DNA of 64,000 bases. Origin: Gyromitra esculenta (lineage: Eukaryota; Ascomycota; Pezizomycetes; Pezizales; Discinaceae). Below are positions 1 through 64,000 of the stretch, piece after piece. The first letter of the stretch is position 1. The number at the start of each line of letters is the position of its first letter. The notes beneath the pieces were generated by a model. The model saw only the letters and a program-made list of their open reading frames with translations. It was not told the DNA's origin and made no database searches. The DNA is taken from positions 1,302,001 through 1,366,000 of the forward strand of contig JBCAML010000007.1 in assembly GCA_038503075.1 (NCBI GenBank). Reading direction: 5' to 3'. Made by a program: the position numbers and the translations under genes.

Positions 1-2201
1 TAGCGACAAGACCACCAAGATCTCATCAGGATCACTTCCCTTTCGAGGGATCAGTTTTGTTGCTCATTTTACAAACTCAATTTGGTATTGGCTTTTAGTA
101 CCAAACTATATTAGTTCGCGTCAAAGATATTCTGCTAAGCGGGCAATAAATAAAAAGAATTTAAAACCCAATTAAATATTGAAGATTAATACTAGGTCAT
201 TTTCAGCTCCGGTCCACCAGCAGTAATTTTAGTCTCGAGGTCCATAGCACCGATAAGTTTGTTGATATGATTGATTATGACATTGATTTGCTTGTTGATG
301 ACTCCTGGAAATGAGAGGTTGACACTGCATACCGGGTTCATCAGTAGCTTGGGGGAGAATCAGTGGACGGAGATTTCATCATAAACCTACAGTAGTGAAT
401 ATTAGTAATGGGTTTAAATATGGATGTAAGGGTTCTAGAAGTGGGTAATATTTAGTGGTGTGCCCTGCAGTTTTAATCTTTTGTATATGGGTCTAAAATC
501 TAATCTAGCTGTGTTTTCGAAACAAATGTATGCAGCCAATCTCTAATCATTACCCAGACGTAAAAATAAAGAGAGCTTAACACGCATTCTTCTCTCGTGA
601 TAAGCTTCGTCAGTTCTTAGATAATCGATAATGCCCCGTCCACTCAAACTGCACTAATTAAATCCATTACGGTTTCCTAAATAATATTTGTTAGAATTGA
701 GGCGTCACTAAATATCCTATCTCCAGGGTTAAAATTAACTGATATCTTGCATCAAAACTAAGAACCCTAAAAATTATTAGCAGCCAAATAGCCAACGGAG
801 TTAGTTGGCGGATAAAATTTGTTCGCAAGCCCCCCTGCTCCTAGGACTAGCTCGAGAAAACCCATCGAAAAAATATCTAGCGGTGGGATTGTCGCCTCAT
901 CAATAAGCCCGCTTTAACAGTAATGCACCCCTCGACCCCTCATGCCGGCGGCGCTGAATAACCTGGCGCACTCTGAATGCCACATGAAGAATGTCTTCCA
1001 CAGGAAATAAGACCTAGATACCGTTAGCAACGAACAGAACATAATATCATACCCCTCGAAATATCAAACCAACAGAGACAACCACTCAAAAAATGTGGAG
1101 TGTCCAACACCCACTATCAAGAAGAACTTAACGTGAGAATAAAAATCTAGAGCAAAAGAAAGAGTAGCTGCTCTCCATTGAAATACTAGTAGAAATCCTA
1201 AGAGAGGACATATGGAAAATGACTTCTAACGGCGGGCAGATATAGAGTAGTCGTCGGTAGTTAGAATAACACCCTTTGAGTGTGCTCATCTAATGCTTCA
1301 AGGACCAAGATAGTGAGTTATCAATCACATCTTTACAACGGGTGGAAGTAGAGGATACAAAAACCGGTTCATTATTATGGCTGTAGGCTCGATAAATGCT
1401 CGACCTATGCCTGGCTAACTTATGTTGAATAGCTTACATCGAGGGAAAGCTTGGTTGACGTGTTAAAAAAATTTATATTGCGAAAAGGCTTGCGTCAATA
1501 AATCAGGTTGTGGCCAGATCAATGCCTCTCGAGTTAGTTTATTTGATACTAGATGATAGTTCATTCCTGACATGTGGTTGTTGGTAAGAGGTTTTGCTGA
1601 GAGCTGATAGGTGACGTTAGAGATTGAGAGGTGATGTCGAAGGTTGAAGGTGTGAAAGTTGAGGGCTGTGGGTTGGAGAGTGGTCTCAAACCTGCTCCCT
1701 CAGAGCTCAGCTAAGGATAGCCCTCACCCGCAACTTCCACACCAAGCCGCACTTTCAATATGCATTCCAGAATATACGTTTAATCCTACTCCCATTCCAA
1801 TCCACTACATCTGTCCTCTAACCTACATGTACATGTATATGCCTCCCCGCCTCCTATCCCAACCATAAACACAAATAATTAAACAAGACCTATGAGGCAC
1901 ATGTATAAAAAATAATAAGAAATAGTAATATACTTTAACGAAAGTATAAAAATACATATACATATCCCTACTCCTAATCCTGTACCCTTATCTGTCATAG
2001 GTATACTGTATCTTATCCTAGAGTATCCGATCATACAGCCCCTAAATCCTGGCCCACAAAAGAAAAATCCCTTCACAGCAAAGAAGGAAAGATGCAGTCC
2101 CATAGAACGCCAATTGCCAGCCAGTCATAAAAACAAAAGCAATAGCCAGCAATGTCAGTACAGGCCTGTTTGCTATTGTACAAACCCATCATCCATATAA
2201 A
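1..2201. other. Gene-free AT-rich stretch
   Basis: No reading frame here has a recognisable domain or coding-like structure; the longest are under 85 codons and overlap on both strands. Two overlapping copies of the octamer TACATGTA lie at 1824 and 1830. The right part, from about 2100, is probably the 3' flank of the lipase gene. I see no tRNA and no clear terminal repeats. Confidence 0.5.
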
Positions 2202-4761
2202 TCACATCATTAGCCTCAACTCCTCCGCACTCTTCGCCCTACCAATCCCCACCTTAATACTCAAGATATCCTCCTGCCCAACACCCGTCATCCGCCTCAC
2301 TCCTCCTTCTCTCCGCTTTACGGGGCTCGACGGCACCGTTGTAATAGGCAATCCAGGAAACGGCGTCTTTGCCGTTGGAGCCGCTGGTGCACTTGGTCTA
2401 CGGTAATGATGTGCTCTTCTTCTACTTATATTTGCAACCGGTAGTGCCTCGTTATCTTCGTTATCCGACTCTAATTCAGCGCCCCAGATGTGCCACCCAT
2501 ATCCATTATCTTCAACAGACTGGATTGACCCACTCCTACTCATCCCAGTTTCAGGCTCTGGTTCCGGCTCAAAATCAGTCGATTCTGATGAGCTCCCTTT
2601 CAGGATGTTACTCTCATCATCTATATCCTCCGGCTCCAACTCCCGCGAGGTGGCCCGCCGCACTCGTCGGAAGTTATGACGGCTTCCACTCCGCGTCAGC
2701 ACCGGAGAAGTAGTCCCACTACACCAGCCCCGTGATGAGCCCCGATCCCGAATAGTGAACACACTTGGGTCGTGAGAGCGCATACGCTTGCGGACGCCAA
2801 GCTTGTGGTTACGTCCACCGGCTACAACAGGGGCTGCGACGACCCCGTTGGTGAGGGTGGATGCGCCGTAACCGCGGTTGGAGCTGGAGGTTCTCCAGTA
2901 GTTGCCAAGTCGGAGGTCTGCCTGACTAGGGGAGAATATCACCCGTGTGCGGAGCTGGTGGATTACCATATCTAAAGCAAGTTCGATAGCACAGTGGTTG
3001 CGTATTCGACTTAGCTTTGGCCATGTGGCCCGCTCACCGCGAAGGGTGGCGGTGAGCATGAACTCTGGGGTTGGGTTCCTGAGCATTTTAGGAAAGTCTG
3101 CATAGGGAGTCTCAGGAAAGATCGTGATATCACCAGAGTACTTCTGGCTCAATACCGAGCGGGCCTTTGTTAAGCTTGTTTTGAAAATACCAATTTCAGC
3201 CAAGACGTTCATTCTGTGAAGTGCTTCTCCCATGGCAAGTTTAACGGCCGTCTCACCCCAACCGAGAACGGTGTTATTTTCAGGTGGTGTTGTCGGGGAG
3301 ATAGCTTCTTCCTTTGAGAGGAATGGAACGACATGCGGGTTCACTTGAGACACGATGAAGTGGTTGACATTGAACATCTCTGCGAGGCGTGTCATAGGTA
3401 GGTCATTCTCAACAGAACCATCGATCCAGCGCTGTGGAGTCGGATTCCATGGAACCGGAAGCCCAGTTTTAGGGTCTTTAGCGAGAAGAGAGGTGGCCGA
3501 GAAGAGAAACGGGACCGAGCAAGATGCAGCGACGGCAGACCAAATGAGAACATTTGGGGCAGATATATAGTTGAGAAGGCGAGGAAGCTCGTATACGCTC
3601 GCCGAAGAGACACAGATAGAGAGGATTCGGCGCGTGCGATTATAGGCTTCTTGGAATGTGATATCTCCAAGAAGCTCCCGCATCACGCCTGTCAGATGCT
3701 TGATATCAATCCAAGCGCCAATCTTAAGAAAACGGGTGAGGCGGTGGAAGACACCCTCGGGTTTCTTGCCATCCTCAAAGACATTGAGATTACCGTAGGG
3801 GAATTCGTTAAGGATATTTGGAATCTCGTCGTCGGTTCTTGTACATAGTACCGCGGCAACAATTGAGCCAGCTGAAGCGCCGGAGATTATACGGGGGAGT
3901 AGAGAGACCTCGAGAAGAGCCTTGAGGACGCCAACATGGTTCATACCAAAGGTGGCACCACCGGAGAGCAGGAGCGCAGTACGCCCGAAGGATTGGCGCG
4001 TATTGATCAGCGAGTCGAGAATTTCGCGGGAAGTTGGTGTCGATGAAGTGAGTGGAAGGGTGAGAAGAGTATTGAGGGTTGTCAGGCACGAATTGATGTA
4101 TTCCTCGATAAGATGTTTTGTACCCGTGTGAGAGTGTTTGTAGAGCTAAGCACAAGAGCATTAACATCAGCAACCAGGTTATGATAAAAAAAAGCTGATT
4201 AATATTTACCCTAATATTCCCCATCTCGCCCAGATTTCGCGAAAGCGTTGTCCGAATGAGAAATAGCATCCTCCCGATATCACAGGATAATCGTGCATCG
4301 GCGAGTTGTTTCAAACGCGAAGAGACAAGGGCGTAATCATAGTCCTCCGAGCACGAGTTCGACTTCCACGCTTCATTTCCTTCCAACAGATCTAACTCAT
4401 TCGCAGCTTTCTCCCAATCCTCGAATTTCGTCGCCTAATTGAATATACCCACCGAGTTAGTTATAGTCTTGAGAAAAAACTAATTTTCTTTTTTCACGGG
4501 ACGTGCCGAAGGGGGACGAACATTCTTTAAACGCGCACTGGCCAACTGGTGGCGCTTCGTAGCCTCATCTATCGCGAACGCTGACGAAAGAGCCGCGGTA
4601 GGATCTTGAATAAGACGAAATAGCGGTGTAAAAACACTTTTGGGCTTGCTGTTCCTAGTAGAAGGGGCACTGGATCCTGGCCTCTTAATGCTGGCGGCAT
4701 CAGACCCGCGTCTATTATGGTGACGGTACGGGGCTGAAGAGGAGACTGGAAATAAGGACAT
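2202..4761 (-). CDS. Patatin-domain triacylglycerol lipase (Tgl3/4/5 type)
   Basis: Predicted three-exon lipase of about 802 residues: exons 4761-4522 (donor could also be 4497, same phase), 4434-4210 and 4145-2202. The N-terminal part matches the DUF3336 region found before the patatin domain in yeast Tgl3/4/5 and plant SDP1: a DEATKRHQL stretch, then the W, LD and YDYALVSSRL positions. The patatin core has the glycine-rich oxyanion loop GGATFG (about 217-222), the nucleophile elbow GASAG (Ser about 246) and the second dyad residue in DGS (Asp about 397), so the Ser-Asp dyad looks complete. Families of this type hydrolyse stored triacylglycerol, and some members act as lysophospholipid acyltransferases, at lipid droplets. 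The last 230 residues are acidic, Ser/Arg-rich and probably disordered. Which Tgl paralogue it matches cannot be settled here. Confidence 0.93.
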
Positions 4762-6702
4762 TGCGTGTGAGAAGTATTGGTATTGAATGGAATTTTGTGT
4801 CCATAGCCCGGATAGATATGAGGGTTTGCGGTTGATTACTCGTATATGTGGTAGGTGTACATACGGCCAGCTGTAGATAGTAGACGCGCCTGACCTGCTG
4901 CCGAGCCTAAGCTTATTTTATTTTATTCTCTACTCCGCAAAAGCGTACCCACTACAGCTACGGGTCGACGTACCCCGCAAATTAAATTAGCATTAGGAGA
5001 AGATCAGTAGTATGAACTAGAACTATGGGGAATCTCTGGGGAATGTGATGGAGGGAGGCGTGGAGGTGAGGTGAGGCTCACGAAGGGGGAGGGGAGGAGG
5101 AGGGGGGGGAGGGAAGGGACAACCGAGTGGATTTCTTGTCCAAGTTAGATGCTTCACATCCGAGTCCCGAGCCCCTCCCAAGGCACATCGTGTGGTGCTG
5201 CTGGGCTTTAGTAGAGACCCACTCGCTCGCGCCCATCCAGAGTTCTCTCTTGATCTTGTTTCTGTGTTTTAGATTATGGCAGTGAGAAGACCTCATTCAC
5301 GTCCACATCCACATTCACATGTCTTCCCTGCCGCCGTCAGCGCCCAACAGGTGGGAATGTTCATGACGCCGTTCTGTTGTCAGCAGACAGCCCCTGTCCA
5401 TGCAGTTGAGGTTGATCCGACCAGTCGCGAGCCTCCCAGTCCTGTTCCTGGATCGATTTGATTGTGGGGTGGCCCCCCATCTTCTTTTGCCGAAAATCGA
5501 CTACCTTGCCCCGCCGTATGCAACGTGCCCTTCCTTCGGAAATTCTATTTTTCTGGCGACGCACGTGGAAACTACATGTATGTGTATGTATCTCTACATT
5601 CCCAGGCGCTCGAGAATAAACCCCCAAGGACACTCCTATACTGCTTCTTTTTTTCACGCGAAGCCCTACGACAGACGGCTGTGAATAAGTCTTTGTGGGG
5701 GCACTACTCTATGCTAGTATTACCCATGGCCCAAATAGCGGTTGGCGGAGGGGCTTTCCCGTTTTTTCCTCTTCAGACGTAAATGCCATCACGGTGATGT
5801 CATCAGGAATTAGAAATCCTCCAACCACCATCCCAGTGGTTAAAAACCAACCCTAGGGATTATTAGTGGGCAGAGAACAAACTTCGAGATAGCGAGGTGG
5901 TTACTTTTCTAGCACACAGATGCGTAACTCTTAGCAGCATTAGAGGCTGTAGATTAGCAAAAACAGTCTCTACCCAGACCCACTCCGAAATGACGACACG
6001 GCTCTACAAAAGATAGATGTGTCGCGCAAAAATAACGTATCTTGCCCAAGACTTAGAGCACAGTGGGATAACGAAACGGAAGGCTGGCTGCAGAAACATT
6101 CGCAAAAATTTCTCACATCCCCTTGCTAGAGCAGAGGATCGAAAAAAAACCTTTGCAACTGTCATCGGGTTGGATTTCAAATAAAACTAAATTGGGACCG
6201 GCAATAACATCTACTGTCTATATCACTCCCTATATAGCCTGTACGCCCACATCTGCGAAATCGGGATTCTAAAGAAAACTGCATGTGCAAAAAGCAGGGG
6301 GAGGGGGGGATCGAAGATGTGATATCATGTGAAGTCACTCGAGACGAAGATGAAAAATATCAATCGCTCGAGGAAGCAAGGGAGTGTGAACTTTGGAACC
6401 CTCGGAGTTCCGCCTTGTAAAATGTTTAAGCAGTTTTGCTCTGCTGGCAGGCTAAACAGTTTGTATTTGCCCTATGTCTGGTATTTACCCGCTACATGTA
6501 TCGAAGACGCCACAAAAAATAAAAAATAAAAGTGCAGGTAAACTACATTTGCGATATCCATCATCATCACCATCATCACCACCACTAAGCATTACCTCTG
6601 CCATCCAGCGTAGCCATTGACTCCCAACTCCAATAAAAATAAACAAATATAAATCAAAGACAAAAAACAAAAATACCATACTCGCTGTCCAAATACTCAG
6701 CT
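4762..6702. other. Intergenic region, lipase promoter side
   Basis: This lies upstream of the lipase start and downstream of the hydrolase stop. It holds a G-rich run (5085-5119), a CAT/CAC-rich microsatellite near 6557-6586 and TACATGTA at 5573 and 6493. Several frames of 60-106 codons exist on both strands, but none resembles a known protein. The 4760-5300 part is the likely promoter and 5' leader of the lipase gene. Confidence 0.45.
5085..5119 (+). other. G-rich tract, possible G-quadruplex
   Basis: The plus strand carries at least four runs of three or more G separated by 1-2 bases, which fits the usual quadruplex pattern. It sits about 330 bp upstream of the lipase start, on the non-template side of a likely promoter. 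Its function is not known. Confidence 0.4.
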
Positions 6703-8070
6703 TCAAACCCCCCTTTCCCTAACCCACCCCTTCACCGCCTTCTCCAACTCCTTCAACACTTCATCATTCTCATGCCAAAAATGGCCCGCTCCCTCCACCT
6801 CCACCCCCTCCCATCTCCCATTCACCATCATCTTCTCTCGCCACTTCCGATACTTCTTAACCGCCGTAAAAACGTCTCCATCCCCATACACCGCCAACAC
6901 ATCCACCCCATCTTCCTCAATCCCATAACACTCATCCGCCGCACCATCCACACCATGTATATCCCGACTCCCGATCAAACCCTTCGCCCACTCTGCCACA
7001 CCGGGACCCCAAGAAGCACACCCAAACCCCAAAAGACAAGTACTAACCGGCGGCAGCAACGGCGATATCAACAAATAGCTAGATGTGACCTTCCACTTCT
7101 TCTCACTACCCCCCCAGCTGTGATAAGGTTCCGCGGACGGCGAGGTCGGACTACCATTCTCCAACGTTGCTTTAAGAACCTCTGCACGATTCACAGACGA
7201 CCCCGAATACGACGTCCGCGTACTCGAATGCGAATCCCACCAGCGCCTCGCAGAGCCTCTCGCCGCATCCAGAGCAGCCGTAAATGTAGTCTTCTCGTGT
7301 TGCTTCGTAAGCAGTGGTAGAATATGTTTCTCAGTGCTAGGCAAACGCGACGTAATCAGGGAGCCGTAAGAGTAGCCTGCTAAAAGCAGCGATATCGTTT
7401 TCTCCGTAGCTTGGGCATCGGCTTTCTCCACAGGCGACGAAGATGGCGACGGTGGAGGTGGAGGGAGCGACTGTGTGTATGCTAATACCCATGCTACAAT
7501 ACTCATGTAGTCCTGCACTTCGGCTTTTCCGGTCCAGCTGGTTTTCTCTTTACATTTGCCGGCGCCGCGGAAGTTGAAGGTGCCGACTACCCAGCCTAGC
7601 TTCACGAGTATTGAGACGACGCGCAGGACCACTGGGTCGTCGTAGCAGCCCCCGAGGGGTGCATATGGGTGTGCGACGACGGCGACTTTGCGGCTCCATG
7701 GTGTGGGCGGGTTGGTTGGATGGGTGTAGGTGGGTGGTAGGTAGACGCGGGCGGAGAGGAGGAGGGCGTCGTGGAGTGAGGGAATTTGGAGGTTGAGGGA
7801 GGGAGTTGGGCCGTGGTGCGGCATTGTGAGTGCGGGGGGGACTGTGGGACGATAGTGGAAGAGTGGGTAGCTGGCCATGGCTCTTTTGACCGTTGGAACG
7901 TGTTGCATGAACGGGCTTGGCGGTGTATCCGGGTTTGAAATACTGCCGAACCGAGGCTTGGGAAGCCCCAGCGGTAGAGGGCTGAAGAGTAATCCGTTTT
8001 TATATTGGATAGGTACTTTTATTGGGACAACCTGTGATGGTTGGTGAACTAGAAGGAGAAACTGTTTCAT
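6703..8070 (-). CDS. Alpha/beta hydrolase, COG2945-like
   Basis: Intronless gene of 455 codons. The region from about residue 128 follows the pattern of predicted hydrolases related to COG2945: AHPYAPLGG (133-141), FNFRGAG (165-171) and a nucleophile elbow GYSYG (232-236, Ser234). Near the C-terminus, VYGDGD supplies the probable acid (Asp397 or Asp399) and GAGHFWH the probable His430, so the triad looks intact. Proline-rich and Ser-rich inserts (about 202-215 and 260-320) separate the core strands, which is common in fungal versions. The first 60 residues are weakly conserved in appearance; translation could begin at Met65 or Met83. The substrate is unknown; an esterase or thioesterase acting in the cytosol is the simplest guess. 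It shares strand with the lipase gene 1.9 kb away but need not be linked to it. Confidence 0.88.
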   Translation of the reverse strand: MKQFLLLVHQPSQVVPIKVPIQYKNGLLFSPLPLGLPKPRFGSISNPDTPPSPFMQHVPTVKRAMASYPLFHYRPTVPPALTMPHHGPTPSLNLQIPSLHDALLLSARVYLPPTYTHPTNPPTPWSRKVAVVAHPYAPLGGCYDDPVVLRVVSILVKLGWVVGTFNFRGAGKCKEKTSWTGKAEVQDYMSIVAWVLAYTQSLPPPPPSPSSSPVEKADAQATEKTISLLLAGYSYGSLITSRLPSTEKHILPLLTKQHEKTTFTAALDAARGSARRWWDSHSSTRTSYSGSSVNRAEVLKATLENGSPTSPSAEPYHSWGGSEKKWKVTSSYLLISPLLPPVSTCLLGFGCASWGPGVAEWAKGLIGSRDIHGVDGAADECYGIEEDGVDVLAVYGDGDVFTAVKKYRKWREKMMVNGRWEGVEVEGAGHFWHENDEVLKELEKAVKGWVRERGV

Positions 8071-8866
8071 GCTGAGTTGCTATGTGAAACATCACAATTT
8101 ATCACTCGTATCTGGGAGCAGCCATGATCTTGTTGGTGGAAATCAGCTCTTGAATTCTCCAGCCTTCCATACTGCCAATTACAGTACAACCGACTCATAA
8201 GGATTCGGATCATATGGATACTCGTCTCATAAGGATAAGATTTCAGGCCTCAACAGAGGTTATTTTGTGTGTACTGGGCCTTTTTTATAATGATATATAT
8301 TTCATAAGGATATAGAACTACTCTAGTTTCACACTTTTATAGAACAGTTGTACTATACTGACAGATACCTCAGTTATAAGACTCGCCAAGACCAATCATG
8401 TTACTAAAAACTATAGTGGTGATTCGGTCCGAGTGATAGCACATGACTAATTTGGTCTTTTTAGCGCATTCTCCCAGAAGTTGACTCTGCGAATCAGTTT
8501 CATGTATATCGATCTATTCTATTACTTGGGTATAAATTTGAGGCTACATGGCGCTCCTTCATGAAGATATTCCTGCTTACCGATCATTGGTGGCATACAC
8601 GTAGGTATAGCAACTATCAGCAACCAAGTGCCCCCGACACGAATCCCATTCGGTTACTTAAACAAGAGCTGTAGTTAGAGGATATCTATATCTAAAATCT
8701 TCGCTAGCGATTCTCAGTTACTCAAATCCCAGTTAAGTAGCTAGATAATGGAAACTTTGAAGTGGACACTTAAGAGATTACAACTCACGATACAACCAAG
8801 ACACAAAAACTAAAAAAATAAATGAGATGCTGCTCTATGCAAACTAGAGTGCGCGTCGTTATATTC
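8071..8866. other. Intergenic, with repeated CATAAGGAT motif
   Basis: No gene is visible. The hydrolase promoter should lie in the first few hundred bases. The motif CATAAGGAT occurs three times between about 8190 and 8310 (twice preceded by CT), and TACTCGTCTYATAAGG recurs near 44.24 kb, so this may be debris of a dispersed element. Confidence 0.35.
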
Positions 8867-8950
8867 TGAATCAGCCGGGAATCGAACCCGGGTCGGGCGC
8901 AAATCATCAAGAGATGGCAAGCACCAGTGATACCCCTACACCACTGAATC
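8867..8950 (-). tRNA. tRNA-Gly (GCC), intron-containing
   Basis: The gene folds as a cloverleaf: acceptor GATTCAG/CTGATTC, D-arm, anticodon stem GGTGC/GCGCC, loop TTGCCA-T with anticodon GCC, and T-arm CCGGG-TTCGATT-CCCGG with the B-box GGTTCGATTCC. A 13-nt intron sits after position 37, the normal nuclear site. There is a T-T mismatch at pair 3-70, shared by all three copies in the window. The discriminator base is A. The first clear T run downstream is about 50 nt away, farther than usual. Confidence 0.88.
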
Positions 8951-9531
8951 ATGCCTTCAATTACATGATGCACTTAAAAAAAGATTCTATCATTTTTTGT
9001 TACAGCTACTTAACTATCCCCGAGGTTCGAACCTCACCGCGTACACAGTAATCAATTTTTGAGTGGTAGGCAAAGACATAATGTTATCCCTCAAGATTAT
9101 CCAAGAAGACATATTTGTAGTTGTGCTTTATTACCCATCCATCTGCCCACTCATCCGAAACAAAGTACATTGAGTTATGAGCTTACCTGTAATATAGCAA
9201 CGTAAAAAAATCTGAGGTTATGGTGGATTGAGAGAGTGTAAACCTGAATGCCACAAAGTGCCACTGAAAATCGTAGACTCTGCCATCACAGATGTGGAAT
9301 AGAGCGTCACCTAATACTCTCAGGGATACCTAGTATAAGTTTTAGCCTCAGGGCAAAGATGGAGTAAGCTGATGAAATCATCAAGGTGGTGTGCTGGAGG
9401 TTTAGACACTCTTAATCATAGTCTTCGCCCGCCATGTACGCATTTTTTCACCCCATATGTCACTTGCCCCGCTGTAATGTTTTGAAGTACAAAAACTCGA
9501 TTAACTACGTTCGCAGTCAAATTATCGGCAC
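8951..9531. other. Spacer between divergent tRNA-Gly genes
   Basis: The two tRNA-Gly genes point away from each other across this 581-bp spacer. Their 5' flanks do not resemble each other, so the pair is not a simple recent inverted duplication of a larger segment. No gene seen. Confidence 0.4.
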
Positions 9532-9615
9532 GATTCAGTGGTGTAGGGGTATCACGGGCGCTTGCCATCTCTTGATGATTTGCGCCCGACCCGGGTTCGA
9601 TTCCCGGCTGATTCA
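9532..9615 (+). tRNA. tRNA-Gly (GCC), intron-containing
   Basis: Same gene as the copy at 8867 with a few changes: the anticodon stem is GGCGC/GCGCC, fully paired, and the 13-nt intron is identical. The 3-70 T-T mismatch is kept and the discriminator is A. A TTTTT run begins four bases after the discriminator, a good Pol III terminator, so this copy has the better termination context of the two in this pair. Confidence 0.92.
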
Positions 9616-10004
9616 TACTTTTTGTCGAAAGTTTGGGGTAAATATTGTTTTCGATATTCTAGCTCCTCACAGGTACATAGTTAGCAGTTGTTTTATTACC
9701 AATGTCTATATAGCTATGACTACAAATCCAGGCGTTCTTAGTCGAGTCTGGATAGAAGCACCAAAACGGAACAAGAAAAGATAGAAGTAAGATTATACAT
9801 GCAGATAGATCATTTCTTACATCTACCTTACCACCGGCTATTCTCCTGCTAACATTGTTCTCCCCATACAAGTGCTCCAAACATATCGCGATGTTGTTAG
9901 GGAATGATTACACGTCATGTATTGATAGGGCTTGTGATTTAGGGCTATATGTATTTAATTAATTACAGGTACTCAAATTCAAAGGCCGAGTTCCAAATTT
10001 AACA
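9616..10004. other. Intergenic, no gene seen
   Basis: AT-rich DNA between the tRNA-Gly gene and a TIR element. I see no gene and no repeat other than the Pol III terminator at its left edge. Confidence 0.4.
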
Positions 10005-10235
10005 CTTAGGCGTTCATTAAATACTGGGAAATTTTGCAGCAAACTACGCGCTCCACCTCTTAAAGTAACCAAATCAGCTACAACGACGAAAAGATAATGG
10101 TAGCTAAGAACAATTATATATATTTGGCTAGGGAGTGGAGATTGGTTCACGATATGATCGATTCTGTTTATTTGGGGCTGTGGTTGGCGGGGTGGGCTTG
10201 TTGTCACATTTCCCAGTATTTAATGAACGCCCAAG
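10005..10235. mobile_element. 231-bp MITE-like element with 28-bp TIRs
   Basis: Left TIR 10005-10032 and right TIR 10208-10235 are inverted copies starting CTTRGGCGTTCATTAAA and differ at one base. The right edge is followed by TA (10236-10237) and the left edge is preceded by CA, so a TA target duplication with one changed base is likely. The interior is AT-rich and has no meaningful coding capacity. The TA target fits a non-autonomous Tc1/mariner-superfamily element, but the assignment is inference. Confidence 0.78.
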
Positions 10236-13200
10236 TACCTATAATCTAATACTAAGGGCTTTTGTCTCATAATTCATCACTCGTTGGCTATTTCCAATTT
10301 ATCTTATCGTCATTAGGGCAAACTAGAGACTAAAGGCCAATTTCACTCTACGGAACTGATTTATTGCCTATAAAGGATAGTCTTGCGTACATATAAACGT
10401 AGTTGTAACTAAACAAACAGTGCATGCAGCCAATACGGGTAGAATTTATACCTTTTACAAGGGGCAACAAGGGGAAGTAATTAAGTTTCCTCAAAGTTCA
10501 CTCTAGACGTAAAGCGACACTAAATACATATACGAAATGACGAAAAGTTTCTATCTAGAGAAACCCTCTCTCGGGCAAATCCGTATCGGACGCAAACTAT
10601 CCAGATGGCCGCGGCAGGCATCCCCATCGCTAAGTTATATCAACACACCAAAAGTAGCGACTTATAATTCGCAATCATTTTGATCTTTGTTTTCTTTGAT
10701 AACGGAGATGATATATGAGACTGATGCCCACGATGGATCGTAGGATCGAAAGACGCAATAGCCTCAGGAAATACCTATAGCTTCGATTCTGCAGAGACAA
10801 AACACTGAGTGCCTACGGAATGTGTGGAAATAGCAAATAGGTACGTGTGGCAGGTTCCTGGTAAATGCACTGGGCTGGTAGTACATACACGAGTGATCGA
10901 ATGTGAACTTATCAAGGCCGCATGGATTTTTATGGGATTTGAAGTAAATTAAGCCAATCATTGCTGTAAGCAGAATGTGTAATTAGGTGTGCAGCTGCAG
11001 CATCCTTTGTTTTTTTTGTGCTTTTTGTTTTGTTTTGGTTGGATATTCCATCTTCCGAGGCACGGAGGTAGGAGAACAAATTCCTACTCGGAGCCCGTCG
11101 CGAAAAAGTTCAAAATTCCGGACTACCCGGAAACGATTTAGACTGACGACTCGGGACTGGCCTGATCGATTCCCGGGATCGTGGTTTAGAAGATATGCTA
11201 ATAAATAAATAAAATTACGAACACCGTATCTGCACCTGGTGGGTGTGGTTGGTTACCATGTGAGGAATCCCTGCACGGGGGAAAAAAAAGGTTAAGGAAC
11301 GCAGATTGGACTTCCATCGGACACGCCTTCGGCAGAGTATCTCAGGGACGCCGCATACGCACTGGTGGCTTGCGATCCGCTTACCAATCACGACGAGATC
11401 CGATGTAAATACGCCCTTGGAAGCTCCGCAAGTTCTGTTAATCGCTCTAAGCAGTGGTTCTATTGGTATGATAGTGGTTTTTTGGGGCGGCATTCAGTGC
11501 GTTCCGATTTGATATGATAAGATGCAGGAAGCGTCCTTTGGAGAGGTTCAGCTGAAATATGGTTTCTTTTTGTGATACACAGATCAGTTCTCCGATTTAC
11601 GAGCACCTAGTGTCTCTATTTATCCAATAATATCCAATGGAGCTGCTTGGTGGCGTTCGTGATATCTAAGCCCAGAAACCTAGAAAGGCTTCAGTCTCAT
11701 CTACGAAGCATGTTGGTAATGTGATTTATAGCGACAAAGGAGATAAAACCTAGCGTCATCCAACTCTCCTACGCCAAGTCAGGGCCTAAGACACTTGACA
11801 AATAGCTGAAAATACTCAAGAATTTATTTGTTAGATCTCTAGCAGCGACCCGTCACATTTTTTCGACGCAGATGTAACTGTATGATCGTTGGATGTTTGC
11901 GGCAAGAATAAGATTCCGCGGATTCGAAGTCACATTTGTTTGTTGTTGTGACAGCACGGCCGCGGGAGATTCTAGTATTTTCATGGCAAGGTAAAAATCT
12001 CAGCCTCTCTATTACTTCGTATGTGATGGTGTAGGTGACCCAGCGGTACGGACATACGTGATACTGGTTCCATATCGGTAAAATATACATATCCCCGATG
12101 TGCCTTATCCGATCCTGTGGGCTTATTCCAAGCCTTTAAGAGAGATATAAACAAACTTGCGTGAAGATTATCCCGTCCCTGTCTGTTCAATTACCGAGCC
12201 CCATACCCCAGTGTTCGGAAATTAATACCGTGCGGATTCATGGATCGTCACTCGCCTACCAGTTCAGAGCAAGGATATAGACTGGAGGGATAGAGCATTT
12301 ACACAAAACCAAGCCTAAAGCATACATGTAGTATTAAACCGATTGATTTTCATAATGATACGAAATATTCACAGACCCCAAGTCAATTTCCGGTCAAGTG
12401 GTGCATATGTGCGGATTCAGAAGTTGATTTTCTCATGCAGAGTGTGGGTTTAAACAACAAACATCCCAGCAGTTGATGTTATGCAATTTCATTTTCTTGT
12501 CTTGCCGTGTCGGCCCTAATTGCACGATCTCATATTTTCTACGTGTACCCCAGACGTACCAGCTTCACGATTTTGGTAATCAAACAAACCACTGGACGAT
12601 CGCACCTCTAATTCCATTTTGCGGGTTGAATGCCCCATGCCCTAGTTATATAGATTCGGGTGACATTCGAAGGATAAAGAACTACCGGGCCTCGCTTATT
12701 GTTCCCATCCAAGTTAGGTCGATTCCAAAATTGATACGCGCTATTGGCCACGTACGCGCCTTAGGCTGACTGCAGCACTTCTGATTGGTGGTACTATCCT
12801 AGTAATCACGAAAAAAGGGTTTTTAAAATAAATAATCTGAGATTTTGGTTTGTTTCTTCTGTGTATGAGGAAAAAAAAAACCAATCCCTTCAGGAACCGC
12901 CAGTTTGGATTCAAGTGCGTCATAGAAGGGGCGAAACAAAGTTGATTCATCTTGGTGCATTCTCCGCGATTAGAGCATACTGACAGCAATCACTCCTTCT
13001 GTTTGCCGCCAATAAGCGCGCTTAATAACTTTCGACTTCCTGTATTCGTCAAGGTATACCGTACGCACACAGAGTTAGTATAGGTTGAGCACCTACCGAT
13101 AATGTAGGTTCTCGTAATTAGCATAAATGTTAACCAAAGACAGGGACGGAGGCAGTTCCCGTGCCATGGATCCAAAACCCGGGGATAAACGTAATGTCTG

Positions 13201-13411
13201 AGACATCCATGTTACCGATTCGATCAGTGCGTTACTGTTTCTATGTACCTGCAGTTGAAGCGTCACATGTAATTAATCACAATTAATACAACCCCCAGAA
13301 GTGGAATTCGCATACATTTTACTAGGTAAATATGTTATTGACTATGACGGATTGGAACGAAGTTGACTAATAAGTGTCATGACCTCCGTTTACTGGCTAG
13401 ATCTTCATCTA
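10236..13411. other. Long gene-free stretch, probably decayed repeats
   Basis: Overlapping frames of 60-98 codons occur on both strands with no protein similarity I recognise. A stretch of higher GC (about 11060-11190) stands out from AT-rich surroundings. TACATGTA occurs at 12323. This may be old transposon sequence, but no family can be named. Confidence 0.4.
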
Positions 13412-13544
13412 CTCGTGCTCTAGCATAAGTACCTGAAAATGCCTTTTGGTGGCAGAGTTTTTTAATTCGTCCCGCAGCAGCGCTTCAAAATTTGGTTGGC
13501 CAAAGCCTTACCCTTGTTTTCAGGTACTTATGCTAGAGCACAAG
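13412..13544. mobile_element. 133-bp MITE, copy 1
   Basis: Terminal inverted repeats of about 27 bp, starting CTYGTGCTCTAGC and ending ACCTGAAAA, differ at one base. TA flanks both sides (13410-11 and 13545-46). The element has the same length as those at 55094 and 59187, and a related internal core (AATTCGTCC here) begins at the same offset of 52 bp. No coding capacity. TIRs are the best preserved of the three copies. Confidence 0.85.
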
Positions 13545-13900
13545 TACACAACCGTGCTGGAGAACGTTTAATTAATTGCACTCGAACTTGAGAGGTTCTA
13601 ATTCACTCAAATTCTTCGGGTTTCTGTTCCATGCACTGTGGAGATAAAAGGACACGCCTTATTTCCCGGAAACGGTAACTTTATTCATAAGATTAGCGTC
13701 ACCGCTCTAGATGGAGGATATATTGTACTGCTGTGGTGTGACGTGGTTATAGTAGGCAGGGATCCGAAAGCCGTAAATGCTGTGAAACATTGACCAACTG
13801 ACGTCTACGGTTTTTAACTGCACCCACAAATGGATCTCGTGGGAGGAGAAATTATTTAGCACGATATTATTAGGTCTTCGGAACTAAAGGCTCATCTCTA
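13545..13900. other. Intergenic, 3' flank of F-box gene
   Basis: No gene seen; it presumably contains the 3' untranslated region of the minus-strand F-box gene. Confidence 0.4.
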
Positions 13901-15545
13901 TCAGAGTGATCGAGTGTACGCTTCACCCGTATTTACATTTTTCCCAACAATCCATCGTTCCCAGTGTTTCCGCTGAGACTGAGAAACAGTAAACCCGTAG
14001 TCCTCCAGATCCTCATCACTATCGGTCTCGTCGAGAGTTCCGAGGCTCCCAAAACTAGCGTTAGCAGCGTTACCATAGGATGACAAGCCGCTTGAAGACC
14101 CAGTATCCTCAGACGAAGTAAACACATTCCCGTATATAACGTCGTCGTCTGCTTGTGATGGGTGTATGTGACTGTTACTGTCGACGCTCAGCCCATCAAG
14201 CTCAACCCCGTAATCGTAATCGTCCTCGCTGCTGGTATCGCTATAGGTCTCGATATACGCTGCTTTCCTAACGTATTCCCTTTCATAGCCAATATCCTGT
14301 AGCCCCACCCACTCCAGCCTTCTCATGTGTGTCTTTAATGCAACAACTATATCTTTCCACTGGCTACCGTCCATAAGATATACTTCTGATAGCCTGAACC
14401 CCTTCAGAGTATCTCGATGCCGTTGGGCAATCTCGATGATTTCTTCGGCTCTCAGCATCCACGAGCCTATCCCTAGAACTCGAAGTTTCCTCCATACAGT
14501 TTCATGAAATACGTCGTCCAACGGGAGCCGTACTGGTAAGCCTGGGGTAAATCTGAGATATAACGTTGACAAGTTTTCGGAGTACAAGCAAAATAGCTTG
14601 AAAAACGCAGATAGTGGTGATATGTGTCCTTTCAAACGGGTCTCAGCTGTGTCTAGGTAGCTTCGATCGGGTCTTTCGTCAAACGTAACATCCAAATGTG
14701 TCAATTGTCGCCAATTCACCGCGGCTGGGCCTGGTCGCTGCATTCCAGAGGTTATCTCTAATAAACTCTGGGGGCTTAATGTTGGGCTTGAGAATGATGA
14801 TATTGGAGGCTTTCCGTGTATAATTGCTAAAAGCAAAGTATCCACAGCGTGCAGGCATGCGGGGATCCAGCGGCAATCGATATATTCCCAATCATCAAAA
14901 CTGGAAGCCAGGTTTCGTAAAACGATGTCCTTGTGTACCATGACAGACAGGAGCTGGATTGATTGCAACGAAGTGAACGCTTTCATTGCCTTTTTTAGAA
15001 CCATAAGGTCGTATGAATTACGCATAACGTCCTGCTGTTCCTTATATACCGTTGGGTAATAAAAGGGTTCTCGGTCTTCGAACATTATCTGGCGAAGTTT
15101 ATTGGAAAATCGAAGGGAACGATCTGCTCTAAAGGCATCAAAACCTTGGCTTCCTATTCTTCAAATTAACGTTTGAGGGCAAGCACTTGAACAGAGCTTT
15201 TGCCTTACCTTGGTCATAAAGGTATGGCATCAGGTAAACGAATTTTTTGACGTGTCTTGCAAGCTTGGGATTTTCTGCTAAACGTTCCAATCGACCAAAG
15301 CTTCTTACATTGAACCTTAATCCTATACTTCTGAAAAGATACGGCGCGGCCAGCTCGCTGAATCTCTTACACACCAACCGCAATCGAGCAAAGTGCTGTT
15401 TGGAATCTATATGTTCCGGCTTGTATGGGCGTGGGCGTGCCCATGGATTGGCTCTAGGAAGCTCTTGAAGGCCAGGCTCGAATTGATTGAGAATCTCGTT
15501 GAATACTTCTGTTGGAAGAGTTTCCATTGTGTGGGATTCATGCAT
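13901..15545 (-). CDS. F-box domain protein
   Basis: Two exons, 15545-15209 and 15123-13901, give a 519-residue protein. The intron (85 bp) has donor GTAAGG and acceptor AGCAG, and the frame is kept. Residues about 7-75 form an F-box: METLPTEVFNEILNQ, then HFARLRLVCKRFSELAAPYLFRSI, matching the LP-E-I-L and L-VCK-F positions of the family. After this come leucine-rich but irregular segments and an acidic Ser/Asp/Tyr-rich C-terminal part. Such proteins link substrates to an SCF ubiquitin ligase through Skp1; the target is unknown. A second start, Met7, is also plausible. The stretch 15209-15123 contains several alternative AG sites, so the exact acceptor should be treated with some care. Confidence 0.82.
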
Positions 15546-18285
15546 TGAACACAGGGTAGTGAACGTGGGGTAGAAAATAAATAAAATCGTAGAGATCTTT
15601 GAAAGGGATATTTCCGGATATGAGGAAAGCCAAGAACAGGTGAAAATTGGACAATAAGATGAACAGATAACGAAAGAGCGAGGTGCAAAGGCGAAGAGGT
15701 CAGAGACCTGCCATTTAATAAATATCTACTAAGGACATTAGGCGCCGCCTGGCTGGCGCATGGGGATAAATCCGCTTGAGATGAGCAACTGGGGTGAGGG
15801 TTTACGAGCATTCACTGGAGGACGACTTGACAACAGGAGCCAGCAGTATCAGAACAGGAGTAGGGGCAAAATAGGACAGTTGTGAGAATTTTAGGAGTCC
15901 GCAAAGATAATCCTTGTCGTCTTCGAAAGAGCGCGCTGTCGACAGGACAAAAACGAACGATCGGTCCGAGACGCAATAATCAAGAAAGTCAGGGAGAGAC
16001 TGAAAGGAGGGGAGGTATGGGGAGCAAAGCCACAGCAGGGCGGAGGTGGAAGGCAGGACGAGGGTTAGGGTTGTATAGCAGGGGGATAAGTGGCCATAAT
16101 CCAAAGATAGAGTCGATGCAAGAGCAGGTAGGCGACCGCTGGTTTTCTTTTCGTCTGCCAATCCGGAATTATGATGTACCACACCAGTGCCCACATGACT
16201 TGAAGGGCTCCAAAGCATGCACCCGCCAACGGGTATGCACATCACCACCCTGTACTCTTTAGCCGCCCACCAACCAATTCAACTCCAAAAACAACAGCCC
16301 TCACCCGAGTCGAACATCATCTCCACACCCTCTTTTTCATATGTTCACTCACCTCGAGGTACTGATGCTTTTCTCCGTTCCATGGGAAAAGTAATGTGCC
16401 ACCGTACTGGCTCCCCCATTGTGTTGCATCTCCCCAGCCTCAATTCCAGATGGTATCGGTGCTAGCGTTCTCCGTCCAGTTAGTGTTGATCCAAATCGAG
16501 AACGACACCCACCCCCCCAAAAAAATCAGCAAAGGTAAGTCCTGTATACCGACAAAATGGTTAAAGAGGGTACATCTAGATGGAAACATCAACCAGTTGC
16601 CCCTGCAGCCACCTTCAAACATTCTTCGTTATAAATGTCCTAGAAAAAATATTTGCGGACCAATGCTTGATTGACGCGACATTCAGATTTATTTGCGGGG
16701 CCAAGCATCCTCAGAAATCTTGCAGGAAGATAAAAAAAAATCCCTCAGCAATGTCTCGAGTACATAAAATTCATAAAAATATTGTAACCCCCACCAATTT
16801 CGGACCCAATTTTATGATCGGTTGCATCGGTAAGGATCCCGGGGGCTGCAGCTATTGCGATCAAAAATTCGAATCCATACTTCCCCGGCTATGGCTGCTG
16901 TCGCTAGGCCAAAAACTGCCATTCCCTACTGAAACTTCCCTGTACATACACGCCTCAAGTCAGCTGTCAGCTGTATGTATGTATATAATAATACTCTTCA
17001 GCGACGCTGAATGCAAGAATAATCATCATAAAACAAAAGTATTATAGCCTAGTGCGTTGTTTATGCTGAGGAAGGATTGCCTAGAGAAAAGTCTTGGGGA
17101 GAATTTGCATAGCACGCTTGGAGTATTGAGTGATAATAGTCACAGTGTGGGAAAGAAAATTAGTAATTGATTTGCATAGGTAAGTACTTGTTCTGCAGGT
17201 TAAAATGAGATTGTTAGGGATTCAAGATGTGAATCTGATAGAATACCATAACATCGGGTCGAGCTGGCAAAATTCAAACCGTGTGACACGAAGAAACAGG
17301 GAAAGTACCTAAGAGCAAATGATACAGCTCATTGTCAGAGCTGGCATAGGTATGTGAGACCAAGCAGGAACGGAATGGAGCCTGCAATGCATGATTTCTG
17401 CGGAGAAATTGATGCTGACGTATCTGATCCTTTTGATGACAACAATCTGGGGTATATCTCGGCTCACAAAGGATGTTTCTGAAGTGGCGTAGGACGCATT
17501 GAGAGTCCCGTAAAACGTGGCACAAGCTTGGATTCGTTGTGAAGGATATAGCCAAGGAGTACTGCAAGGCAAAAGAACGGCTTTAGCTACCTCGAAGACT
17601 TTTGGTTCCATGTACTTCTCCTATGATTTCGAGTTGTCTCAAGTGTAAGAAATATCACGTTTGATCCAATAAGTATTTCGGACGAAAAATCGGATCGGGT
17701 GCAGGTTGGTCCGGCCTAAGCCGCAAAGTGACAGCCTTGCCAGTAAACAAAATGACCTTCTCGATTGCCGCACGTATGTTGGTGCAATGGTGACGATGCC
17801 TTATCCAGCATTGACATCTGCCATCATACTGCGTGCAGCTCCAGATCACTATGCATATGCAGCCGTGCTTTTTGATCCATCTTTGTGCCGCATTTATTGA
17901 AAATTATCGTGTCCACTAGAGGAAATAACCCCTGCTCAAGTGCAATTGATCTACGGGAGGGATTGTCAACTCCGTGCGCGTGGGGTTCATAAGGCCGAGG
18001 AATCATCCCTTACTCTATGTCCCTGTGCGTCGCGAAATCTGGAAAGCAATTGGAATCGTGGGTACGAGAGTCTGCATCGCGCAGCTCCTGACAACAGTTC
18101 CTGACAGCAATCTGATTTGGTTAGGTGGTCATCGCACGAAGCCTTGCGTGTCGTGGTATGGAATGTGTGGGGAAGCTGGACATCCGTAGTCAAAGATGAG
18201 GTGTCGTTCGGATTAACGTCGCTAAGTTTGCTGAGTGGTCCAAGACACCCCACGTTCACATGCCATGTCTTTCGGGGTTTTATTT

Positions 18286-18305
18286 CTTCCTTCCTTCCTT
18301 CCTTT
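18286..18305. repeat. (TTCC)n microsatellite
   Basis: About five consecutive TTCC units in a pyrimidine-rich stretch. No function is apparent. Confidence 0.7.
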
Positions 18306-21300
18306 TCTTTTTTCCGATCTCCCGAAGGAGCCTCCTCCTTCCTTTTCTTTTCTTCGCGTACCGTCCTCGCTTTCGTGTGTGAGCATGTAGACTAACTCAC
18401 TTCCCGTATGACTGAAATTTGGTGATCCAGGATCTGGAACAACTGCCTATCAATGCCAACCCATATTCTACAAATGACAGCAGATGACCTGGGACCTTAG
18501 TTCCTGCATCATCAGCACATGAGTGTACAACAAGCCGCTTGATGGGATACTTGTGCACCGAGTGGACCAAGAGGAAAGTGCACATACGCGCACCTTGCGG
18601 ACGGACGGCAAACGATGAGTTACTTAGGACAACAAAAGGAGCAGGCATGAGAACTGAAAAGAACAGCAGCAAGTGCAGCGAGACGCATGTGTGGCACGAT
18701 TCTCCGATTTCTGTTTCATGTCCAATACCAGTAGGGTAACGGAACCTATGGTGGACGCTGCACGAGAAGATTCCAAACAAATAGGAAAAGCAAAAGCAAG
18801 AACTGGCAACATTAAGCGCGCTGCTAGAATTACACCGATTATGAGACGTATCTGCGTCAATTTTTATACAGGTCTTTTGCTGTTATTCGATCACTCGTTG
18901 AAGCCATGACTAGGGCCGATATTGTTGTTCGTAATCCATGAGGGCGTACAGGATAAACCCCGAAAAAGCCGGGGAAGTCCTTAGCATGTGTAATGCACAA
19001 CAATACGATGTTGCTGGCGATTCTGGCCAGCATTCTTTAAGGCTACCCCAACCACAGACAGCTGATATTTACGGCCAAGAGTGCAGTTTATTACCTCGCC
19101 GACCAGTTTGTAAGGCCAAGTTGGCGAGGGCATGCATCATAAACTTTAGATCCCACCTATAGATTTGATGATGCCTTGATGAAGGTTACATACAATAAAT
19201 GTCAACAAACTGTGGTGATGTGGCTCAACATCATCTACACCCAAAATGAAAATAAGCAACGAAAGATAATGGCCTCTTGATAGAAAGAAAACAGTTGAAA
19301 GGATTCCTGATCCGTCCGCTTGAAAGCTACTCTTACCATCGTCAGGCCGCGCGGTAAGATGTCCGTATTTCTATTAATGGCCCTGCAACCCTCAGTATCA
19401 GTTTCCATGCTTGGCACCCAGCCAGAGTGAAGTTTTTATCGAATTGGCTCTCAGTAAAATTGGACATTTAGCTTATGAGTTGTTCATTATGACTTTCCTG
19501 CGTGATGTGTTCCTTTGACTGGCCGCCATTCTGACTTTTAAAGTGAGGAGGTTGAAATATATCAACATTGAGTTTTGCTTTTCGATGTATATGCAAGCCA
19601 CTAGTGTATGGGCAAGGCTGTAAGTCAGCCGCAATTTTCAGCAGTTCATCTGGTAATTCTGGTGCCAATCCTGATCCATAATCTGACTACACACACCAGC
19701 CTCCACGAAGATCCATATGTCATCTTGTCCTACCACAATGCACTATCTTTGAACATGCCTCCAGATCGGGCTGCAGAAAGCTTGTTCTGTCAGTATGGTG
19801 GCTGGTATATTTCTATTTTTGGAAGGTTCATATCCATTCAGAATTTAGACCAATTCATAAAGCGTGGCAGCTGTTAAATGACGAGGGCTCTCAAAGAAGC
19901 ATTCTACCAATAGCTTATGCTTGCACAAGATTATCGTGTCACAAAGACTCAGGCAAACGTTCACATCGCGGCAAGGAGTGAGAGACCATGACCCTGGTAC
20001 TAGGTTTCTAAATATACGGTCTGATACTGTTACAGACTCATATCTGGATCGAGGTGATGTTTTCATCGGAGGGTTTTCTTTCGATCGAGTTTAGATGTCT
20101 AAATCTTTATGGAAGGTGTACCTACGAAGTGCTGACCTGTTCTGCAGTAGTGTATCCTCAGAATCACAACTCGTCACTCATTAATGAAACGGTCAGCGTG
20201 CTTTTTAATAGGACTGAAGCTATGAGACCTTCCAAAATCAGTCAATGGGAGCAGAGTAACATATACCCTAAATAAAAAACAGCGCTAGCGTCATAGTTTT
20301 AGTATTACGTACATCCAGTCGGTGGTACTGGCTGTTGGTAGCTTGGATTCTTCGCGGTGAGACAAGATGACTTGACGAGTGCAGCCCAGTTGATCCGGAT
20401 CTGCCGTTACATGGCGCAGGAGAAGATAAAATGCCACTGGGTACCTACTTGACATCATAAGGCAAAGACCAGCGACGGGATTGCTGCATGGGTAGGATAT
20501 CAAATTTGACGGGCAGACGATGAGGCACATGAGTATGTGCTCTATGCCTTTAGAATATGGTAGAATGAGACGCGAGGGATATATTGCTAAGTACTCTCAC
20601 TTTCATCTAAGACCCTGTTGCGATAGCATGAAGCACTGAGACTGGCTCTTCTTCTGGGAACACAACCCGAGCCAATGTAATAGGATGTGGAAAAAAAACA
20701 AGAGATCTGCCTGAAACTTTTCATTAGCAACCTTAAAGGTTAAAGCAATATAGTCCGTCGTATTGTGTTTCAGAACCGGCTGTAGCCGGTACCTGAGCGA
20801 AAGATAACGAAAAACAAAAAGTCGGGAAAGTGGAGTGATTAGAAGGACCATAGAATAAGCCATGATATATTAGCCTAAGTTATTCGTAGAATCCCTCAAG
20901 ATACATGTACTTGTCGGTTTCGTAAGCACATATTCCCAGGTGCGACGTTACGAGCAGATGGAATTTTTTTTTTCTCGTTCTATGCATCATGTATGTATGG
21001 TGTTGACCAATCGGTACATACTTCCATGTGGTAAGGAACACACAAACGGTGGTGCCTGGTGCAAGTTAACCTTCATAATAATCATCATAAACAACCTTGT
21101 GGCTTGAACCTCTCTCATAACATGTTTAATGTGGCCCCCCCCCAAGCCACATATCTCTAGCCTTTAGATGACTTGAGGATATCTCGTAGGTTGCATTGTA
21201 AGACGTACATGCAGTAGAATATATTGATTATTCTCAACCTTACAGATGCACAATTTAAAGTTTTGTCTGATAGGCTGGGGCCGCGGGTTGCCATCAGGGT

Positions 21301-21419
21301 TCTACCTTGAAGCGCCAGCCGTGAAGTAACCGGGGGGAGGGGGGGTCTAGGCTTTCATCCAGTACTTCATATGCTGGTGAAAACAGGCTGTGAGGATTAT
21401 TCTGGAGGATTAGTTACAC

Positions 21420-21439
21420 ATCGTATCGTATCGTATCGT
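21420..21439. repeat. (ATCGT)4 microsatellite
   Basis: Four perfect units of the pentamer ATCGT in intergenic DNA. Confidence 0.75.
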
Positions 21440-22143
21440 TTGCCTGTCTCTCTATCCCAGACGAAAAGTTTTTTCTTCTTCTTTTCTTTTCCATAATTAT
21501 TAAACTTTTAATGAGAGAATTATGGCTGGGGTGTTAGATTATTAACGCAAGCTAGATCGATCGTCTGGTGTCTTAGAGAAAAACGAATAGGTAAGTGATG
21601 TATAATTGAGTGATAGTTTATGATCCAAATGACAATCATTACCCCCCCCCCAATTTTTTTTTTTTCTCACACGAAAACTCAGCCATGTCTATTGTCGCCA
21701 TACCTCTCTCAATTTTCCCTCGCTCCCCGCGATATACTATCAACAATACCATAAATACCACCCTTACATCAGAACCAAAAGCAGAAGAAACAAGCCTCCC
21801 AAAAAGGTACCAGCCTCTCAGAAAAAAAAACCAAATCGCTAGAGGAACATGCACGCATAATCCGATGAGAAAAAAACCCAAGAGAAAGAGACAAAAAGTA
21901 AAAAAAGAATCATGAACTAATCCTTATCATAATAAATTTTAAAAGGTAGCAAAAAAAAAAAAGCCTTACCATACGATACTAAACCGTACCAAGCTAAACG
22001 TAAAAAACAAGCGACATGCTTGTGCCCATAATAAAAGCAACAGATATAGCCACATCTCCTTCCCTCTCTCTCCTCACTTTAAACAACTACAAACAAGCCC
22101 CCCCCCCCGGAATTTTTCAATTCTAGATCCACAATCCAATCGA

Positions 22144-24648
22144 TTACACCTTAACCCCCCAAATTCCCCTCCCCCCCAAAACACCCAACCACTCACCACC
22201 CCCGCTCGCCATGCTGGGACTCCAACTAATATTATTAACCTCGTAATCACACTTCCAGCTAGCCACGGGTATGCGTTCTTGATTCGGTTGTCCAAGCCCA
22301 CCAGCACCGTTCGTGCCACCGGGCGTAGAGCTCGCAGGCCCAGTCGCATTGTTGATTAAGTCCCAGATTAACACGAGACTATCGTCTGCACCGCCCGCGA
22401 TGATTCCACGACGGGTAGGATTCCATTCGACGCAGTTGACGGAATTGGTGTGGCCCTTGAGCTCGATGAGGGCTTGGCCGGGCTGACGGACGTCTAGGAT
22501 ACGGATTATGTTGCTGTCTTGGGAGAAAGTTGCGATAAGGTGGGTATCGTGTGGTGAAGCTGGTGCTGTTAGTAATGGCGAAGAGTTAAGGGAGGGGGGA
22601 CTGACCAGCTAGTCTCAATAGTGGTGGTGGGCTAACGCCTACGCCCCCGACAGGGCTTCCACCATCCTTTTCGCTACCTCCTCCACTTGCACCTTTTCCG
22701 ACGCCGGGTTCGTAGATGATGGTGCTGTGTTCTAGGCTTCGCAGATCAAACATTCTTACGCTGCCGTCTGCACCACAGCTTGCGAATACATCAACGCTCC
22801 CGCTCATGAAGCGGACATCGTATACCTCCTTGTCATGCGCAATTAGCTGGGTCTTTGCCGTGAGTGTTGGAATGTCCCATATGGTGCAAGTCGTGTCAAT
22901 ACTGCTCGTAATGATCAAACTCGGACTAATCGGGTTCCAATCCAAACTCGTCAAGGGTGCCGTAAAGTCTGTGCTCTTGGAATTTGAGAGCAATGCAAGC
23001 GGTGTCAGCTTCTGCACAGGTGGGTCGCGGAAGGTATTAGAGCGAGTGATGGAGTTTGAACCCGCGGGGGTAGCAGACGAGGAGGATGCGCCAGAGGGGG
23101 GGCCGGGCATGGACCAGAGACGAAGATGGTCGCCGGAAGTAGCGATTAGCTCGGTGAGTGGCTTAGCGGTGGAGGCAGGCTCCCAGAGGATTCGCGTGAT
23201 GGGGTAGGTATGGGATGCTTCGGCTAGTTTGGTGAATTCAAGGGAGGGAACAGAAGGGGGGGTTTCCGAGTGACCAGTGGTAACGGGGGTGGGTCGGGTA
23301 TCAAGAATTTGGATCTGTAGAAGTTAGCCACTTGGCTCAGAGAGTACTTGCCTCAAAACTGGCGATCCTAAAGTTTCATAAATGTCCAAAGAAATAAATT
23401 CTGGCAAAGTATAGGAAACCATGGATCTCAGAGCCATCCCAGAAATATTACTAGCTTGGGACGAAAGGCTCTAAGATCCCCAACCAGAAGTTCTCCAACC
23501 ACCAAGATCTTATCATTCACATTTCGAAGTCTCGATAAAACCATGGGAAATATTTCCCACCATCCCCCTAAAACCGTAAGAAAAGAGGGACAAAAAAAAC
23601 TCACGTAATTATGACTATCCTCCGCATAGCTGCACATAGCAACCCTGCCATAACCGCCGTTGGATACAGGCCACTTGCACCAATCCAACGCATATAATCC
23701 GTAAGGGCTCATCCACCTCCCATTCCCAACGGCACCAATACCGCCAACGACATCCTCCCTTTCCCTACCAGACGTACCGCCGGACGTCATCCCGCTCAAT
23801 CCCATCCCCAGATGCGAAGCACCAGATGAATGTGAATGTGACGCAGAGTGCTGTGACGAGGTGGGATACGTGGGCGTGAGTGCACCAGGATGGGTATACT
23901 TTCTCGAGCCGCCGTCGAGGTCCCGCGAGGAAGTGGTAGCAGCAGCGGGAGCGTACTTGTTGCTCGGGTGCTGCGAGAGAGTGCCAGTTGTGTCTCTCCT
24001 GTGTGGAGCACTGCTGCTGCTGCTGGTAGTGGTGGTCTGGGGGATTGCTCCAGGTGCAGTGGCGATGCTGTGGGCCTGTGGCCTGCTCCCGGTGTTGCTA
24101 GACGAGGCCGATGCGTGGTATGCTTGATACTGGCCTTGTGGGGTGGCTGGCAGCTGCTGGATTTGCTGCGGGTCACTGGGTCTGTAGTCGTTGGGGCTCT
24201 GGTAGACGTCGCTCGACCCACTGAGTTTTGTTGGGCTGGGCAAATGGAAGGTGAGGCTCTTCTTCGGCGGCTGTGGCGGCTGTTGGGTCTGCAGAGACAG
24301 CGGCAACGGTGGACGGTGAGACTCGAGCGGGGAAACGGAGCCGAAGCCAGAAGAGGTGGCGGAGAAGGCGCCGGTCGAGATGGCGGTAGAACCCGAGTAG
24401 ATGGGAGTGACGCCGCTGTTTGGGCCCGTGGTCAGGTTGCTGGACGAAGTCTGCACGCGAAGGCCAACGGTGGGCTCAGGGCCGCTGGCTCCACGGGCTG
24501 GCGGGGCCTGGGGCTGAAGGTGGCCGGACTGGGGGGCGCCGATGCCCGCGAGGGCTTGGGCGGCTTGGATTAGGGAGGAGGAAGCGGGGGAGGCCTCGGG
24601 GGTGTTTGAGCTTGAGTGGGAGCGGTGGTGGAGGCCGTGGAGGGGCAT
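22144..24648 (-). CDS. DCAF7: WD40 protein, DCAF7/WDR68 orthologue with long N-terminus
   Basis: Three exons (24648-23605, 23314-22606, 22559-22144) join in frame to 722 residues. From about residue 310 the protein follows DCAF7/WDR68 (plant TTG1/AN11): YALDWCKWP, IATSGDHLRLW, LTSLDWNPISPSLIITSSID, AHDKEVYDVRF, GADGSVRMFDLRSLEHSTI, then VNCVEWNP and NNISWSP near the end. The family is a scaffold for DYRK-type kinases and a substrate receptor candidate for CUL4-DDB1 ligases. The first 300 residues are Ser/Gln/Pro-rich low-complexity sequence absent from animal and plant members. Gly/Ser-rich inserts also lie after the EHSTIIYEPG position and in the last repeat. The 46-bp second intron is short; its acceptor was chosen to keep the LRL-x-A spacing of the family. 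Confidence 0.9.
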
Positions 24649-25466
24649 TGCGGGGGGAGCACAAAAGAGGGGGGGCGAGCGTGGCTATCGGAAGGGCGGG
24701 GGCGGAAGCAATGGTCACTCGTCCCTCGCTCGCTTCGGTCTACTGTATGGCACAAGAGGCCAAGATCTGTTCCTCGTCGATCGGCGAGCTGGAGAAGAGG
24801 GGTGCACGGTGTGGTGAGGGCGGCGATGTGGCTGGTGCGCGTGGCTGGTGCGGTGCCTGCTTGCTTTTTATGGCAGTGCTATCATTGCCTGTCTGCGCTG
24901 CACAGAGCGGAGTATCTTGTGTGGAGTGGGCCATCTCGCCCCCCAGCTTGCGGTGGGACTCCACTAGAGAGCCGTTGCCCAATTGATCCCAGCACGGCTT
25001 GGTGCAAACGTCCCCAGCATTACATCAGTAACAGAGATACACGCAGTGGTGTGCCCTCCTCCCCACAGGGAAACCATACATACACCCTCCACTCAAAAAG
25101 ATTCGTTTCTAGCTACCCAGCTAAGCTCCCGGCATAGATATTACTTCTACATCTCTACTAACTGTATCTACAACCCACAGCCAATCTGCTCTACGCCCCC
25201 AAATTAAACGCTCGCACTAACAAAACAAAAACACTAAAACCGATAATACTAAAATAATAAGAAAAAAAAAGGGTCCAACAAATCCAACAAAAGAGAGATA
25301 ATGTCCATGGCTCCGATGGCCATCTCCAAACGCCTGGATCCCGCAACAAAGGAGAGAAATAACAAACAAGAAAGAAAGAAAGAAAGAAAAAGCAGAGAAA
25401 AGAAAAGCAGAGAATACAAGCAAAAAAGCAAAACTCCTCCATTACAAAATCACTCCATATATTCTC
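24649..25466. other. Intergenic spacer with GAAA repeat
   Basis: This carries the promoter of the WD40 gene on one side and the 3' end of the 1,220-codon gene on the other, both on the minus strand. It contains a (GAAA)n run. Long open frames near 24420-25137 on the plus strand are GC-rich shadows of the WD40 exon and its leader. Confidence 0.45.
25369..25391. repeat. (GAAA)n microsatellite
   Basis: About five GAAA units, with A/G-rich sequence continuing beyond them. It lies about 100 bp past the stop codon of the minus-strand gene ending at 25467. Confidence 0.7.
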
Positions 25467-28400
25467 TCAGATCCACAAAATCCATCTCACCGCTCCCACT
25501 CCCATCCTGAACACGGCCCTTGTGATATTAAACACTACAACCACCAACCACACCCACCACATCACCCCGAGTACCACCCACTCCAACAAAACATATCCCC
25601 CTCTCCGAATCCACCTCAACTGCCTCCTCTTCCGTCTAGCTATCGCCGCAACCTCATCGTTGATCCCCTTCACCGCAAGCGTACACGTCGTCGTCAGCTC
25701 CTCGTTCAGCCTGTCAGCGCCGTCCGCCACGTCCGCCAGCATTGGCGATAGCACCATCTCAATCTCCTCCCGGATCTTATCAATCTTCCGTCGCAACTCC
25801 AACACAGTGTGATCCGTAAAGTAGTTTGCCTTACGCACGAATACTTGCTCAGAAACGCAGATATCCTGCGACACGGCTACGGCAGAAAGCATGTGTTCTT
25901 TCGCCGTGGCAACTATTCCCCCAACCCCAGTCTCCCTTGCCCTTTTCGCTGTTATTCCTCTTGCCACAACCCCAGACCGAGTCAGGTACGCTCTTGCCAT
26001 CATGAGGTCTCTCCGTGTCGCAAAGACGCCATCATCTGGCTGTCTAGCGGCCTGGCCTTTCGTGGTGTCGTTGCGCGTGGGGATGATGACTCTCTCTTCG
26101 TCAGTCGCAACGATCGGAAGAGCCGGCCCTTTCGGGAGTGTTTTCATTTTTTCGAGTGCAACGGAGTGGAAGCGGTCGCCGGGCTGCGCGCGCTTTCTGT
26201 CAATAGCCTGAATGATGACCGAACGGGCAGGCGAAGGGTCCCGAGACACCTCCCGTGATGGAGGTGCGAGTCTATAGAGTCCTCGAGGAGTCCTCCGATC
26301 GTCGTCGGTGTCTACGTCCGTTACCACATCATCTCCTGATTTGCTTTTCAATTTTCCCTTTGACGGTAATGGGACACCTGGAGACGAAATACTTGGTAGG
26401 AAACCCATCGAGTAAGAGCTCCTATATTTCGTTGGCCTTGTTGGTTTCCGCACCTCCGGCACCTCCAACGAACTTCTCCCCCGCGCCCCTCTGTGTCCTT
26501 CATCCTCCGGCTCTGATGCAGACACCGTGTATTCCCTACTAAGGCGGCCACGATCGTCATCGCTGCGGGAGCCGATGCTTTCGGCAAAGCTTGAAGCTGT
26601 TGGAGAAGGTGCTGCAGATGCACCAGGGTCACGACGTAGGATGAAGTCTTCGACTTTTGCAACCTCGTTACGTATCTTTTCGACCCTGCTCTTGACACGG
26701 CCTCTGGTCCTGGATTCTTTGTCTTTCAACTTATCAGTCCCTGAGAGTGTTAATCCAATATCCAAACTACCTCTTCGTCGATCAAGACTGCCTTCCCGAA
26801 CGCGTACGAATGCTTCTTGGCTTCGCTCAAATAATTTCTTCGTAGGGCTAGCCTTTCTCTTCTCCCCATCCATCCCCACGTCTTCATCCTTCCGCTTCCC
26901 CCGCCCCCGCCCATCAGTATCGTATCCCTCGTCTCTCGCCTTGGTTCTCGGTGGGCTCAATGAAATCGCAATACTTGGCACGACAACCTCGGCAAAATCG
27001 GCACTCCTCCTCCCCATCGTATTCCCGAATCTTTCCAAACTGCTCCTGCTCCCTCCCAGCGTCACAGGAAGACTCATTCCCGTCGCTGTCTTCATCAACC
27101 CATCTAGTTTTGGCGCCTGCCTATTCCTCCCTGACCCTACAGAAGCTAAAGCTGCAGAATCATACTCCTCCTCCGGAGAATAGCTCCTACTCATCTCCAA
27201 AGGCTCCAACATTCTCCCTCCCACTTCTGCCATCCATTCCATTTCTTCCTGCTCCTGTCGCTTACGTCTTTCGTCCGCATCGAGCGCATATGCGTCGCTT
27301 CTCTTTTTCTTTACCTTTTTCTTACTATGTTTTCCGCCTGTGATGATATCCCCCAGCTTCCGTCTTCGTTTATGATGCTTCCGCTTTGCCTTTGCGTCAA
27401 GTTCCGCGCCAGATGTATCGACGTCCATATCCGAGTAGTCCCCATCACCATAGTCTACCTCACTCTCACTAGACCTGCCGCTTTCGTCCGAGGAACTGGG
27501 GCAATCGGAGTAGACAAAGTCTTCGCTGCCATCACGGTGAGAGCCAGACTGTAGGAAACGACGAAATTCGCCGGATGCTTTTCCTTTTGTACGACGTCTG
27601 CTAGAGTCTCTGGTGGCCTTTTTCGTAGACTCATAAAGGTGCTCTTGATCTAATGGGTTCCGTGTGCTGCGCTTCCGCCGACTAAGTTCGAAGGAACTAC
27701 GTTGTTTCTTTTCTTCCTTTTCTAGAAGGCTCTTGAGACTTAAATGGCTTCCCCTGCCTTTCGTCTGTTCTACCTTCTGTATATAGCCCATCCTTTCGTT
27801 GTTCCTGTACGATTCCTCCCTTCGTATTCGGTCTGCTTCTTCGATCCAATAGAACTCAGCTAATAGCTCCTGCGGAGAAATCACCCAGTCCAATCGTGGC
27901 CTTTTCTGCTTCGTGGCAGCCCCGGTCGGTTGCGGTGGTGGTGGGAGCATTGGCGGTCTCGCATGTCCTTCTTCCGCAGACTCGTGAACAGCTACTGCGA
28001 TATCCTCGATCCACTGTTCTACTGCGCCGGGGTCCTCCCATGAAGATAGATCCAATTGTATTTGTTCTCGGTTACGGATTCTTTTATTCCTGATTGACAT
28101 TAACGGATTGTACGCCCTTCCTTCAGTTGAACCTACGCTTCCAACAGGTGTATCTGATGGCGGATATATTGTTAGAAGCCTTTTATAGAGCGCCGAGAGC
28201 TCTAGCTGTTGTTTGGCCTTTAAGGTCCGCTGTAGAGTAGCCTCAGAAAATTTATACTGTTTCTGTAGATCCCGTAACTGTTGCTGTTCCTGCAAGCCCC
28301 GCTTCTTCTGTAGTTGCTGGTATGGAAACGCTGAAATCGGTAATGGTGAAGGTAAGGAGCTAAGCGGCCTTTGCCGTAGTCCAGGAGCTGGTGGGGGCGA

Positions 28401-29129
28401 GAAGGACGGGTTGAGTGGTGATAGCCGTCTTGCTCCGTTTCCATTACCACTATAGCCACTAGTCGATACCGATCGCCGTTTATCTATACTCCCAGTGATC
28501 AGAAACCCCCGTCCTGGGGAAATCGCACGGTCTCTCCCATTGCTAGTCTTAGGCTGTGACATTCCGAAAGGCATAGAAATGCCTGGCCAGCGATCATTCC
28601 CATCACCTCCAAAATCCCGAGATAACCATCTAGTTGCAGACATACTTCTCGGCTGCACACCCCTCCTTGTAGTCTCGACCTTCCTTGTAGCCCCACTAGC
28701 TAGAGCAAGCGAGACTATCCGAGCAGGGTCCGTATCCTCCGCCATTAGCTCCTCCACCTCTGGTGTCGGCTCCCTAAATACCCTCATCGGCAACTCGCCC
28801 CCAAAGGGCCCTGTCACTCCCCTCCCCCGTTGCCCGGACCCTCCATCTCTCTCCCGGTATCGCTCTCCGTCACTCCCGACTGCAGTCTCGAGAAGGAACC
28901 CGCCTGCTTTCCTAGATCGAGTTGTTTTGCGACTTAGCGATGAGGGGTTCGAATTAGTGCGTCCTGGTGAAGTATCAGGCGCCGTCCGTAGGGGTGAAGG
29001 GTGGGTGAGGGTGGATGAGGAAAGCTGGCGTTGAGTTTGCGAAGGGGCGAGGGTGGAGTCTGTAGATGGAAAGGAAGGCGTTCGTCGCGCGTGTGGGAGG
29101 GACATTTGGGGATATCTAGAGTTCTTCAT
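25467..29129 (-). CDS. Large C-terminally anchored coiled-coil protein, unknown function
   Basis: Single open frame of 1,220 codons; Met1 or Met9 may be used. The N-terminal 1,000 residues are mostly low-complexity, Ser/Arg/Glu-rich and probably disordered. They are broken by a helical, charged block (about 275-480) and basic Lys/Arg clusters such as KAKRKHHKRRRK that could act as nuclear signals. The last 160 residues look folded: a helix with LRRKIDKIREEIEMVLSPML, a segment LNEELTTTCTLAVKGINDEV, a strongly basic RRKRRQLRWIRRGG, then one hydrophobic membrane span with a WVVLGVMWWVWLVVVV core and a short amphipathic tail. This resembles conserved Pezizomycotina proteins of unknown function, but I cannot name a family. 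A single-pass anchor in the ER or nuclear envelope with a large cytosolic or nuclear domain is my inference. Confidence 0.85.
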   Translation of the reverse strand: MKNSRYPQMSLPHARRTPSFPSTDSTLAPSQTQRQLSSSTLTHPSPLRTAPDTSPGRTNSNPSSLSRKTTRSRKAGGFLLETAVGSDGERYRERDGGSGQRGRGVTGPFGGELPMRVFREPTPEVEELMAEDTDPARIVSLALASGATRKVETTRRGVQPRSMSATRWLSRDFGGDGNDRWPGISMPFGMSQPKTSNGRDRAISPGRGFLITGSIDKRRSVSTSGYSGNGNGARRLSPLNPSFSPPPAPGLRQRPLSSLPSPLPISAFPYQQLQKKRGLQEQQQLRDLQKQYKFSEATLQRTLKAKQQLELSALYKRLLTIYPPSDTPVGSVGSTEGRAYNPLMSIRNKRIRNREQIQLDLSSWEDPGAVEQWIEDIAVAVHESAEEGHARPPMLPPPPQPTGAATKQKRPRLDWVISPQELLAEFYWIEEADRIRREESYRNNERMGYIQKVEQTKGRGSHLSLKSLLEKEEKKQRSSFELSRRKRSTRNPLDQEHLYESTKKATRDSSRRRTKGKASGEFRRFLQSGSHRDGSEDFVYSDCPSSSDESGRSSESEVDYGDGDYSDMDVDTSGAELDAKAKRKHHKRRRKLGDIITGGKHSKKKVKKKRSDAYALDADERRKRQEQEEMEWMAEVGGRMLEPLEMSRSYSPEEEYDSAALASVGSGRNRQAPKLDGLMKTATGMSLPVTLGGSRSSLERFGNTMGRRSADFAEVVVPSIAISLSPPRTKARDEGYDTDGRGRGKRKDEDVGMDGEKRKASPTKKLFERSQEAFVRVREGSLDRRRGSLDIGLTLSGTDKLKDKESRTRGRVKSRVEKIRNEVAKVEDFILRRDPGASAAPSPTASSFAESIGSRSDDDRGRLSREYTVSASEPEDEGHRGARGRSSLEVPEVRKPTRPTKYRSSYSMGFLPSISSPGVPLPSKGKLKSKSGDDVVTDVDTDDDRRTPRGLYRLAPPSREVSRDPSPARSVIIQAIDRKRAQPGDRFHSVALEKMKTLPKGPALPIVATDEERVIIPTRNDTTKGQAARQPDDGVFATRRDLMMARAYLTRSGVVARGITAKRARETGVGGIVATAKEHMLSAVAVSQDICVSEQVFVRKANYFTDHTVLELRRKIDKIREEIEMVLSPMLADVADGADRLNEELTTTCTLAVKGINDEVAAIARRKRRQLRWIRRGGYVLLEWVVLGVMWWVWLVVVVFNITRAVFRMGVGAVRWILWI

Positions 29130-29378
29130 GCAAGTGGCTGGTAATTAGTGAGAGTAGAATAAGAAGCTGGGGGAGAAGGAGGGTTAAATTGAGAAGTTTG
29201 ACACCTACCCACCGTTTGTTCAATACCGTTTTCTCGCTTTGTGATTCAGTCCTCGTTCCGGTGGGAATCGGGAACTGTGAGCCCTCTCTTTTTCTACTTC
29301 TTCGTCGTCGTCTTCTTCTCTTTCTCTTGCTCTCCTCACGATTCAGAGTATCGTGGTAAGGAGTGTCTGTTCCCCCGG

Positions 29379-29688
29379 CTAGCTGTCCATATCGGTCTGG
29401 TGATGCTCGGTATCAAACCGGATACGCAGCTGGTCAACGTCAAATTCGGCAACGGGCTTGGCGCCAAGCCACACCTTACCTGATGCATGTGATGCAACGG
29501 TCAGGATACAAAACAACCCTAACCCTGCAACGGCTTTGCTGAGTGATTGCCTGTGAACTAGGGAACCGCAACTCTTATCCAGCTCGCTGAACACCTCAGT
29601 TAACGTTGGCAACATATCTCAGAGACAGATTAGCCATTTGATGTTGGCGACAGCAAAGTACATACTTACGTTCTATCATCTCGCTCAT
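29379..29688 (-). CDS. Possible small two-exon gene, 85 residues
   Basis: The model joins a 19-bp first exon (29688-29670, MSEMIE) to a second exon (29617-29379) across a 52-bp intron. The donor GTAAGTAT is close to ideal, a CTAAT branch site lies 11 nt before the acceptor, and the acceptor is a less common GAG. The joined frame reads through to a stop. The protein has a helical start, one hydrophobic segment (LGLFCILTVASHA) and a mixed C-terminus. I do not recognise a family. It lies in the 2.2-kb gap between two divergently transcribed genes. The second exon contains the telomere-like CCCTAACCC (29517-29525), read here as AGLGL codons. A further donor GTAAGG occurs after the ASHASG codons, so the 3' end may differ. 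Confidence 0.4.
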
Positions 29689-31302
29689 TTCCTGGAAAAA
29701 ACAAAAATAACAATTTGAAGCGTTCCCAGGGGTGCTCATTTTAATTTACAGTTCATGCTGTACCTAACCTAGAAAGTTTGTAGTGCACTTGGATTGTTGC
29801 GATAAGATACCTAGATCAATACTAAAAGCATAGCCCTCTCATTAATTCCATCCAGTAAATGGCAGTATTATCACCCCTTCCTACCCAGGCACTATACCGA
29901 GTATGCGGCTTTTTAGGGTTGTAAATGAGACAGAGTTGACGGTAATATTGTTTCTAAGACTAAACGAACCCTTATTTATTCTTCCTAGCTTCCATGAATG
30001 TGAGATGAACCCTTTCATAGCCGCGTTTTGCCAGACAGGTGGTTGCACTGCTAGTATTTGATCAAGACGCTTAGGTCTGGTAGTTCTCTATTTAAATTAT
30101 GCTATTTCATGCTGTGTATCTATCAGAAACCTTTATACCAAATCATGCTGTCATAATGTTCGAATAAGAACAATTTCTCCGCTGTACAAGCATGCTAGGT
30201 AGATGTTGTAGAGTATATTATTTTAGTGAAATCTATTGATGACTGGGCTAGCAGAACCCAGAAGTGTCTCAGTTAGTGAGGGTGCAACCTAAGTTACACT
30301 TCGATTATCTGGTTTGGACACAGCCACATTCTTCTGTCACTATGTAAGCCCACCGGCATATGGGCATTAGCTCTTTAGCTCTGGTGTCTTTGTAATAGTT
30401 ATGGGTGCTTGCTCGTTTTAATCGCTCTGTCGGGTCGCAACAGGCACGTGAATCTAAACGATGTCTATTATCAGAAAACGAGGGAGGAAGCCTTTTAGGA
30501 TACTTCGAGAACTGAGAACCAACAACCAACGAAATTTTGCTGGCAACTAGCTACGATCAAGTCGAAGTCTACCTCAACGGAATTCTTTGCTCTCTCAAGA
30601 CCTATAGTACGTCGTCGTTTCCCGACTGAAAGCTACATGTACTTTGCCCGTATTATTTTAGGTGAATGATGTAGGGAGATTCTAGTTGTGAATGAGTTAG
30701 GTTTGATTATGAGGTTAAACGAAATGCTTTGTTCTCGTGTGATCCTCCAAATGAAATCTACAGCCGAGAAATGATAAGTTGGTATAGGCTAGGAGAATCC
30801 GGAATTAGCGAGATGTAGCCCAAGAAAAGGCTAGTGGCATTGTTTTAAAACGCGCAGCTGCTCAACTCTTGTGAGTTGCTGGTGTTTGCCGCTCTCATAT
30901 CGTGAATATTCTGCCTTAGAGAATCGAGATCCCTGCCTTGAAATGTTTGTTGCGCCTCTGTTGCTAATATTTCTCGGGAACTGTTTGCTAGATAAAGACA
31001 CTGTCGTATGCAGGAACAAGTGCTTACCGAGAAGGTACTGTATGAAATCTAAATTTATAGTTTATTGAACCCATCTAAGTATCGGCTGGCGCAAAAGCAC
31101 TATTCCTAGTGTAGAGCACGCGACTGTTGAAACTCTATAAATCTCTAGATCTCTGGAAATGAAAGATGTGCAGTTGGTGGTGACAGGGACAAAAGTGATC
31201 GACAGGTTGGCAGCTGGAATGCGTCTCGCTTATCCTCTTGGCGCGTCCCTTGTAACCGGTCCTGGACATTTGTAAACTTCCCGTCAACCACGAACCTCCC
31301 AC
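29689..31302. other. Intergenic, upstream of Rrn9 gene
   Basis: AT-rich DNA with no recognisable gene. TACATGTA occurs at 30634. The final 200-300 bp are the likely promoter and leader of the Rrn9-domain gene. Confidence 0.4.
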
Positions 31303-32895
31303 ATGATGGTCCGCCGCTCCATCTTCAATGATCCCTCCCCATCCAATTCTGATAACGACGGACAAGGCAGTGATAGACAGTACCATGGCTCACCCGCTTC
31401 TCGGGTATCAGATGACCATACCTCTGAATCAGAGGACCAATCTCTATCAGAAGGTGAATTCGACTCAGACGAAGGCGGAGATGATGAAGGGAGCGATGAG
31501 GGAAGTGAAGATGACGAAGACGGTGATGAGGAACCAACTCGTTGGGGTGGCCAGGAGGACACTCGTACCACCATCAATCCTTATCTTGGAGTTTTGGCAA
31601 GCTTAGAACGAGACCACAATACCTCCCTTTCGAAACACTTATATTCTGCATATCTTTTGAGAAAGCGGCAGTTAGTACCTAAAATTACATCCCCTTCGAA
31701 CTCAGATTCCGCCTCTGCTTCTGAATCTGCTGATCCCCGTCCGAAAAAACGACAAAAACGCGTTGAGCAAGTACCGGATAGTGAAGAAGATGATGACAAG
31801 TATTTATTCGGCAGAGGGAAGAGATTCGTAACTAAAACATGGACTTCGTGGCCGCACCCACCATCTTTTGTCCCTCGCGAGTCAGAACACAAAATCAGCC
31901 GCCTCAAATTTCAACCTCCAAGTGTGTACTTCGACCCGGAGACGTATTCCCAACCGCTACAGCCTCCAATGCCACCGCCATCTCAGATGCTAGAGGAAAC
32001 ACTCATGGCGGCATTCTTAAAGTTCTCTAAGGATAAATTTCTTTCTAGACCTGCAGAAGAGGTAGGAGGGGTGGAGCCAGCTTTAGATGATGATGTCAGC
32101 GAACATGTGTTGAGACCGGTTGTCAGACACGTCATATCTCAGCTTGATGGACTATTGACGGGACTATACTACGAGCGTGGGCATGTCAAGGCGTTTGTCG
32201 AAGAGAATGGAATAGCGGCGGCTGTAGCCAAGAAAGAAAAAACTAAACGAAGATCGAATCGTTATATGCGAGCGAAAGCAAGAGGTCGGGTAAGTAGGAA
32301 AAGAATTATAACACCTACGACTGATACCGAAGAAGAGGAAAGCGAAGACGAAGACGACGAAGACGACGAAGATAGCAACGAGGAGTGTGACCCAGATAAC
32401 GACGATGGCGAGGGCACACCCCCCAAAAAGGCTCAGAAATCTAAACGCCGCCGCCGCCATCCCGCGCCAGCTCCACTCGCAAAGAAATATGCCGCAAAGC
32501 GGCAAAATCGACTACGGCTTCGCGACTGGAGTCAAGTACTAGGAATCGCGGCCCTCATAGGCTGGGAAGAAGGTGCATTGCAAAGGGCTGTAAAACGATG
32601 TGAAGAGCAGTTCGATCAGACCATGTCCTGGAGACTCCTCAAGGAGGGTAATCACACACAAGGGTCCAAGTCGGATGAAATATGGACCGGTGCCAGACTC
32701 ACACGTTTGACGGAAGATATAGATGAAGACGAGGATATTATTAGTAGGGATGGATTCATGCAGCCGATAAAACTCCGAAAGATTGAAGCGGGGGAAAGGG
32801 TTCGATACAGGGTTAAGATGACCCCACGGATGGAGAGTCGGGAACAGATGGGTAGGGCCGATGGGAATGCTCCAGTAGATGGAGTAGGAGAGTAA
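31303..32895 (+). CDS. RRN9: Rrn9-domain RNA polymerase I initiation factor
   Basis: Single exon, 530 residues. The segment YLGVLASLERDHNTSLSKH followed by LYSAYLLRKRQ matches the Rrn9 domain core (LE-x-R/H-DLS-HLYNAH-LKRR in other fungi). It is followed by WTSWPHPPSFVPRE, the W-x-x-WP-x-PP-x-x-VPR signature of the same proteins, and then by a C-terminal RDWSQVLGIAALIGWE block typical of the fungal homologues. Acidic low-complexity runs (about 30-85 and 345-370) flank the conserved blocks, and basic stretches such as PKKRQKR could direct nuclear import. In yeast, Rrn9 belongs to the upstream activating factor at rDNA promoters. Assignment rests on recalled motif patterns, so domain membership is more certain than orthology. 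Confidence 0.78.
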   Translation: MMVRRSIFNDPSPSNSDNDGQGSDRQYHGSPASRVSDDHTSESEDQSLSEGEFDSDEGGDDEGSDEGSEDDEDGDEEPTRWGGQEDTRTTINPYLGVLASLERDHNTSLSKHLYSAYLLRKRQLVPKITSPSNSDSASASESADPRPKKRQKRVEQVPDSEEDDDKYLFGRGKRFVTKTWTSWPHPPSFVPRESEHKISRLKFQPPSVYFDPETYSQPLQPPMPPPSQMLEETLMAAFLKFSKDKFLSRPAEEVGGVEPALDDDVSEHVLRPVVRHVISQLDGLLTGLYYERGHVKAFVEENGIAAAVAKKEKTKRRSNRYMRAKARGRVSRKRIITPTTDTEEEESEDEDDEDDEDSNEECDPDNDDGEGTPPKKAQKSKRRRRHPAPAPLAKKYAAKRQNRLRLRDWSQVLGIAALIGWEEGALQRAVKRCEEQFDQTMSWRLLKEGNHTQGSKSDEIWTGARLTRLTEDIDEDEDIISRDGFMQPIKLRKIEAGERVRYRVKMTPRMESREQMGRADGNAPVDGVGE

Positions 32896-34300
32896 GGGTA
32901 ATGGTTATTCTTATGAGGCATTGATGTGGGTTTCGTTATTACTACAGAGAAGCGGCTGGCTCTTATTGCTTAGTTTATATTTAGTGTTTGGAGTTTTATT
33001 AATTTGTACGATACCATCGAAACCTGGCGAAGAATTTTGTGTGGAAATTCTTTGAGATAAACTTAGTTTTCCTCGACAATTTTAAAGCAATAGTTACGTT
33101 TAATCGTTGTGGAAGAGGTTAAAACTTTGTCAAATTTATATTACTCCCGAACGACCCCACACGCCACATATATTGATTGGCCACATATAGCTAAACATAG
33201 CTTAATTATAAGTCGATACATGTATACGTAGCTGAGATATATGCATGTGTTCTAGTCTGTAGCAACTGGAGATACATGTACTTCGTTCCCACTAGCTTTC
33301 TTCTACTCTCTAATATATAGCGTGCTTCGTAGCGAAAATGCAAGATCAAATATTGTTTTAGAATCTCGATAGCTTAATATTTAGAGAATAGTTCCCTAGA
33401 AAGTTGACAGTTTTGGCGGTGCACGGGTTGGTGTTTAAGAATCATTAGATATCACTCGCCGTCAAACACAAAGCTGCTTGGTCGTGATTGGAATTCTTAA
33501 ACGCAAAAATCTTTTTAGCTTCATAGAGTTTCCTGGGGCCCATTCCTACAGCAAGCTGCTGGGCTGAGATTGGGCACGAGACTAAACCCATTCATAGGAA
33601 GGGAGAATACTAACCACCCATTTCTCGACTCTTATCTTCTCATCTATCTCCATCCGCAAAGCGAAATTTTATCAATTACCCTCTCTTAACCCTGAAACGA
33701 TGAATCCCATAAAACACCATCACTCTGCTCATCAGTGGTTGGGTTCTTTAATTCTCTAGACATCATCATATTCTTCTTCGAACCAACCTACCCCCCTATC
33801 TTTAGCATTTTCTTATCTTGAACTCTGCTCGTTGCACATTTCCCCTACGTATACCTTTTCTCTCGTTATATGTTATATATGGAGAAATTTCTATTGAAAA
33901 CCTTTCGAAAGAGGCCCTCCAGCGTCTACTAGACACCATCTTTCAACTCAAGTCTAGTTCAAACCCTGAGTGGTCTGTCAACGCTGACACTTTGCGCAGT
34001 TTCTAAGATAGCCTCTAGCAAACCCTTTAAACTTACTGCCAGAGACTCTATTCCCTGTTGTTTTTCGCGGATAGCATAAATACGTTAGATGACCACGGGG
34101 GAGATTTAGGACTGCTAATGTGAGGTTGGAGTATCAGCGAAGAATGAGGTAAAAGAGTACGGGATAGAGTGGCGGGGAGCGCAAATCTCATGACTTGCCT
34201 ATTCTTTATGGCTTTCTATTAATATTCTGCCATTACCGTTTGTGGGTCTTCATGCTGGTTCTTTGAAGTTGGTGCAGCAGTATTTAAGGATACGAATATA
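32896..34300. other. Intergenic, no gene seen
   Basis: The left end should hold the 3' end of the Rrn9 gene. TACATGTA occurs at 33217 and 33273. Pyrimidine-rich DNA around 33610-33860 resembles a fungal promoter, but the short frame after it (33818-34006) has no homology I recognise. Confidence 0.4.
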
Positions 34301-34481
34301 GACGCCTTCACGGTCTATCTGGACACCTCTCTCACCCGGACAACTAACGGGAATAGGAAAGTTTCTAGCGTTGCAACCGACTTCTTTGCTGCTCAAGCAG
34401 GAATTCTCTACCAAACATTAACCAATCGTCATCTGTCCGGGTGATTATGAGGGGGGTGTCCGGGTGGACCGTGGAGGCGTC
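34301..34481. mobile_element. 181-bp element with ~50-bp TIRs
   Basis: The left end (from GACGCCTTCACGG) and the right end (complement from GACGCCTCCACGG) pair over about 50 bp with several transition differences and one 6-7 bp gap, ending at CACCCGGAC on both sides. TA flanks both sides (34299-34300 and 34482-34483). The unpaired middle is only about 80 bp and non-coding, so nearly the whole element could fold as a hairpin. No second copy was seen in this window. Confidence 0.78.
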
Positions 34482-36391
34482 TATTTACCTATGCCACAGT
34501 CCCGAATCTTAGAGAGCCAGCGGTCGAAGGAAATTCCTGTGGCAGCAGTCCCAACAGCAGCAGGATCACTATTGAACCTATGATATACCGAAATACTGGA
34601 GGAGAATGGACTTCGTTCAAAAAGTAGCGATCGTAAGCCCCAAATCTCGTCCTCTTGCGGTTTTCCTATCCACCCTCAAGAACATCGGCTCTATATCACT
34701 TTAATCCATTAATATTGATAACCTTTAGTTTTTGTAGGCCTTGTGAACTCACCGATTTATTTTTTGCTGTTAGCGAGACATTTTGGTCCTAATTTTATTT
34801 GCTTGCCGAAATTCTTTGGCTGACCTACTTATTAACTTGGATGAAATCTGACTAGGGGGAGATTTTCGCATCTCAAACAGCAATTTCTCGTGATATTTCT
34901 ATTCAACTTTTAATGAATGAATTCGTGAGCCTACAAGTCATGATATACTGTTGGCGGCTGCAGGCGCGAAACGTCAGCTTCCGCGTTTCTTCTAGTCTAT
35001 TTTATATATTCGTTTTGCAATAATCATTGGTCGTCATCTCTCACCCGGACTGGAAAGTTGTACTAACCTTAAGGGTTTGTACAGCAGCGCCAGCAGAAAA
35101 TTACTTGATACTCAAAACTGGAGAGCTCGTGATCTCACTCTCTTTTACAAGTCGTCACTCTAAATTACCGATCACTAGATTTTACGTTCGTCTCCATATG
35201 CATAAGAAAAGAGGAACAACTTTCTAATGAGTTTCTTAGGAAAGATAAGATAGCAGTCACCTAGACAAACGCAGTCTTGAAAGCCATTTATAGCATTGAA
35301 GCTGGGCTATCTCTTAGTAGCTTGTTAGTAATTTCTTATACAATCCTTTTCGCCCCACTTCATAAACCAAAAACGTCAAATTCAGCTGCAGATCGACTTG
35401 GAGAACAAGAAAATGTGACAGATTTGGGTGCTATGACAAGGGAGCTAAAGGGCTTCATTAAGACACATAATCTTAGAGCGCTTTCAGGCTATGATACTCG
35501 GAATATCTGTGGTAAAATAGCTAGGAGAGGCCGCATGAGATATAAAATACGGTGACTGAGTAGATAGTTAAAGGATTAGAGAACATTAGAGAGAAGCAGT
35601 GAGAGATGGCATATAATTTACGTCTGAGTTGTAACTAAAAGCTATACTTAAATGCGAATGTAATAATAGTTGAGCTTGCTATTTTTGATTGTGATGTTGG
35701 ATCGTCCGGGCATTGTTTATCAGTATTGATCACCTCACACCTAACCACTTCCGGACTTGCTACTATTCAACTGATTGGTGAATCGTGATACATGTTTTGG
35801 CTTGTAAACATCCCATCAAAGTAACATGATATAAAAATAACAACGGGAACCAGGGACTGTAGAAAACATAGGTATCGTCGTCGTCGATTAGGCCTGCAGT
35901 CTCGAGATTAGGGTTAGGTTTAAAAATTGTTAGCGCAAGCACCATCAACTGGATCTTGCTTCCCGCAATCTAGCGACATGCATCCTCATCTCCAGTTGTA
36001 TCCATTTAACACATTCGCTTGTCACATACCTAACGAAATAGTGGTAGCTATGTGCTCTGGCGTGTGAATAGGAAGTACGTTATTGGTCCAACACATCCGC
36101 TTCCCTAGCCGCCATCATGGTGCGCAACAGAATCCGAGCGAATGGTAACCCTGAATCGGTACCCAGAAGAGAGGATTGCAGATTACAGGCCAAGCAGGCT
36201 TACATTATTGACACGACACGTACCATAGTTACACGCCTGCAGCTTTTGGTCCGTTTGCACTTAAACAGCTACTCACGCTGGTTCATGTATCAGGCAACCC
36301 CGCAGAACAAACAAACTTCTAAACAAACAAACTCCCATACTAACACGCAACTACGTCCCACCGATCTCCTCTCCCCTGGAAAGCGGAAAGA
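34482..36391. other. Intergenic, upstream of Hsp70-like gene
   Basis: No gene is supported. A telomere-like TTAGGGTTAGG lies at about 35918. The last few hundred bases are the probable promoter and leader of the Hsp70-like gene; a 99-codon frame there (36117-36416) has no domain and overlaps the start codon. Confidence 0.4.
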
Positions 36392-38631
36392 ATGCAGTCG
36401 CCACCGTCAGATTTAAGCCTTCGGAACGTAACCGAGAAGATTAAAGATGTATCTTTGTCCGGTGAGACCAACAGACTCGTGGTGGGGGTTGACTTTGGGA
36501 CAACATACAGTGGGTAAGATAGCGAGTTTCGCGAACTTATTATCAAATCTTATCTAATTACTTTCTCGCGATCTAGTGTTGCCTGGGGGTATACAGGCTC
36601 GCCTTCAGAGATTCACGTTATTCAGGTTCGGATTCAGCTCATTCTTTCTCCGCCAAGTTGTAGCTGACATAGTTTCTCAAATTATATAGAGTTGGCCCGG
36701 CGGCGCGAACTTGACATCTCCTAAAGTACCCTCGAAGATCGCCTATGAAAAAGACGGTATAAAATGGGGGTTTCAAATCAAACCATTCCAAAATTGTATC
36801 GAGTGCTTCAAGCTGTGTCTCGACCCGAACCTACGACCCCCAGATTTCGTTTCCTTGCCCAACATATACGCACAACTGCAGCTTCACGGTAAAAGTGTAC
36901 AGGATGTTGTTAGGGATTATCTGCAGATGCTTTACGACCACACTATTACGATGTTAACGCGATCACTTGGCCAGACGTTCGTGGATAATACAAAAATTGA
37001 GTTTATATTAACATGTCCAGCAGTTTGGAGCGACCGGTCCAAAAACGCTACCCTTCAGGCAGCAGAAGGAACGGGAATGGCAAAGTCGTGTAAAATCAGA
37101 TTAATTTCTGAGCCGGAGGCTGCAGCGCTATATACACTGAAAACAATACAACCGAAAAACTTGCAGGTAGATTTTCTAGATAGTCAAGTTCTTGATGTTG
37201 CAGGCTCTAATAGATAATTATAGGCAAGCGATGACTCGTGTTTTGTTGTTTGCGATGCAGGTGGTGGTACCGTGGATCTGATCTCTTACGAGATTCTACA
37301 AACCGAACCACTACAAGTCAAAGAAAGTGTGACGGGAACAGGTTCGACAGTTTCAATCCCCCCTCTTCAAATCACTCAAATCTAATACCACCAAAGGAGA
37401 GCTTTGCGGCTCCGCATTTCTCAATCGTCGATTTGAAAGCTTTGTAAAAGAACGCCTAGGCTCAGCTTCATACTACGCCATGAAAGAAAAAACAAAAATA
37501 GCGGCCCTTAAGTCTTGGGAAGAATACGTCAAGAGAGTTTTCGTGGATGGAGAGGACCAAGACGTGTTTCCCATCCAATTTCCTGGGTTACCTGATGATG
37601 AAGCCAAGGGTATTGATTGTGGTTTCATGACTGTCACACGGTAATAATACCTAAGGATGGACTCTCTTTTGGTGTTTAAGTGGTTAACATTTTTCAGTGA
37701 GGAAGTACAAGGAATATTTGAGCCAGTGATCGAAGAGGTGGTGCGGTTAGTAGACGGTCAAATTACTGCTGTACAATCTAAAGGGAAACAAGTGAAGAGC
37801 ATCCTTCTTGTAGGGGGATTCGGTTCCTCAGAATACCTGTTTATGCGGTTAAAGAACAAATATACCGATGTCTTGTCAACACCCGACAATCCAGACGTTG
37901 TCCTCCAGCCGGTTGACTCATGGACAGCAGTAGTCCGTGGCGCAGTTATTCGAGGAATGGAAACAATTGTCCAGACACGAAAATCGCGATATCACTATGG
38001 CGTTAAATACTGGGAATACTACGATGAAAATGTACACTTGGAGGAACACAAGTACTGGGATACAACAAGAGAGAAGTGGCTCGCAGAAAACCAGATAAAA
38101 TGGTACATCGCGAAGGTCTGAGCCCTAACCCTATACTATTAGTAAATCCTTCACTAACGCCTTTTTCGCAGGGCACCGAAATGTCCGAGGAAGAAAGTAT
38201 CGCGTTTCCATTCTATATCACATTTGAGGATCATCACAGTAGGGTACTAGTCGACGAGCTAGTCTGCTGCCAGGAAACGTTCCCCCCAAAATGCATTGAT
38301 TCCAGTGAGTGTCTCCTCCATCAACAAGTGCGTGAGAGAATCCGCTGCTGACCCCCCTTCGTAGCCGTCAAGACAGTGTGTAGACTTCGTTCGGACCTAA
38401 CAAACGTCCCAAAATCGATGTACACCAAGGGGAAGAACTCAAGAGACATTGAATACGAGGGGCTCCATTTTACCATGGAGATGACTGTTCTGAGCGCTTC
38501 ATTGTTGTTTGAGTTGAGTGTGGACGGCATCCGGTAAATAATCATTCCATCGGCTTTTGCTTGGCGAATCTTGCTAACATAGATTTCCTGAATGCAGATA
38601 TGGAGAAGTTTCCGCGGACTTTGCTACATAA
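36392..38631 (+). CDS. Hsp70-like (HSPA12-type) ATPase-domain protein
   Basis: Nine exons: 36392-36513, 36577-36625, 36690-37166, 37224-37341, 37397-37640, 37698-38115, 38172-38304, 38365-38533, 38598-38631. All introns are 54-66 bp with consensus borders, and the 587-residue product stays in frame to its stop. Actin-fold motifs are complete: phosphate-1 VGVDFGTTYSGVAW, phosphate-2 VCDAGGGTVDL and adenosine motif ILLVGGFGSSEYL, with the LISEPEAAALY connecting segment. After the ATPase domain the sequence does not resemble the canonical beta-sandwich substrate domain or carry an EEVD-type tail. This fits the divergent HSPA12-like proteins that are expanded in filamentous fungi. Client proteins and cellular role are unknown. 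It stands alone, 1.2 kb upstream of the PAP2 gene on the same strand. Confidence 0.92.
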
Positions 38632-39847
38632 CTGTTTTTTAGTTTTTTTTTTTAGCACTAGCGCTCCCCTAACCCTTGTTTTGTTGGCTGTCTAATAGAT
38701 ATATGATCTGTTAATTCATTGGAGCTTTGCAGCGTTGAAGTCTAATAGCTTCTTGCTCTGGGCCCTTGATTGCAATGGTTCTTTCTGATTTTTCATTTCG
38801 CTATAGGATTGATCATAGCTAGGCCGGCTAGAAACTTGTTCTTAGTAGTAAATTCCATACGTGTATAAGTTTTAATGATTTAAAATTCAAATCAGTATCT
38901 ATGGGGGTAGATATGTTCATGAAGGAACTGATACTTACATATCTGCATGTTTATGGGAACAATGAATCCAAGTAATTTGTACATGTAACCGTGCCTAACA
39001 AATATCCGGGATGGAAGACAAAATACAACCAGCCATAAATCTCAAAGTATCTTCAACACACTAGAGAGAAATAAAAAACATAAAGTGAAATAAAAAACCA
39101 GCACTTCAGTTTAAGAAGGAAAAACCTCCAGTATTTTTATGATAATGGTGCTTAAATGTAAAGTTAAAATTGTTACATAAACTGCCAGCTTAATAAATAG
39201 AAAATTCCTAAACTTAGTAGAAGTATTAATTGATTGTCGAGTTTTAAATGAGATTAGTAAATACTGGAAGAGGGGCAGATAGGTTTGTTGTTGAGAAATA
39301 GTTTTTTGCTTGTGGTTGCATCTGGTAGAAAGCTGGGGAGTTTGTAACCACGACCGTATAAGCACAAAAATAAGGAGCATCGTTACCGAGATTAGGGTAA
39401 ACTTGAAATAGTTGAAACGAGAGGTGAGGTCGAAATTGAGTGTCCGCACAGGGTCCGGTGCCAGGGCATAAAGCTTGGCTGACGTCTTGTTATGACGTGA
39501 ACAAAGCCACAGATCGTGGGTTGTGCAACACCACGCAATTTCACAGCAAGTGAGAGAGCCTGTTTGCTGCAATTCCTTGGTAGAATGTCCTGTCTCGTTC
39601 GTCAGGAATAGGACTACAAATACCCTTGTGCCTCGCCTGCTCTTGTTTGCATTCTTCGTTTATCCGCCCTGTCTGATCCGTTAAGCGCGAACTTGTCATT
39701 GGTGTATTTTGTCATCAGGAGTCACTCGTCTTTTTGCTAGCTAATCAACCGATCTCTACTTCATCCCAACCACACCATAAATCTCATGAACTTCAACTCA
39801 ACTATTGAAGGAGAAACAACTTATTGAAACTATACTATTCGTTCATC
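38632..39847. other. Intergenic, PAP2 gene promoter side
   Basis: The left end carries the 3' flank of the Hsp70-like gene, with CCCTAACCC at 38667. TACATGTA occurs at 38980. A 153-codon minus-strand frame (39111-39572) with two hydrophobic stretches is present but I do not accept it as a gene. Direct upstream DNA of the PAP2 gene is CT-rich. Confidence 0.4.
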
Positions 39848-41389
39848 ATGTCTGGCCTTCTCGGCCGCCTACGGCCCAACCATAGCTCTATTTCCACCAC
39901 GAACACTAATTCAGGTCTCTCCGGCCCTACTCCGCGAGCCAGCACAAATGATCCAAATGCCCTCGACCAAGCCCCCACAAACACCACAGTAACGAGAGAG
40001 AAACATTCAAGACGAGACCTTGAGGCTGCAGAGAACGATTTCGAAGGATGGGTGGATCCATATGGGCCTGCACCAACGGTGAAACAGTGGTTTAAGTGGT
40101 ACTGGCATGACCTCCTTGCGTGAGTAGACCTACAAAATGTTTTTCCTATAATAGCTTCATTGACAAACCTAAATTTCGAATTTAGATTCATCTTTATGGC
40201 TGCAATCGCTCTATGGCTGCTCATGTGGAGTCCAGTTCCGTATCGTAAACTTTTCGCTGTAACTTACAATCCGCAGTCTGGTCTCTCACCGTTAGTTTGC
40301 CCATGCTTTCTTCCTACTGCTGGTTCATCAAAGTTACTAAAATCCCATAGGAGTTCTGAAGTAATCTATCCTTCGTTCGCCCATCCAAAGCAGTCGCAGA
40401 TTATGCCCATCATCCCAGACGCCTTGATCGCCGTTTTCGTCCCCTGGTTCTCAATCTGGATTATTAATTTTTTCGGCATCTCTACCTATGGCCCCAACGG
40501 TCGACGCCTGAAGATGAAAGGTAAACGCGGTGGCTTCCTTTTAGGCCGTGGTTCGTTTTGGAATGTAAACAACGGCTGCTGGGGCGTAATATATGCTGTT
40601 ATGACTGGTGCTACCTTGCAAATTATCATCAAGCTTGTAATTGGCGGGCTTCGGCCCCACTTCCTGACTGTCTGCGATCCGCAGATTGATAAAGTGAAAG
40701 GCCAGGGATTCCAGAATTTGTATTTCGACATCACCTCCTGCCGCGATTACGAGAATAGGAAGGATGCGATTGCAAACGCCATGCAATCTTTCCCATCTGG
40801 TCATTCTATCGCAGCCTGGGCGGGGTTGTTTTACGCCTCACTATATTTCAATGCACACCTAAAGATCTTCGCAAACTACCATCCATCCCTTTGGAAGCTT
40901 CTGTTATTCGTAGCTCCTATGCTTGCTGCGACTCTGATTGTGGGTTCATTGACTCTGGACATGAGCCACAATTGGTACGACATCGTTGTTGGATCTATGA
41001 TTGGGGTCGTTATGGCTCTCATGTCGTATAGGATGTGCTTCGCGTCTATCTGGGATTTCAGATGTAACCACATACCTCTACCACGAAACAGAGAGATTCC
41101 AGCCTTTGGTTATGGAATACAAGAGTTGGAGAACTGGAGTGGCTGTGTTGCCACGAGGAAAGGCGGCTGGGGAGTTGCTTCGAGATATTCTCGGGAGGGA
41201 AGGGTTTGGGGCGCCCCAGGAGATTGCTCGGGCTTTTCTGTCAGCAGTCCAGTCGGTAGGGGAGAAGGCTTAAGAGATGGAAACCGTCACCACCATCACC
41301 ATCAACAACAGCCATACGTACAATCAGCTTATGCACCTGAAAGTTCAAATAGAGGGGCAGGGGTAAGAAACAGTGGGATTAATGAATAG
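39848..41389 (+). CDS. PAP2-family lipid phosphatase (DPP1/LPP1-like)
   Basis: Three exons (39848-40119, 40186-40290, 40351-41389) give 471 residues. The second intron (60 bp) is in frame and stop-free, but its GTTAGT donor, TACTAA branch and CATAG acceptor argue that it is removed. The membrane-protein core carries the three phosphatase motifs: K-x6-RP in KLVIGGLRP (about 218), PSGH (about 274) and a third motif S-x6-H-x3-D in SLTLDMSHNWYD (about 325-335). In the third motif the usual Arg after Ser is Leu. Several hydrophobic spans flank these motifs. Enzymes of the family dephosphorylate phosphatidate, diacylglycerol pyrophosphate or related lipids at vacuolar, Golgi or ER membranes. The C-terminal tail is low complexity and includes a run of five His. 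The true ATG is 39848; a longer open frame upstream lacks an ATG. Confidence 0.92.
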
Positions 41390-41991
41390 TTCCTATGCTG
41401 AGTGCTCACAGCAGTGTTCAAATCGAGATGGGAAATGCTGACTCTCTTTCATTTGGCTGTATTGGGCCGCTGGATGGTTGCTGTTCGCTTAAAGTGTCTG
41501 CAAATACCCTAATAGTTTTGTTCCTATTTCGCTTTTTATAGCATTCCTTCGTTACTTTAATTCAGCTTGTCTCTCCTTTGTGTAAATTAGTTCTGGGAAA
41601 GGGGAAAAGCATCAATAATACTTGAGTTTTCTATTGAACATTGTAAAGAAACATGGCGCGGTAAATTCCACATTAACCCAAGAAACAGTTCATAAGTTTG
41701 AAGCTATGGCATTGAGATTTCTTCTATAGGACTCAAGTGATGATTTGTTAGAGATTTACCCAAGAATATATACAGAGTTAGCCCTAACATTTAGGAGCCA
41801 GACATTTCCCTCGAGCTAATATGTTGGGTAAAGCATAAGCGTCCTTGTAGCTCAACACAGTTTTAGTAAGGATTAGCTGATCGCCTTGACACTAGCCTGC
41901 CTCGATGACTAGGTTAATAGGATAGACTATATGAACTAGCCTATAACAAAAAAGATATCACCCGTTTCTGCGAGTGAAAAAGCGAAGGACA
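41390..41991. other. Intergenic, no gene seen
   Basis: 3' flank of the PAP2 gene. TTTTT on the minus strand near 41977-41981 is the likely Pol III terminator of the adjacent tRNA-Ser. Confidence 0.45.
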
Positions 41992-42086
41992 CGACATCGA
42001 CAGGATTTGAACCTATGCGGGCGAACCCAACAGATACCACGAATTTAGATTCGAGTATGTCGCCTTAACCACTCGGCCACGATGTC
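41992..42086 (-). tRNA. tRNA-Ser (CGA), intron-containing, stem mismatch
   Basis: Class II cloverleaf with acceptor GACATCG/CGATGTC, D-arm GCC/GGC, anticodon CGA in loop CTCGAA, an intron of about 14 nt after position 37, a long variable arm (GGG-TTC-GCCC) and T-arm with GGTTCAAATCC. Discriminator G, typical of serine. The anticodon stem ACATA/TCTGT has one mismatch that the plus-strand copy lacks, and the intron is two bases shorter, so this copy may work less well. Confidence 0.88.
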
Positions 42087-42380
42087 AGATGATACCTATA
42101 CCTGGTGAAATTGGCCGACAGAATTACCCTTCACAAGTAGTGGCCACACATGGGCATATTAGAAATTAGCACACATTCAATAGTCCAAATATCTACTCAG
42201 TACTATTCAGATATGATACTACATAAAATTTCTCATAAGTAGTGTAGAGCAACCGTAACAATAGAGTTTACGAAAATTACTAACTAAGCTTCACATGAGT
42301 TGGTCTCAACATTCGAAGGTTAAGTACAATCACAAACTCTTAATAATTCATACAGAGCAAATAGAAAGCTTCAATATTCT

Positions 42381-42477
42381 GACATCGTGGCCGAGTGGTT
42401 AAGGCGACAGACTCGAATCTATCAATTCGTGGTATCTGTTGGGTTCGCCCGCATAGGTTCAAATCCTGTCGATGTCG
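42381..42477 (+). tRNA. tRNA-Ser (CGA), intron-containing
   Basis: Almost identical to the inverted copy at 41992 but with a fully paired anticodon stem (ACAGA/TCTGT) and a 16-nt intron. Discriminator G. It is followed by TTTCGTTTTTTT, a strong Pol III terminator. The CGA anticodon reads UCG codons. Confidence 0.93.
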
Positions 42478-45400
42478 TTTCGTTTTTTTCCTTCGGTCCC
42501 TACAGATGGACAAGCAGAGAACACACGCATCATTGTGATGCCTGCAAGATTATTTAGTGGATAGCGAATACAGGTAGGGTAAGGATAGGTCTACAGAGCC
42601 ATTTAGCCTGACACCTAACTATGATCGACGTCTCTCCCCGGACAAAGTTAGTTAAATTGTTATCGCGCCAAATGGTTGAGTCAACTACAGCTGAGGATCA
42701 TGCAGTATTAAACCATTCCCCATCGCCCTATTACATTATTTGCTTTCAGGGTTTAATTACTCCTATCGTTTCCTTAAATACATTTGTGTATATGTAGTTA
42801 CGCGCGAATTTGTATAACGCCACTTAAAAAGACAGGATTTTTATTCTACTTACCTGCGAGCACCCTTGAGTACCACAATACGAGATATGATTGTGACAGT
42901 ACCAAACTAATTAGTCAACCCATTTCTATTTTCCATAGCCCTAGATTCCAAGTGTTAGAAGTTACCTAAGATTCCTAGCCATATGTACCTACCTAGATGT
43001 GCGACGGAACGACCCTAAAGTGTACATGTAGTCGTAGTTTAAAATCATAAAATATCACTCGATTAACTGTAGGTTGTCAAAGGTATTCGTTTATTTAATT
43101 ATTTATTAGGCACTTTGGAGTTTGTCCATGATCTCCAGTGGCTTTTGTTACGAACTAATTACGCGGGTATCAGGGTGGGCGGGGTTCTCGAATCGCGTGG
43201 TGGCTCTAGCTCTCCGGGTTTGCTGGCGCGAGAGTTGCGGCTTCGACTACATAAAGTGGTTTCCCTAGCCCCTAGAGTGGTCAAGATTAACAAACTACCA
43301 GCAAAGGCCTAGCAACAAGATACTAGCAGAAGATAAAATAACGTATGTTCTCAGTCTATAGTACTTCAGATATATCATCCTCTAACTGTTAGATTCTTTC
43401 GTCTTCTGAGGCCGGAAACCTTGGAACTTTAGTGTTAAGGTTGGGTTCACTGGCTAGGTACTTTTCTGAATTTCGGAGAACCATTTTTGACTACTTAGCG
43501 TTGGTTCCAGTCCTGGTGTCCTTTTGTCGAACGGCCATGTAATCCCCTGACTTCTACTAGATTTAAAGTCAGTGCTCGGTCAACCCTACCTCTCCAGGTC
43601 TCTGCCAATCACTAATAAGAAAGCAATACTTGTAGGGGGAGTACTTGGGAAATCGTGTGACGAAAAGCGGTATCTAATTTCTCTCTTGTTTTCTAATTTT
43701 CGCATTCTAGTTAGCTCAAACCATCAAATTCTCTATATTTCTCAGTGTTGGAATATTAGGGATGAACGAGATCGATTGCTTTTATTGCTTACTTACTGAG
43801 GAGAGGCTCCACCCTTCCCCTCGATATACTACTTCTTCACACCCACATGGTACCCGTGCTTTCCCTGTTCCTGCACTTTCGCCGAGTCCTCCGAGAGTTC
43901 GCCCTCCGAGACTTTGCACAGGCCTCCAATCGAACATCGGAAATCATAAATTAGGAAGCCGCACCCAACACCCAGTGACCTTCCTCCTCTTGGAACATCG
44001 GTAAAGCTGCACTCACCCAAGTTAGCATGTCATCCTATAAAACTAATGATCATCGCGTAAGCAGAAAGGAAATCCATATGGGTATGGAAAAACTCTTACT
44101 AAGTCGATAACCTTGTCTTTAAGGAGATAGGAAAAAGGTCTTGAGAGCGCAGGATGGATGAAGTTGTTGTAGCAGAGCGAATTTAGTTGGATGACGACTT
44201 ACCCAAAAGCTTTAGCCACGTGCCTGGGCTTTTTTGCGCTACTCGTCTTATAAGGGTTCATGGTATAACGACACTTAGTTTATATATAAGGATAAGAGGC
44301 CAGATCTGTAGCTTTTGAATATTTAAAATAGCAATATCTTTTACTACAATGACCCTTAGGCTTGGAGTCTTTTGCTATAAGTACCCATATTATACGCAGT
44401 TCAGGGCTAGCACTATAGCAAGTCCTGGCGGGCGGAATCGAGCATTCCATCAAGAATAGTCCTCTAATTTGGTTGAAGCAGTAGCCACGCATCAAGTAGT
44501 GATATGAGTTGGTGCATGTGATGAGCTGGAGGAATACATGTAATAAACAAGAAGATACGACAAATTTATTTCACGGTTATAGAAAGTTACTTCTGGAAAC
44601 AGTTTCTAAATTTGGGATTGTTAAAAGGTTCTAGTTGGAAGGGAATCAGGCGATCGGGCTTATATTCCACTTCTAGGCTCTATCTAACTTCGTTCAGAGG
44701 CGCTAAAAAAGAGTTTAGTGACTAGGATTCCCACATGGTTACCCACATGATCACCCACAGCAGTACCAACTAACCAGGCGGTGCGACATTTGGATATGCC
44801 AGAGTGGATGGGATGGCTCACTCTCATCATTCTATGACCGAGCACACAATTCTCGGCGGTTTTGAATTAGAAGGAAATTGCCGACTTGAATCCACACACA
44901 TTATTAGACCCTTTACCCAAGATTCGAATCTAGCTAAGAACCAGAACTGAAGTCTCTTGGGTACGAGTTCTATTGGATTTGGTACGGGCCCGTGTATGCA
45001 GGCTTTGTAGGCCTGCCAGAATATTTCACTGGGTTTGTTCATATCAAGACAGAGTATTGCTATGGGATTAGAAAGCCCATCCCTAATATAACTGCTCTTA
45101 GGAATGACTTCCAAACAGCTGTGGGTCCTAATGCTCGGTCGGGGAGGACGCTCTCGACGAACCCATAGAATAGACAAGCTATGGGTACCTTGTAGGTGCA
45201 AAGAGTAGCTTATATAGATGGAGGGCGAAACCTCACGAGTGAGAAAATAATTAGGTGTTGTTTTCAATGAGTGATAGATTATGATTCGAAGCCTACCCTG
45301 GAAATACAATACCGACTTACGAAAATAGATTCATAAGTTTAAGGATACGGAGTATTGATAGCGTTAATCGCTAATGGCATTTTCTCTCAAATTCCATCCT

Positions 45401-45548
45401 AACAAAAGCAGCTGGTAGCTAAGTGGCACACCCACATAGTAGGAAGCCTTATTACATGCAGTCGTGGGCAAAACACTGCTCTCTGCGATTCTAGCTCTAA
45501 ATACTTGACCAATATTCTCTAGTGATCTATGAGATTCCATGTCTTTAG
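42478..45548. other. 3-kb region without a supported gene
   Basis: Short frames only. Two patches with higher GC (about 43140-43250 and 43800-43990) differ from the AT-rich surroundings but match no family I know. TACTCGTCTTATAAGG near 44.24 kb, preceded by CTGGGCTTTTTT, echoes sequence at 8.2 kb. TACATGTA occurs at 43023 and 44535. A 160-codon minus-strand frame (44827-45309) has no recognised domain. Confidence 0.4.
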
Positions 45549-46010
45549 TATTCTAGACGGATATCCCGGCCGATTCGGAAAAAGCATATATTTTGCTTGG
45601 TCTTGCGTAAAACACCACCTATATTTATTTATCTTCTTTTTGATGAAATAAATATACGAGAGACAGCTAAAAACATAGATTATACGGTAGATGACGCAAA
45701 TACATGTATATGGCAAGCTAAAATATATATTGTGATAGTTCTTGGATCTACAATACAAACTGAGTGTTTGCTATCTAGCAACCGGAATATCCGTCAAGAA
45801 TACTAAACACTTAGTTTGTATTGTAGATCCAAGAACTATCACAATATATATTTTAGCTTGCCATATACATGTATTTGCGTCATCTACCGTATAATCTATG
45901 TTTTTAGCTGTCTCTCGTATATTTATTTCATCAAAAAGAAGATAAATAAATATAGGTGGTGTTTTACGCAAGACCAAGCAAAATATATGCTTTTTCTGAA
46001 TCAGCCGGGA
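45549..46010. repeat. Near-perfect palindrome with 206-bp arms
   Basis: Arms 45564-45769 and 45805-46010 are reverse complements without gaps and with three differences, all transitions; the spacer is 35 bp. The right arm ends inside the tRNA-Gly gene (its last 14 bases, including the discriminator), and the left arm starts with a matching copy of that tRNA end (TCCCGGCCGATTCGG). A second repeat, TTTAGTATTCTWGACGGAT, is found just left of the left arm and, inverted, in the spacer. The symmetric open frames reported on each strand are products of this palindrome and not genes. It could fold into a long hairpin as DNA or RNA. Confidence 0.92.
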
Positions 46011-46082
46011 ATCGAACCCGGGTCGGGCGCAAATCATCATTGATAATGGCAAGCGCCCGTGATACCCCTACACCACTGAATC
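45997..46082 (-). tRNA. tRNA-Gly (GCC), intron-containing, joined to palindrome
   Basis: Same tRNA as at 8867 and 9532, with a 15-nt intron in place of 13 and a paired anticodon stem GGCGC/GCGCC. The 3-70 T-T mismatch and A discriminator are kept. Its 3' end runs directly into the palindrome. The first T runs in its transcription direction are TTTT and then TTTTT inside the first arm, so Pol III should normally stop before the hairpin is complete. Confidence 0.88.
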
Positions 46083-46596
46083 TGTACACATAAATGATAT
46101 AAGTGGTACCAAAGATGTGAAAGTAATTGTCCAAAGCCAATCTGATGTTATCCGTCAACTTATCTCCCTAAATATTCTCGCTAACGACTATGGCAAACTA
46201 CGGCCTAAAATCTACTTGCATATCCCAAATTCTCTTCCCCTATGACTGGGCTTGTGGAGGAATACAGATCTAGCATTCTAGTTCTCGCAGACTGCGTTCA
46301 CGCTGGCGTTGCGTAACGCTAATACTAGGAAAATGCAGAGCTACAGGCATAAGTATTACAGATTTAATATCGCTATCGTATACCTGGAAACCAAATTAAT
46401 CGAGTGACACGAAGTGATTTGGGAAAGCTATAGCTGCCTTATTGTGCAACCAATATGAGCAACCGCGTTGAGGCGGGTAACCGCGCAAATTTTGCTATCC
46501 TCCAACTATCATGACGTCGATATGCTTTTTATGTGCCAGGCTTAAAAGTCATGTTTCTATGTCTTAGCCCCCCAAGTTCAGAATCAATCGGCGAAA
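46083..46596. other. Intergenic, no gene seen
   Basis: Between the tRNA-Gly and the small myristoylation-motif gene. The last 100-200 bp are the likely promoter and leader of that gene. Confidence 0.4.
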
Positions 46597-47218
46597 ATGG
46601 GCTCTAAAGCTTCTAAGGTAACACGAGCAGCTGGCGCCGGTGCTCGAAAATATCCTTCACGTTTGCCAGAAGCTCGTTCCTCGCAAAATTCGATCAGTGC
46701 AGAGCCGTTGGTACGTCCGAAGGCGCAGATTAGTTGGGAGAAAGACGAAGGTAAGTTGTGCAGATTTTGGATGATTGGTGTTTGGCATTTGGAATTGATC
46801 TTGTGATAGCGATTAGGCAAGACGCACAAGATCCGGATTTTCAGAGCATGCTTAGGGCTGTAGGCTCAGTCCAACAACTGCAACAAGTTCCAGATCCTGC
46901 AAAAAAAGTGCCTCTAGACTCACAGGTATGATTTATGTCGACATTATAGTTGAGCTAAGCTAATTCCTATTGGCTGAGGTACAGAGCTCGAACTCTCTTC
47001 ATACACTGTCCCGCCGCCAAATTCTCGATGATCAACAGTCAAGCGAGTCATCAACCCCGGGCGCCACCAATAGTCACACCTGGACAGACGTCTCTACCAT
47101 ACTCCGGATAATCTCCCTTAGAGACGATAAAGGACTTAGTGGAGAGCAAATTGAGAGAGACCTCAAGTTGACACCGGGGTTTCTTAAGAGGTTGGGCACA
47201 AAGGTTTCGAAACCATAA
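46597..47218 (+). CDS. Small protein with N-myristoylation motif, unknown function
   Basis: Three exons (46597-46750, 46810-46925, 46985-47218) joined in frame give 167 residues. Donors are GTAAGT and GTATGA and acceptors TAG and CAG. The start MGSKASK fits an N-myristoylation signal (Gly2, Ser6, Lys7). Residues 8-50 are basic. The middle is a Gln-rich polar helix (SVQQLQQVPDP), and the C-terminal 40 residues (ILRIISLRDDKGLSGEQIERDLKL and on) look like a small helix-turn-helix-like fold. The pattern recalls small conserved ascomycete proteins, possibly mitochondrial or membrane-attached, but I cannot name a family. A further intron near the 3' end is possible because GTTTCG follows the last GTK codons. 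Confidence 0.7.
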
Positions 47219-50200
47219 ATGCACGAGGTAATACCTATCGGGTGTATACAAATGATGAAATAGTTCTAATTCCAAAAACCAAAAACCAATTAGAAGCCAA
47301 AATTTGCTTGGACTATGCAGGGGCGTTTCGTAGAAGTTAGGAGTGAACATTGTATTTTATTTTTATTTTTTTAAAAAAGCACATTCTTTAAGCCTACCCG
47401 TGACATATTAGTGCGTTGAGGGCAAATTGAATCTGAGTAGATCCTAATCCTGAGGCCTAGTTGTCTGAATTCTTATATCGCGCCCTCAATCTTAGTGGCG
47501 GCCATGAGAATGTGAGCCCCGTCACTGGGTTCCGAAACAATACACGCTACCAGGCAAAGCCTAACAATAACACTCGTTTGTTAAATAGGCCCGGGGCAAG
47601 AGTCCTTCCGAGATCCGGACCTGAATTAGGCAAGCTGCATCCAAACAGTAGCACCCTACCGGAAGCCCTTTCCCATCCACACAGGCCCTTATCATAGCTT
47701 CTTAGTCTATTATATGGGAGAAGATCTCGCGGTTGTGATTTGTGCTGGCGCTTCGCTTTTAGAAGATTTCATATTTACAAGTCGAAAGAACCGAAATACG
47801 CTTACGGCTACCGTCATCGAGAGTCTACTTATGTTGAAACACACCTCATTCGGATCTAAACCAATGAATGAAATACTTAAATTGTGATCCATCGCGGTCA
47901 CAAGATATTCAGGAGCTATCGTTTCCTCTTTCCGTATTTGATGAACGTTGTATGATCAATCAGGTTTAGCGTGGTTCAAATTTTCCCGCGACCCGAGTAT
48001 CCTCGAGCTAACCCGTTTTTACCCCCAGTTGCTCAAAGTCATCTTTATACCTATATGTTATGCAGTTATGATGTGTAGTCCCAGACATATTACCAAGTCG
48101 ATCGATGCCAACTCCTCTCCAAGACGTGATATGCGCGGCTTATCCCATCGAGAGTGGATTTGCGAGAGAAAAATAACCTTTTCACTGAAGCCTGACGCTG
48201 GATCACTTCTTCGGGAAATATGACCGTTGTAAGTACGATGCGTAGCCTTGAGAATTTTCGAGTAGCCTACAATTCTATCTCATTTGTCAAAGGGGGACGA
48301 ATCACTATTGTTACGAGGCAAGCATGCTCAACATTCTCAACTTGAGTGACCTCGTGGACCAATACACACTACAGTCAAAGAGGTTGATCAACGCCAGCTG
48401 CAGTACTACAGGATAAGCTAATTATAAATTGCATTTTTCGATCATTACCTATGCGTATTATTGGGTCTTAAGCTAACATCTACGTTTTCAATAAAAAGTC
48501 GGATAAGAAATCTCAGACAACTCTCTAGGTGCCAGTTAAAATTACTACGCTAGAGCGATCATAATATTTGTGGGGCGGATGAGACTACACAAATCCGTCA
48601 ACGTCTCAGCGGCAGCCCTCTTTGGAACTACATAAAGGTCGACTAACGGCTTATTGTCGAGGAAGTAATATAGCTACTTTAGCCAGAGGCGTGGCCGGTT
48701 TTAAGATTTATTCTGTATGTAATATTATCGCAAAACTAATCAGCTAGAGAAGAAAAAAGAAGAAAACGCGGTGCATGTATGATAAAATGGCCAGGAAACG
48801 CGTATATTCAGGAATCCAACAAAAAAGACACAGTTCGGATAGTGAAGTGTCTGTGGACTACCTGAGTAGAGAAAATAAATATATCCAGTACGATAACCTC
48901 ATGGGCCATCTATAATATGTGTACTTATTGCTTACTTCCATGCTTACCGAGCCCAGCTCAGACCCAGTCGTCTACCGCGTCAAGGGCAGGTAATTCGTAA
49001 TGCATTCACCTGTCGAGACTCAGGAAATCCCATAGTAATCCTCACTTGATGTTTATTATTTAAGTTCCTCTAAGACACTACTGCATTCAAAGAATTGATA
49101 CCATTCATAAGAAAAAAGAAAATCTTACAGGTAATTTGTGGTGGTAAGTGTAGAAATATCTAGAGGCCTATAGCTAGGAGACGCCGACGACTAACCAGAG
49201 CTACATGCAAGTTTGCACCCGAGCGATTACCAAGCCTGTGTATGGACGGAAGCTACAAGATTTAAATCTGGTCCTTGAGTATATTTCTAAACGATAGCTT
49301 ATCTGTTTAAGGCTTGCCGAGTGCCGTTAGATAGCAAGCCTAAGAAACAGTGGGGCGAACAGCGAGTGATTTATCGTGGCCGAAAATTTGACCTACGTTT
49401 TACCGCACACCCATTGGTGAAAAACTTCAGGCCGTAAAACTACTGGAAAATTAATTGCCCAGGAGATGATTCTCGGAAGTTAGTTCAAAAACGGCCTCTC
49501 CCCAGCTGCAGGGTCACAAAGTAAAGGTCTCATAAGTAGAGATAACTATAGCTCAATGCTATATATCTTCTGGGTGAACAGTTTAAGTTTTTAGAAATAC
49601 TCGTGTGATGCTATTAACTTATGCGAAATGTTGATTTCTTTTGGGAGAATACTAACCTTATATAAAGTTCCCCGGGGTGTTTGCAATGTACTGGGCGCAG
49701 TAGGAGGGATTACAGTATTAGTAGTAATATAACACTACGAAAAGTTTTTCGAAGTCGTAATGAGATAGAAGCGCCATGATAGCTGGAGAACAGGCATTTT
49801 TTTTCACCGGAATATATACGTAATAATGTGGCCAGAAGGCTAAAGGATCGAGGGAGATTCAGCCGTACAGACTCGTACTACAGAATAGTTTTGAGCCTGG
49901 CTAGACTAGGGATGTGCGTGGAGGCGGAAAGCACAATTGCCGTATTAACTCGCATCAGTGGATGGTCACACGGGAAGTTGAAGTCACTTTGTTGAGCAAC
50001 GTGGCTCAAACCTCCCCTCAGTCATTTTCTTGCTTGAAAGGGCAACTTCAACGTCTTATGTGACCGCTCATTCGCGAATCAATTCAGTAACGCTTTCTGC
50101 AAGCAATACTAGTTTTGGGGGCCTTTGGCGATAAAACTCTGACGAGCCGCCTGATTCATAACACTTTGGGTGTAACTTTTTTACACACCTAAGAAACACT

Positions 50201-52020
50201 AGACTCAGGGTAATGGGAATGCATTTTTAGGGCGAGTCAAGCACTTCAAAAGTTAGTGTATATAGTTGTGACGAGCAAAAAAAGACCCTGGTAGTTAAAC
50301 TCTAGAGAGCATTTACGTAGGGGTTTAACCCACTACAATGCTATTAAACCCTTTAATTTTCATGATCAAGAGTGATAAAGGAGTTCCCCTGAAATTTCTC
50401 CTAAAATTAATGGAATGGATCTGGCATCGATATTTCTACTAGCAAAAAAAAAAATTTGAACTGGGGACAGGGCTTGTTGCAGCCGAAAAGCAGTGGAATC
50501 AGGCCCACTACTACTTCGGATTGCGGCTAACGACTTAGACGCGCTTCGCTAAGCAAAACTCGAATACAACCTAACCCGCTAGCACGGGATCTCTTCCAGC
50601 ATGAAAAAGGCGCCCAGCTAGAAAGGATAACTAAGGAAAAGAAATATATATCAGAGAAATGCCTATTCTTCCATCCCAATGATCGTGCTTTATAAAGGAA
50701 AACTGTACTTAGCGCTCTGTAACTGCATACTGACCGTTCGATAGCAGTTTGCAGTTGGCATATGCATTGGGTGCGTGTATGCATGCCATGACTCCAATAA
50801 GCGCAAGCGTATACGCCGATCGACGCTAAATCTTCGCGTTAACACAAGACATTACAGCATTTATGATTAACTGAGATGCGCGCGAACGTATTAACGCCAA
50901 GGATTGGAAACCCTAAGTTAATTATGAATAGCAAGATGATAGGCTACATATAGGTCTACTTCAGCTAATCACAACGCCCATCCAAGTTAACAGCCGATGC
51001 TCCCAATCAATATTCCACAGTTCCTATGTATATACACACGTAACTACCTAATACTACCTTCCTATACTAATCTGTACTTAAACGCTATATGGTTCAAGCA
51101 CACTACCATTATATATTAGCGCCAACATCTACGGAAACAGGTGTCCTGGTTTAAAGTTCGTCAATCTTGATCTTTAAAGAGTAGATGGGCTAGAATTGAC
51201 AGAAACCAAGAATTCTAAGCCACATAAGCGCAACCACTTGCGTACTAATTTGGGATATAAGCCTAGACCACCTATGAGCCCCCACCAAGGAAGTGACACC
51301 TCTATCCCGATCAGGAATACGATATCTCATATGAGATCGGAATCGCCCAACCTTCATTATCTTTACGCACATGCACCCTAAAATCCGGGTACAATCCCAT
51401 TACAGTACACAGATATTCGGGTCGGGGTGTTACGACAGCACAGGTCTTGCAGTTTGTGGAGTGCCTCCAGAACGGATAAACCCCCCGTTCAATCTTTGCT
51501 TGACCGTGGGTCAGCCTCTGTCACATCCCTGCATCTCTTCTGGACCTGTTTACTTGAGCGAGCTCTATAAAAAAAGCAATATTTATATTGCAGAAAGCAG
51601 GGATCATAGGAAAAATGCTTTTTCCAGTCATAAGCGCCCCACTCTAGGTCACCAATCGACACTGGATTAAGTCAATAGCAGGCGAACCATGCTTTGCATC
51701 TTAAAATTCAATAGCTTCCCCGCAGGAATCTCTACCAATAGGTAACTTTCCCAGAGTGTACCACATCTGGTGCGTCTTCAGGAGCAAACCTTACTGGTAT
51801 ACTAGCAACGGCAGCGGAGCATGTCACCAAATAATTTTTCAACTCCCATTTTATGCGTACAAAAGCTAAACAACATCAAAAAATAGAACTGAAACTCTGC
51901 TAACAATGCTAATATATGAAGCACCGAACATCATGGTCCATATCGCACCACACGCACTTGACGTAATGAAAGGGTAGCTTCCCTGGTCACAATTGCAACG
52001 CTCAGGTATGCAATTCCAAA
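47219..52020. other. 4.8-kb gene-free region
   Basis: No domain-bearing frame on either strand; between about 48230 and 50500 there is hardly any open frame at all. Base composition is mixed and no terminal repeats stand out. Probably old, decayed repeat DNA. Confidence 0.45.
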
Positions 52021-53251
52021 TCACCAAGAGTGATGCCCACCGTCCATAATAAGATCAGCGCCAGTCATGAACGAGCTCGCATCGCTGAGCAAGAAGACGG
52101 CAGCTCCTCTAACCAAAGAAAGGGCTATTATCAGTATGCACCCAGCGAATTGAAACGGAAGATAAGGAGGAGGAAAATAAGAAACTACTAACCTATACTC
52201 TCTCGGATTACTAAGCCTTCCTAGCATATTCTGTGTCGGCCAATCTGTCCTCCTCTCTGGGAATTTCACAAATAGCTCCTCCACCATCGCGGTGACGATA
52301 TAACCCGGGGATATGGTGTTAACTCTTATTCCATGAGGGCCCCATTCGGCAGCCAAGTTGCGACCCAGTTGAAGAACGGCCGATTTGGACGCGTTATAAG
52401 CGGGGCAAATTAGTCCCTAGTAGAATATCTGTTAGGGAGGGGACTGCCAAACTGTATCCAACTATGGGATATAAAAATTATTTTACCTTGTTGGCAATAG
52501 TCCCAGACATTGAAGCTATCATAACAATGCTACCTCCTTTTCCAAACTTCACCATTTGCCTAGCAGCTGCTTGGGCAGTAAGAAAAGCACCGGTGACATT
52601 GATTTCCATCATCTTATTAAAATCGGCCGCAGTGTATTCCAGTGCAGGTATTTCTTCGTTAATACCTGCTGCAGCGATCAACCCATCCAACCGGCCATTC
52701 TCAGTAGCAATACCCTCAACCGTCTTGTGGAGTTTCACTTCATCACGGACATCGAGTTTGCGATAGTGAAGGGAGGTCCCAAGTTCTTTTTCAGCCCTGG
52801 CTTGAACTTCGTAAAATTCGGAACTTGGCTCTTCGAGTCTGTCCAGCGCGTAAACTGCAAAAATAAAAGAATATGCTTAGCGCTCGCACTTTGGAAATTT
52901 AAGTTGTGATTCAGTCAAACCTTTAGCTCCAGCTTCTAGAAGAGCTTCTGTTTGCGTCAATCCTAGGCCTCGGGCTCCGCCAGAAACCAGAACGACTCTA
53001 TCAACCAAGTTGAACTCTGGAAGACGCTTTTGCGTGCCAAGAAAAGCTGGTGCCTCCTTGCCACTTTGTAGATTTTCCGCCTCCCTTTTAGGTGTTGAGG
53101 CTGGCACACGGATGGATTTAAATGCTGGATATGAGGAGAACGATTTCACTGCTGTGGCAGCTCTGAAGCGAAATGGTCTTTGCGGAACAAATCTCCCGCT
53201 CTGCTGGAGAGCTTGTGCAAGACGCGGAGCGATACGAATGCTGGGGTTCAT
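52021..53251 (-). CDS. Short-chain dehydrogenase/reductase, D-arabinitol/mannitol-type
   Basis: Four exons (53251-52921, 52854-52487, 52416-52193, 52108-52021) give 336 residues. The real start is the ATG at 53251; the open frame above it begins with TTG. Residues 1-45 are Arg-rich and lack acids (IRIAPRLAQALQQSGRFVPQR), as in a mitochondrial presequence. The SDR core has the nucleotide loop SGGARGLGL, the NAG-like AAAGI, catalytic Ser in IASMSG and YxxxK in YNASK, then PGYIVTAM and the end FMTGADLIMDGGHHSW. This pattern is close to fungal NAD(P)-dependent D-arabinitol 2-dehydrogenase or mannitol/sorbose reductase-like SDRs. The exact polyol or ketone substrate cannot be read from the sequence. 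No pathway partner is nearby. Confidence 0.92.
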
Positions 53252-55093
53252 GGTAATCGTATTCGAACGAGACAAGTGATGTAGAAGGAGGTAGAAAGGC
53301 AGTACAGAAGGTGTTTTGGAGTATTCAAGTTATTTGGTGGGTTGAAAACAGATGGGTAGAACATTGCGACTAACCACGGTGCCAGGGGTATTTAAGCAAC
53401 TGAAGGAGGGGCAATCGATTGCAATATCGTGCTTAGTTCCCGAGTCATTACAAGTTGCGCTGTACGCAATAGCCGAACTAGAGAAGCCCCGAGCCAAGGA
53501 GGCGAATAGCATCAGAGAGGAATTTTCGTGAACGAGTGCACAACAGTTAGTAGTAATAGTCGCACGTTGGCATAGCTCTGAAATGGGTGATATTTGCATG
53601 GGAGTAATTGGTTTCTTCGACGTTTCTATAAAATCTAGACCCTTCGATTCTTTTGCTTTTCCTCGTTCTCCGCTGTTGTTGCTCGTCTGTTTGGAACAGA
53701 AAAGATAACGAAATTTGCATGAAATACATCTCCCAACAGTAAACATCCACGCGTATATCATCGTATACACGCTGCATAGCCATTTTGGATACAGCTACTG
53801 GACGTGTTGGTAGGGCCAGTGTGGTTACTAGGGGACGGCCATCTGCCCCAGTAAATAGAACAATACAGTTTCATTTGATTCAGAGTGACATATGCAGGAT
53901 CGAAGGTAAGGATTGGAAGCATTGCACGATCCGGAATGTTCGAATCGAGGCGTTCCGCGAACTCGGGAGCCACCCATCGTTTGGTACGACGAACTCGTCC
54001 CAATTGCTCGCACTCGGCTAACACGAGGCTCGTACAGCATGTACATGTACGTCACATGGACGTTGTACTAGTACATTGCATCATGTGTGTCGTGCATATG
54101 TCTAGGTGCGGCAGCCAACCTCATCGACGTCCAACACCTTGGGTCGAAGTCGGCATTCCATTTCAAGTAATTCGGTCTGGCTTCTTGTCAATAAAACACA
54201 ACCTTCATACTAAACCTCTTATCCCAACCCTCGTCCCGGGATAGCTATCACCGCCCAAATTAAATTAAATTCACTACGGATTCCCAATGCCGAACCTTGC
54301 TGAAAGCCAAAGCAAAGTTAGAGCATCTCTGTCTGTTCAAAGCCAGCATATCAGTAGGGTGCTTCATGCTATTTTGACTTTAGTTTCGAAGCTTCCCCAC
54401 AATCACTGATCGGTATGCTGACCGCAGCTTAGTGTATTGTATTGCAAAACGGGCCTCTTCTAGGACAGCAATGGTATTCGGTTGATTGTGGTCCGATTTT
54501 GCAGCGCGGGGACAGAGTTTGATGCAGCTCGAGCCTGTGGCAAAGCAGATTGCCAACGGAGTTCCCCAGTGCTATAATCAGGGGTTATCTCAAACAGAAA
54601 CAGATATAGGCAGCCAGAATCTCAAAAACATGTCGAACGCTGCTGGATAAACTCCTGCGTGAAACTGAAGATACATGACCAGAAACACCAAAACCAGTTA
54701 ATGATTTAAAAGTGACCCTAGAGCGTGCCTAAAGGCATGTTAGAGTTGATTGAATTTAAGCAGCGAGATCACAACGCTTCCTCCTGCAGTTATGGTGCCA
54801 GGGTACATTACAAGCACAAGGGATGAGGATATGTCGTTAATCGTAAGCCAGGTGCCTATCATTTCATTAGCCCCGCTAACCGTTACCTTTATCAGGCTGC
54901 ATAGTCTCAGCCCTAACCCTTTGGATCCCGAATCAGTATTCGTGATCAAGTAATTTCTTTTCATCGTCCAAGAGACGCTGCAGCTACTGGTCACGATTTT
55001 GCTGCTGGGATAACATTGCATACCTAAGATCGATTCTATCCCTGAGTGGTTCTGAAGAGCCGCTTCGTGACTGGGCTACACAAGATGAACATA
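53252..55093. other. Intergenic, SDR promoter side
   Basis: The first few hundred bases are the SDR promoter. TACATGTA occurs at 54042 and CCCTAACCC at 54911. Frames of 75-146 codons overlap on both strands without domain similarity. Confidence 0.4.
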
Positions 55094-55226
55094 CTCGGGG
55101 CAGATGTGGAGAACCTGAACATAACTTTCGCTGGTAGAGATTTTTGATTCGCCCTCACCTAGCACGTCGACGTATTGATTGGTCAACTCGCACTTGCATG
55201 TTCAGGTTTTCCGTAACTGCCCCGAG
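55094..55226. mobile_element. 133-bp MITE, copy 2
   Basis: TIRs start CTCGGGGCAG and end AACCTGAACAT with a few internal mismatches. TA flanks both sides (55092-93 and 55227-28). The core word GATTCGCC begins at offset 52, as in copy 3, and in copy 1 the related AATTCGTCC begins at the same offset. The interior shares TTTTTGATTCGCC and CACCTAGCAC with copy 3. Confidence 0.85.
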
Positions 55227-56461
55227 TACTCTGGTGCATAATATTAGGTGCATATTTTTATGTGCAGCAAACCGCTCCACCGATATCCCAAGCTTGTCGC
55301 TACTACAATCGTGAAAGCTTTTTTCGCATAGTCTAATTATAACTACCAGGACAATATACAAGATAGCCATTTAAGCTTAGATAGGACACACTACAGGTCA
55401 CTAACTGGTCATAAACAAACCAATAAACCCGTTACAAAATGCATCGCCAACAGCAAAAGTAAGGTTAGGGTTACATCAAAACCGTTAGGTTGTAACACAA
55501 GGCTGCGATGTATCACACAAACCACTCCGGTCAATTATCGTGACAACCAAATCACCCCAATGCTCCATCTTGTCCTTCACCGCCACGACACCCGTTCAAT
55601 CAGCACACAAACGCGGCTAATAGGAATTCAGCGGTGAGAAATATTTATGAAAAAGCACTCAGCCCAACCAGCGAACCCGTTAATCGACGTTCCGATTCAA
55701 TCAGATCTCTAGGACAAAGAGTTAGGTCACCCTAAGTTCCTTGAGACTTCAGATTCAAAATATCTCGTCTATCTTGAGGCATTTTGCTGTCGTTAGATAT
55801 TTGATCTCAACCAGACTTGAATCATGATCCCAGGACACCGGAAATCTCCGCGGTTCGTGGAAACACCTAACTTAGCACCACCAGTTACTTTAGCCATAGC
55901 CCTGGACCCCATGGAATCGTATATCTGGTAATCCACTCAAGTCTACTGAGATGTTGTTGACTCTTGATTTCCTTAGCAACAACCAATGACGGAAACAGAC
56001 GAGTGATACTCTGTGATTGCTCACACACCCTAGGATCAAGCTAACAAAGCGAGAAATATAGTAAACGAATGGATCAAGTTAGATTTAATAGGCATAAAGC
56101 CGATTCGAGCTCTTAGCCATAGCTACTAACAGGAAGCCACGCGAAACTTTAATCGAACGTCGCCTATATCTGATGCGAGCGAGAAAGTGGTAGTTCCTCT
56201 TATTTAGCTTGTTTCTCTCCATATTGGAATAGAAATCATCGAATGATTTCCACGGATTTATTTCAGTATCCTCACGCCCCTCACCTCCTTTTCAGCAGCA
56301 AACTGATTGCCAATAGCCAAATCGAATAATGTCCCCACACTGGGGTACTCCATGTTCTCCGCAACCTTTATCCAGCAGGGCTAGTGGATAACATGTAAAT
56401 CTGATCTGTCGCGTCAATTCTGCGAAGCAACCATGCCATTAGTCCAGTGCACGATAATCAT

Positions 56462-56551
56462 CACACACACACTCACCCGCACCCACCCACACCCACCCAC
56501 GCTCATCCACGCTCATCCACGCTCACCCACACCAACCCATCCACACCCTTT
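56462..56551. repeat. CA-rich minisatellite
   Basis: A (CA)n start, then CCCACCCACA units, then three 10-bp units GCTCATCCAC (the third with one change) at 56501-56530, then degenerate CCAACCCATCC. One strand is almost free of G. Confidence 0.75.
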
Positions 56552-58419
56552 TGTTTCTCTACAGTCCCCCTTAAGCCTACCACTCCTATTCGGAGTGAAG
56601 AGAGTACCTGCGAAAACATGGCTATGAGGTTGATAAACCAGTAGGTTAATGTGGCTAGTTTATGGCCAAACCAATTAGATATTTTTTGCTGGAGCACGCA
56701 TTTTTGGACTCTATTGCCTAACTTGAAAAATGTATTGGAAAATCGTCCCCGGGGTATGAGTCTATCTTTTCGCCAGTCTCAAGCGGAAATTGAATTTGTG
56801 GCTCAATTACGTTTCGGTCGCAAACCAATCCCCCGCATATTTCTACAGGGGGGGGAAACACCTATCATATGAACTTCAGAAGTGGCAAACTCGTCTCTTT
56901 TTTTGGCGATTTGGCGATTGGTCGTATTGATTTTTGATGAATAATTGGCAAGATATTACAAGTGTGTGCACATAGGCAGACACTGTTCTTCAGCTTATTT
57001 CTCATAGATGTTAAATCTAACCATGTAAGATCTTATCCCAGCCCTCTTCTCGGCAGATTCTAACTGTAATGCTCTAAAGTCTCCGGATACTTGCAATTGG
57101 GAGCAAGGTAATTTATCAGCTGCCGACTCACATTGCTTGTGAGTTGCATTTCAGTAGGTCACTGACCGGAGCCAACAGTCCATTTGGCTAAGCTCTCAGT
57201 TACAGCAGCAAATGATTGAATCCATCTTGCTTACTTTCTGGATGCTAGCCCTGATTGCCATGTATGTGAAAGACATGACACTTCGGTAGACAGCTCACCA
57301 ACCAGCAAATTCCGCTAAAGCTTGAGATATGGGTAGGCTTCAGCTAGTACTAGGGTCATCAAGAGCAAGTTATCAGTCGGTAAATTTAACCGGTTTCGCC
57401 TTGGGGAGATCCAAGGATTACAAAGCTTTATGCGGAATATCCTGACGTGTAACCCTTTGGTGCTTCTGCTAGCTGTAAACAAACCATGATCTTGTTGCTT
57501 TGAGACGGAGCTAGAGTATTCTAGCTCAGCGAACCCCTGCTGCAGCGGGAAGGCTAAGAACCAACAAAGTATGTTGATCTGGGATTTCAGCCTGCTGGGA
57601 GGTGTCAACACAGTCAACTACATGTAATTAGCTGGTTCTCGGTCACCTTACTTGCGAGCTTGTGCCCGTCATTCAGGGTTTTCCTATCATGAAATACCAC
57701 TATGTTATGGTCTACACCAGTCCACTTGCTCGGGTTTCGACGAAGTAATTGGGTCTGTAGATAACCATTTATCGTAGACGTATTTTCAACTTCCGTCACA
57801 AATCTGCCTGTAACTGTAGAGTGTTGCACAATGCATTCAGTGCGGCAGTATGCAATAAGAAACGCACAGAACAAGACTGGTCGGTGTTTCATGACCTCCT
57901 AAAATTTGCCCCTTTGTCCTTCCACCTTTCTTCTTCTTCCTGAGATCGGAGGGCCTTTTCTTCGGGGAGTATTGTTTCCCATTGGCTCGAAATTCTGCCT
58001 GCAGTAGCGCCATTGCCGTCGAGAAATCTGTGTGCAGTAGGTAAGTCGCTAGTTGGTCAAAACATATCAAACAAAGACTCCTACACCTCGTCTAGCTTCT
58101 ATCGATCGTCGTTTTTCTGTGCCGCGAGTGCTTCAATATTGTCCAATAGATATGATTCACCCTCACGCCCTTTTTGTCGGTGCGCCGTCATTGGGATCGC
58201 TATGCCCGTGAACGATCATGTCCTCTGACGTCTCGTGGTTGTGTTCAATATTTCTAAATACGAAGCTTTTTCAAGAGGTTCTCTTCCAACAGACACCGAC
58301 TGGTGATGAGCTCTGATAATTCACACATCGTCATACCACATGTTAGATTGCACGAGGAGCCATGTGAAGGATGATACGATAGCTTCCCTTCTCTTGCGAG
58401 TGAATCTCCGACAACGATG

Positions 58420-58500
58420 AAATGTAGATCCGGATGTTACTCCTGTAAGATGTACTGTAGGTTACTTTTTCTCCGAGGAGAACCCTTTTGTCCTTTCTCT
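58420..58500 (+). pseudogene. Zn2Cys6-like relic A
   Basis: The frame reads KCRSGCYSCK, then after a gap GEPFC. The spacing of the first two and the fourth cysteines fits the start of a fungal Zn2Cys6 cluster, but the third and fifth positions are not cysteine. A second site at 59829 encodes GCYSCK with only third-codon-position differences. Decayed coding DNA is likely; the family call is tentative. Confidence 0.35.
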
Positions 58501-59186
58501 CCAAAAATTACCACAGCACAAAGTCCTCGGTACCTTGATGATAGGGGAATAAAAAACAACCACCCTCCCCTCCCCCCTAAAAGAAATGCTTTATTTTTCG
58601 TAATAGAATTTGATTTTTTTTTACTGTACGATTTTGCTGTGGAGTCTCAAGACTAACTTCATTAATACCATACCACCATTCTTAGGATCGAAATCTCTTA
58701 CGAGTTTTGCCGAGTCTTCTAGTAATAGGCAAGTTATAGCATGCATAGCACAAGATGCGCTACCACTCACTGGATAACCCCGGTCCTTTACGCCTGTATT
58801 AGCTAGTTTGTTCCACATTGACCCAGGAATCGGGGCCCTAGTGAATGCCAAAAGACCAATCAGTCGAGGTTCCTAGCGAACAATTTATGGGTGGTATATA
58901 AAAGAAAGACCACACAACCTCTAGGGAAAAAAAGAAATCTAGCGTACGGCAAAAATGAAGTCGCCGAGCATCTGATTAAAAAAGATATGTGCTACTTGGA
59001 AAAGGTCAGTACGGAATTCCCTCACCTTCTAGATAAACCTTTTTTTCTCGGCCTCAAGCGAGAGAATGTGTGATTTCAATCTTAGAGCTCCTGGCCGCCC
59101 AGTCGTGTAGCACGTGGCTGCGAACTGTCTCATAACGTGGTGAATCGGCTGGGGATCTTTCAGGATAGACTGTGGAGTAATACCTA

Positions 59187-59319
59187 CTCAAGGGAAGCAT
59201 AAAAAACGTGAACATACCTTTTGCTAGTAACGACTTTTGATTCGCCTTCACCTAGCACATCGACGGATTAATTCGCCAGCTTGCATTTGTATGCTCAAGC
59301 TCTCTACGCCTGCCCTGAG
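59187..59319. mobile_element. 133-bp MITE, copy 3, degraded
   Basis: Same length as copies 1 and 2, GATTCGCC again begins at offset 52, and CACCTAGCAC is shared with copy 2. The left TIR (CTCAAGGGAAGC) and right TIR (complement CTCAGGGCAGGC) have drifted more. TA is present on the left (59185-86) but changed on the right. This is the oldest-looking copy. Confidence 0.78.
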
Positions 59320-61195
59320 GACATATATTGTCTCCCTCAGACCGATGAAGAGTTTCGCTAGACTAAAAAGATCCCCCCCCCACATTCTAGCCCTTTGAGG
59401 CAGTTTTCTCGGGGATGTGCTCTCTATAGCTAAGTTGTCGCTCTCCGTTTATAAATCGCGCAAATATTTGTGAGAATATTGGATGGACTTTGCAAACCAG
59501 TATCTCTCGCAAACGGTTTGACGCATATAAGTCTGGCGTAACTCATGTCAAAGCACCAGGCTGCAATTCAGCTTGTCAATACCTCCTTCCGCGACACACG
59601 AGTGATAGCCTATGATCATTGGCTCCATTTTGGGAATTCACCGAAATTGGAATTAAAATGTCTCAACTTGCCCAAAAATAACAAAAAAATCACACGCATC
59701 TTGGACTATGACGACCGACGCCTTTCAGCGGGTCCCAACACAGCTACCTTAGGGAAAGAGTGAAAGCGCGATGATAACCATGGTAGTCTAGACGCCTATT
59801 CATCACTGAGAAGGCAGAAGTGCGAAGGATGTTACTCGTGCAAAACGCGACGTGGCATACGACGGAGACGATTCGGGGACTCGGGTCGCGTAGAAAACGG
59901 ACGACAACGACACCGCGGGAACGGCAGGTTTTTCCGGCTCGGGTCGCGTCAGCCGCTATAAATGAGACGTTATCGTATTCCGAAACAATAAACAATCTTC
60001 ATAAATACTCACTCGCTATGAAACCCTATCTCACCAGGTGTCCTATCTTGCTAGAGAAGCAGAGCACACCGAAGAGATTTTACTGCGAAAGAGTTTCTAC
60101 AGTTTCAGACCAAACGACTCTGGGCCCGTTCACCCACCATGACATTCGAAAACCATGGTTTTGGGTCGAAAGCGGATTGGCAGGACCGTTCGGTTACCCA
60201 AAAATTCCCTTCATAATTGGGATCATGCGGGTGCGATGAGAAAAAGCCCGATCCGACAATTGCTTCCGACCGAATTTATATTCCTCTTGCAATTGGCAGG
60301 AATCACGGCTGTGACACACGCCCTCGAATCCACTCGATCGAACCCAGCCGTGCCTAACAAATCCCCGGGTTTATGCCAGAATGCAACCGCGGGAGAAAAC
60401 GGCTCAACAGCAAACTTACACACCAATTTCGATCTATGTAAATAACTTCTGCAGGGTCTGATAACTTTATCTAAAACCCTAGAAATCCTGGGTTCAGTTT
60501 TGTTCTAAGGATTTGTATTGCCTACGTTAATAGCTTTCATAGTATTTTCATTATACCATTTAGCTATCCTCGCTGTAAAATAAATTGAGAGCGCTCTTTC
60601 CCAGCCTAAGGCTTAGTATTATTTACTTCTCTATAACAGCATTTTGTCTGTCGTATTGGAGGATATCGTGGAGGTCTCTCGCTGGCTGCAACGTGTTTTC
60701 CATCCCGGGAACTTGTTAGACGTGGTTATGATTTACAATATATGGTGTGGTTTTCCAGCCGACTTCGCTAGACCTTTTTTTCCTTTTGTCGAGCTGAACA
60801 ATACACGGTAACATATTGGCTCTTGCTTTTCCTCCATGGAATAAGTATCCTCCTAATTTATTTTATGTGAATTATGTGAATTATCACCCACAACCCGCAT
60901 CAGACCCTAACGAATCGGGGTTAGGGTTGTAGATCGCTATTATTCTAACACCTCGAGCTCTCTAATTCTATCCGCCTAATACCACTACCACCAAAAGGAA
61001 TACCAACTCTAAGGTGCACGATCTTTTACTCTTCTCATCACTCGGGTTCGCTTGATACCAAACACAACAACCGTACTTTATCGCTCAGCGGCTTGATCAT
61101 ATTTCCACGTCCTACCTCGAGAACTCCAACCAACGCCATTCCCTGTTATTTCATAGCCTTCAAAACTCATTAATCGTTCATATCGTCATGATTTC
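59320..61195. other. Intergenic, relic sequence, 3' side of MFS gene
   Basis: It contains zinc-cluster-like relic B, a frame of 139 codons (59820-60239) without known similarity, and GGGTTAGGG at 60918. The last 200 bp should include the 3' end of the MFS gene. Confidence 0.4.
59820..59960 (+). pseudogene. Zn2Cys6-like relic B
   Basis: The frame reads RRQKCEGCYSCKTRR and then loses the pattern. A shift of one base continues with V-x-YDGDDSG, where a zinc cluster would have V-K-C-D. This suggests a frameshift and a Cys-to-Tyr change. No downstream gene body can be recognised. Confidence 0.35.
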
Positions 61196-63261
61196 CTATT
61201 CCACCGGATCAGCCCACAACTACAACAACGAGCTTGAGGGATAACAGTATTAGCACAAACCTTCGCAAATTTACTTCTCGCCCTGATCCTAGTGCCGAAA
61301 AATACTAGAACCCATGGCACGATTGTCAACAACGCCGCAATGCCTCCAAGAAAGCTCGAAGCCCCCGCGAAGGTCATTCGATGGAATATAGCATCCGTTA
61401 TTAGGGGGAAAGCTCCTGCTAGCATGTTTCGACCTACCCATCGTCTAACGTCAGCTCCCACTACTTCTCGTCCAGGAAAGAGGGCAAGAGAAGTGCTAAA
61501 TATACTTACAGAAACTTTGGGCGGCTAACGCACTACTAGCGTACCGATGATATGTGTCTGCTAGATAATTGAACACGGCTAGATAGATCGAATATGTACC
61601 GATTGTGGCACACCCAACTGCCATAGTTGGAAGAATCCAGTGTTGAGATGGGAAGGAGGTCCAGCCAAACCAAAACATGCCGATTGGGAGACAGCAGCCG
61701 ATAATACAACTGGAAAACAACCGCCATTCAGGGCCTGGATGAGGGTTGTCTGCAAGGATGTATTTTTTGGTGAGGTATTCGATCAGGATGTTGAGGCCGA
61801 GAGCAATTAGGGTGCCGACGGCCATAGCTAACAGAATAAATACGCGTCAGCTCAGTACAATGAAAGAACGACACGAAGATTATAGGGTTGGCAAGATCTG
61901 AACTTACAGATGAAAACCATCCCAACTTGAGAGGTGGTGAACTCATGGTTTTCTTTGAACACTAAAGGAACACCTTGAAGAAACCTGTACACCAGTCAGC
62001 GCCCACTCCTTTTCCTCTCACCTTCAAAGGGTTCTCGATAGAGTCATACAAGTAAAGTACTCCCCATGCGAACGATACCCACATACTAAACCAAAACACG
62101 ACTGACTCGGTGAAAAGCAGTCGAAATGGCCTAGTCAGCGACACCGATACAACAACCGCCAAACTTTCTTTCTCCTCACCCGCTCTGCATTTCCATCTAA
62201 CTCTCCCGTTGCTCTCAAGTTCTTTCTGACCTGCCTCTGAAGTCTCAGTTTCGTCCAGCCATTTATTCAATACTCTCGCCCTACGGCTAAGCAGAACGCC
62301 TCCTCGGGTTTCTTTAAGCACCAAATAAGCAATTGCCATCCCCACTCCGTTGACGATCAGTTGCACCCAATGAATCCATCTCCAGGAAAGGTTGTCATTA
62401 ATAAAGCCACTAATAAGCGGCCCAAAACCGGTGAACGCTAGCCCACAAGCTGAAAAGAGGCTCATCGGGAGGCCACGATCTGGCGCATGATAAATATCTG
62501 AGATGATGCCTCCAACCATAGTACTGAATGTGGATCCCCCTACCCCGAGAAAAAAGCGCGCTACGAGTATGCCTGGGAAACTATGGCAAAGTGCGCAGGA
62601 CAGATGGCATACTATGAAAAGGTTATCAATGGTTAGAAGCTCGTTGAAGCATGCGCATCGCAAGTCTTAGAGAGAGTTTATGAGAACTAACAGTTGAATA
62701 AACCATATGTGAATAGAAACACATGTCTTCTTCCATAAACCTAAAAAATAATAGAACGATAATTCTAGTCAATCGACTTGATCTTTTTCCGCTGTACCGG
62801 ACACTTGGGAATCTACTAACTTCTGATAATGGCGCCAGGAATAATGGCGCAGTCGCGAATCCCATTGTAAACGTAGTTACCCCAACTAGCAGCGCAACTC
62901 TACTAACATTCCACTCCACTGCCATTTGACCAAGCCCACTGGTATAAGCCCCCGCCGAGTACGCTGCCATACCCGTGGAAAAACACGCCAATGCCAATAT
63001 CATCCCCTTCTGTTTTGGCGCCCATGTGAATGGGTCAGTTTCCTTTGTCACTGAAAGTAGAAGTCGTTCTAGAAACAGGCACAGCTCGCTCAGTTAAGTG
63101 CTCCATTCGAGATATTTGTAAATTGTCAGGGCAGGGGCTGGGGAACTATCGAATAACTGTCCAGAATTCTTTTCATTCGAAAAATCCGGGGTATTTGAAT
63201 TGTAGCCATGATGACGATGGGTAATTTCTGTAGACAGCTGAGGGAGTGGTATCTGCGTCAT
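61196..63261 (-). CDS. MFS transporter, DHA1 multidrug-type
   Basis: Seven exons are clear: 63050-62821, 62740-62692, 62611-62050, 61984-61908, 61827-61510, 61433-61261 and 61219-61196, coding about 478 residues in frame. The first of these opens right after an acceptor (TTTCAG), so an upstream coding exon must exist; an ATG at 63261 is a candidate but its donor is uncertain. The protein follows the fungal DHA1 family: PFTWAPKQKG, then SEVYGRR (motif A), GFGPLISGFI (motif C), KETRGGVLLSRRA, LLFTESVVFWFSMWVSFAWGV, and late signatures FWFGWTSFP, YSIYLAVFNYLADTYHRYASSALAAQS and FGTRIRARSKFA. About twelve membrane spans are expected at the plasma membrane. The substrate is unknown. The short 3' exon (LWADPVE) rests on splice consensus only. 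Confidence 0.88.
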
Positions 63262-64000
63262 TATTCTAACAGACGACGAATAGCCAAGAGAATTAACTGA
63301 ACAATGTGCTATTCCCTTCCCAAGCCTATAGGCCACCAGAGTCTTCTCAATTGCAGATAGCAAATGGTATTAATGTAGAATTCCCCTTCTTTTTGACTGT
63401 CGCTATCCTGGTCCACTGTGATGGTGCTTCCAGGAGAATTTTCTAAGCTACTCGGCTATGTCCCATCTGGATGAGTCTTATCTTCGGTAATCCAGTTCGG
63501 ATTTCAGAAGTGGGGCAAAGACACTAAAGATGCTGCTAATGTACATGTACGGCGGCGCTGCGGGAAGGATCTTCAACAGAAAATTCTGAAAAGATAATAT
63601 TCCGAAATGCAGAAGCGAAGCATATCCTAAAGAGCTGTCCTGGCTGCGCCTAGGGATTGCTATTACTACTGTTTATTCATTAGGTACATTCAACCCGAAG
63701 GTGCTGGGCCCAGAGAGCAGGACACGATGATGCAAAAGATTGCAGCTGAAGCATCCAGTAATTTGTTCAAGTGAACGTTATAGTTAGAAACGAAGAGAGG
63801 ACGGACCATGTGAACGGTAATCACTGAATAATGGGAGGGCACAAAGAGAGATAAGCTCTGGTTTTTTTTCACATCACGCCTTTTGGGTAGGATGACATAA
63901 TGTTCCTGGCTAAAATGCCCAACCTGGGAAAAGCTCGCACATCTTCGTAGACTCGCCGGAAAAGGCGACATGCGGCTCATCCACAATATGCAAGAACGTC
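63262..64000. other. Window end, no gene seen
   Basis: Probable upstream region of the MFS gene, with TACATGTA at 63542. A 98-codon minus-strand frame (63690-63986) has no recognised similarity; a gene beginning beyond the window cannot be excluded. Confidence 0.35.

Follow-up and report, generated by a model that had tools for sequence, protein, structure and literature searches.

A rotated inverted copy beside a tRNA-Gly gene of Gyromitra esculenta points to a small circular or looped template as the probable source of a long palindrome

The window analysed here, a stretch of 64,000 nucleotides, corresponds to positions 1302001-1366000 of contig C7 in the 47.1-Mb, 23-contig genome of Gyromitra esculenta. 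A gene for tRNA-Gly(GCC) was located at 45997..46082 on the minus strand by ARAGORN, Rfam and comparison with its gene family, with a 15-nt intron at 46032-46046 whose boundaries we infer. The Rfam tRNA model scored 46.1 bits on this interval (gathering score 29), and the default Rfam scan of the whole window did not list the gene. ARAGORN run without introns returned the anticodon Asp(atc); on our reading the anticodon would be GCC once the intron is taken out, and the identity given in the preliminary description holds on that condition. We found 11 copies of this tRNA-Gly gene in the genome, with near-identical exons and variable introns. By eye, the acceptor stem has an apparent U3-U70 mismatch in 10 of the 11 copies (GATTCAG ... 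CTGATTC), and that of the copy at C2:2103292 (CTGAATC) is fully paired. Two copies (C7:1495709, at 4210-4369 of locus L010, and C7:1551470, at 4393-4552 of locus L014) have a tRNA with anticodon CAT 5 nt downstream, and a T run comes only behind that second tRNA, which suggests two-tRNA transcripts. Elsewhere in the window, a PAP2 protein is encoded at 40160-41386 (its best match with a species name is Morchella sextelata, 78% identity over 85%, and one other match is closer, 85% over 74%); this one protein would fit a morel-like member of the Pezizales. Two direct repeats of 141 nt each lie 4.1 kb apart at 55089-55229 and 59182-59322, 72% identical to each other.

The 3′ end of the tRNA gene is part of a long palindrome. 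Its left arm (45564..45769, plus strand) and right arm (45805..46010, minus strand) enclose a loop of 35 nt at 45770..45804. Alignment of the left arm with the reverse complement of the right arm gave an ungapped match of 206 bp with three mismatches (45571/46003, 45577/45997 and 45762/45812), all of them transitions, in full agreement with the geometry described earlier (206-bp arms, three transitions and a 35-bp spacer). When the match was extended through mismatches, the arms reached 211 nt at 98% complementarity. The hairpin RNA would fold at -350.2 kcal/mol, where 100 shuffles average -86.35 (z -53.5), so the palindrome is far beyond chance. No second near-perfect palindrome with arms longer than 34 nt and a short spacer was found in a background of 72 sequences of this genome, made up of the window and 71 further loci (339,193 bases, 264,427 of them non-redundant, enriched for the surroundings of tRNA and RNAi-type genes rather than drawn at random); the runner-up, in L014, has arms of 34 nt and a spacer of 21 nt. 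The search of one arm against the genome, proposed at the outset as a check, matched nothing else in 47.1 Mb except the tRNA together with some 17 bp of the flank on its 3′ side, very common words being skipped. A dispersed repeat of about 100 bp, 77-85% identical across contigs, lies about 700 bp left of the palindrome at 44742-44845. It accounts for 39 of the 40 non-self matches listed for the left flank 43000-45563 (the best 40 of 66 candidates) and is unrelated to the palindrome.

The last 14 nt of the tRNA gene lie inside the right arm, and the left arm carries a copy of them with two changes, as the preliminary description had noticed of the copied 3′ end. The genes of the family end in CTGATTCA in 10 of the 11 copies and in CTGAATCA in the remaining one, on C2. 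The left-side copy reads CCGATTCG and has no gene attached, whereas the right side runs on into the tRNA-Gly gene. Since the family 3′ ends match the right side and the left side has both a deviating sequence and no gene, we read the right side as the donor and the left side as the derived copy.

The preliminary description overlooked that loop sequence recurs, inverted, on the outer side of the left arm; the palindrome is not a plain inverted duplication. This block, F (45544..45569, plus strand), reaches from the flank into the margin of the left arm and matches a loop-proximal donor block, F′ (45782..45807, minus strand), which covers part of the loop and the adjoining margin of the right arm. 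The inverted match of 45541-45569 with 45782-45810 extends over 29 bp at 90%. Its local score was 17, and none of 300 dinucleotide-shuffled versions of the left flank scored above 11. The F core motif occurs without mismatch at two places in 47.1 Mb, F and F′ themselves, with one further match at 3 mismatches, and the backward control of the motif gave no match genome-wide. These results bear directly on the simplest alternative, in which an inverted duplication or fold-back by one template switch made the palindrome and the likeness of F and F′ is unrelated. Fold-back inverted insertions do occur in yeast, where they mostly measured about 5-34 bp (PMC11724301), but a plain fold-back creates no F, and a score that far outside the shuffles, for a motif found elsewhere only once and with 3 mismatches, makes this alternative very unlikely.

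The base-by-base tables revealed the relation between the two inverted matches. Block F follows the register p+q=91351 (45544-45569) and the left arm the register p+q=91574 (45564-45769), and the two differ by exactly 223. Read from left to right, the left side thus follows the donor from 45807 down to 45782, then jumps from CCGG to 46010 and continues down to 45805. The two registers tile the donor segment 45782..46010 (minus strand), which consists of the last 14 nt of the tRNA-Gly gene, its 3′ flank and the loop-proximal block and has CCGG at both ends. There is no gap in the tiling; the overlaps are 3 bp at the point of opening (45805-45807) and a shared joint of 6 bp, and each donor base is used once in the copy except for the shared CCGG joint and the TTT triplet. 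The joint, TCCCGG at 45564..45569, would be the circle-closing junction, its CCGG being a microhomology that occurs both at the 3′ end of the tRNA and where F′ ends. The inserted copy spans 223 bp at 45547..45769, the match itself starting at 45544 with a shared TTT, and sits 12 bp beyond the far CCGG end of the donor. TTT at its left end (45544..45546) and at its right end (45767..45769) both correspond to the same donor triplet, 45805-45807. Because the two registers differ by exactly 223 and together tile the donor, the left side is best read as an inverted and circularly permuted copy of one 223-bp donor unit.

This arrangement also bears on whether the palindrome is a product of assembly or amplification. 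Amplified DNA can give inverted chimeras, and the preliminary description had asked whether the palindrome might be an assembly fold-back. A fold-back gives a plain mirror copy, and the copy here is rotated and carries differences, which weakens that worry. Together with the mid-contig position, the four differences between donor and copy and the microhomologies at the ends, the rotation leaves an artefact only a slight chance. Another conceivable source is a hairpin-type transposon (MITE), whose long terminal inverted repeats would give the arms and whose 3-bp target duplication would give the TTT at both ends of the insert. However, the searches of 47.1 Mb found no other copy and no dispersed copies with the same ends (very common words being skipped in the arm search), the right arm runs on into a tRNA gene whose family is conserved, and the ends of the insert are, by eye, not inverted repeats of each other; we regard this origin as extremely improbable. 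More generally, the arms and block F were rejected as a mobile element, the genome containing only the tRNA family and the single 3-mismatch match to F. The palindrome does not belong to a visible transposon family, since its arms have no other match beyond the tRNA-proximal end.

We propose that the palindrome probably stems from a duplication driven by microhomology, in which the template, of about 223 nt, was circular or quasi-circular and lay beside the tRNA gene. Replication or breakage near the gene would have produced either a strand whose two ends were linked through CCGG or a template that formed a loop there. A 3′ end in TTT could then have paired with the AAA of this strand or template, copied exactly one turn, ended again in TTT and re-paired with the site that it had left; equivalently, a 223-bp circle may have integrated by exchange at TTT. 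On this model the insertion would have been conservative: nothing else would have been gained or lost, and the long palindrome would have arisen as a by-product. One turn of a circular or looped template is the simplest account, as it covers the rotation, the length of one period and the shared ends together. Yeast tRNA genes are described as slowing replication forks and causing damage (PMC5413955). The copy adjoins its donor at a distance of 12 bp, which favours a looped template at a stalled fork over a closed circle.

Several points tell against the one-turn account. A free circle would be unlikely to re-enter only 12 bp away from the donor that gave rise to it, unless it had stayed at the fork throughout, and F is short, with about 20 bp between the junctions. 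Six further inverted tRNA pairs of this genome also lack such a rotation within 140 nt. The free ends that meet within 3 bp could be a coincidence, crudely 7/200 under an assumed uniform range. The account also starts from a pre-insertion sequence that we infer from the present one. A route through three separate steps would yield the same final arrangement: tandem duplication of the 223-bp unit at CCGG, an inverted copy of one period across the boundary, and collapse of the tandem. Each of these steps is ordinary, 223-bp direct repeats might recombine, and a tandem duplication followed by partial deletion is the false-positive pattern named by Takahashi and Innan (PMC7188851). Nevertheless, three events are needed, the inverted copy has to be exactly one period long, and the second donor unit left no trace in the genome searches with the arms and the F motif. 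We consider this route unlikely.

Donor and copy differ at four positions, one transversion in block F (45555) and three transitions in the arms (45571, 45577 and 45762). No difference is found in the middle of an arm, and each is at most 9 bp away from a junction; random placement put all four within 9 bp in about 0.05% of 200,000 trials (P ~0.0005), the distance having been chosen post hoc. Synthesis that was error-prone at the joints would fit this clustering, and so would a correction that later acted on the middles of the arms. Likewise, the preliminary description had taken the high identity of the arms to imply a recent event or active correction, and differences confined to the junctions fit both. 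Homogenisation of arms by template switching has been described in yeast (PMC8604942). Two of the arm changes could be polarised, and in the left copy they run from T to C and from A to G. The changes caused by RIP run the opposite way, and RIP was rejected as the source of the differences. At 45570-45578, where CTGATTCAG became CCGATTCGG, the two changes are mutually complementary within a short palindrome, CTGA-T-TCAG, as though one change had served as the template for the other.

The fold of the hairpin, at -350 kcal/mol, raises the question of whether the palindrome is a functional hairpin-RNA locus, in which Pol III read-through or a Pol II transcript would supply a 206-bp double-stranded RNA to Dicer and the identity of the arms would be kept by selection or correction. 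The genome contains matches to the relevant domains, with paired RNase III domains in long frames at two loci (C3:156287 + 156845 and C6:2222290 + 2222845), RdRP matches at three loci and Piwi-domain matches as well. A full transcript, however, must cross T4 and T5 in the first arm and then T4, T5, T4 and T5 in the second. The T-run scan and base table placed these runs on the tRNA strand at +13, +59, +273, +323, +384 and +413. The T4 run 13 nt after the tRNA end (45980..45983, minus strand) is likely a Pol III terminator, and the T5 run 59 nt after it (45933..45937, minus strand), also in the arm transcribed first, is a second candidate. We compared 43 tRNA genes, namely 30 of the at least 62 listed, the 11 Gly genes and two in the window. 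The first run of at least four T was T4 in 11 of the 43, the gene at the palindrome included, and five of these 11 had no T5 starting within 60 nt; for these reasons T4 probably terminates Pol III in this fungus, though not as an absolute rule, since one gene of the 43 (C19:292883) is without T4 over 150 nt. Given the T4 and T5 runs in the first arm, read-through of the whole hairpin by Pol III is unlikely, and the preliminary description was right in taking the T runs to speak against it.

The matches of the hairpin to miRNA families in Rfam (mir-3913, MIR4208, MIR403 and others) were discarded, as all fell below gathering scores and reflect a perfect hairpin rather than homology. A close known case is milR-4 of Neurospora crassa, another ascomycete, which is likewise a hairpin-forming sequence tied to a tRNA gene (PMC3547838). 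That locus is co-transcribed with two tRNA-Ala genes and was shown as a small RNA (PMC3547838), whereas the present hairpin has likely terminators in its first arm. Since milR-4 demonstrates that tRNA-linked hairpin RNAs exist, a hairpin-RNA locus stays in the comparison as a rival, though quite an unlikely one. A re-analysis of fungal hairpin RNAs treats loci that overlap tRNA genes with caution, and its main text does not mention Morchella (PMC9757828). We expect the hairpin of the palindrome to be without a selected function; its appearance is that of a scar left by repair, not of a functioning gene.

Inverted pairs of tRNA genes are a wider feature of this genome. Among the matches in our lists, which are not exhaustive (one source scored the best 63 of 2006 candidates), inverted orientation is seen in all seven sequence-matched pairs in which the same tRNA gene recurs within 1.5 kb. 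Two are in the window (8867-8950 / 9532-9615 and 41992-42086 / 42381-42477) and five elsewhere in the genome (C7:1195128/1196182, C5:1263613/1264387, C10:1588339/1588802, C1:3132826/3133403 and C12:184433/185017); they include two Gly pairs on C7 and Ser-type pairs on C7 and on C5. An eighth close pair, on C2, is presumed by equal score only to be an inverted pair of the same tRNA. No direct pair within 1.5 kb occurs among the matches listed, the nearest, on C3 and again judged by equal score only, being 2.4 kb apart. Within each of the two Gly pairs the intron is common to both genes, and introns mostly differ between loci. A more general process can be imagined, in which stalled forks at tRNA genes make tiny circular or quasi-circular copies that re-enter inverted next door and give palindromes and, in time, inverted tRNA pairs. 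We hold this idea as tentative and doubtful. In six other inverted pairs, with 140 nt of flank each, there was no rotation like that of the palindrome, which is against such a process, and the palindrome is the only one of its kind in the sequence read. Except for a T-rich match in L009 (score 12, control maximum 10), the flanks of the six pairs resembled each other no more than did the sequences in 120 control comparisons. A common origin of the palindrome and the inverted tRNA pairs is speculation. Among the papers listed on inverted repeats at Morchella tRNA genes and on tRNA genes in inverted pairs, the titles and the opening lines of the abstracts mention nothing of this structure.

Long near-perfect palindromes are unstable, and their origin is often hard to read from sequence. 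Here the joints are readable, and a rotated copy of exactly one period would link the birth of the palindrome with a small intermediate, circular or looped, at a tRNA gene. Other genomes may be searched for the signature seen here, a loop sequence copied beyond one of the arms. The locus also calls for caution, as a hairpin beside a tRNA gene need not be a small-RNA gene.

Among known systems, the templated insertions of yeast resemble the present case in their short copied segments, short microhomologies, inverted local copies and fragile donor regions (PMC11724301). In yeast rad27 and RPA mutants, paired fragments of the same locus are mostly mutually inverted (PMC11724301), whereas the two blocks here have the same relative orientation and are rotated. 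Complex insertions with two same-orientation fragments of one locus are described as very rare in rad27 mutants, which favours one circular piece over two captured pieces (PMC11724301). Origin-linked amplification of the ODIRA type, as partly outlined in PMC10766186, shares replication-linked template switching, an extrachromosomal intermediate that re-integrates and palindromic junctions. It differs in giving inverted triplications with junctions at short inverted repeats (PMC10766186); here we found one rotated copy and no third, that is two copies in all, and the circle joint is a direct CCGG repeat rather than an interrupted inverted repeat.

A further close likeness is to duplication mediated by extrachromosomal circular DNA (eccDNA), in which a donor segment is circle-closed, opened elsewhere and re-inserted, with the order of two blocks swapped. 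Takahashi and Innan (2020) described three human cases of about 20-130 kb, with swapped block order, the donor kept and donor and copy in separate regions (PMC7188851). The palindrome has the same hallmarks: two blocks contiguous in the donor are swapped in the copy at CCGG (registers 91351 and 91574), they tile the donor without a gap and with a 3-bp overlap, and each block has two copies with no extra one nearby, the arm search skipping very common words. Unlike the human cases, the present one measures 223 bp, is inverted, lies 12 bp from its donor, forms a palindrome, is fungal and has microhomology at both joints. The human insertion points are reported to have no local homology (PMC7188851), which, by analogy, would count against the one-turn model here. 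The same authors considered that undetected cases would most likely be under 500 bp, and their own analysis left other scenarios standing beside the circular one (PMC7188851). If our reading is correct, the palindrome beside the tRNA-Gly gene would be a natural case, of very small size, belonging to a class whose members the human survey could detect only above 500 bp (PMC7188851).
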